Virus record (IMG/VR): IMGVR_UViG_3300022685_000023
Location: 1-32,420 of that record
From: a virus
Length of the DNA: 32,420 nt
Strand: one strand, 5' to 3'
Shown here in pieces: positions 1-32,420 of this stretch (positions are counted from its first letter, which is position 1; every line of letters begins with the position of its first letter). The notes beneath the pieces were generated by a model that saw nothing but the letters and a program-made list of their open reading frames with translations, was not told the origin of the DNA and ran no database searches. Made by a program: the position numbers and the translations under genes.

Positions 1-27
1 CGCTTTTAACTCGAAATTTGTTTCCAT
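1..27 (-). CDS. Start of a leftward gene (partial)
   Basis: Only the first nine codons (M-E-T-N-F-E-L-K-A) are inside the window; the gene runs off the left edge. The start is well supported: on the minus strand an AAGGAG ribosome site (35-40) lies about 7 bp before the ATG. Function cannot be told. It faces away from the early operon across a long regulatory region, which is where a lysogeny or regulatory gene could sit, but nothing in nine residues supports that. Confidence 0.6.
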
Positions 28-250
28 TTTTATTCTCCTTTTTTGTTTGTTTAATTTGTTTCCCGCATCGTTAAGTACGTTATACACCGAAAAGTTTTAT
101 TTGTAAAGGGATAAAAAGCGTGATTAAGTTTACTTATGAAAGGTTAAAGGCAATGAAAGCACTTTTTTAATATTTTTCATTGTTTTTCTATTATTTTCTA
201 AGAAATGCTTAAAGCTGCTAATTAATGAAATTTTTCTTAATAATCCGAAG

Positions 251-325
251 CTACAAAAATGTAACTACAATATGTAACTACAAATCAATATTCTGATAAA
301 AACCAATGTTACAAAAATGTAACTA
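251..325. promoter_or_regulatory. Tandem operator-like repeats
   Basis: Read on the minus strand, TTGTAGTTACAT is repeated in tandem with a 13-bp period (251-283). A separate copy at 308-323 is a perfect inverted repeat, GTTAC-N6-GTAAC. The 15-mer ACAAAAATGTAACTA occurs at both 253-267 and 311-325. The sites lie about 225-300 bp upstream of the leftward gene starting at 27. Repeated dyad sites of this kind typically bind a phage repressor, but the protein is not in the window. Replication iterons are an alternative. Confidence 0.5.
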
Positions 326-946
326 ATCTCAACCTTGTCGTTCGGATCGCGGATATGATAGTGGAGCTATTCGCGTGAAAAGGTGTGGTTAACATAGTAA
401 TATATATATAATAGTTCTTATATGGTTAAGCACACTTTTAAAACCGCCATTGCTTATGGCTAATATCAAACACAACCGCTAAGACCAATCCTAAGCCATT
501 ATAACAAACGCAAAAACAAAACACTTGCAATGGTATTAGTTTCGGATTTAAATCCATTGTGCGCCCTTACAATTGACGATAGACGTAAATAAAAGTAAAA
601 TCAGAAAAGCTATTAAGATACAGCGGATTGACGAACCTATAAGCCATCAGCTACCAGACCAATCCAATGCGGTGGAATGAACACATAAATATAACAAAAC
701 CATTGACTGATTGAAGTGTGTTCCATAATCACGTTTATATGATACAATTGTGTCTCATTTATATTTGCTTTTTTGATACACTTTTTGGGTTTAAGGTGTT
801 GAATTGACAGGAAATTTAAAAATAAAAAATCTTTGGCGAAGGGCAATTGTGTGGGTCACATTTCGCAGTGTACCATATCGCGTTGTGTTCAGAATGTTTA
901 CACATCGCAACAAAACGTTTCAAACAGCAATGAAATATTGCACGAT

Positions 947-985
947 AAAAAAACAACCCAATATGTACCTATTGGGCTGTTTTTG
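947..985. terminator. Bidirectional rho-independent terminator
   Basis: A 12-bp stem (AACAACCCAATA at 952-963 with TATTGGGCTGTT at 970-981, one G-U wobble) has a T run on the plus strand (980-984) and an A run upstream (947-953) that is a T run on the minus strand. It can stop transcription from either side and insulates the left region from the early operon. Confidence 0.8.
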
Positions 986-1033
986 AAAATCGGTTGTTTT
1001 TATTAAAACGTGTCAACCATGCATGTTTGCGGA

Positions 1034-1243
1034 TTATTTTAAAAATGACCGGTTAATATTGTAAATGATATACGGGAATCGTAGAAATGATGGCATCAAA
1101 CTTATGTTTTTCGAAGCCAAAAATGCTTGATATGCCCCCCATTCCTTCAATCTCAAAATGCAATCGCCGGTTTTTGGCGTAAAGGGACTCCACCTTTCCC
1201 CCCAACCAAAATCCGAGGTTTCAAGGCGCCAAAACAACCCCAC
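1034..1243 (-). other. Possible degenerate dispersed element
   Basis: A minus-strand frame of 69 codons. Its translation includes KTGDCILRLKEWGAYQAFLA, which reminds me of short spurious proteins annotated repeatedly in desulfobacterial genomes, suggesting a dispersed intergenic element. This is a memory-based impression without any search. There is no ribosome site and no domain. If it is a host element, it may mark host DNA or a junction next to the phage. Confidence 0.2.
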
Positions 1244-1318
1244 GCAATTTATATTTAAACTTCATGTAAAATATTGTTGACAAGAGCAAAACATTTAAAC
1301 TACATAGTTCGACAAGAT

Positions 1319-1696
1319 ATGGGCAAGGTAGACGCAACACGAATTCGGATGGTGGGTGATGGGAGTTATTTGCCTCCGGGTTTTGTATCCGGTTTGGTGT
1401 GCGAGGGCTTGAGTTCATTTGGTGTTGTTTTGCTTTTGTATTTTTTGGGCAAATGTGAATTCGGGCTTATGCACGACAAGGACGGGGCATATTTTGATGT
1501 TTGTTGTGATCCGGTGGCATTCGGTCGAGGTTATATACGGATGGCCAGTGTTGATCTTGTGGCATCAGAAAGCAAAATATCTAGAAGTGTATCTGAACTA
1601 ATCAGGTTTGGATATATGAAACGTTCGGGTAAAGAGGCGAAATTGGAACTAAAATCGGTATTTCGCAATTACATCCGGCGGAAGCAAACTCTGTAG
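1319..1696 (+). CDS. Small winged-helix-like protein, unknown
   Basis: 125 residues from the ATG at 1319. The frame also opens upstream at a TTG (1274), but that TTG adjoins a TTGACA hexamer (1277-1282) that looks like a promoter -35 element, so the later start is preferred. The C-terminal part (about 80-115) contains a serine/lysine-rich stretch ending in ELIRFGYMKRSGKEAKL, which resembles the recognition helix and wing of MarR- or replication-initiator-like winged helices. No family is recognised with confidence. It lies alone before the sigma-54 promoter and may act in early control or replication. Confidence 0.6.
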   Translation: MGKVDATRIRMVGDGSYLPPGFVSGLVCEGLSSFGVVLLLYFLGKCEFGLMHDKDGAYFDVCCDPVAFGRGYIRMASVDLVASESKISRSVSELIRFGYMKRSGKEAKLELKSVFRNYIRRKQTL

Positions 1697-1710
1697 CCGG
1701 ATTGTGGCTT

Positions 1711-1768
1711 ATTATTGCTATTACTTCAATCATGGCACGCAACTTGCATTACTAGTAATAGTGATAAT
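1711..1768. repeat. Inverted repeats flanking the sigma-54 promoter
   Basis: ATTATTGCTATTAC (1711-1724) and GTAATAGTGATAAT (1755-1768) form an imperfect inverted repeat around the promoter. ATTACTAGTAAT (1748-1759) is a perfect palindrome between the -12 box and the expected start site. The half-site ATTACTA also occurs in the palindrome before the portal gene (10637-10656). These are plausible binding sites for a shared phage regulator; binding is inferred. Confidence 0.5.
1733..1748 (+). promoter_or_regulatory. Sigma-54 (RpoN) promoter
   Basis: TGGCACGCAACTTGCA matches the -24/-12 consensus TGGCAC-N5-TTGC[AT] at every conserved position, with GG and GC ten bases apart. Transcription should start near 1760 and run into the early operon. 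No bacterial enhancer-binding activator is encoded in the window, so the phage would depend on a host NtrC-type activator. Confidence 0.8.
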
Positions 1769-1781
1769 AAGGTATAAAAAA

Positions 1782-1847
1782 ATGAAACTTGCAAATATGC
1801 AAGTTTTAAAAAAGTCGCGTTCTAAGTTTTTTGGCTATTTTCTTTGA
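1782..1847 (+). CDS. Candidate 21-residue leader peptide
   Basis: First ATG after the sigma-54 promoter, about 22 bp from the expected start site, with a weak AAGG about 9 bp upstream. The peptide is basic and ends in aromatics (KKSRSKFFGYFL). The coding DNA contains a 9-bp inverted repeat (AAACTTGCA/TGCAAGTTT, about 1785-1806) followed by a short T run, so the segment may instead be a weak terminator or attenuator. Too short to judge coding potential. Confidence 0.3.
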   Translation: MKLANMQVLKKSRSKFFGYFL

Positions 1848-1877
1848 TTTTTGGGGTTTTTTGGATGGAGGTTGATT

Positions 1878-2069
1878 ATGGGAGGAATGAGATATAAACG
1901 TATTGTGATCGAACCGGTGGTTGTCAGGCTGCTAAGTGGAGAATCTTTAGCAGATGTGGCAAGAGACACCGGTATTCCAAAAACCACTATAGCTAATTGG
2001 ATGCGACGCTATCGCAATCGCAATCGCATTAAGGATAAAATAGATATTGTTGATAAAAGAAAGGATTAG
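1878..2069 (+). CDS. Small HTH DNA-binding protein
   Basis: 63 residues from the ATG at 1878, preceded by GGAGG at 1867-1871; upstream in-frame starts lack a ribosome site. Residues about 16-46 (LLSGESLADVARDTGIPKTT and the following helix IANWMRRYRNR) form a homeodomain-like helix-turn-helix of the type in transposase and resolvase DNA-binding domains and some small terminases. There is no second domain and the tail is highly charged. As the first clear gene behind the sigma-54 promoter it is probably an early regulator; a terminase-like role is possible but is not where such a gene would be expected. Confidence 0.7.
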   Translation: MGGMRYKRIVIEPVVVRLLSGESLADVARDTGIPKTTIANWMRRYRNRNRIKDKIDIVDKRKD

Positions 2070-2072
2070 CCC

Positions 2073-2300
2073 ATGAATATAAAACAAGAGATTCACGATT
2101 GCATAGACCAAGAGCATTATTATGTTGAAAAATATATGGAAATAGCATGCGTCAATAGAAAATGTAAGTTTTGGTCAAGGCGTTATGAGCAGAACTGTAG
2201 TGGTGAAACCAAAAATGGCGATCCGGCCATTATAATATGCACTAAGTATATTCCAGATAATCATAGAATTACTAAAGGGCTTAAAAAAAATACGCATTAA
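2073..2300 (+). CDS. Cys-rich small protein, unknown
   Basis: 75 residues, AAGGA ribosome site, 3 bp after the HTH gene. Cysteines at 26, 31, 42 and 56 are spaced C-x4-C-x10-C-x13-C, which suggests a small metal-binding knuckle. Nearly the same spacing occurs near the N-terminus of the leftward protein at 10010-10552 (C-x4-C-x7-C-x12-C), so the two may share a module. No family assignment. Confidence 0.65.
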   Translation: MNIKQEIHDCIDQEHYYVEKYMEIACVNRKCKFWSRRYEQNCSGETKNGDPAIIICTKYIPDNHRITKGLKKNTH

Positions 2301-2316
2301 AAGGAGATTCTCAAAA

Positions 2317-2580
2317 TTGCAAAAAAAATCAGGACTTACGCTTAAACAACATGAATTGTTAGGTGAAGAATTATTGTTAATGAGAGACCGTATTGGTGAA
2401 TTAACTGTTATTATAAGTAAAGCATATCCAGTAAAAATGTCTGATCCACTTCTCAAAGCTCAAGCAATTATTGATAGACTACGTGCTCAATTAGATTCCA
2501 AAGCTGCAAAAGAAAATAAAGGGAATAAACGAGACTATATACGAGCACTTAATATTTATTATCGTGCCAAAACGTTTTAA
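2317..2580 (+). CDS. Small helical hypothetical protein
   Basis: 87 residues starting at a TTG. The choice is supported by AAGGAGA at 2301-2307, 9 bp upstream, and by the lack of a nearby ATG. Almost entirely predicted helix with heptad-like leucines (GEELLLMRDRIGEL, then AQAIIDRLRAQLD), so a coiled-coil dimer is likely. No known domain. Part of the early operon. Confidence 0.6.
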   Translation: MQKKSGLTLKQHELLGEELLLMRDRIGELTVIISKAYPVKMSDPLLKAQAIIDRLRAQLDSKAAKENKGNKRDYIRALNIYYRAKTF

Positions 2581-2613
2581 TCTATCTCTAACTTATAAAT
2601 GGAGGATAAAATT

Positions 2614-2871
2614 ATGTTTATGAAAAGGATGGATGTTGTTGACATCAGTCTAAAACCATCAGACAAAGGCGGTGACCCCGTATTGGAAATTAAATTAAAG
2701 GGTCCTGTTTCAGGCTTTAGTGATGTTTTCGGGCTTTTTACGACCATCAACAATGGCGGCGCATTCGTTGAGGATGTCAATGTCCAGGGATACAAAAAAC
2801 AATTATTCGATGGATTTGTGAAAAAAAGTGATATTGTCGATTTTAAAACAAGTTTTAAGGATATGCCATGA
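2614..2871 (+). CDS. Small conserved-type phage protein, unknown
   Basis: 85 residues from the ATG at 2614. An ATG at 2599 is in frame, but GGAGG (2601-2605) lies inside it and fits the later start with 8-bp spacing. The content is mixed beta (VVDISLKPSDKGGDPVLEIK) with a Gly-rich turn. The stop overlaps the ATG of the nuclease gene (ATGA), so the two are translationally coupled. It may help the nuclease, but nothing in the sequence shows this. Confidence 0.6.
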   Translation: MFMKRMDVVDISLKPSDKGGDPVLEIKLKGPVSGFSDVFGLFTTINNGGAFVEDVNVQGYKKQLFDGFVKKSDIVDFKTSFKDMP

Positions 2872-3767
2872 GACTTAATCTTAAATCAGACCAAGAATAT
2901 TTCATGCTGCCCAACGTAATTCACAGCGGTGAATTATCGAGAATGTACCATGACGGCCCGGATGCTTTTCATAGGCAGATAACAACGACCCATGAAATGG
3001 TGCTCGGGCATGTACTTGAGTGGTATTGGGATGAGTTTATTGCCTGCGCTAATAATAATTTTACAGAAAATTGCATTGTTATCGATACTGACAGCAACGC
3101 GCCAAAAGGTTTTTTTGATCTTCTTAGTGCCGATGATTTTGACGAAGCTGTTGACGCCCTTAACCGAAAACGGCTAAGAGCAGACGGAGAGCCAAACTTA
3201 AAAAACGTTTCGTTTTATGAATGGGTTGATGGATGTCGCGAATCACCGGGTGCGTTCCCAATAAATCTTCCCACCTTTGACATGATAAAAAAACAATCAG
3301 AATCAGCAAGCACAATACCCGTAGCCAATACGACTCTCGGAGAACTCGCCAAGCATTGCGAATACCAAGTCCCGTTTCAAGTTGATGACCGTGTTTGTCT
3401 TATTGATATGCTTTATGTTGGCAAAGATGCCGTCTATTCATGGGATTTCAAACAAATAAGCAGTTTTTCTGCAATTAACGGTCAGGCAAACGCGAGGTGG
3501 TGGATACAATGCGAACATTATACATCAATACTGAAAGGGACGTACCCGGACAAAGATGTGAAACAAATGGATTTTATTGTGTGTAGTAAGTCTGATGCGG
3601 ATGATTTTTTGGCAAAAAGAGTCATTGTTGAATCTAACGATTACACACGTGGCGCCTATCTTGATTTAGTTCAAGAGGCACAAGAATGGATCGGCAAAGG
3701 TAAACCAAAAACTGGCCACGCACTTTTAGAAGTTGTCAGGCCATTCATAAAGCAGAGGTTGACATGA
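2868..3767 (+). CDS. PD-(D/E)XK exonuclease (RecE/Cas4-like)
   Basis: 299 residues. The nuclease core is visible: E167 in the EYQVPF strand, D180 (CLIDMLY) and the signature D193-F194-K195 (YSWDFKQIS) as metal ligands and catalytic lysine, followed by the helix WIQCEHYTSIL with the conserved Gln and Tyr of the RecB/Cas4/RecE superfamily. An N-terminal G-H-V-L-E-W stretch (about 47-52) corresponds to the helical motif before the core. In phages such enzymes resect double-stranded DNA ends for recombination, usually with a single-strand annealing protein. I see no clear annealing protein next to it. Coupled by ATGA overlaps on both sides. Confidence 0.8.
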   Translation: MRLNLKSDQEYFMLPNVIHSGELSRMYHDGPDAFHRQITTTHEMVLGHVLEWYWDEFIACANNNFTENCIVIDTDSNAPKGFFDLLSADDFDEAVDALNRKRLRADGEPNLKNVSFYEWVDGCRESPGAFPINLPTFDMIKKQSESASTIPVANTTLGELAKHCEYQVPFQVDDRVCLIDMLYVGKDAVYSWDFKQISSFSAINGQANARWWIQCEHYTSILKGTYPDKDVKQMDFIVCSKSDADDFLAKRVIVESNDYTRGAYLDLVQEAQEWIGKGKPKTGHALLEVVRPFIKQRLT

Positions 3768-3970
3768 TTTCAGAAGATTTGAACAGAATGGTAAAGGATA
3801 TGAGTACATTGTTTGATCAATTTCAGGTCGAACATGCTGCTTTTACCTCAATGGAAAGAGGTTTTAAAAATCGCGCTAAGAGGGCCCGCGCCATGACGAT
3901 AAAGATTGGGAAAATTTCCAAAAAATACAGGAGAAAGTCCATTGAATGCTGCAAAGGATTGGAGCCATGA
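3764..3970 (+). CDS. Small basic protein, unknown
   Basis: 68 residues, coupled to the nuclease by ATGA. The C-terminal half is very basic (FKNRAKRARAMTIKIGKISK and on), as in nucleic-acid-binding accessory proteins. It ends overlapping the next gene, again as ATGA. No family recognised. Its position between the nuclease and a nucleotide hydrolase suggests a role in DNA metabolism. Confidence 0.6.
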   Translation: MISEDLNRMVKDMSTLFDQFQVEHAAFTSMERGFKNRAKRARAMTIKIGKISKKYRRKSIECCKGLEP

Positions 3971-4386
3971 TTGAAGGAGACAAAAATGATGGGAAAGAGG
4001 GAAAGCCGAACCTTGCATTGCTCCCAATGGATGTTCTTGGAAGAGTTGCAAGGGCATACGAGTATGGGCTGAAAAAATATAGGCGCAACTCGTGGCGCAA
4101 AGGCTTCAAGACAGATCGCATGGTAGCGGCTGCGCTTCGGCACATATCTGAATGGAATGATCTCGGTCAAGAGTACGACAAAGACGCATACGATTCGGGA
4201 GGGATGAGGGTTCACCATATTGCAATGGCTGTGTTCAATCTGCTGTGTGTTCTGCACACTATTGACAAGTGGCCCGATAAAGTGAACAATTTCATACCGC
4301 CAAACTTTGAACCGGACGTGCCCTTAACCGAAGATGAAGCAAAAAAAATAATTTCGCTTCAAAACCAATGGAGGGAAAATGGATAA
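3967..4386 (+). CDS. dATP/dGTP diphosphohydrolase-like (MazZ/DUF5664)
   Basis: 139 residues from the ATG at 3967, chosen because it forms an ATGA overlap with the previous stop; an in-frame ATG at 3946 is possible. The pattern K-x-N-L-A-L-L-P near the N-terminus, then YEYGLKKYRRNSWRKGF, AALRHISEW and HHIAMAVFNLLCVL, matches the all-helical MazG-like family called DUF5664 or phage dATP/dGTP diphosphohydrolase. Related enzymes strip diphosphate from purine dNTPs, and in Z-genome phages MazZ feeds 2-aminoadenine synthesis. No PurZ or DpoZ is in the window, so a simple pool-cleaning role is as likely. Confidence 0.8.
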   Translation: MIEGDKNDGKEGKPNLALLPMDVLGRVARAYEYGLKKYRRNSWRKGFKTDRMVAAALRHISEWNDLGQEYDKDAYDSGGMRVHHIAMAVFNLLCVLHTIDKWPDKVNNFIPPNFEPDVPLTEDEAKKIISLQNQWRENG

Positions 4387-4579
4387 GTATATACTGATTA
4401 CATGCAAAGTGCCGTTACCCGATGGCAATCCGCTATATCGTCATGTTAAAACCGAGCCGATACCGCATGGCATGATAGAAAAAACCGAAATCGCGGGCTG
4501 GCCTGTTTACGACCATGATGGAAACCTGAAATCAGTTTATGAGAACCTTCCTCTTTACGGGCAGGTTACGGAGATTTAG
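4379..4579 (+). CDS. Hypothetical protein
   Basis: 66 residues, overlapping the previous gene by 8 bp with GGAGGG just upstream. Probably a small beta-rich fold (YILITCKVPLPDG, GWPVYDHDGN). No known domain, no membrane segment. Real mainly by its tight packing in the operon. Confidence 0.55.
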   Translation: MDKYILITCKVPLPDGNPLYRHVKTEPIPHGMIEKTEIAGWPVYDHDGNLKSVYENLPLYGQVTEI

Positions 4580-4581
4580 GT

Positions 4582-4908
4582 ATGGCGAAAATAGTACGAA
4601 TTGACGATGATGTTTTTAGGATTATTCCTGAAGACGCTTGTGAATTTAATGCAATTAACACATTAGAGATGAATAAACAAATTCAAGTGGTAATTGATAT
4701 CATAAGGAACAAAACAGGAACCTTTTTTCTTCCAGATTGGTTACATTATGTAGACGCACGCGATGTTAAAACCGAATGTGGTTTGTTGGATGCATATCGT
4801 TTCGTTTTCAAACGTACAATTTTAAAAGATGAAAAAATTTTAAGCGACCTTAAAACCTGGCAACCAGAAATTTATTCAAAAATATCAGAGGACTTGGAAA
4901 ATGGATGA
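4582..4908 (+). CDS. Hypothetical protein
   Basis: 108 residues, 2 bp after the previous stop, with GGAG upstream. Mixed alpha/beta, acidic; no recognisable motif. It overlaps the next gene by 8 bp. Codon use and packing support a real gene; function unknown. Confidence 0.6.
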   Translation: MAKIVRIDDDVFRIIPEDACEFNAINTLEMNKQIQVVIDIIRNKTGTFFLPDWLHYVDARDVKTECGLLDAYRFVFKRTILKDEKILSDLKTWQPEIYSKISEDLENG

Positions 4909-5275
4909 AGAGATAAAAGAATATATCAAAGAGGTTGAAAAGCGGTATGCAAGTTGCAAACAAAAACGTTTAGGACGATTGTCAATCGAATGGGGCAAGC
5001 CGTCGGCGCGATTGAACCGGGAACTACGGAAAATGACTCGCGCATTTGATAATGATGATCCGAAAAGGATGCCTTACGTTTACGCATTTGTGTATTGGAC
5101 GAAACGAAGCGAACTGCTTGAACTGCATTCAAAAAGCAGAATACACAATCGTACTAAAAAAGTTAGGCTCTCAAGAGAGTGCAGAACATTGCGAAAAGTT
5201 ATCAACGGGGAAATTCAATGGGATGATCCTATCACGGATGATCCCATTGTCAGATTGTGGCTAAATAAAAAGTGA
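4901..5275 (+). CDS. Basic hypothetical protein upstream of dnaB
   Basis: 124 residues, rich in Arg/Lys and helical (EEIKEYIKEVEKRYASCKQK, then LSRECRTLRKVI). Its stop overlaps the GTG of the helicase gene (GTGA). A basic helical protein immediately before a DnaB gene could be a helicase loader or ssDNA-binding accessory protein. That is positional inference; no loader ATPase motif is present. Confidence 0.6.
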   Translation: MDEEIKEYIKEVEKRYASCKQKRLGRLSIEWGKPSARLNRELRKMTRAFDNDDPKRMPYVYAFVYWTKRSELLELHSKSRIHNRTKKVRLSRECRTLRKVINGEIQWDDPITDDPIVRLWLNKK

Positions 5276-6579
5276 TCTTGCCCCATGATCAAGAGCTTGA
5301 GCAGGGATTGATTGCGAGCATGTTAATGGATAACAATGTGATATCGGATGTATATCATATTGTCGCGCCGAGTGATTTTTATGCTACGCGCAACGCCAAT
5401 GTAGTTGAAATTATTTATCGGATATATGCTGAAGGCGCTGCCGTTGATATTCTTGCTGTGCATAGCGCAGCGAAAAGCAATGGCGGGATTGGGAAGATAG
5501 GCGGCGCAACATACCTATCGGGGCTTATTGGTACAGTTCCGATGAGCGAAAACGCTGTCGCGCACGCTGAAAAAATAGCCGCGCTTTCCATGCGTAGACG
5601 CATTCTTGCTGCTTGCAATGAAATCAACAAAAATGCTTCAAACCTGTCCATTGATGAAAAGACAATTGTATCACAAGCTTATACAGACATTGAGAAGGCC
5701 GTTGGCGCGTCTATAAGATCACAAGAGCCAATGACTGTAGGATCATATCTTGAAGACGCCATTGACCGCTATGAAGTCGCTAATCGTACAAAATCGAATA
5801 TTACCGGAGTTAGCACGGGAATATCCGAGCTTGATACGATGACAATGGGGCTACAGAATGGAAATTTCTACATTCTGGCTGGCAGGCCGAGTATGGGGAA
5901 AACAGCATTCGCCCTTAACATTGGGCGTGTTAATTGTATGCATGGCGGTGTCGTTCATATTTTTTCAATAGAACAACCCGGAAGGCAATTGACTGATAGA
6001 TTGATTGCTGCGGAAGCTTGTGTAAGCTCACACAAACTAAAACAAGGGTTCTCCACAAAAGAAGAATGGCAAAGGGTTGTCAACGCATGTTCTCGAATTG
6101 ACCAGTGGAGATTATGGGTTGATGATGACTCTGAAAAAACGGTTGCAGATATAGTCGTTCAAGCAAAAAGACTCGCGATAAAAGAAAAACCGGATATCAT
6201 TATAATTGATTATATGCAAATAATTAAAACCACCGGAAACCGAAAACGTCATGAACAGATTGGGGAAGTTAGTCGTTCATTGGCATCGTTGGCAAAATCT
6301 CTTGACGTTCCCGTATTGGCCTTGAGTCAACTTAATAGGGCCGTTGAAGAAAGGATGAACAAAAGGCCAGTGCTTGCCGACCTGCGCGATTCAGGCTCGC
6401 TTGAACAGGACGCACACGGCGTTATAATGATTTATCGCGGCGAAGCCTATGGCGAACCGACAGCCGATGGGGAGACTGAGCTTCTACTAAGGAAAAATCG
6501 GGACGGGCCTATTGGGGTTGCAAAAGTATATTTCGATAAAGCTTGTTTGAGATTTAATGACACTATGCGGAGGATGTAA
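5272..6579 (+). CDS. dnaB: Replicative DNA helicase DnaB
   Basis: 435 residues from a GTG coupled to the previous stop. Domains in order: DnaB N-terminal helical domain (about 4-105, opening HDQELEQGLIASML), linker, then the RecA-like helicase with Walker A GRPSMGKT (204-211), SIEQ (232-235), Walker B IIIIDY (309-314), LSQLNRAVE, the arginine-rich DLRDSGSLEQDA motif and a C-terminal R-K-N-R-D-G segment. Length and motifs are complete, so it should be an active hexameric 5'-3' helicase at the phage fork. It is the last gene of the early operon; its stop is followed 5 bp later by an attC half-site, so foreign cassettes were joined right behind it. Confidence 0.95.
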   Translation: MILPHDQELEQGLIASMLMDNNVISDVYHIVAPSDFYATRNANVVEIIYRIYAEGAAVDILAVHSAAKSNGGIGKIGGATYLSGLIGTVPMSENAVAHAEKIAALSMRRRILAACNEINKNASNLSIDEKTIVSQAYTDIEKAVGASIRSQEPMTVGSYLEDAIDRYEVANRTKSNITGVSTGISELDTMTMGLQNGNFYILAGRPSMGKTAFALNIGRVNCMHGGVVHIFSIEQPGRQLTDRLIAAEACVSSHKLKQGFSTKEEWQRVVNACSRIDQWRLWVDDDSEKTVADIVVQAKRLAIKEKPDIIIIDYMQIIKTTGNRKRHEQIGEVSRSLASLAKSLDVPVLALSQLNRAVEERMNKRPVLADLRDSGSLEQDAHGVIMIYRGEAYGEPTADGETELLLRKNRDGPIGVAKVYFDKACLRFNDTMRRM

Positions 6580-6584
6580 ATCTT

Positions 6585-6606
6585 CCGGTTAATTTAAACG
6601 TTATGT
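6585..6606 (+). other. attC-like half-site (left cassette boundary)
   Basis: CCGGTTAA followed by TTTAAAC-GTTATGT resembles the 3' half (L' box plus GTTATG core) of the two complete attC sites downstream (CCGGTTAGCTAATC-GTTATGC at 7496-7516 and CCGGTTAGCTTAGC-GTTATGC at 8421-8440). No matching 5' half is found in the dnaB gene. It may be the point where cassettes entered, or a truncated attC. Confidence 0.65.
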
Positions 6607-6632
6607 TGCTTAACGGGAGAGGTATTTGAGAT

Positions 6633-7331
6633 ATGAAAAAAGATTCCATTGGTAATCGGATGAAAGAGAATTATGAGCACAGATACCGATTTAAACTTAC
6701 AAGGCGTATGCTTGTGATTATGAGATTAGATGGCAAAGCATTTCATACTTTAACTCGCAAATGCAAAAAGCCGTATGATATTGATTTTCAAACCACTATG
6801 CAAGATACTGCTCTAAAATTGTACCAAGAGATTCAAGGTGCAAAATGTGCCTACGTTCAATCTGATGAAATATCTATTTTATTAACTGATTTCGACAGAT
6901 TAAAAACTGATGCTTGGTTTGATTACAATTTGCAAAAAATTGTTTCAGTGTCAGCCGGAATTGCGTCTTCTTTTTTTTCAACAAATTGGAATGGACGTTT
7001 ACCGGCAATATTTGATTGTCGTGCTTTTAATGTCCCAAAAGAAGAAGTATGCAATTATTTTATTTGGCGTCAACAAGATTGGCTCAGAAATTCTATCCAA
7101 ATGCTTGCTCAGAGTTATTATTCATCCAAGCAGCTTCACAAGAAAAATACAAGTGAAATGCATGAAATGCTACATGAAAAAGGTGTAAGTTGGGACGAAA
7201 TAGAACCTGTTTGGAAGAATGGTGCATTTATCGTTTCAGGCAATGGGAACGGTTTAGATGTAAAGCATGATTTTGTTTTTACAAAAGATCGTGAAAGCAT
7301 TGAGAAATTATTAGAACCGATTGAAGAATAA
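6633..7331 (+). CDS. Thg1-like 3'-5' polymerase (TLP)
   Basis: 232 residues. It carries the two metal-binding signatures of the tRNA-His guanylyltransferase superfamily: VIMRLDGKAFHTLTR (Asp33, Gly34) and QSDEISILL (Asp78, Glu79). The following VSVSAGIASSFF and PAIFDCRAFNVP stretches also match the family, and length is as expected. Bacterial and viral members add nucleotides 3' to 5', repairing truncated tRNA 5' ends, and do not necessarily add G-1. It has a GGGAGAGG ribosome site, begins 33 bp after an attC-like core and is followed by a full attC, so it is probably an integron-cassette gene acquired by the phage. Confidence 0.85.
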   Translation: MKKDSIGNRMKENYEHRYRFKLTRRMLVIMRLDGKAFHTLTRKCKKPYDIDFQTTMQDTALKLYQEIQGAKCAYVQSDEISILLTDFDRLKTDAWFDYNLQKIVSVSAGIASSFFSTNWNGRLPAIFDCRAFNVPKEEVCNYFIWRQQDWLRNSIQMLAQSYYSSKQLHKKNTSEMHEMLHEKGVSWDEIEPVWKNGAFIVSGNGNGLDVKHDFVFTKDRESIEKLLEPIEE

Positions 7332-7427
7332 CTTTATGAATTATTTGATTACCACGAGCCGTCTGATCTTGTCATGCAAATTGCTTGCGCAATTTCCCTG
7401 CCAAGGCCGGCTTATGAGTTCAACGCA

Positions 7428-7516
7428 ACATAACAAGTCGCTCAACCGGAGGACTGGTCAGGCTTCCGCTCGCAAGCTCGCTACAGCCTTCACAGCCGGT
7501 TAGCTAATCGTTATGC
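7428..7516 (+). other. Integron attC site (cassette 1)
   Basis: The ends pair as in attC: ACATAAC (R'', 7428-7434) with GTTATGC (R', 7510-7516), and GCTCAACCGG (L'', 7440-7449) with CCGGTTAGC (L', 7496-7504), leaving one unpaired base at 7443 of the kind that sets strand choice in folded attC. The central region (7450-7495) forms further stem-loops. The site lies about 100 bp after the Thg1 stop. Recombination would occur after G7510. Confidence 0.8.
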
Positions 7517-7523
7517 AGACAAC

Positions 7524-8366
7524 ATGAAAATAAATTTATATACAGATGCACCCAAACATAATTTGGCATTAATGAAAATATCAGCGTGGCATAAAGCGAA
7601 CGGCGATAGCGTTTTGTTTAATATGCCGATAATCCCCGCTGATTATCGGTATGCGTCTATTCTATTTGAAAAAAACAGGAATCGTTTTATTGCTGACGAA
7701 TATGGGGGGCCGGCATTTGACAATTCAGTGCTGCCTGCCGATATTGAAAAAATGGAGCCTGATTATAGCCTGACAGGGATTGATTACAGTTTAGGATATA
7801 CGTTCAGGCCGTGCTTTAATTCATGCGCGTTTTGCAAAGTGCCAAAAATGGATCATCCAGATTGCAAACATCATTCAATATGGGAATTTCATGATCCCAA
7901 ATTTAAAAAGATTTGCCTTTTGAACAACAACACATTTCAAGACTCGCAATGGCATAAAACATTTGAAGAAATATGGGACGCAGATTTAACCGTAATTGAT
8001 GAAAATGGATATGATCTCAGATTGATAGACGATAAAAAAGCCCATGCCCTGAAGAGAACTAAATTTCAGGGAAAACTGCATTTCGCATGGGATAGAATGC
8101 AAGACGAATCCATGATTATTGAGGGATTGAAAATCTTAAAAAAGCATAAAATAACAGGCTGCCGTGTATATGTTCTGATCGGATATGACTCAACTGAAAA
8201 ACAGGACTTACACAGATGCGATATTTTAAAGGGATACGGACAGGACCCGTACATCATGCCGTTTAGAGGAACGAAAAAAGAAAAACGATTCAAGCGTTTT
8301 ATAGATTCGTTCATGTGGCGCAAATACAAAACAATAACAGCAGCGTGGGAATATTACGCAGCCTAA
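7524..8366 (+). CDS. Radical SAM protein, unknown substrate
   Basis: 280 residues. Cys97, Cys101 and Cys104 (RPCFNSCAFCKVP) form the C-x3-C-x2-C cluster of radical SAM enzymes, which bind a 4Fe-4S cluster and cleave S-adenosylmethionine. The N-terminal part (NLALMKISAWHKANGDSV) resembles a mobile-element and phage subfamily with a Rossmann-like start before the radical SAM barrel. The substrate is unknown. The ATG lies 14 bp after an attC core with no strong ribosome site, and the stop is inside the next attC, which is the compact layout of an integron cassette. Confidence 0.8.
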   Translation: MKINLYTDAPKHNLALMKISAWHKANGDSVLFNMPIIPADYRYASILFEKNRNRFIADEYGGPAFDNSVLPADIEKMEPDYSLTGIDYSLGYTFRPCFNSCAFCKVPKMDHPDCKHHSIWEFHDPKFKKICLLNNNTFQDSQWHKTFEEIWDADLTVIDENGYDLRLIDDKKAHALKRTKFQGKLHFAWDRMQDESMIIEGLKILKKHKITGCRVYVLIGYDSTEKQDLHRCDILKGYGQDPYIMPFRGTKKEKRFKRFIDSFMWRKYKTITAAWEYYAA

Positions 8367-8440
8367 CCCGGCGCTAAACTCGGACGCAAAAGGGTTCCGT
8401 TACACTTCACCCTTTTGCGCCGGTTAGCTTAGCGTTATGC
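8361..8440 (+). other. Integron attC site (cassette 2)
   Basis: GCCTAAC (8361-8367) pairs with GTTATGC (8434-8440). GCTAAACTCGG pairs imperfectly with CCGGTTAGC, and the centre has a 10-bp stem CGCAAAAGGG/CCCTTTTGCG. The last 20 bp nearly repeat the end of the attC at 7428-7516. The site overlaps the radical SAM stop codon. With the first attC it delimits a 924-bp cassette (7511-8434). Confidence 0.8.
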
Positions 8441-8467
8441 CACCAACGTATTACAACGGAGGTTACA

Positions 8468-8917
8468 ATGAGATCAATTTTAATTCTTACAGCATTTCTT
8501 TTCATTGCTCAACCGGCCAGCGCCGATTTATATAAGTGGGTCGATGAAAACGGAGTAACCCATTATTCAAACACTCCGGTTTTAAAGAAATCCGATAAGC
8601 ATGTTGAAAAACATGAAGAATTTGGCGGGGAGCCAAGATATACTCCACCCCAAAAAGAAAACCGAAATGTAAAGTCAAAAAAGCTTACAAAGGCAAAATA
8701 TGATGCTATCCAGAATGGCATGTCATACGCTGATGTAGTAAGGATAATCGGATATGATGGTGAAAATTTGGCGACTAATCACTTGGAAGGCATTCCCGGT
8801 GTTATGAAAAGTGTTACAACAAAAATGTATTCATGGGAGAATTCGGACGGATCGAACATGAATGCTATGTTTCAAAACGATAGGCTGGTTAATAAGGCTC
8901 AGTATGGGCTTCGTTGA
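8468..8917 (+). CDS. Secreted DUF4124-type protein
   Basis: 149 residues with GGAGG just upstream. Residues 1-19 are a Sec signal peptide ending in ASA before Asp20. The DUF4124 motif follows at once (DLYKWVDENGVTHYSNTP, 20-37). The C-terminal half (KYDAIQNGMSYADVVRIIGY and a following MYSWENSDGSNMNAMF strand) resembles the small BamE/OmlA-like fold of SmpA-type proteins. It is expected in the periplasm or at the outer membrane. Such genes are common chromosomal and cassette cargo, not phage core genes. It starts 34 bp after an attC core, but no attC follows, so this third cassette has probably lost its end. Confidence 0.75.
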   Translation: MRSILILTAFLFIAQPASADLYKWVDENGVTHYSNTPVLKKSDKHVEKHEEFGGEPRYTPPQKENRNVKSKKLTKAKYDAIQNGMSYADVVRIIGYDGENLATNHLEGIPGVMKSVTTKMYSWENSDGSNMNAMFQNDRLVNKAQYGLR

Positions 8918-8943
8918 TTTTAAAACTTTACAACAACTTTTTA

Positions 8944-8972
8944 TTGACACAACCAAAAATAAACTATATCTT
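8944..8972 (+). promoter_or_regulatory. Sigma-70 promoter for a structured RNA
   Basis: TTGACA (8944-8949), a 17-bp spacer and TATCTT (8967-8972). The predicted start is near 8979, immediately before the first hairpin of the RNA and 26 bp after the upstream gene stop. No protein start follows for over 200 bp, so the promoter most likely makes the non-coding RNA. Confidence 0.6.
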
Positions 8973-8978
8973 TAGACA

Positions 8979-9137
8979 GTTTCAGGACGTTGAAGCGCTT
9001 AGGCAACGCGGAGTCCTGAGATTGTAACGACAACACAGATTATAAAGCGTTTTTATGAGAGGGTTTCCTTGGCCGCCACCTGGGAGACGGCTTTTTCTGT
9101 GTTGTAAGCCGTCCCCTCTCATAAGAACGCTTTTTTT
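8979..9137 (+). ncRNA. Pseudoknotted structured RNA with terminator
   Basis: Elements in order: a hairpin closed by TCAGGAC (8982-8988) and GTCCTGA (9013-9019) with inner GTTG/CAAC pairing; a single strand ACAACACAG (9030-9038); a 19-bp stem (9045-9063 with 9114-9132, one G-U pair) ending in seven T's; and inside that stem a hairpin GACGGCTT/AAGCCGTC (9086-9093, 9106-9113) whose loop contains CTGTGTTGT (9097-9105), a perfect 9-nt complement of the upstream single strand. This makes a pseudoknot locked into a terminator. About 160 nt, no match to an RNA family I know; could be an sRNA or an antitoxin-like RNA. Confidence 0.65.
9045..9137 (+). terminator. Long-stem rho-independent terminator
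   Basis: A 19-bp stem (9045-9063 and 9114-9132) followed by TTTTTTT (9131-9137). It ends transcription of the structured RNA and of anything reading through from the cassette genes. Its large loop holds the pseudoknot hairpin. Confidence 0.75.
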
Positions 9138-9190
9138 GTTTAGCAGCGTTGTTTTTTCAAAACGGTACGCTTTCAACCCAAAAATATATT

Positions 9191-9277
9191 ATGCAACCTG
9201 AGCAGACAATGAAAGCAAAAAAGTTAAATCCAAAGAAGGAGCGTCCCAACTCTCCACTTTGGTGGTGGCGCTGTTAA
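9191..9277 (+). CDS. Candidate Trp-rich leader peptide
   Basis: A 28-codon frame (or 22 codons from an inner ATG at 9209) that is Lys-rich and ends PNSPLWWWRC, with three consecutive Trp codons just before the stop. Trp runs at this place are the signature of trp-operon attenuator leaders. Structured RNA with competing stems follows, as for an attenuator. However, no ribosome site is evident and no trp gene is nearby. It may simply be part of the RNA. Confidence 0.3.
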   Translation: MQPEQTMKAKKLNPKKERPNSPLWWWRC

Positions 9278-9482
9278 ATCAGCGGATTCCCGCCGACACG
9301 CAACATGAGGCCGCATAGCTGCAAAAAACCTCTCGTTGTTCCGGCAGGCGGAAAAGTGCCGGACGAAAAGCAGGCTCGAATGCGTTAAAAATGAGCTTGT
9401 GGGTTTTTACCCAGGGATTGCCTGAGTATCGGGATGGGCCGTAGCAGCTGGCCTTGTGTTTGACTCTGCGGAGTTAGACCAC
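9241..9482 (+). ncRNA. Second structured RNA region
   Basis: No gene, but dense short stems: CGCTG/CAGCG (9269-9284), a long imperfect arm joining about 9288-9310 to 9329-9351, CCGGCA/TGCCGG (9341-9346, 9357-9362), TGGG/CCCA (9400-9413), GGCC/GGCC (9437-9453), and a 9-bp stem GTTTGACTC-TGCG-GAGTTAGAC (9458-9479). Some arms are mutually exclusive. G+C is well above the flanking DNA. It resembles no riboswitch, RNase P, tmRNA or intron core that I can identify. It ends about 55 bp before the gene at 9540, so it may be a 5' leader of that gene or a free RNA. Confidence 0.45.
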
Positions 9483-9539
9483 CCGAAAAAGGGGGAGAGA
9501 TGTGCCTAATGAAAATCTTAAAAAATTGAGGTTGTTAAT

Positions 9540-9758
9540 ATGAGAAAAGACGGAAAAGTTTTTGTGTCAAAAGAATCCGGAAAAAATGAAGTGCGGATTG
9601 AATATGATGGTTACTCATTAGTATTATTAACAGCGCATGACGATTTGCAATGGACAGGGTTCTCTTGTAATACATGGTTCTCTTGTAATGATGAATTGCT
9701 TAAACTGATTCGTGATTCGTTTGATGAATATTTTTCAAAAAACAAGACGGTTAGATAG
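9540..9758 (+). CDS. Hypothetical protein
   Basis: 72 residues, with a GAGG site upstream. Beta-rich N-terminus (VRIEYDGYSLVLLTAHDD) and a short repeat GFSCNTWFSCND. No known domain. It follows the structured RNA region and is 8 bp before the next small gene, with which it probably forms a two-gene unit. Confidence 0.6.
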   Translation: MRKDGKVFVSKESGKNEVRIEYDGYSLVLLTAHDDLQWTGFSCNTWFSCNDELLKLIRDSFDEYFSKNKTVR

Positions 9759-9766
9759 AGGAAAAG

Positions 9767-10009
9767 ATGAATAATAATTCTAAACTTGAAAAAACGCAGC
9801 TATATATCGTTAAACATGATGTGGATGGGGTAGAAGTCAAACACGCTATTTTAGCAGATCAAATCCAAGATGCTACTAAGGTTTCTTGCGCTTTGATGGA
9901 AGATGAAGTTGGTAATAATCATAAAAATTATGCCAAAGAAGGCAAGTACCTGAAAAGAGTTGAAATTATGTTGGTTATTGACGCTCGTAGGATTGATTAT
10001 CCGAGTTAA
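9767..10009 (+). CDS. Hypothetical protein
   Basis: 80 residues, AGAGGA ribosome site. Predicted beta-alpha-beta (TQLYIVKHDVDGVEVKHAIL, KRVEIMLVIDARRI). No family recognised. Its stop codon abuts the stop codon of the leftward gene (10009/10010) with no terminator between, so the two convergent transcripts would overlap. Confidence 0.6.
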   Translation: MNNNSKLEKTQLYIVKHDVDGVEVKHAILADQIQDATKVSCALMEDEVGNNHKNYAKEGKYLKRVEIMLVIDARRIDYPS

Positions 10010-10552
10010 TCACATGCCAAGCGATTTCAGGTGTGCTTGCCCGGCGCCTGAAACATTTTTTATTCCTCGTTTTTCCATCTTAGCCGCATGGAGAGCTTTC
10101 CTTTTTGCGTAGTTCAAATAGCTTATAGTTTGACGGATAGCTTTCGACACACCTAATGATTGCACAAAAATATCATTCACACCCTTGCCTGATGATCTCT
10201 TGTCTGAAAACTGAATCTTTGTACCCTGCATTTCAAGCTGCATTCTTGCCGCCGTTACAATGGTTGGCATCAATGTCAGTCCTATCAAAATCCACGCATC
10301 GTTACCCAACATATAATACTCATCATCAAGAGCTTCCCTTATCACATTAACTGACTTCCGTATGATCTCACACGGCCCCCTGGGGTCAATATCTCCGTCC
10401 GAAAGCGTGCATGCACCCGACTCCCTGTAAGCGCAATTCATCCCATCACATCTTGGGATAGGCGTGAATTCAACCCTTTTAGGACTTCCCCCGATATCTC
10501 CCCTTACGCTTATCACATCGCGTATTTGGCCTAAAACATCTAGTTCAGACAT
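10010..10552 (-). CDS. Cys-rich leftward protein, possibly TerS-like
   Basis: 180 residues. AGAGGAAATGT lies directly before the start. Cys35, 40, 48 and 61 (CDGMNC, AC, PC) make a likely metal site; the rest is helical, including a long ELD/ILIGLTLMPTIVTAARMQLE segment and a basic tail. Phage proteins with an N-terminal Cys cluster plus helices often sit at the packaging-gene position, and this gene lies next to the portal gene, so a small-terminase-like or regulatory role is possible. It is the only confident leftward gene between 28 and 32420, diverging from the portal gene across an operator region. Confidence 0.65.
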   Translation of the reverse strand: MSELDVLGQIRDVISVRGDIGGSPKRVEFTPIPRCDGMNCAYRESGACTLSDGDIDPRGPCEIIRKSVNVIREALDDEYYMLGNDAWILIGLTLMPTIVTAARMQLEMQGTKIQFSDKRSSGKGVNDIFVQSLGVSKAIRQTISYLNYAKRKALHAAKMEKRGIKNVSGAGQAHLKSLGM

Positions 10553-10592
10553 ACATTTCCTCTATAAAATATCAATTTAATTGTTTTTATTG

Positions 10593-10656
10593 TTGACATT
10601 ATTGCAAAATTGTGTATCACAATAGGTAATTTTTGGCAATAGTAATATTACTATTG
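10593..10656 (+). promoter_or_regulatory. Late promoter with two palindromic operators
   Basis: TTGACA (10593-10598), a 16-bp spacer and TATCAC (10615-10620) form a candidate promoter for the portal operon. ATTGTG-TAT-CACAAT (10609-10623) is a perfect inverted repeat over the -10 box. CAATAGTAATATTACTATTG (10637-10656) is a perfect 20-bp palindrome just downstream of the expected start. A repressor bound at either would block transcription. The second shares the half-site ATTACTA with the palindrome at the sigma-54 promoter (1748-1759). Confidence 0.6.
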
Positions 10657-10691
10657 TTCATATTACTTTTTTGAAAGGCAATAAATAAGTA

Positions 10692-12254
10692 ATGTTCAAT
10701 GCGATGTATAACGATGTCATGCGGATGGCGGATAGCCTGAGTGGGTCATTCAGAGACCCGGACGGCGCACCAATGAGCGGTGAAAACCTGATTGACGCCG
10801 TTGTTGGGATGTCAACAGGAGGTGACAATTCCTACGAGGCCCTTTATGAGGCGTGTTGGAAATCTTACAAATCAAGCCCTTTCGTACAGACAGCCGTCAA
10901 TGATTTTTGCGATTCCGTAACCGGTGATGGATTTGAAATAACATCATCAATACCGCGAATCAGAAAATTATTAAAATCTCATTACAGCGATTTCCGTAAT
11001 AAACTTTATTACAGATACCGACAATTTCTATTGCATTACCGAGTAACCGGTGAAAACTATACCTGCCTGACATTAAGCAGCGACGCTCCATTTGTTGAAG
11101 TCGATTACATTGACCCTATCACCGTTAAGAAAATCTACTTCCATCCAGATAAAACCCACATGCCTCTGTGGTATAAAATCAAAAAAAACGATGAGATTTT
11201 ATATGTACCGAGTATAAACCTTGCATACGCTCCTTCCCTAATAGATGACAAAAAAATAAAAACTCTAATCAACGAAAGCAAAATTGACAACAAATTTATA
11301 TTTTATGGCAACAAAAACGATCCTAAATTTAGTTCGTTGCGTGGCAACACAATGTTTATCGTTGATTGGGAAGGGGAATACATTACGGAGCGGCCGATAT
11401 CAAAGCTTAGAACCATAATCGCATGGAACAATCTTTATACAATGCTGAAGTTGATTGAGGTTGACCACAAACGATCAAACGCGGCCTACGTGTGGAGGGT
11501 CCGCCCTGAGACCCAAGAGGCGTTTGACTTTTTGGTAGGTTTGGACAAAGAAACGCTAAAAAAAATAGGGCTTATCGGACAAAAAACACCCGGTTCCACC
11601 GTTTTCGAGGTTCCAGGGTGCCGTCTTGACGCTGTCGGACCGGCGTTGCAACCAATTTCAGGCCAGGATTCAGATATCCTTGAGATGGTTGTTTCCGGTT
11701 TGAATACTCCATCTGATATCGTGACTGGTTCTTCTGACGGAACATTCGCTTCTGTAAAATCAACTCGCGCACCGCTGGTTGAAAGAATAAGGCATTTCCA
11801 AAATTGGCACATGATATTGACTAAATACGAGTTTTGGAAGCCTGTTTTGTTTTTGCATAGTGCTGCATATTCATTTCCAAAACAGTTCAAGACAAGCCGT
11901 GTGGTTGACTTCAAAAATAAAAAACCGGTTATTGGGCTTGTACCTAATGATCCTTGGGACTTGTTAGACTTTACATATCCTCAAAATGAGAATCAGGAAC
12001 GGGCCGGTCTTGTGTCTGAGGCTCTTGGCACTAAAAATGATGGTACGGTCCAATTTGGAATTTCTCGTAATACATCGGCGCGCAGATTTGGTGTTGGGAA
12101 TTATCACAATGAACGACTTAATCTTGCAACTGAGGACATGCTGTATCCTGACACTGGGCCGTCGCCAAATAGAGACGAATTGAACGTAGAATTAGGGAAA
12201 GGAAACGACGTTGGAGAAGGAAACGGAAACGAAGACGAAACAGCCAACGAATAA
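10692..12254 (+). CDS. Portal protein
   Basis: 520 residues. Not a close match to a named portal type, but the layout is typical: an N-terminal wing, a central segment with YRVTGENYTCLTLS and EVDYIDPITVKKIYFHPD, and a C-terminal stem region LNTPSDIVTGSSDGTFASVK-STRAP followed by a helix FQNWHMILTKYEFWKPVLF. The tail is acidic and low-complexity. Portal forms the dodecameric DNA channel at one capsid vertex. It is followed by the protease gene, whose TTG start lies inside its last codons. No large terminase gene precedes it, unlike most tailed phages. Confidence 0.8.
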   Translation: MFNAMYNDVMRMADSLSGSFRDPDGAPMSGENLIDAVVGMSTGGDNSYEALYEACWKSYKSSPFVQTAVNDFCDSVTGDGFEITSSIPRIRKLLKSHYSDFRNKLYYRYRQFLLHYRVTGENYTCLTLSSDAPFVEVDYIDPITVKKIYFHPDKTHMPLWYKIKKNDEILYVPSINLAYAPSLIDDKKIKTLINESKIDNKFIFYGNKNDPKFSSLRGNTMFIVDWEGEYITERPISKLRTIIAWNNLYTMLKLIEVDHKRSNAAYVWRVRPETQEAFDFLVGLDKETLKKIGLIGQKTPGSTVFEVPGCRLDAVGPALQPISGQDSDILEMVVSGLNTPSDIVTGSSDGTFASVKSTRAPLVERIRHFQNWHMILTKYEFWKPVLFLHSAAYSFPKQFKTSRVVDFKNKKPVIGLVPNDPWDLLDFTYPQNENQERAGLVSEALGTKNDGTVQFGISRNTSARRFGVGNYHNERLNLATEDMLYPDTGPSPNRDELNVELGKGNDVGEGNGNEDETANE

Positions 12255-13674
12255 TATAAACGTTGATGGCCAATACGTTAAAAATGCAATTTCACTTTTT
12301 CAACAGGTTCCGGTTTGGGCAATTGTCGCTCAATATGCGCCGGTTTCTCAATGGAATGTTTGGAATGGCAAAAGCCAACTGCTTTCTAACGTGGAATCAT
12401 TTGAGGGTGATTTTCTTGAGTTTGGGGATAAACGCGAACGCAAAATAACAAGAGATGGAATCGAGATATTAGAAGTCAATGGTGTTATGATGCGGGGTGT
12501 GGCCCCGTACATCGCGTGGCTTTACGACTTGGCAACAACTGATCGTATTCTCAAAGATTTTTCTATTGCGAATGAAGATGACAGCGTTAATGGGATAGTT
12601 TTGAAATTAGATACTCCCGGTGGTGATGCCCAGGGTTTGCACGATCAGAGCATCGTATTAGGAAATGCAAAAAAACCAGTCTTGGCTTATACCGACTCTC
12701 TTGTGGCCTCAGCCGGATACTATTGGGCGTCTGCCGCAACCGAAAGGTCGGCTTCCGTTGATGCCCTGGTTGGCGGGATTGGTTCTCTTTCAATCGTTGT
12801 TGACCAAACCGAAATGCTCGGAAAACTTGGAATCCGGTTGCACGAATTTACGACCGCGTCCATGAAAACAGCTTTTAGCGGTGAACTTGAGATGACAGAC
12901 GAGAAGGCCGAGTATATTCAGGGTATTGTCGAAAAATTCGGTGACATGTTTGTCAATGACGTTTCTAAAAATACCGGCATATCAAAAGAGAAAATCGTTT
13001 CGTTTGACGGTCGATGTTTTCTTGGTGAGGAAGCCTTGGATGCCGGTCTGGTTGATAGAATTGAAAATTGGGAACAAGCCCTTGAGCGTTTTTCAAGTGA
13101 GTGTTCCATAAAATCGAAAGGAATTGTGGTTATGGGAGCTAAAATTGATGAAAAGGATGAACAAAAAACACGCGATGCCGTCGCAAACGACGACCCGCCT
13201 ATCAAAAAACATGAGAGTGCAATCGCCTTTGTGAAGGAAACTGTGTTTGGCAAAAGCAGTGGCAGCAGGGTTATTGAGGCGTTGTCTGCTTCCGTTGACG
13301 CTTCTGGATTTGTTCTCGAAGACGGCTCTTTTGACGCCAGCGGGTATGCGGCCGCCTTGACTGAAATCCGCAACGGATTGGATGAGATTGTTGATGACGC
13401 CGTGACAAAAGCTGTCTCCGGAGCAGCATTGTCAATTATTAACGACGGTGACGAAAAACAAGTCGTTTTGAGCGTTGCCGGAAAACAATACCCTATTTCA
13501 TTGCCGAATGATTTTGTCGATACGCCCGAACCCAAAAAAGAGGCTGCCGGTAAAAAACAAAAAGACACTGCCGCCGCTTCTCAAACAGTTAGCGGTGTTG
13601 GTTCTGTTGTCGGTGACGGCAATGCCAGTGACGGCTATGATAAGGATTATATCAAACGTCTGAGAAATAATTAA
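12211..13674 (+). CDS. S49 (SppA-type) head protease with scaffold domain
   Basis: 487 residues from a TTG that overlaps the portal gene by 44 bp and has AAAGGA upstream. Residues about 85-290 are the S49 peptidase domain: LKLDTPGGDAQG (oxyanion loop), nucleophile Ser167 in DSLVASAGYYW, and likely general base Lys220 (TASMKTAFSG). Residues about 308-487 are low-complexity, charged and helical, as in scaffold domains, ending with a basic tail. This is the lambda gpC/Nu3 architecture: the protease processes prohead proteins and its C-terminal region is also made separately as scaffold. Confidence 0.85.
   Translation: MEKETETKTKQPTNNINVDGQYVKNAISLFQQVPVWAIVAQYAPVSQWNVWNGKSQLLSNVESFEGDFLEFGDKRERKITRDGIEILEVNGVMMRGVAPYIAWLYDLATTDRILKDFSIANEDDSVNGIVLKLDTPGGDAQGLHDQSIVLGNAKKPVLAYTDSLVASAGYYWASAATERSASVDALVGGIGSLSIVVDQTEMLGKLGIRLHEFTTASMKTAFSGELEMTDEKAEYIQGIVEKFGDMFVNDVSKNTGISKEKIVSFDGRCFLGEEALDAGLVDRIENWEQALERFSSECSIKSKGIVVMGAKIDEKDEQKTRDAVANDDPPIKKHESAIAFVKETVFGKSSGSRVIEALSASVDASGFVLEDGSFDASGYAAALTEIRNGLDEIVDDAVTKAVSGAALSIINDGDEKQVVLSVAGKQYPISLPNDFVDTPEPKKEAAGKKQKDTAAASQTVSGVGSVVGDGNASDGYDKDYIKRLRNN
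13132..13674 (+). CDS. Nested scaffold protein (internal start)
   Basis: An ATG at codon 308 of the protease gene is preceded by AAAGGA at 13117-13122, 9 bp upstream. Initiation there gives a 180-residue protein (MGAKIDEKDEQKT at the N-terminus) identical to the C-terminal scaffold region. This mirrors Nu3 inside lambda gene C. The internal start is inferred from the ribosome site and the domain border, not proven. Confidence 0.6.
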   Translation: MGAKIDEKDEQKTRDAVANDDPPIKKHESAIAFVKETVFGKSSGSRVIEALSASVDASGFVLEDGSFDASGYAAALTEIRNGLDEIVDDAVTKAVSGAALSIINDGDEKQVVLSVAGKQYPISLPNDFVDTPEPKKEAAGKKQKDTAAASQTVSGVGSVVGDGNASDGYDKDYIKRLRNN

Positions 13675-13734
13675 CCCAGGGGATCAAACGCACAATCTTG
13701 ATTTTTTGGTTATATAAAAAAGGAGATTAAAATT

Positions 13735-14982
13735 ATGTTAAGCAATTTCCCCGGTGGACCGGGATATTTCAAAAGCGGCCAGGTTCGCGTTGAAGACCTT
13801 TGGGAATCGCCACAAGAACAAGCGATGTTGGCCTCAATTATGCTGGATGTCGGCTATGGAGTCCTCGTGCCTGGCATGGTTTTGGCCATGAAAAGAACCG
13901 CCGCGAGTGGTGTTGGTAATAGAGTTCACGTGCCTTATGTTCCGGCTGTTTATGACGCAATGGTAACAAACCCGTACATGCTTGCAGGGCGCATCTTTTT
14001 GACCGCCGATGCCGCTGATGGCGCCACGGTTGTATACGTTCCGATTGAGGATTCTTATCGTCTGAGCGTTGGCGATGAATTGATTGTGGCCGATGACGGA
14101 ACCACTACACCTGAAAACCTCGGGCCGATTACAGCAATCGACAGAACGACCTCCGCCATTTTTGCCGGTGTAACCGCAACTTATCCGATTACTGCAAGTG
14201 GTGGGTTTACGACTTCCAATACCGCGTGTTGTTATCCGAATGGCAACCCATCCGCATTGCTTGCGAGTGATTTTGGGGCCGCAGCGAAACAGGTTGACAC
14301 GCTCACATTAACCGGAACGAGTGGAACCGCGACCATTTCTGGCGCTGGTGATCTGACAAGAACCGCAACATTCGACACTGATCTTACCACTACCGCGGGC
14401 AATTTTGTGACTGCCTACGCATCCGATTATCTCGGCCAGGATATCGTCCTGACCAGTTCCGGCGCCGATTTGGTTTTTACGGCACTGGTTGCCGGTGTGG
14501 GCTTCACCTCGCCGTCGATTGCGAATGCAACGACTGATTTGGCCGGTTCTGTTGTCAACACAACCGCGAACTCCACCGGGAAAAATGCGGTGGTTGCGAA
14601 CGCCAATGCCGTTGGGTTAAAGGTCGGTCAAACCCTTGTCATTGTTGATGATGATTCCGACGCTGTCAATATCGGCACGATTACCTCAATCACGAAGGGA
14701 TCAACCAACACCACTATCGCTGTTTCAAATGTCCCGACCGGAACGTTTACAACCGACGCCGATGCAATGATTTACGTGTACACTCCGACGATGCAAACCG
14801 CAGTATGCATTCTCGGAAGAGAACGAAACACAGGCTATGGCAAGCTGGCTTCCGCTAACACCGCATACGGCCAGGGTATTTTTAAGAACGCAAAACTCAA
14901 ACGCGCAGCGCTTGGCAATATTGACGCCGATGCCGTGAATGCGCTTGGTGCAAAAGAATTCGCCGGGTATTTGATGGTATAG
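13735..14982 (+). CDS. Head decoration-like protein with beta insertion
   Basis: 415 residues, GGAG ribosome site. The N-terminal part (VRVEDLWESPQEQAMLASIM) and a C-terminal ILGRERNTGYGKLASANTAY segment frame two Thr/Ser/Gly-rich beta regions. Residues about 190-290 form one Ig-like domain (LTLTGTSGTATISGAGDLTR, DIVLTSSGADLVFTA) seen as an insertion in many phage surface proteins. The place between scaffold and capsid genes is that of lambda gpD, but the protein is much longer. Most likely it decorates the head and displays Ig-like domains outside. Confidence 0.65.
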   Translation: MLSNFPGGPGYFKSGQVRVEDLWESPQEQAMLASIMLDVGYGVLVPGMVLAMKRTAASGVGNRVHVPYVPAVYDAMVTNPYMLAGRIFLTADAADGATVVYVPIEDSYRLSVGDELIVADDGTTTPENLGPITAIDRTTSAIFAGVTATYPITASGGFTTSNTACCYPNGNPSALLASDFGAAAKQVDTLTLTGTSGTATISGAGDLTRTATFDTDLTTTAGNFVTAYASDYLGQDIVLTSSGADLVFTALVAGVGFTSPSIANATTDLAGSVVNTTANSTGKNAVVANANAVGLKVGQTLVIVDDDSDAVNIGTITSITKGSTNTTIAVSNVPTGTFTTDADAMIYVYTPTMQTAVCILGRERNTGYGKLASANTAYGQGIFKNAKLKRAALGNIDADAVNALGAKEFAGYLMV

Positions 14983-15025
14983 CCTGGCTCAAAATTTTAA
15001 CAAAAAGATATGAAGGAGATAGGTT

Positions 15026-16240
15026 ATGCCAATTCCTAAAATTGTAAGAACGTCAACAATTAACGAGGTTGTAAAAGACGCCATGCCGGATGAAGGCATG
15101 TACTTTTCAACCAAGTTCCCATCTCAGGTTAATTCGCCTACCAACGAGATTAAATATCTCATGCTGCACGGTACGAACGGGATGGCCCCGATTACTGATC
15201 GTGGTGTCGCTGCTCCGCAGTACAGAGGCGGCGGGGCTTCCTGGGTGACGCAAAAAGGATGTCTGATCAATGAAAAAATCGTCTACACGGAAGAAGATTT
15301 GAATTTGTGTTTGAACCCCGATCCGGTCGCAAGACAGGCCGCTGAGGTTGCGTGTCTAGAAACCGTTGATGATTTGACTCGACGTGTTATGCTGCGCCGT
15401 GAATGGCTCGCCGCCAGCATTCCATGCAATAAGGGTGTGATCGCCTACAAAGATCAAAGCGGGATGACGTTTAATGTAAATTATCGCATTCCGTCAACTC
15501 ACAAAGAAACTTTGACGGGCAATTATGTGTGGGGAACGGGCTCATCGAGAGACCCTATGGGCGATGTCAACACCAAAATGGACGTTGTGAGAAAATCTTG
15601 TGGTTCCCCCGTAACCGCGGTGATCTGCAATTCAACTACGTTTAACACGTACATCGCCGGCGACACAACGCTTCGCGATATGATGAAAAACAGCGCATTC
15701 AGGGGAGCCTACAATCCTATTACGCAACCCTGGGAAGCATACAAAGATTTGTTCAAGGTGCCGTTTGTGAGGTTTGACCAGGCGCACCAGGTTATTGCTC
15801 ACATGACGAGTACAATCGTTTCTGATAAGTTCACAGTCGACAACGCCATTGACCTTCGCGCCGGGGCCACATTGCAGTTTTGCCGTGGTGATGAAGACAA
15901 TTTTGAGGTTGTTGAAGAAGAAACCATTTCAAGCATCTCTGGAAATGAGATTACGCTTTCGGATTCCCCGAGCGAAACGTTCGTTCCGGGCAGGGATTTC
16001 GTGAAAGCCACCATTGAGTTTCTGCCTGACAAACGCCTTGTGTTTATGGCCGAGACAGTCGGCGGCAAGCCGCTGCTGCAATGGAATAACGCCCCGATGG
16101 GCATTGGCGCCACGCGGTATGGTATGCTGCCCAAGACGTGGGAAGGCAACGATCCGGATGCGGTCAAAACTCGTATTCAGTGGCTTGGGATTTGGGCGTT
16201 GCGATCCAACCAGGCCATTGCCACTCTCGACGTAGCCTAA
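15026..16240 (+). CDS. Major capsid protein (lambda gpE family)
   Basis: 404 residues with AAGGAGAT upstream. Features of the gpE-type HK97 fold: an N-terminal arm with NEVVKDAMPDEG, long helix LETVDDLTRRVMLRREWLA, the A-domain strands VTAVICNSTTFNTYI, and a C-terminal PDKRLVFMAETVGG-KPLLQW strand with GATRYGMLPKTWEGNDPDA. Residues about 272-330 (NAIDLRAGATLQF to SPSETFVPGRDFVKA) look like an added beta domain. It follows the decoration-like gene and starts the capsid-to-tail gene order. Confidence 0.85.
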   Translation: MPIPKIVRTSTINEVVKDAMPDEGMYFSTKFPSQVNSPTNEIKYLMLHGTNGMAPITDRGVAAPQYRGGGASWVTQKGCLINEKIVYTEEDLNLCLNPDPVARQAAEVACLETVDDLTRRVMLRREWLAASIPCNKGVIAYKDQSGMTFNVNYRIPSTHKETLTGNYVWGTGSSRDPMGDVNTKMDVVRKSCGSPVTAVICNSTTFNTYIAGDTTLRDMMKNSAFRGAYNPITQPWEAYKDLFKVPFVRFDQAHQVIAHMTSTIVSDKFTVDNAIDLRAGATLQFCRGDEDNFEVVEEETISSISGNEITLSDSPSETFVPGRDFVKATIEFLPDKRLVFMAETVGGKPLLQWNNAPMGIGATRYGMLPKTWEGNDPDAVKTRIQWLGIWALRSNQAIATLDVA

Positions 16241-16269
16241 ACCCAATTTCATAATGTGAAGGAGGGACA

Positions 16270-16674
16270 GTGATACTATTACGGAACATAACTGGCGGTT
16301 ACATTGTCGTTGATGGCAGTAAGGATGAGAACGGGCAATTGGGTCGGATGCGTATCAAACCCAATGGTACGTTTTGGTCTGAATCTAACATTGATGGTTA
16401 CACCGAAATTGTTGAAAATAAACAAGAGCCGGTTTTGCAACAAATTGATGTAAAAGAAGAAGATGTTGATGATATTTCCGAACCATCTGTTGTTGTGATT
16501 GATGATTTGCCGATTGATGACCTGCGCCAACTGGCAGTTGACATGGCGGAATCTAATCAGACGGTGCCGAAGCCGCATCCGAATATGGGCGCGGCGAAAC
16601 TGAACAAGTGGGTCAGAAACTTCTTATACGAACACCCGCAATACGCCGATGAACAAGAAACAATTTATAAGTGA
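16270..16674 (+). CDS. Hypothetical head protein
   Basis: 134 residues from a GTG with AAGGAGGG only 3-4 bp upstream. Beta-rich N-terminal half (LLRNITGGYIVVDGSKDENG), an acidic linker (about 57-80), then a short helical segment LPIDDLRQLAVDMAESNQTV that resembles a SAP- or LEM-like helix pair. It lies between the capsid and connector genes and overlaps the next gene by 26 bp. Function unknown. Confidence 0.6.
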   Translation: MILLRNITGGYIVVDGSKDENGQLGRMRIKPNGTFWSESNIDGYTEIVENKQEPVLQQIDVKEEDVDDISEPSVVVIDDLPIDDLRQLAVDMAESNQTVPKPHPNMGAAKLNKWVRNFLYEHPQYADEQETIYK

Positions 16675-17059
16675 AACGTTCGAGGAATGGGCTGAATATC
16701 CCGACGCGAAGAAGATCGAGGCCGCCATACGCAAGGCTCAAACGACGTGTGGCGTTACCATTGAGTCCGCTTCCGAAGACAGCAACCAAAGGCTCTGGCT
16801 TGCCAACCGCGTTGAAAGAAACGTGATATGGTCATTGTTGCGTGATGAGGCAAGTTCGTATGATTATGCCGGTTCCCCGGTAAAGCAGGTGTTTGACTCG
16901 TATGAACGGCTTCTAAAAATGCTTGATGCGGAGTGGGAAGATGACTTTGCCGGTCAAGTATATGCCGGAAAGATTGGGTCAAGCCTGACTAATGGCACGG
17001 GAGTTTTCGGAGCCGTTGGTCCGGGATACCGATACGATAAGTTTGGCGTGCCGTTATGA
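16649..17059 (+). CDS. Head-tail connector (adaptor-like)
   Basis: 136 residues. The N-terminal two-thirds is helical (EWAEYPDAKKIEAAIRKAQT, RLWLANRVERNVIWSLLRDE) as in HK97 gp6-type adaptors, and the tail is Gly-rich. Assignment rests on size, helix content and position between capsid and neck genes; no clear signature. ATGA overlap with the next gene. Confidence 0.55.
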   Translation: MNKKQFISETFEEWAEYPDAKKIEAAIRKAQTTCGVTIESASEDSNQRLWLANRVERNVIWSLLRDEASSYDYAGSPVKQVFDSYERLLKMLDAEWEDDFAGQVYAGKIGSSLTNGTGVFGAVGPGYRYDKFGVPL

Positions 17060-17664
17060 TTGATTATGGGCGCAGAGTCAGAACCATGATTGACAGGGTG
17101 GGCCGCAAATTTTATCCCCCTGGGGATTATCGTGCGGAATATGCGGCCTATCAGACAGTCGGAACAGGCAACCCTGATTATTTAGGCGGGCATCAATGGC
17201 TCGGCAGGTTTTATTATGACACCGTTATCGAAGCCGGTGACGTGTTTTATTTTGCAGACGACGAAGATGTAAAATATTTAGTTGTTACAAAAACACCCAT
17301 CAGACGCCAATCTAATGTGATTGAGAACCAATGCGGATTTATTGAGTCGAACCATATTGCCGATATATACCGCAAATCAACTACACAGGACGCCACCACG
17401 GGCGAAAAGACAGACTCGTGGACGTTGACTAAGGGTGATCAAAATATCGTCTTATTTGACGCCTCGGCGGGCGTAACGGCTGCAATGTCAAATGCATTCC
17501 CGACCTATGCCGAACATGATGTCGCTATTTGGCTCCCGCATAGTGTTGGCGTTCAGAACGGTGATAGATTTGATGTTGATAGTGACTATTTCGTTGCAAC
17601 AAAAATTTCAAAATATCAATCAGACGGCGTTGACGTTGTTTTTGCTGAGAGGGATGCGCGGTGA
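17056..17664 (+). CDS. Neck/head-tail joining protein
   Basis: 202 residues, coupled by ATGA to the gene before and by GTGA to the methyltransferase after. Beta-rich with repeated DGDVFYFADDED-like strands (EAGDVFYFADDEDVKYLVVT; FDVDSDYFVATKISKYQSDG), as in stopper or neck proteins. No named family. Its position gives most of the assignment. Confidence 0.55.
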   Translation: MIDYGRRVRTMIDRVGRKFYPPGDYRAEYAAYQTVGTGNPDYLGGHQWLGRFYYDTVIEAGDVFYFADDEDVKYLVVTKTPIRRQSNVIENQCGFIESNHIADIYRKSTTQDATTGEKTDSWTLTKGDQNIVLFDASAGVTAAMSNAFPTYAEHDVAIWLPHSVGVQNGDRFDVDSDYFVATKISKYQSDGVDVVFAERDAR

Positions 17665-18857
17665 AGCTTATACACGATGATTGTTTAGACGTCCTAAGAA
17701 GTATGGAAGATAATACCATTGACGCAATCGTAACTGACCCACCATACGGACTTAAATTTATGTCAAAAAAGTGGGATTATAACATTCCCGACGTTGATGT
17801 ATGGCGCGAGTGTTTACGGGTTTTAAAACCCGGCGGTCATATTTTAGTTTTTGCGGGAACTCGCACCCATCACCGCATGGCATGTGCAATTGAAGACGCT
17901 GGTTTTGAAATTCGCGATATGGTTGCTTGGGTTTATGGCAGCGGTTTTCCTAAGAATCATGATATAAGCAAGGCTATTGATCGGAAACTTAGTAAAAAAA
18001 GAAAAATAATCGGGCGGAGGGTTTATGCCGATGGGACACCTGCGGGTGGAAGAAGATATGATTCTGTTGGTGAAGCTTGGCAGAGGCCTTGGAGAGCAAA
18101 ACCACTAGAAAAGCAAGGCCAAGCATGGGAAACTGAGCCAGCCTCACAACAAGCTTGTCAATGGCAAGGCTACGGAACAGCCCTAAAACCAGCATTGGAG
18201 CCCATCACTCTTGCCCGCAAGCCGTTAAGCGAAAAGACGATTGCCGCAAACGTGCTCAAATGGGGAACCGGGGCGATAAATATTGATGGGTGTCGGGTGG
18301 AAATGCAGGCAGGAGACCAAAAGTCATTGTTTGGGCCGATAACACCACGCAAGCGTAAAGATAGCACAATTAATTGTTGTGGCAAAATAGATGCGCCACA
18401 AAAGCAAAACGTTGGGCGCTTTCCGGCCAATTTCATTCACGACGGCAGCGATGAGGTTGTTGGATTGTTTCCTGAAACAAAATCCGGTTCAATATTGCCG
18501 CACCATAAGGCAAAAGAATCTGAAAACAGGGCCATGAGTGGCAAAAATTATGCCAGAACAGGGCAACTATTTGAAGGTTCACAGGGCTCCGCTGCACGCT
18601 ATTTTTACTGCGCCAAAGCAAGACCAAAGGAACGCGGGGAATACAACAATCATCCAACCGTCAAGCCGTTAAAGCTTATGCGTTATTTAGTGCGTTTGAT
18701 AACGCCTCCGGGCGGTGTGGTTTTAGACCCCTTTTTGGGAAGCGGATCAACGGCAATTGCATGTGAAAAAGAAGGGTTTGAATGTATTGGGATTGAAAAA
18801 GAAAAGGATTACATTGAAATTGCCGAGCGACGGTTGGCTGATTTTTTGCCAAATTAA
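17661..18857 (+). CDS. DNA adenine/cytosine-N4 methyltransferase
   Basis: 398 residues from a GTG overlapping the previous stop. Catalytic motif IV DPPY at 26-29 comes first and the AdoMet-binding motif DPFLGSGS at 356-363 last, the beta-class order, with a long target-recognition region between. The middle holds RTHHRMACAIEDAGFEIRDM and a FIHDGSDEVVGLFPETKSGS segment typical of phage and mobile N6_N4 methyltransferases. It methylates adenine-N6 or cytosine-N4 and probably protects phage DNA from restriction. It sits between the neck and tail-completion genes and fits so tightly that it is expressed with the virion genes. Confidence 0.9.
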   Translation: MKLIHDDCLDVLRSMEDNTIDAIVTDPPYGLKFMSKKWDYNIPDVDVWRECLRVLKPGGHILVFAGTRTHHRMACAIEDAGFEIRDMVAWVYGSGFPKNHDISKAIDRKLSKKRKIIGRRVYADGTPAGGRRYDSVGEAWQRPWRAKPLEKQGQAWETEPASQQACQWQGYGTALKPALEPITLARKPLSEKTIAANVLKWGTGAINIDGCRVEMQAGDQKSLFGPITPRKRKDSTINCCGKIDAPQKQNVGRFPANFIHDGSDEVVGLFPETKSGSILPHHKAKESENRAMSGKNYARTGQLFEGSQGSAARYFYCAKARPKERGEYNNHPTVKPLKLMRYLVRLITPPGGVVLDPFLGSGSTAIACEKEGFECIGIEKEKDYIEIAERRLADFLPN

Positions 18858-18862
18858 TTGAT

Positions 18863-19372
18863 ATGTTCACAATTGAGTTTGATAAAACCGACATGAAGAA
18901 ATATATCAAGTCTGTTGAAAATGTAAAAAAAACGATTGAAAAAGAGGAAAAAGAACTTCCCAAAAGCTGCGCTAAGGAGCTTGCAAATGCTATTTTAGAG
19001 AACATTTCAAATCAAGCATTTGCAATGGCTCCATACAATCAGCGTTATGCCCAATGGAAACAAGACCGTGTAGGACATCTAAAATATTGGTTGCTTGATG
19101 GTGATCTGTATGGATCAATAAAGGCTTTCAAGTATGAGGGCTTTTGGTTTGCCGGTATTCAACCGGGAATATTCGATAAGGGTGGGAAAAGCTGGCATAA
19201 CACTGGCGGGAGGCCGATGGAAATTGTAAAATATGCACGCTGGCTTGAGAAAGGGCGTAAAGGGCAACCGGCCAGGCCATTGTTCGCTCCGACAACCGAG
19301 AATTACTCAAAAGCCGGTTTTATAAAACAACATGAGAAGTCAGCGAAAACGATAGAATCAAAATGGAGATAA
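18863..19372 (+). CDS. Tail completion protein (HK97 gp10-like)
   Basis: 169 residues, 5 bp after the methyltransferase. N-terminal coiled region (VENVKKTIEKEEKELPKSCA) and the C-terminal signature YARWLEKGRKGQPARPLFAP, typical of the HK97 gp10 / minor-tail morphogenesis family. It helps join the tail to the head. Gene order (gp10-like, tail terminator, tail tube) supports this. Confidence 0.7.
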   Translation: MFTIEFDKTDMKKYIKSVENVKKTIEKEEKELPKSCAKELANAILENISNQAFAMAPYNQRYAQWKQDRVGHLKYWLLDGDLYGSIKAFKYEGFWFAGIQPGIFDKGGKSWHNTGGRPMEIVKYARWLEKGRKGQPARPLFAPTTENYSKAGFIKQHEKSAKTIESKWR

Positions 19373-19378
19373 CGTCAA

Positions 19379-19855
19379 TTGAGCCTCGGAGCCAACCAAA
19401 AACTATCAAACATAAGGCGCTCAATACAGCGATATTTTGTTGAAACTATTGAAACACCTGATAACGGGATAAGTTTCTATTTTGACAATAACGCCTTTGA
19501 CGTACCGACAACGGTTGCAAAATGGGTTGTTCTAAACTCAATTCGAGATGAAATTTCTGACTATTCAGGTTTTGAGTTTGATTGCTTTATGTGTGCAAAA
19601 GATGATGATTATGGCCGGAAATGCTTGGCACTGAGAGATTTGGTTTATGATGCGATTACCGACTTCGACAATGATCAATGCGGCCTAAAGAGAATTACTC
19701 TATATGACATTGATAACGATTCTGGCACGTGGACTGATTCCGGGAATAAAATAGTATTTAACAATCTTATGCCCGGCGTCGGCCCATTAAACGGCCCTAC
19801 AATTGGCCTAAAGTATTACAAGGCAGAAATAACTTCCAATATAATAACAGGATAA
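19379..19855 (+). CDS. Tail terminator protein
   Basis: 158 residues from a TTG; GGAGAT about 9 bp upstream and lack of a nearby ATG support it. Small alpha/beta protein starting with a helix (LSNIRRSIQRYFVETIE) like gpU-type terminators, and lying directly before the tail tube gene, where that protein caps tail growth. Family signature is weak; position is the main evidence. Confidence 0.6.
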   Translation: MSLGANQKLSNIRRSIQRYFVETIETPDNGISFYFDNNAFDVPTTVAKWVVLNSIRDEISDYSGFEFDCFMCAKDDDYGRKCLALRDLVYDAITDFDNDQCGLKRITLYDIDNDSGTWTDSGNKIVFNNLMPGVGPLNGPTIGLKYYKAEITSNIITG

Positions 19856-19885
19856 AAAAACTTTATAATTTAGGAGAAAAATAAA

Positions 19886-20797
19886 ATGGCTGGAGCAACT
19901 TATGTAAATCCTGAAAATGCGTTTGTCGGAAAATTCGACACTCGGCTTGGCCCGTGGGCGGCAAACATTGAGCAAACGACCGTGCAATTGACGAAATCAG
20001 CTAACAGTATAGGCGCCGTTTCCGAACAGGACATTGCCAGCGAGAAAGAGTTTTTGGATTTGATGCATGATTTTCCTGAGACGATTGCATACACGATTCC
20101 GCTTAGCGAGTCATTCAAAGTCAATGTTTCCCCACAAGACATAAACCCTTTCAACATTGGCATTGCTAATGGTCTTAACCCTTATGATTCCGTTGCGGCG
20201 TCATATAGCGAGGTTGCTAAAAGCTCTACGTCCGGCACTTATGATGACACTAAGTTATCGTTTGACAATGACGGAACGCCAGCGGATACGTTTATTTTTG
20301 TGTTTACCGACGAGACAAATTTCAAATGCTATTCGGCATTGGATGGTTATCTGCAAGACGGCGGATCAGACGGCGCGGTAGCGTCCGAATTTGCGCCTGA
20401 AAATGGGTCTGACGTATACTTCACAATGGCCGCAAACTTCTTTACGGGTACTTGGGCCGCAGGCGACACATTAACGCTTCGTATGACTCCTTACGTTGCC
20501 GCTGGTAGCAATCTTTCGAGAACCACCGGCGAGGGTGGGGAGATAAAGCTTGGGAGTATTTTGGCTCCCGAAATTATGAGATGCGAGTTGCATTTTCAGT
20601 ACCCGAACGGAGATTATATGTATGTTGTTTTACCGCGTGCCCAGGTAAAAAGTCCTCTGTCTTTGGCAACTTCTATTTCCGAGGCATCCGCTATGTCTTG
20701 GGAAATTGTTGCTATCAGCGCCGATTCATCCGTCGATGGGATTAGCGTTACAACCTGGGATACGATGCCGCTTGGTAGAATTTATTGGAGCAGTTAA
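19886..20797 (+). CDS. Major tail tube protein
   Basis: 303 residues, AGGAG upstream. The N-terminal (VGKFDTRLGPWAANIEQTTV) and C-terminal (MRCELHFQYPNGDYMYVVLP, QVKSPLSLATSISEASAMSW) parts are typical of siphovirus tube proteins. Residues about 110-205 (STSGTYDDTKLSFDNDGTPA on) form an extra beta-rich domain that likely projects from the tube. High Ser/Gly/Asp content fits an abundant structural protein. The chaperone pair follows. Confidence 0.75.
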   Translation: MAGATYVNPENAFVGKFDTRLGPWAANIEQTTVQLTKSANSIGAVSEQDIASEKEFLDLMHDFPETIAYTIPLSESFKVNVSPQDINPFNIGIANGLNPYDSVAASYSEVAKSSTSGTYDDTKLSFDNDGTPADTFIFVFTDETNFKCYSALDGYLQDGGSDGAVASEFAPENGSDVYFTMAANFFTGTWAAGDTLTLRMTPYVAAGSNLSRTTGEGGEIKLGSILAPEIMRCELHFQYPNGDYMYVVLPRAQVKSPLSLATSISEASAMSWEIVAISADSSVDGISVTTWDTMPLGRIYWSS

Positions 20798-20826
20798 TAA
20801 AAAAGACTAATGGAGGTTATTTAAAA

Positions 20827-21276
20827 ATGGCTCAAAAAAATAGTGTCAACCCAAAGATAAGAAAGTTCACCTTTGGGATTGATGAATTGCAAACAGTCCA
20901 AATGTATCCGCTTTCGGTTGCAAATCAAAAACTTGTTTTGCAGTCTATTGTCGATGCATATTTTGAATTGGTTGGCGATAGCAGTAAACCAGAAGAACTT
21001 AAAAACGTAAGATATGTTGATCTTGCGCAAAAGGTTAAAGACGTTATTTTTGACAATGTTGATGATATCGCGAAGATGGTTTTTAGAGACTTTGATTCGG
21101 ATATAACAACTGAAATTGACAATGACCAGCTTGTTCAATTCGTTGAAAATGTCTGGGAGCAAAATTTTGAGAACTCCTTAAAAAACGGGATGAGCCTCTT
21201 CAACAGGATCAAGTCAGCATTACCGAAGAAGAGGCCATCCAATTCGTCTGCGAGCACTACCCAGGATACCGATTAG
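20827..21276 (+). CDS. Tail assembly chaperone, short form (gpG-like)
   Basis: 149 residues from the ATG at 20827, chosen for GGAGG about 10 bp upstream; an earlier in-frame TTG start is unlikely. Acidic helical protein with a Lys/Ser-rich tail, as in G-type chaperones that coat the tape measure during tail assembly. The slippery site A-AAA-AAC at 21180-21186 lies at codons 118-120. Most ribosomes read through to the stop at 21276; a fraction shift to give the longer form. Confidence 0.75.
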   Translation: MAQKNSVNPKIRKFTFGIDELQTVQMYPLSVANQKLVLQSIVDAYFELVGDSSKPEELKNVRYVDLAQKVKDVIFDNVDDIAKMVFRDFDSDITTEIDNDQLVQFVENVWEQNFENSLKNGMSLFNRIKSALPKKRPSNSSASTTQDTD

Positions 21277-21530
21277 AACACTTTTACACGCTTTCCTATC
21301 TTGAAGGCGGCGTGACTTATGATCAGTTGTTTGGGCTGTACGAGCACAAGGTAAAATCGTTAAACAGGATGTATGGCGGCGACGGCAAAAACACTGATGG
21401 CGACAATCAAAAAGAACAACCAAAGACAAAGGTTTACACCCAGGAAGAAATTGAGACCATGTCATGGGAAGAACGCGAAGAGCTTACGAGGCAAATGAAA
21501 GCCCATCATCGGAAAAGATTTTTCGGATAG
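21171..21530 (+). CDS. Frameshift extension (gpT-like) of the chaperone
   Basis: The -1 frame is open from 21171 to the stop at 21530. After slippage at 21180-21186, reading resumes with CGG at 21186, giving a fusion of about 234 residues whose C-terminal 114 include RDEPLQQDQVSITEEEAIQF, the helix HFYTLSYLEGGVTYDQLFGL and an RKRFFG end, the usual T-domain pattern. A GTG at 21312 could start a short protein but lacks a good ribosome site. The long form recruits tube subunits to the tape measure. Confidence 0.75.
   Translation, partial: ELLKKRDEPLQQDQVSITEEEAIQFVCEHYPGYRLEHFYTLSYLEGGVTYDQLFGLYEHKVKSLNRMYGGDGKNTDGDNQKEQPKTKVYTQEEIETMSWEEREELTRQMKAHHRKRFFG
21180..21186 (+). other. Programmed -1 frameshift heptamer
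   Basis: In the chaperone frame the codons are TTA-AAA-AAC, so AAAAAAC is in the exact X-XXY-YYZ register for -1 slippage. The -1 frame is open from 9 bp upstream onward and gives a gpT-like domain. Same gene order and device as lambda G/GT. Confidence 0.8.
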
Positions 21531-21557
21531 ATAATCGTTTTATATATAATATTAACG

Positions 21558-21592
21558 AAGCCCGGCTGGTTTATCCTGTTTGGGCTTTTTTT
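21558..21592 (+). terminator. Terminator after the tail chaperone
   Basis: AAGCCC (21558-21563) and GGGCTT (21582-21587) with a T run to 21592. It closes the upstream late operon and separates it from the inserted Cas-like operon. A terminator in the middle of tail genes is unexpected and marks the left edge of the insertion. Confidence 0.7.
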
Positions 21593-21598
21593 ATTTTA

Positions 21599-21641
21599 TT
21601 GACGCTTTTTGAAAACTTATGTTAATAGACGTTAATTAACG
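21599..21641 (+). promoter_or_regulatory. Candidate promoter and palindrome of the Cas island
   Basis: TTGACG (21599-21604), 17-bp spacer and a weak TTAATA (21622-21627), followed by the perfect 12-bp palindrome CGTTAATTAACG (21630-21641) near the expected start. The palindrome is a possible operator for the HTH-only protein at the end of the island (26764-27036). The -10 box is poor, so the promoter may need help or the island may rely on read-through. Confidence 0.45.
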
Positions 21642-21686
21642 GCAATGACCATGCCAAAACAAAAGACCAAATTGAGGTAAAAAGCT

Positions 21687-23246
21687 ATGCAATATCCGAA
21701 AGATTATTATCCGACGCCAGAAAGCCTAATTGCGAAAATGGTTTCCAAAATTGACCGATTAAAGGAAAGCATATTAGAGCCATCGGCGGGAGATGGCGCC
21801 ATATTGGAATATTTGAAATCGTCTAAATATAAGTATCACGGTTTCAATGCAATGTGCGCAATCGAGAAAGATGAAAATCTCAGGTCAATTTTGACGGGCA
21901 AGGGTATAAGAGTAATCGACACAGATTTTTTGACATTCATAGGCCATGACAAGTTTGATCTTATAATTATGAACCCGCCCTTTTCAAAAGGAGCCGACCA
22001 TCTCCTAAAAGCAATTGAAATTCTTTATTCAGGCCAAATAATTTGTCTTCTTAATGCAGAGACGCTAAAGAACCCGCATACGAACAAGAGAAGGCATTTG
22101 GCAAGCGAACTTGAACGGCTTAATGCCGACATTGAGTATATCGAAGGGGCTTTCCTTGAGGCCGAGAGGCGCGCGGTGGTTGATATTGCATTGATTGACA
22201 TTAGGGTCAATCGCAAGGTTGAAGATGATCTATTCGATGGTCTTTCAAAGCCTAAAGAAAAGAATATAGAAGTTGACACCGAATGCAAAGATGTCGCCAC
22301 AAAAAAAACAATTAAGGATTTGGTTGCTGAATACAATCAATGCATGAGAATTGCACAGGAAACGCTTCTAAATTATTACAAAAATCATCGTAAAATTGGT
22401 GAATGGATAAGAATTAAAACATCGAAAGACGATTATTCAAAAGGGTCAACATTAACCGAGAAAATGCAAGCCGATATGAATAATATATGTCAAGAAATGC
22501 GAGCATCCTTTTGGAAAAAACTTATTGATGTTGATATGGTCAGATGCCGATTGACTGGTAATAGATTTAAAGAATTTTACAGCAATATAGAAATTGTAAA
22601 GTCTCTTGATTTTACTGAATATAATTGCAATCAATTTATATTGAATACAATTAGAAACTTCCCAAAAACGATTGAAGAGGCCGTTCTTGAGATATTTGAC
22701 ATGTTCACAATCCGCCATGCTTATCATGAGGAATTGTACACCAAAAACATCCATTATTTCAACGGTTGGAGAACGAACAACGCTTATAAGTGCAACAAAA
22801 AAGTAATAATTCCGATTAGGTCATCTTATGCAGAACCGTTTCAAAACTGGGGAAAATGGAGTCTTGACTATGAGGCTAAACGTCAACTCAATGACATTGA
22901 TTTGGTCATGAACTATTTTGACGGGATGCAAAGTAAGTATGCTCGTATGTCGGATGCTATTTCTGAAGCATTTGAAACAGGCCAAAACAAGGGAATTGAA
23001 TCAACCTATTTCACTGTTGATTGTTTCAAAAAAGGAACCGCTCATTTAACATTCAATGACCATGACATTTTGAGACGATTCAATATTGCCGCTTGCAAAG
23101 GCAAAGGATGGCTTCCGAGAAATTACGGCGTTAAACCTGCAAAAGAAATTGAGACTCAAATTGTTGAGGAATTTGAAGGACGTAAAAATTATAAAGTCGA
23201 AAACAATGTTTTGCAGACTGCTAATATTTTACGAATAGCGGCATAA
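21687..23246 (+). CDS. Methyltransferase-DUF4942 fusion protein
   Basis: 519 residues, GAGG site upstream. Residues 1-175 are a class I methyltransferase: AdoMet motif ILEPSAGDGAIL (29-40), acidic strand end CAIEKD (58-62), catalytic motif NPPF (96-99). The C-terminal 300 residues (NGWRTNNAYKCNKKVIIPIR, WSLDYEAKRQLNDIDLVMNY, DHDILRRFNIAACKGKGWLP) match DUF4942, a domain of unknown function found with such methyltransferases in mobile elements. NPPF suggests adenine-N6 activity on DNA, but no target domain is recognised. It leads the Cas-like operon, which could be coincidence or a self-marking function. Confidence 0.75.
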   Translation: MQYPKDYYPTPESLIAKMVSKIDRLKESILEPSAGDGAILEYLKSSKYKYHGFNAMCAIEKDENLRSILTGKGIRVIDTDFLTFIGHDKFDLIIMNPPFSKGADHLLKAIEILYSGQIICLLNAETLKNPHTNKRRHLASELERLNADIEYIEGAFLEAERRAVVDIALIDIRVNRKVEDDLFDGLSKPKEKNIEVDTECKDVATKKTIKDLVAEYNQCMRIAQETLLNYYKNHRKIGEWIRIKTSKDDYSKGSTLTEKMQADMNNICQEMRASFWKKLIDVDMVRCRLTGNRFKEFYSNIEIVKSLDFTEYNCNQFILNTIRNFPKTIEEAVLEIFDMFTIRHAYHEELYTKNIHYFNGWRTNNAYKCNKKVIIPIRSSYAEPFQNWGKWSLDYEAKRQLNDIDLVMNYFDGMQSKYARMSDAISEAFETGQNKGIESTYFTVDCFKKGTAHLTFNDHDILRRFNIAACKGKGWLPRNYGVKPAKEIETQIVEEFEGRKNYKVENNVLQTANILRIAA

Positions 23247-23256
23247 GGAATAAAAA

Positions 23257-23442
23257 ATGCAATGTTCATTTTGTTCAATGCATGCTTTAAGCGAGTCAGC
23301 GGAAGTGCCTGGAATATACTATTGTCGTAAATGTTTGATTGACCGGGTTGTTAATGATGGACCTAAAACAGCAATTTTGCTAAAAAACACCAATGAAATG
23401 GAGGAACAAAAAAATGAATCGAGATTTTATTACAACAATTGA
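23257..23442 (+). CDS. Small zinc-ribbon protein
   Basis: 61 residues. Two CxxC knuckles, CSFC at about 3-6 and CRKC at 23-26, make a complete small zinc ribbon (MQCSFCSMHALSESAEVPGI then YYCRKCLID). The tail is unstructured and overlaps the Cas7 start by 29 bp. AAGGA upstream. It may be a nucleic-acid-binding accessory protein of the island; no direct evidence of function. Confidence 0.65.
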   Translation: MQCSFCSMHALSESAEVPGIYYCRKCLIDRVVNDGPKTAILLKNTNEMEEQKNESRFYYNN

Positions 23443-24646
23443 GATGCTGAGACAAATCAGATTTGCCAGCGACATAAAAATGAGCCGTAATTTCGCCGAC
23501 TTTTTATCTGATCGCATTTTGCAGGCAGCCACTGAAAAAACATTGTTAAAGTTTTCTGAACGGTTATGCGTGCTTGTTAACGCATCTGTCGGAAAGTTAA
23601 ATCATGATATAAAAACAGATTTCATTCGGGTTGCAATGCAACCGGAATCAAATATCATGGTTTCATGGATGCGCGAATATCCCAAACTGGCCGCCATGCT
23701 ATGCTTTATCAGAGACGATAAGGAACGGCGCGACATTATCTCAGGCATAGATATTGATATCGAGGATAAGCCACAAGGCGTGGCAGTGCAAAGAAAGCCG
23801 TTTGATATCGGTATTAATGTAGTTTGCAGCACTCCACTTTCTCATGGGTCAGACATAAAAGCAGGCAATGCAACGCTTTTCAGGCGCATGGGTGTGCTTT
23901 CAAATAAGGAGTCAGTCTTATCCCTACCTTATTACGCCGGTAATGCCATGAGAGGTCTCATGCGCGATTTATTGGCCGATCATTTCCTTGAATCACTTGG
24001 ATTGACGCCGCGCCGCGACACGCCTCCTGTCGAGTTGTGGTTTTTTCATGCACTGTATTCAGGAGGCGCACTATCTGAGCAAAGCAAGTCTTTAAGTGAC
24101 ATTATGAAAGTAGCTGGTAAAACAGCTATCCGAGCAGACGGGATCAAGCAGATTAGAGAAAACTTTCCAGCATTATCATTGCTCGGTTTTGCATTCGGGA
24201 ACCGCGTATTGTCTGGACGTTGTAATTTTGGAGACCTAAGGCCGGTGTGCAAACAGTGGGGGTTTGATAGCGATATTGATGTTAATGATCTTTTCGAGTG
24301 GGTATTCCTCACACGACGCGAAGACCATGAAGGCCACAATGATGATGAGAACTCAAGTATGATTGCAAATTGTGAATGCCTAAAACCTGGTGTTGTGCTT
24401 GACGGGGGCGTTGATTACGGACCTTATCTGACAGATATCGAAAAGGGTGCGTTGGCGCGTGGATTATTATTGATATCTGAAAAGGGACGGCTCGGTGCGG
24501 AAGCAAGGCGCGATTTGGGAGGCGTTAATTTTGTTTTTGAGAACCTTCCAGACCCGAAACCGTATGATGATTTTTTGGTTGAAAAGAAAGATTCTATCAT
24601 TGCTTTTTTGAATGAGATAAGCGCATTTAAGGAGGCTATAAAGTGA
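23414..24646 (+). CDS. csf2: Type IV Cas7 (Csf2), N-terminal Cas11-like fusion
   Basis: 410 residues from the ATG at 23414, supported by GGAGGA at 23400-23405. Residues about 128-410 are a Csf2/Cas7-type RAMP protein: strand FDIGINVVCSTPLSHG, then LPYYAGNAMRGLMRDLLADH (171-190), the conserved G-N-x-x-R-G helix after the first strand, and a C-terminal GARARG-like region. Cas7 subunits form the backbone along the guide RNA. Residues 1-110 are almost all helix and not part of usual Csf2; they resemble a Cas11 small subunit, which is otherwise missing here. No search was possible, so the family call is from motifs and neighbours. Confidence 0.7.
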   Translation: MNRDFITTIEMLRQIRFASDIKMSRNFADFLSDRILQAATEKTLLKFSERLCVLVNASVGKLNHDIKTDFIRVAMQPESNIMVSWMREYPKLAAMLCFIRDDKERRDIISGIDIDIEDKPQGVAVQRKPFDIGINVVCSTPLSHGSDIKAGNATLFRRMGVLSNKESVLSLPYYAGNAMRGLMRDLLADHFLESLGLTPRRDTPPVELWFFHALYSGGALSEQSKSLSDIMKVAGKTAIRADGIKQIRENFPALSLLGFAFGNRVLSGRCNFGDLRPVCKQWGFDSDIDVNDLFEWVFLTRREDHEGHNDDENSSMIANCECLKPGVVLDGGVDYGPYLTDIEKGALARGLLLISEKGRLGAEARRDLGGVNFVFENLPDPKPYDDFLVEKKDSIIAFLNEISAFKEAIK

Positions 24647-25275
24647 ATCTAAAAGTTATTTTTGAGCTTGACGGAACTGGTGTCGTGTATAGCCCATCAT
24701 TTCCGCTTCACCTTGATGGACTTTTGGAATGGGCGGCCATGCCGATTGAGAAAATAGGAATTGTTGATCGCAATTCAGATGATATTTTTCATCCCGAAAT
24801 TCCGGTTGAAAAGTGGAAGGTTGGTGATACATGGGGTTGGAAAGCATCGGCGTTGTTCCCGGAGCCGGAACGACATCCTGAATCAATCCAATACTGGAGA
24901 AAAAAATTTCGCCAAAATCGCTCACATCTTCTTGGTTGCAGTTTTAATACGATGTCCGGCGCTTACAGAGAGTATAATATGCCGATGGTTCTCTGTATGT
25001 GCAATCGGATGATTGCTTATGTTCGCGGAGAAAAATGCAAGATAAAAACTCTTTTGGAAAAGATAAAATACTTAGGTAAAAAGGGTTCTTACGGGAAAGG
25101 CCGTGTAAACAATATCCGAGTACGTGGAATCAATCACGATTGGTCTATTGAGAAGGATGGACGTTACATGCGCTTTTTCCCTAAAAAAGACGGTGTTCGT
25201 TTCGGTAGAGTAAGGCCGCCGTATTGGAATACAACGAACCGATTGCAAACGTGTTATGTGGGGGATGCGGTTTGA
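24643..25275 (+). CDS. csf3: Type IV Cas5 (Csf3), copy 1
   Basis: 210 residues from a GTG overlapping the Cas7 stop (GTGA), with AAGGAGG upstream. Csf3-like features in order: LHLDGLLEWAAM, PVEKWKVGDTWGWKASALFP, YREYNMPMVL, the glycine-rich loop YLGKKGSYGKGRVNNIRV and C-terminal FGRVRPPYWN. I recall similar LDG, NYRMP, G-x-G-R-V and RPPYW motifs in described Csf3 proteins. Cas5 caps the 5' end of the guide RNA in the complex. The CysH-like gene begins in its stop (TTGA). Confidence 0.8.
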   Translation: MNLKVIFELDGTGVVYSPSFPLHLDGLLEWAAMPIEKIGIVDRNSDDIFHPEIPVEKWKVGDTWGWKASALFPEPERHPESIQYWRKKFRQNRSHLLGCSFNTMSGAYREYNMPMVLCMCNRMIAYVRGEKCKIKTLLEKIKYLGKKGSYGKGRVNNIRVRGINHDWSIEKDGRYMRFFPKKDGVRFGRVRPPYWNTTNRLQTCYVGDAV

Positions 25276-26060
25276 ATTTCCACAATTATTTCATGGAAGA
25301 TATTGTTGCGGCTAAAATATACACCAACTATCTTGAGGCGAATGCAAAAAAAACAATCCTCAAAATAGAATCTTTTTTGGATAGCTGTAAATTTGTTTGT
25401 TTTTCTCTATCTTTTGGAAAAGATAGTATGACGATATTACAGTTATTGCATGAAAGCGGTTTGATTGATAAAATATCTCTCGTTATGTTCAATCATTCCG
25501 GTATAGAAACAGATGATACTGAAATATTTATTGATTATGTAGTTGAATATTATGATATCAAAAGAAAATTTTATATGACCAAACCGGATGAGAATACATT
25601 AAAAAAATCACTATCAACAGTCGATTTTGATGCTTTTCATCCGATGCGAGATTTTGTGTATTATTGCCTTGAAAAGCCTCGTTGGGAATTAATGGATAAG
25701 TTTGATGTGGATGGAACGATTTTAGGTTTAAGAATTGACGAATCGAGAGGAAGAAAAATAAACTATTTTGTTCGTGGTGATAATTATTATGCAAAGCGCG
25801 AACTGTCTAACATATTGACTCCTATTGTTAAGTGGAGAACAATAGATATATATCGTTTCGCGGCATTGCGAAAAATCCCTTTTCATCCGATCTATCGAAA
25901 AAAAGCACGACTCGGATATGACAAAATGCAAATACGCCATAATACACCGTTAGAGGTTAAATTTTCAAATAATGGCGATATGTCTGTTTTGAAAGCACTG
26001 TATCCACGTACTTTTCAAGAATATGAACATATTTTACCACAAATATCGAATTTTTTATAA
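25272..26060 (+). CDS. CysH/PAPS-reductase-like PP-loop protein
   Basis: 262 residues from a TTG that forms a TTGA overlap with the Csf3 stop; an ATG at 25293 is the alternative. SFGKDS (47-52) is the PP-loop, GLRIDESRGRK and PIVKWRTIDIYRF are further CysH-family signatures. The Cys of the ECGLH motif, needed for sulfate reduction in true PAPS reductases, is absent, so it should not be a classical reductase. CysH-like proteins are a hallmark ancillary gene of type IV-B CRISPR loci, of unknown role; DndC is a more distant relative. Its position between csf3 and csf1 fits IV-B. Confidence 0.8.
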   Translation: MNFHNYFMEDIVAAKIYTNYLEANAKKTILKIESFLDSCKFVCFSLSFGKDSMTILQLLHESGLIDKISLVMFNHSGIETDDTEIFIDYVVEYYDIKRKFYMTKPDENTLKKSLSTVDFDAFHPMRDFVYYCLEKPRWELMDKFDVDGTILGLRIDESRGRKINYFVRGDNYYAKRELSNILTPIVKWRTIDIYRFAALRKIPFHPIYRKKARLGYDKMQIRHNTPLEVKFSNNGDMSVLKALYPRTFQEYEHILPQISNFL

Positions 26061-26073
26061 GGAGGTGATTGTG

Positions 26074-26118
26074 ATGCAAAAAGCTACTGGAAGCGGAAGA
26101 GGCGGGAGAGGCAGATAA
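26074..26118 (+). CDS. RGG micro-ORF before csf1
   Basis: 14 codons, MQKATGSGRGGRGR, with a near-perfect Shine-Dalgarno sequence (AAGGAGGTGAT, ending 4 bp before the ATG). Its TAA overlaps the csf1 ATG as TAATG. The peptide is an Arg/Gly box, known from RNA-binding tails, but at 14 residues a translation-coupling leader for csf1 is as likely. Strong ribosome binding and exact coupling argue that it is translated. Confidence 0.6.
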   Translation: MQKATGSGRGGRGR

Positions 26119-26858
26119 TGCACACCTTACAGCTAATCGGAAGGCAAATAAAAGACCATTGGAAAGAGTTGCCTTCCGAACCACAAAAAGAAATATGCTG
26201 CGTTTCCGGTGATTATTGCGACTGCGTTCCGCGCAAAAAAACGTTTTCATCTGGCTTTACATCCCAAAAAAAATTGGCCGCGCCCGAATCGCAATGGGTG
26301 TCAGTCGAAATATACCAGGCCATGAAATACAGGCCGTCACGGTCGTCTTGGGTTGTTTCGGAAAACGGTTTTCAAAAACTAACACGCATTGAAGCACGTG
26401 AATATGTACTTCACAACCAATTGTCGCCGCCGTGGGCGGGATATATAACAACCAGCTATAAGAAGCACGGCGGATTGATCGCTCCCTTTAATTCGGGTGA
26501 TAAGGCTGTATGGCTGTTTGAGACAATGATTGTTGATTGTTCTGATTCAGAAAAGATCAATCGTTGGTATAATATCATGGATGATGCTCTTAGGAATGGG
26601 ATAGGGAGAACTATAATCGAAACGCTTGAAATATCACCGCTATACATACCGAAAATTGGAATTGACCGTTGGATTGCTTTTGAAAAGTGGGCGCGTCCAA
26701 AAATTAACGATCCGCTATATAAATTTTTGACCTATTTTATGAAGTCTCAGGAGGAATTGAAAGATGAAAAAAAAGAATCAGTTAATAAAGAAAGAAAAGA
26801 ATATCAGAAAACTGAAAATGTTTTCGAAAAACAATTGCAAATGTTTCCCGATTCTTGA
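26118..26858 (+). CDS. csf1: Type IV large subunit Csf1
   Basis: 246 residues. Near the N-terminus Cys27, Cys28, Cys34 and Cys36 (CCVSGDYCDC) form a zinc-finger-like cluster as in Csf1, opening LQLIGRQIKDHWKELP. The middle is alpha/beta (YITTSYKKHGGLIAPFNSGD, AVWLFETMIV) and the last 40 residues are a charged helix. Csf1 takes the large-subunit place in type IV complexes. The call rests on the zinc finger, length and neighbours; it is a divergent member. Translation is coupled to the micro-ORF. Confidence 0.65.
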   Translation: MHTLQLIGRQIKDHWKELPSEPQKEICCVSGDYCDCVPRKKTFSSGFTSQKKLAAPESQWVSVEIYQAMKYRPSRSSWVVSENGFQKLTRIEAREYVLHNQLSPPWAGYITTSYKKHGGLIAPFNSGDKAVWLFETMIVDCSDSEKINRWYNIMDDALRNGIGRTIIETLEISPLYIPKIGIDRWIAFEKWARPKINDPLYKFLTYFMKSQEELKDEKKESVNKERKEYQKTENVFEKQLQMFPDS

Positions 26859-27036
26859 AAGAATAATATGGTTTGATAGCGAGGTTGAAAAAGATAAATT
26901 CCCAAATGCGACTAAACTAGCTAAAAAATTTGAGATATCTGTTAGAACTGCACAAAGAGCAATAGAAACAATGAGAGATAGGCTTGAAATAGATATCCAA
27001 TATGATCCTCATAAAAAAGGATACTTCTATGGATAA
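26764..27036 (+). CDS. HTH-only regulator (WYL N-terminal-like)
   Basis: 90 residues, starting inside csf1 (95-bp overlap) but behind a clear GGAGGA at 26750-26755, so the ATG at 26764 is right. Residues about 30-90 match the winged-helix domain that begins WYL-type regulators: LERIIWF, LAKKFEISVRTAQRAIETMR, then a YDPHKKGYFYG wing. The WYL ligand domain is missing. Probably a DNA-binding regulator of the island, perhaps at the palindrome 21630-21641. Overlaps the next gene by 8 bp. Confidence 0.7.
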   Translation: MKKKNQLIKKEKNIRKLKMFSKNNCKCFPILERIIWFDSEVEKDKFPNATKLAKKFEISVRTAQRAIETMRDRLEIDIQYDPHKKGYFYG

Positions 27037-27652
27037 TCTAAAAATAATTTTTCATTTAGATGGTACTGGCGTTTTTTTGACAGGCATACATCATTTAGAT
27101 GGTATTTTGGCATATCAATATTTCGCAAATAATGGCTGTGATCGTCTAACCAATGCAAATGATGTGCCTGAAGACGCTGATTTACCGTTAGAAAAATGGG
27201 AAATAGATGGCCATTGGGGTTGGAAGGCAAGCATGCTATTTCCAGGAGAAAAATTTAATAGTTCGATACAATATAGACGTAGGAGATTTAATATAAATCG
27301 AATCGAAATGTTAAATTGCTCTATTAGTACAATGGGATTCACGACTGGCAATAGAAATATGCCAATGGATTTAAAATTAGTTGATAAAATTTATTCTTAT
27401 GCAGTTGGTGATAAAAATAAATTATTAAATTTATTAAAAAATATAAAATATATAGGCATGGATGCATCAAGAGGAAAGGGGCGCGTTAATGATATTACGA
27501 TCGAATATTTAGACAGAGATAAGTCTATGTATGATTCGGACGGGCATCCTGTCAGATATCTTCCAGATGAAAGCGGAAGTAGGTTTGGAAGGGTGAGACC
27601 GCCGTATTGGAATAACCATGATAGGTGCCATACAAAAATATTTATTCAATAA
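27029..27652 (+). CDS. Type IV Cas5 (Csf3), copy 2
   Basis: 207 residues from the ATG at 27029 with AAAGGA upstream. A clear paralog of the first Csf3: both open with LDGTGV, then HLDGIL, PLEKWEIDGHWGWKASMLFP, NRNMPMD, the loop IKYIGMDASRGKGRVND and the end FGRVRPPYWN. The copies are diverged and this one is more AT-rich, so it is an old duplication or a separate acquisition. A type IV operon with two Cas5 proteins is not one I know. It ends 17 bp before the tape measure start. Confidence 0.75.
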   Translation: MDNLKIIFHLDGTGVFLTGIHHLDGILAYQYFANNGCDRLTNANDVPEDADLPLEKWEIDGHWGWKASMLFPGEKFNSSIQYRRRRFNINRIEMLNCSISTMGFTTGNRNMPMDLKLVDKIYSYAVGDKNKLLNLLKNIKYIGMDASRGKGRVNDITIEYLDRDKSMYDSDGHPVRYLPDESGSRFGRVRPPYWNNHDRCHTKIFIQ

Positions 27653-27669
27653 ATAGGATAAGATAAAAA

Positions 27670-30600
27670 ATGGCTGAAGCAGCATTAGGAACAAAATTCA
27701 CAACTAAGGGCGCTAACGATGTTATCAATGCCCTTGACACGATTAAGAACTCAATGGCCGCATTGGATAGGATAAATGCGTCTTTTGTTAAAAATGCTGC
27801 TGCTGTCAACAAACAATTTGAGAATTTTAATAAGACCGCCAAAAGCGCCGCACAAAACATAAATACTTTTGTAAAAAGCGCTGACATAGCCTCAAAATCT
27901 ACAAAGTCAGCTTCCGAAAATATCAAGAATGCCGGTGATAACGTAAAAAGAACCGGAAGCGAGTTTGACAAAACTTCAAAAAAGGTTGGCGGATTCTCAA
28001 AAGTTATTGAAACTCTAAACAATAATTTCGCGAGAATAAGCCAGGCCGGTAATGATGTCGCTAACATCGGGCAAAAGATGATCGGTGTTTTGTCATTTCC
28101 AGTAAAAGAGGCCGCTGATTTTCAGAACAAGATGCAAGCGGTTAAGGCTGTCATGGCCGATGTGAGTGAAGAAGGCTTTAAGGCCATGTCAGATGAGGCT
28201 AAGCGGATGGGGGCCACAACCGCCGCCACGGCTTCACAGGCAGCCGAGGCACTTCAATTCCTTGCTATGGCTGGTCTTGATGCAAGGGAAGCGACAGAGG
28301 CACTCTCAGGCACTTTGGCGCTTGCTCAGGCTGGTAACTTGTCAATGGCTAAGGCCGCTGATATTAGCACCAATGTTTTGGCCGGTTTGGGTCTTGAGGT
28401 GGAAGAACTTGGCCGCGTTGTGGATGTCATGGCGACCGCCGCCAACAAATCGAATCAAAGCGTTTCTGAACTTGGACAAGCAATGAGAATCGCAGGCCCA
28501 GCCGCAAAAGGCACAAACACCGAAATGGAGGACATGGTCGCTTTTTTGGGCGGGCTTGCAAATGCCGGTATAAAGGGATCGAATGCCGGTCATGCTGTCA
28601 AACGGATGCTTATATCGCTGTTAAGCCCGACCGGACGCGCCGCCGATAAATTGGAAGAATTGAACATCTCAACGGAAGATTCGGAAGGCAATTTCAGGGG
28701 ACTAATACCGATCCTAAAAGACCTTCAAGGCAGGCAAGTTGACCTCGCCGATGCAACCGAAATATTTGGGAAATATACATCAACTGCGGCCATTGCAGCG
28801 GCCGGAGCGACAAATGACATTGAAGGATTGCAAGGTGCTTTTGAACAAGCGTCCGGAGCCGCAAAGAAGATGGCGAAAACTCGGTTGGATAGTTTTTTGG
28901 GTTCTTTGACGCTACTCAAATCAGCGGTTTCTGGACTATTAATTTCAGCGGGGGAGCCATTGCTTGGAATCCTTGCGAAAATAGCAGGGGCCGCAACAAA
29001 GCTGATAGGAATAATTCAATCTGTTGGGAAATTTCTTGGCCCTGTTACTCCGATATTGTTGGCGATTGTAGGAGTTCTCGGAAGCCTTTTAGTTGTCATG
29101 GGGTCAACGGCTGTGGCATTGGCAGGGATGATAGCTGCATTCACAACGCTTTCAGGTATTTTGCAAGGCCAGGTTGCAACAAGCCTTTTCGGATATGTTC
29201 GTAACCTTGCGGTCGTTAATGCTGGAATGACAGTTACCACTACGGTTGTTGGAAAATTGAAATTAGCGTTCACAACATTGCTTCCGGTTTTGGCAGCGGT
29301 TGGAGCGGCTTGGGGAATTTCGAAAATATATGAGGCGATCAAAGCCTATTATTCAATGCGGGACGCTCAAAAGGCGGCCAAAGAATCAATTCAAAATCTC
29401 GTAACAAACAGTCAAAATCTGATTGATAAATATTCAGAATTTGGTGCAATGGATTTTTCCGGCAAAACCGTAAACCAATTGGTTCAAATGCAAACTGAAT
29501 TAAAAAAAGCCCGTGTCTATTGGATTGCAATGAAAAACGTTGCCGAAACCAAAAAAGATTCGGAGGCTATTGCCGATGCAACCGCTAAATTGAAAGAGCT
29601 TGATGGGATGCTTGTTCAGGTTTCTCAACAATCGGCGCTTGAAAAGCCACGAGAGGCAATTAAGGCAACCAAAGATGAGATGCAGAAATTCAAGGAGGCC
29701 GCTCAGGATGCGTATGATAAGGCAATTGAATCAGCAAAAAAATATACAGACAAGGCGTTAGAATTTACGGAAAAAATAAGGCAAGCGAATCTTACCACAG
29801 AACAAAAGGTCGCTGAATTTAGGCGTCAAGGATTAACTGATGAAGAGAAAAGGGCTTCTCGTCAAAAAGAACTCGAAGAAACACTTGCTAAACTGAAAGA
29901 AGCATCCGCCAATAAAGACTATGAAACAGCCGAGAGATTGGCTAAACACGCGGAGTCGCTGCAAGTCGCCAACATGCAAGGCCAAGATAAGGTCACTGAA
30001 AATCAAATTCAGGGTTATGAACAAATCAGGCAGGCGTATAATGATTATGTGTTAGAGCCTCAAAAACAAGCAAACGTTGAACTCGCTAAAGGCGCTTCCG
30101 AAGCGGCAAAAACGATTCAGGAACAACTAAATGCAATAGGTGATAATCTCACAGCAAATGTAAGAATTGAGCTTTCAAACCTTCAGGAAATGGAAGAAAC
30201 GTTAGATGCTCAATTCGCAAAAATAGAACCTGAAATTGATCTAAAAAAACCAGCATTGACCGCTCTTGATGAGGCTTTGAAAGCGATTGAAAATACCGAT
30301 AAAAAGGTTGACGTTCCAGTGGATGCGGACGATGCCGAAGCAAAGAGAAAAATATCCGAACTTACGAAAACCGAAACGAAAATTATAAAAGTTGTCACTC
30401 AAGAGGCAAAATCGGGGGGCGGTGTCGCAGGTGATTCAGGCCCGTTGAAATTATCGCGTGGGTTTAAGCTTCCTGGATATTCTCGAAAAGACACAGTACC
30501 AGCATTATTGACGCTTGGTGAGAGGGTCACAAACGCATTATCAACGCGAGTAATAGACGGTTTTATGCCCGGTCTTATGGATTCAATCAATCGCCTAAGA

Positions 30601-30906
30601 ACGCGCCAAGACGCTGTCAATTTGTTCTCAAAATTTATGCCGACAATAAAGGCTTCTCAAGGTGCTTTTATCGCTGCAAGGCGTCAACCGGTTATGAGAC
30701 CGGTTCTAAAACTTGCCGATGGTGCGAAGGTTGGCGGCGGATCGACAACGATAAATAATAATGGTCTTAACCTTGATGACATCAAAGACTTAGGCCGGAT
30801 TATGGTAGTAACGCCTAAAGAGAAAGGTTCAATATTTGGGAATGAGTCAATCCTAAAACAACTGACTCGTGAAATGCAAAGACAGAAAATGGCGGGTGCT
30901 TTCTAA
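27670..30906 (+). CDS. Tail tape measure protein
   Basis: 1078 residues. Coiled N-terminus (Ala/Lys/Asn-rich, about 1-130), a TP901-type core (about 140-400; MKTAADISTNVLAG-like signature AAEALQFLAMAGLDAREATE), hydrophobic segments (about 420-560) and a long helical tail ending in LTREMQRQKMAGAF. From the rough 0.15 nm per residue rule, the tail would be near 160 nm. It normally follows the chaperone gene; here a 6-kb Cas-like island separates them. Confidence 0.9.
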   Translation: MAEAALGTKFTTKGANDVINALDTIKNSMAALDRINASFVKNAAAVNKQFENFNKTAKSAAQNINTFVKSADIASKSTKSASENIKNAGDNVKRTGSEFDKTSKKVGGFSKVIETLNNNFARISQAGNDVANIGQKMIGVLSFPVKEAADFQNKMQAVKAVMADVSEEGFKAMSDEAKRMGATTAATASQAAEALQFLAMAGLDAREATEALSGTLALAQAGNLSMAKAADISTNVLAGLGLEVEELGRVVDVMATAANKSNQSVSELGQAMRIAGPAAKGTNTEMEDMVAFLGGLANAGIKGSNAGHAVKRMLISLLSPTGRAADKLEELNISTEDSEGNFRGLIPILKDLQGRQVDLADATEIFGKYTSTAAIAAAGATNDIEGLQGAFEQASGAAKKMAKTRLDSFLGSLTLLKSAVSGLLISAGEPLLGILAKIAGAATKLIGIIQSVGKFLGPVTPILLAIVGVLGSLLVVMGSTAVALAGMIAAFTTLSGILQGQVATSLFGYVRNLAVVNAGMTVTTTVVGKLKLAFTTLLPVLAAVGAAWGISKIYEAIKAYYSMRDAQKAAKESIQNLVTNSQNLIDKYSEFGAMDFSGKTVNQLVQMQTELKKARVYWIAMKNVAETKKDSEAIADATAKLKELDGMLVQVSQQSALEKPREAIKATKDEMQKFKEAAQDAYDKAIESAKKYTDKALEFTEKIRQANLTTEQKVAEFRRQGLTDEEKRASRQKELEETLAKLKEASANKDYETAERLAKHAESLQVANMQGQDKVTENQIQGYEQIRQAYNDYVLEPQKQANVELAKGASEAAKTIQEQLNAIGDNLTANVRIELSNLQEMEETLDAQFAKIEPEIDLKKPALTALDEALKAIENTDKKVDVPVDADDAEAKRKISELTKTETKIIKVVTQEAKSGGGVAGDSGPLKLSRGFKLPGYSRKDTVPALLTLGERVTNALSTRVIDGFMPGLMDSINRLRTRQDAVNLFSKFMPTIKASQGAFIAARRQPVMRPVLKLADGAKVGGGSTTINNNGLNLDDIKDLGRIMVVTPKEKGSIFGNESILKQLTREMQRQKMAGAF

Positions 30907-31295
30907 TGATATACTCAATGTGGATAGACGACACAGTTGAATTGCCGGACTTATGGTTTCAAGATGAACTCTCATATTCTGGTGTTCATAATGTGTCAAA
31001 ACGCGCTCTGAACAGGCAAAATCATATTTATGAGCAGGCCGAACCGGATCAACCGATAAACATAGTCGGAAGCGAACGGAGAGGCGTTTTAACGCGGTCT
31101 CAGATTGAGAGCATCAAAGCCTTGTCTGTGGCTCCGTTGGCGCAATATACGCTTTCTTACAACGGCACGGAGCGTAATTTTCGATTCCGAAATGAAGACC
31201 CGCCATCTGTTTATGCGGATAGAATTGAAACGAGAACTTTCCCAAACGATGAAGATCATTTCAACAATGTGATTATAAAAATAGTGTTCATATAA
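30906..31295 (+). CDS. Tail protein after the tape measure
   Basis: 129 residues with a TAATG overlap with the tape measure stop. Beta-rich, moderately acidic, no membrane segment; central YTLSYNGTERNFRFRNEDPP. In siphoviruses the gene after the tape measure is a small tail-tip protein, and size and place fit. Family not recognised. Confidence 0.65.
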   Translation: MIYSMWIDDTVELPDLWFQDELSYSGVHNVSKRALNRQNHIYEQAEPDQPINIVGSERRGVLTRSQIESIKALSVAPLAQYTLSYNGTERNFRFRNEDPPSVYADRIETRTFPNDEDHFNNVIIKIVFI

Positions 31296-31302
31296 ATTCC
31301 CG

Positions 31303-31395
31303 CATTGAGCTTTGCTCTTTTCTCTCAATGTAGGGTCCAGGGGCGCGGCTGGTCACCGTTAAAGGCCGGCGCCACCTCCACGCCGGCCGGCCCCT
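31303..31395. other. GC-rich nested hairpins between tail genes
   Basis: CATTGAG/CTCAATG (31303-31309, 31324-31330) is one hairpin. AGGGGC (31339-31344) pairs with GCCCCT (31390-31395) around an inner perfect stem GGCCGGCG/CGCCGGCC (31364-31371, 31381-31388). G+C is far above the neighbours. No T run follows, so it is not a standard terminator; it could be an mRNA-stability or processing element, or a small mobile repeat. Confidence 0.55.
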
Positions 31396-31423
31396 AAACC
31401 AATTTTGAAAGGTAAAAAATATT

Positions 31424-32420
31424 ATGCCAACGGTTGCGGAGAGCGTAAAATATCACGCTGAAAGAATTTCAGATACTTCTTCCAATGGCGGGAGAAGGGG
31501 AACGAAAAAGATAATTGACAATTCAGAGCAGGCCCTTTTTCCTTATCCGACTCGTGGAGAAATGGTTGACGGGATTGCTGATAAAATACGATTCATGTTC
31601 ATGAAAAATGAGAATGCATCGAATGTTAGCATGTTCAATGTCATGGGCTTTCAGGAAATGCCTTCAAATGGTGATGACAAATATCTTTATGCGGATGCGG
31701 ATTGGCGTGAAACAAATGCGGATGTTGTCGAAGCCGATACCGCTTGGTGCGGATGCGGAAAGTTGAATTCGGCATTAACCGGAAGCGGGTCTGAGGTTCA
31801 AGTTGAACTTTTGATGGAAAGCAACGAGCCGAGTTTCATCAATGGCAACGAGCTTCACATTGCCGATTATTTTTTCACTTCTCAAACGATTGGTTCCGGT
31901 GTTACGGTTGGTGATTCTGTTGAATTGTCAGGCGGAACCTGGGGGAAAATCGCATTAGATGAGTCAATTATCTATCTCAAGGGCCGCTATATGGGTGACA
32001 ATATCGTTATGTCATACCAGAGCGGTACGAATACCGAAGCGTTCGTTACAATCGCCGAGAATTTATATGAGGATGAAGATATTGGCGATGGCGATGGCTC
32101 TGACACTTCCCCTACGCTGTCTGCCCTGGCGAACGCTACGAACGGGATTGTTGGGAATATACCAGATATGCGCCCGGTCGTTACGGTGACGGTAAGTGGC
32201 TCTCCTCAAACTGTTACGATTGGCGCGGATGGTACATGCACAGGATATTGTTCAGCCGGTCAACTAAATATGGCAGATGGCACGTGGACTACCCCAATAA
32301 CGTTCACAGCCGCGCCTGACAATGCCACCAATATAACGATCACGTACAGAGAAAAACCTTACTCGTACAGCGGAAACGTGGCCACCGTCGATCTTGATGA
32401 CCCGATCCCGAACGCTTATG
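31424..32420 (+). CDS. Tail/virion structural protein (partial)
   Basis: Open to the right edge without a stop: 332 codons plus one base from the ATG at 31424, with GAAAGG upstream. The start VKYHAERISDTSSNGGRRGT is like a structural protein common in Mu-like and other phages of deltaproteobacteria. Residues about 60-240 are beta-rich, followed by a region VVTVTVSGSPQTVTIGADGT that looks Ig-like or fibre-like. A baseplate or tail-side protein is likely. The C-terminus is missing. Confidence 0.7.
   Translation, partial: MPTVAESVKYHAERISDTSSNGGRRGTKKIIDNSEQALFPYPTRGEMVDGIADKIRFMFMKNENASNVSMFNVMGFQEMPSNGDDKYLYADADWRETNADVVEADTAWCGCGKLNSALTGSGSEVQVELLMESNEPSFINGNELHIADYFFTSQTIGSGVTVGDSVELSGGTWGKIALDESIIYLKGRYMGDNIVMSYQSGTNTEAFVTIAENLYEDEDIGDGDGSDTSPTLSALANATNGIVGNIPDMRPVVTVTVSGSPQTVTIGADGTCTGYCSAGQLNMADGTWTTPITFTAAPDNATNITITYREKPYSYSGNVATVDLDDPIPNAY

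What the first reader, a model, noticed from the sequence alone, without database searches (positions are those of the whole stretch)
6585..8917. Integron gene cassettes (CALIN) carried by a phage
Two complete attC-like sites (7428-7516, 8361-8440) have matching ends (CCGGTTAGC...GTTATGC), paired R and L boxes and central stems. Each lies just after one short-leader gene, and a half attC sits directly after dnaB. No integron integrase is present. Cassettes inside phage genomes are rare; this suggests IntI-mediated capture into a phage replication module.
Basis: partly seen in the sequence, partly recalled or inferred. Interest (0 to 1): 0.85.

Follow-up and report, generated by a model that had tools for sequence, protein, structure and literature searches.

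The report
Phage genome studded with integron cassettes
This bacterial virus carries two genes packaged as the exchangeable 'cassettes' that bacteria trade through integrons, and a second record of the same virus shows at least 14 more of these exchange sites around its genome, so phages of this kind may shuttle such genes between bacteria, although movement itself was not tested.

Summary
A covariance model trained only on plasmid, chromosomal and known integron-phage attC sites finds both sites at exactly the stated coordinates (42.8 and 37.2 bits; next best in the window 13.4). They score like attC sites of a published phage run as control. Each follows one gene (Thg1-like; radical-SAM-like), and no integron integrase is present. 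A lone right half of a site follows dnaB.

The case goes beyond the finding. A 67.9 kb IMG/VR contig is the same phage (23,229 of 23,231 bases identical, plus 321 bp at its other end) and carries 14 more attC sites of 20 bits or more, in three further clusters on both strands. One cassette is a lone tRNA-Thr gene. The half site recurs at four other places in these clusters and may be an attI-like entry point. Homologues of both cassette genes in 47 other phage records almost all lack attC. The host is probably a Desulfobacterota bacterium.

CALINs in phages were already published (Qi 2023), so the kind is known. The new part is the dispersed, multi-cluster arrangement. Acquisition through a host IntI is inferred; no empty site or donor integron was found.

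The parts
5272..6579 (+). dnaB-like replicative helicase, left flank of the array
   Evidence: PF03796 1.5e-83; phrog_19 6.7e-100
6582..6606 (+). right half-site: L'-like CCGGTTAAT plus R'-like GTTATGT, start of cassette 1; possible attI-like entry point or attC remnant
   Evidence: CTTCCGGTTAAT with up to 1 mismatch occurs 8 times in window plus G254; 5 of these lie in the attC clusters and are followed by GTTRRRY-like bases; not called by the attC model
6633..7331 (+). cassette 1 gene: Thg1-like (tRNA-His guanylyltransferase family), 232 aa
   Evidence: PF04446 1e-27; phrog_4717 1.1e-81
7428..7516 (+). attC site 1 (R'' ACATAAC, L'' GCTCAACCGG with one extrahelical base, L' CCGGTTAGC, R' GTTATGC)
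   Evidence: cmsearch R2 42.8 bits, E 1.6e-8; the bottom-strand fold pairs R and L boxes
7524..8366 (+). cassette 2 gene: radical-SAM-like protein, 280 aa, CxxxCxxC motif
   Evidence: phrog_9298 4.7e-44; no Pfam match
8361..8440 (+). attC site 2; R'' overlaps the stop codon of the radical-SAM gene
   Evidence: cmsearch R2 37.2 bits, E 3.9e-7; bottom-strand fold z -3.95
8468..8917 (+). DUF4124 protein, right flank or terminal cassette without attC
   Evidence: PF13511 3.3e-15; no attC behind it

Best explanation
Two genuine integron gene cassettes (Thg1-like gene plus attC; radical-SAM gene plus attC) sit in the same orientation behind dnaB in a probably temperate phage. They are one of at least four attC clusters in that phage. 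Most likely route: while the phage is in a host with an integron, host IntI acting in trans recombines folded bottom-strand attC sites of cassette circles with GTT-bearing sites in the phage, either existing attC sites or the recurrent half-site; the phage then carries the cassettes to new hosts. Shown: the attC sites, cassette layout, absence of IntI, dispersed clusters, recurrent half-site. Inferred: IntI in trans, the half-site as entry point, present-day mobility, temperate life style, the host.
For: An independent covariance model hits both sites at exact coordinates with controls behaving. The same phage has 14 more sites of at least 20 bits, and the R and L arms covary across them. Compact cassettes, including a tRNA-Thr gene whose 3' end overlaps the next R''. 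No TIGR02249 integrase in window or G254, while 86 of 247 Desulfobacterota genomes have one. The same attC core occurs in two other phage contigs, and a 78% identical relative on a Desulforapulum plasmid that carries 21 attC matches. Published work shows that attC sites of lytic phages recombine with IntI1 (PMC9892861).
Against: No empty site: scans with DnaB, portal and TerL found no relative other than the same phage. The attC core pattern is absent from 395 Desulfobacterota genomes at up to one mismatch. Homologues of both genes in other phages almost all lack attC, so attC may have been added to phage genes rather than the genes arriving as cassettes. The window and G254 differ by only two bases where they overlap, so no cassette change was seen.
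Confidence: 0.72

Rival explanations
1. The attC sites are real but inert remnants. The phage took up segments of a host cassette array by homologous or illegitimate recombination, with no IntI event in the phage itself.
For: No IntI in the phage; several sites are weak or mismatched; Qi 2023 raises off-target homologous and illegitimate recombination for other phage CALINs.
Against: Four clusters on both strands, and half-sites of similar sequence at several cassette starts, would need many independent uptakes; most sites keep intact paired arms.
Confidence: 0.2
2. A recombinase of the phage itself moves the cassettes, for example the 305 aa tyrosine-recombinase-like protein at L194:12737-13654.
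For: It matches phage integrase families weakly (phrog_216 2.1e-7; PF00589 1.3e-4).
Against: The expected catalytic arginine reads TGLN and the HxxR and LGH motifs are altered (sequence, motifs from general knowledge); it is not an integron integrase.
Confidence: 0.04
3. The hairpins are not recombination sites but terminators or RNA processing signals that resemble attC.
For: They sit right behind stop codons; attC sites are thought to act as weak terminators.
Against: Conserved GTT and AAC ends, conserved L boxes with the extrahelical base and compensatory changes fit attC; the same model gives nothing of 20 bits or more in about 1.2 Mb of other loci.
Confidence: 0.04

Closest known systems
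CALINs in phages (Qi et al. 2023, PMC9892861: TJE1, PH101, P12002L)
   Same: attC sites behind single genes in phage genomes, no integrase, similar model scores for TJE1, methyltransferase cargo also seen here (L194:165-836, L208)
   Different: Here at least 16 sites in four dispersed clusters on both strands of one phage, a tRNA-only cassette and a recurrent half-site; in TJE1 the same model finds three sites
Vibrio anguillarum phage p16 with a captured chromosomal integron (MK672802)
   Same: Phage-borne cassette array
   Different: p16 carries IntI and a contiguous piece of the host integron; here no IntI and dispersed clusters
Plasmid pHRM2a of Desulforapulum autotrophicum (NC_012109)
   Same: attC sites without IntI; one attC 78% identical to a phage attC
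   Different: One array region on one strand of a plasmid, not a phage
Class 1 integron cassette arrays
   Same: R and L boxes, spacer lengths, extrahelical base, cassette compactness
   Different: No IntI, no recognised attI, no resistance genes in the window array

Membership tests
attC recombination site | R''/R' and L''/L' inverted boxes ending in AAC / GTT with covariance-model support | tested here: met
   42.8 and 37.2 bits with an independently trained model
attC recombination site | Extrahelical base in L'' | tested here: met
   Site 1: L'' GCT-C-AACCGG against L' CCGGTTAGC, same model column as in control sites; site 2 aligns with one further inserted base
attC recombination site | Bottom strand recombined by IntI | not testable with these tools
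   Needs a recombination assay
CALIN | At least two attC sites close together, no integron integrase in the record | tested here: met
   Two sites 0.9 kb apart; no TIGR02249 match in the window or in G254
Complete integron | intI gene and attI site | tested here: not met
   No intI; the half-site is only a candidate attI-like sequence
Gene cassette | One gene, short 5' leader starting with TTRRRY-like bases, attC at its 3' end, same orientation | tested here: met
   6601-7510 and 7511-8434 by sequence with attC calls
Gene cassette | Exact empty site in a relative, or an excised circle | tested here: inconclusive
   No close relative found

The most novel reading that the evidence does not exclude
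The phage lineage is a cassette platform in its own right: recurrent attI-like half-sites spread over its genome receive cassettes made from phage genes (Thg1, radical SAM, HNH, PAPS reductase, methyltransferase, tRNA), using integrases of its hosts, so that phages of this habitat share a cassette pool of their own with a characteristic attC family.
Probability: 0.25. Interest if true: 0.85.

Novelty: new variant of a known kind. Interest (0 to 1): 0.62.

Why it matters
How integron cassettes are formed and how they travel between bacteria are open questions. A phage with attC sites behind many of its genes, including a lone tRNA gene, and homologues of the same genes without attC in other phages, gives pairs of 'with' and 'without attC' genes in which cassette formation can be studied. 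It is also a candidate vehicle for cassette transfer among sulfate-reducing bacteria.

Tried and rejected
A hand-written box scanner was too unspecific and was used only to collect training sites. The first covariance model R1 (short loops, 6-base spacer) missed site 2, gave only part of site 1 at 10.3 bits and scored the Vibrio control sites it found near 20 bits; it was rebuilt as R2 from 49 control hits, none from the window or G254. Empty-site searches with DnaB, portal and TerL found only the same phage. Thg1 in genome contigs gave nothing; in 395 Desulfobacterota genomes there were four Thg1 homologues, none with attC within the fetched flanks. Rfam gave no match in the window. The attC core as a DNA pattern gave no donor integron. 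Structure prediction of the divergent recombinase and a PADLOC scan were not run.

Full report
Setting. The window is a 32,420-base IMG/VR virus record. Pfam gives dnaB at 5272-6579, a Thg1-family gene at 6633-7331, a DUF4124 gene at 8468-8917, and phage capsid and tail tape-measure proteins further on. The gene at 7524-8366 matches a PHROG radical-SAM family and has a CxxxCxxC motif.

Check of the observation. The Rfam copy found nothing in the window, so a covariance model was built. Training sites came from class 1 integron plasmids, Vibrio and Shewanella phages with known integrons, and chromosomal integrons of Desulfobacterota found through their integrase. The second (R2), built from 49 control hits and none from the window, finds 7428-7516 at 42.8 bits (E 1.6e-8) and 8361-8440 at 37.2 bits (E 3.9e-7) with filters off; the next match in the window is 13.4 bits. 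With the same model three sites in phage TJE1, a published carrier that was not used for training, score 42, 33 and 30 bits; class 1 sites in L114, L115 and L117 score 36 to 52 and Vibrio sites 23 to 37. In 100 homologue loci (887 kb) there was one match, of 18.7 bits, and among the other loci the best was 15.6. The sites are therefore well above what other DNA of this kind gives.

Anatomy. Cassette 1 starts at the TT of GTTATGT behind dnaB (6601), carries the Thg1 gene and ends in attC 1. Cassette 2 starts at the TT of attC 1's GTTATGC (7511), carries the radical-SAM gene 13 bases further on, and ends in attC 2, whose R'' contains the gene's stop codon. The DUF4124 gene that follows has no attC behind it. 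Upstream, after the dnaB stop, only a right half (CCGGTTAAT ... GTTATG) is present.

The rest of the phage. A portal search led to IMGVR_UViG_3300022682_000033 (67,892 bp, G254), whose first 23,231 bases match window 9190-32420 at all but two positions and whose bases 67357-67677 equal window 1-321. The two records thus fit a genome of about 76.5 kb (inference from the overlaps). G254 has 14 further attC sites of at least 20 bits and one of 18: plus strand at about 38.7-44.7 kb, minus strand at 47.5-51.9 kb, plus strand at 57.2-57.8 kb. One more, with mismatched L boxes, was seen by eye. On an alignment of 18 model hits from these loci (three of them below 15 bits) the paired arms show changes on both sides in 10 of 16 pairs, and none of 500 shuffles reached the observed covariation score (the alignment is fitted to the model, which favours it). 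Contents of the attC-bounded stretches include an HNH nuclease, a PAPS-reductase-like protein, a C5-methylase-like protein whose reading frame runs through its attC, and a tRNA-Thr gene alone between two attC sites. An int-alpA RNA (39.1 bits, above Rfam's cut-off) directly follows another attC.

The half-site. CTTCCGGTTAAT, with up to one mismatch, occurs eight times in window plus G254. Five lie in the attC clusters and are followed by GTT-type bases: the one behind dnaB; three in G254 that stand right behind or at the stop of one gene and 30-40 bases before the start of the next (L193 8423, 11593, 13971); and one between two attC sites (L193 10139). The other three are elsewhere. Whether it is an attI-like entry point, a decayed attC, or a terminator of the upstream gene is open; I favour the first or second.

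Integrase and host. No integron integrase in the window or G254. A 305 aa tyrosine-recombinase-like protein in G254 has altered catalytic motifs. G254 ends in a tRNA-Ser gene 97-98% identical over about 87 bases to those of several Desulfobacterota genomes (no other phylum was searched, so this is suggestive). Radical-SAM relatives occur in Candidatus Desulfobacula maris, one on a contig with a DnaB relative. The only plasmid match to a phage attC is on a Desulforapulum plasmid with 21 attC matches. Desulfobacterota often have integron integrases (86 of 247). The attC core was not found in 395 of those genomes but occurs in two other phage contigs, in one right behind a DNA-methyltransferase-like gene (function judged from the sequence only).

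Origin of the cassettes. Homologues of the two genes are widespread in phages. In 47 whole records that carry such homologues, only one has attC matches, at 23.7 and 19.6 bits. Weak attC-like sequences behind the radical-SAM gene in L032 and L122 (18.7 and 18.6 bits) look decayed or cut off. So phage genes acquired attC, or cassettes derived from phage genes returned to phages; the data do not decide.

What is known. Qi et al. 2023 (PMC9892861) found 17 CALINs in 10,705 phage genomes and showed that five of six tested phage attC sites recombine with IntI1. The window array is a new case of that. The dispersed clusters, the tRNA cassette and the recurrent half-site are not mentioned in the parts of that paper I read, and my paper searches did not turn up another report; the library lacks most subscription journals and all preprints.

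Noticed in passing
window 8938-9205: Repeated intergenic element, 76% identical to an inverted copy at G254 49726-49994; promoter-like TTGACA, long hairpin with a few compensatory changes and a T run, possibly a small RNA gene; no Rfam match.
   Followed up: partly
window 9200-9500: Non-coding stretch that looks structured, before the gene at 9540.
   Followed up: no
window 240-330: TGTAACTACAA repeats and TACAAAAATGTA at the point where G254 leaves the window sequence for tRNA-Ser genes; candidate phage attachment site or origin.
   Followed up: partly
L193:8739-8809: int-alpA RNA (RF02996) directly after an attC site, at the start of a cassette.
   Followed up: partly
L194:1660-1795 (-) and L193:17611-17733 (-): Two tRNA-like non-coding cassettes with T-arm-like ends whose acceptor-like stems merge with the R boxes; not called by ARAGORN or Rfam.
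   Followed up: partly
L194:930-1045 (-): Non-coding cassette with a 10 bp closing stem (GCGTCTCCGT/ACGGAGACGC), no credible Rfam match.
   Followed up: partly
L228 (pHRM2a): Desulforapulum plasmid with 21 attC matches, a duplicated gene block, TIR-domain, toxin-antitoxin and lnu(F) genes, no integron integrase.
   Followed up: partly
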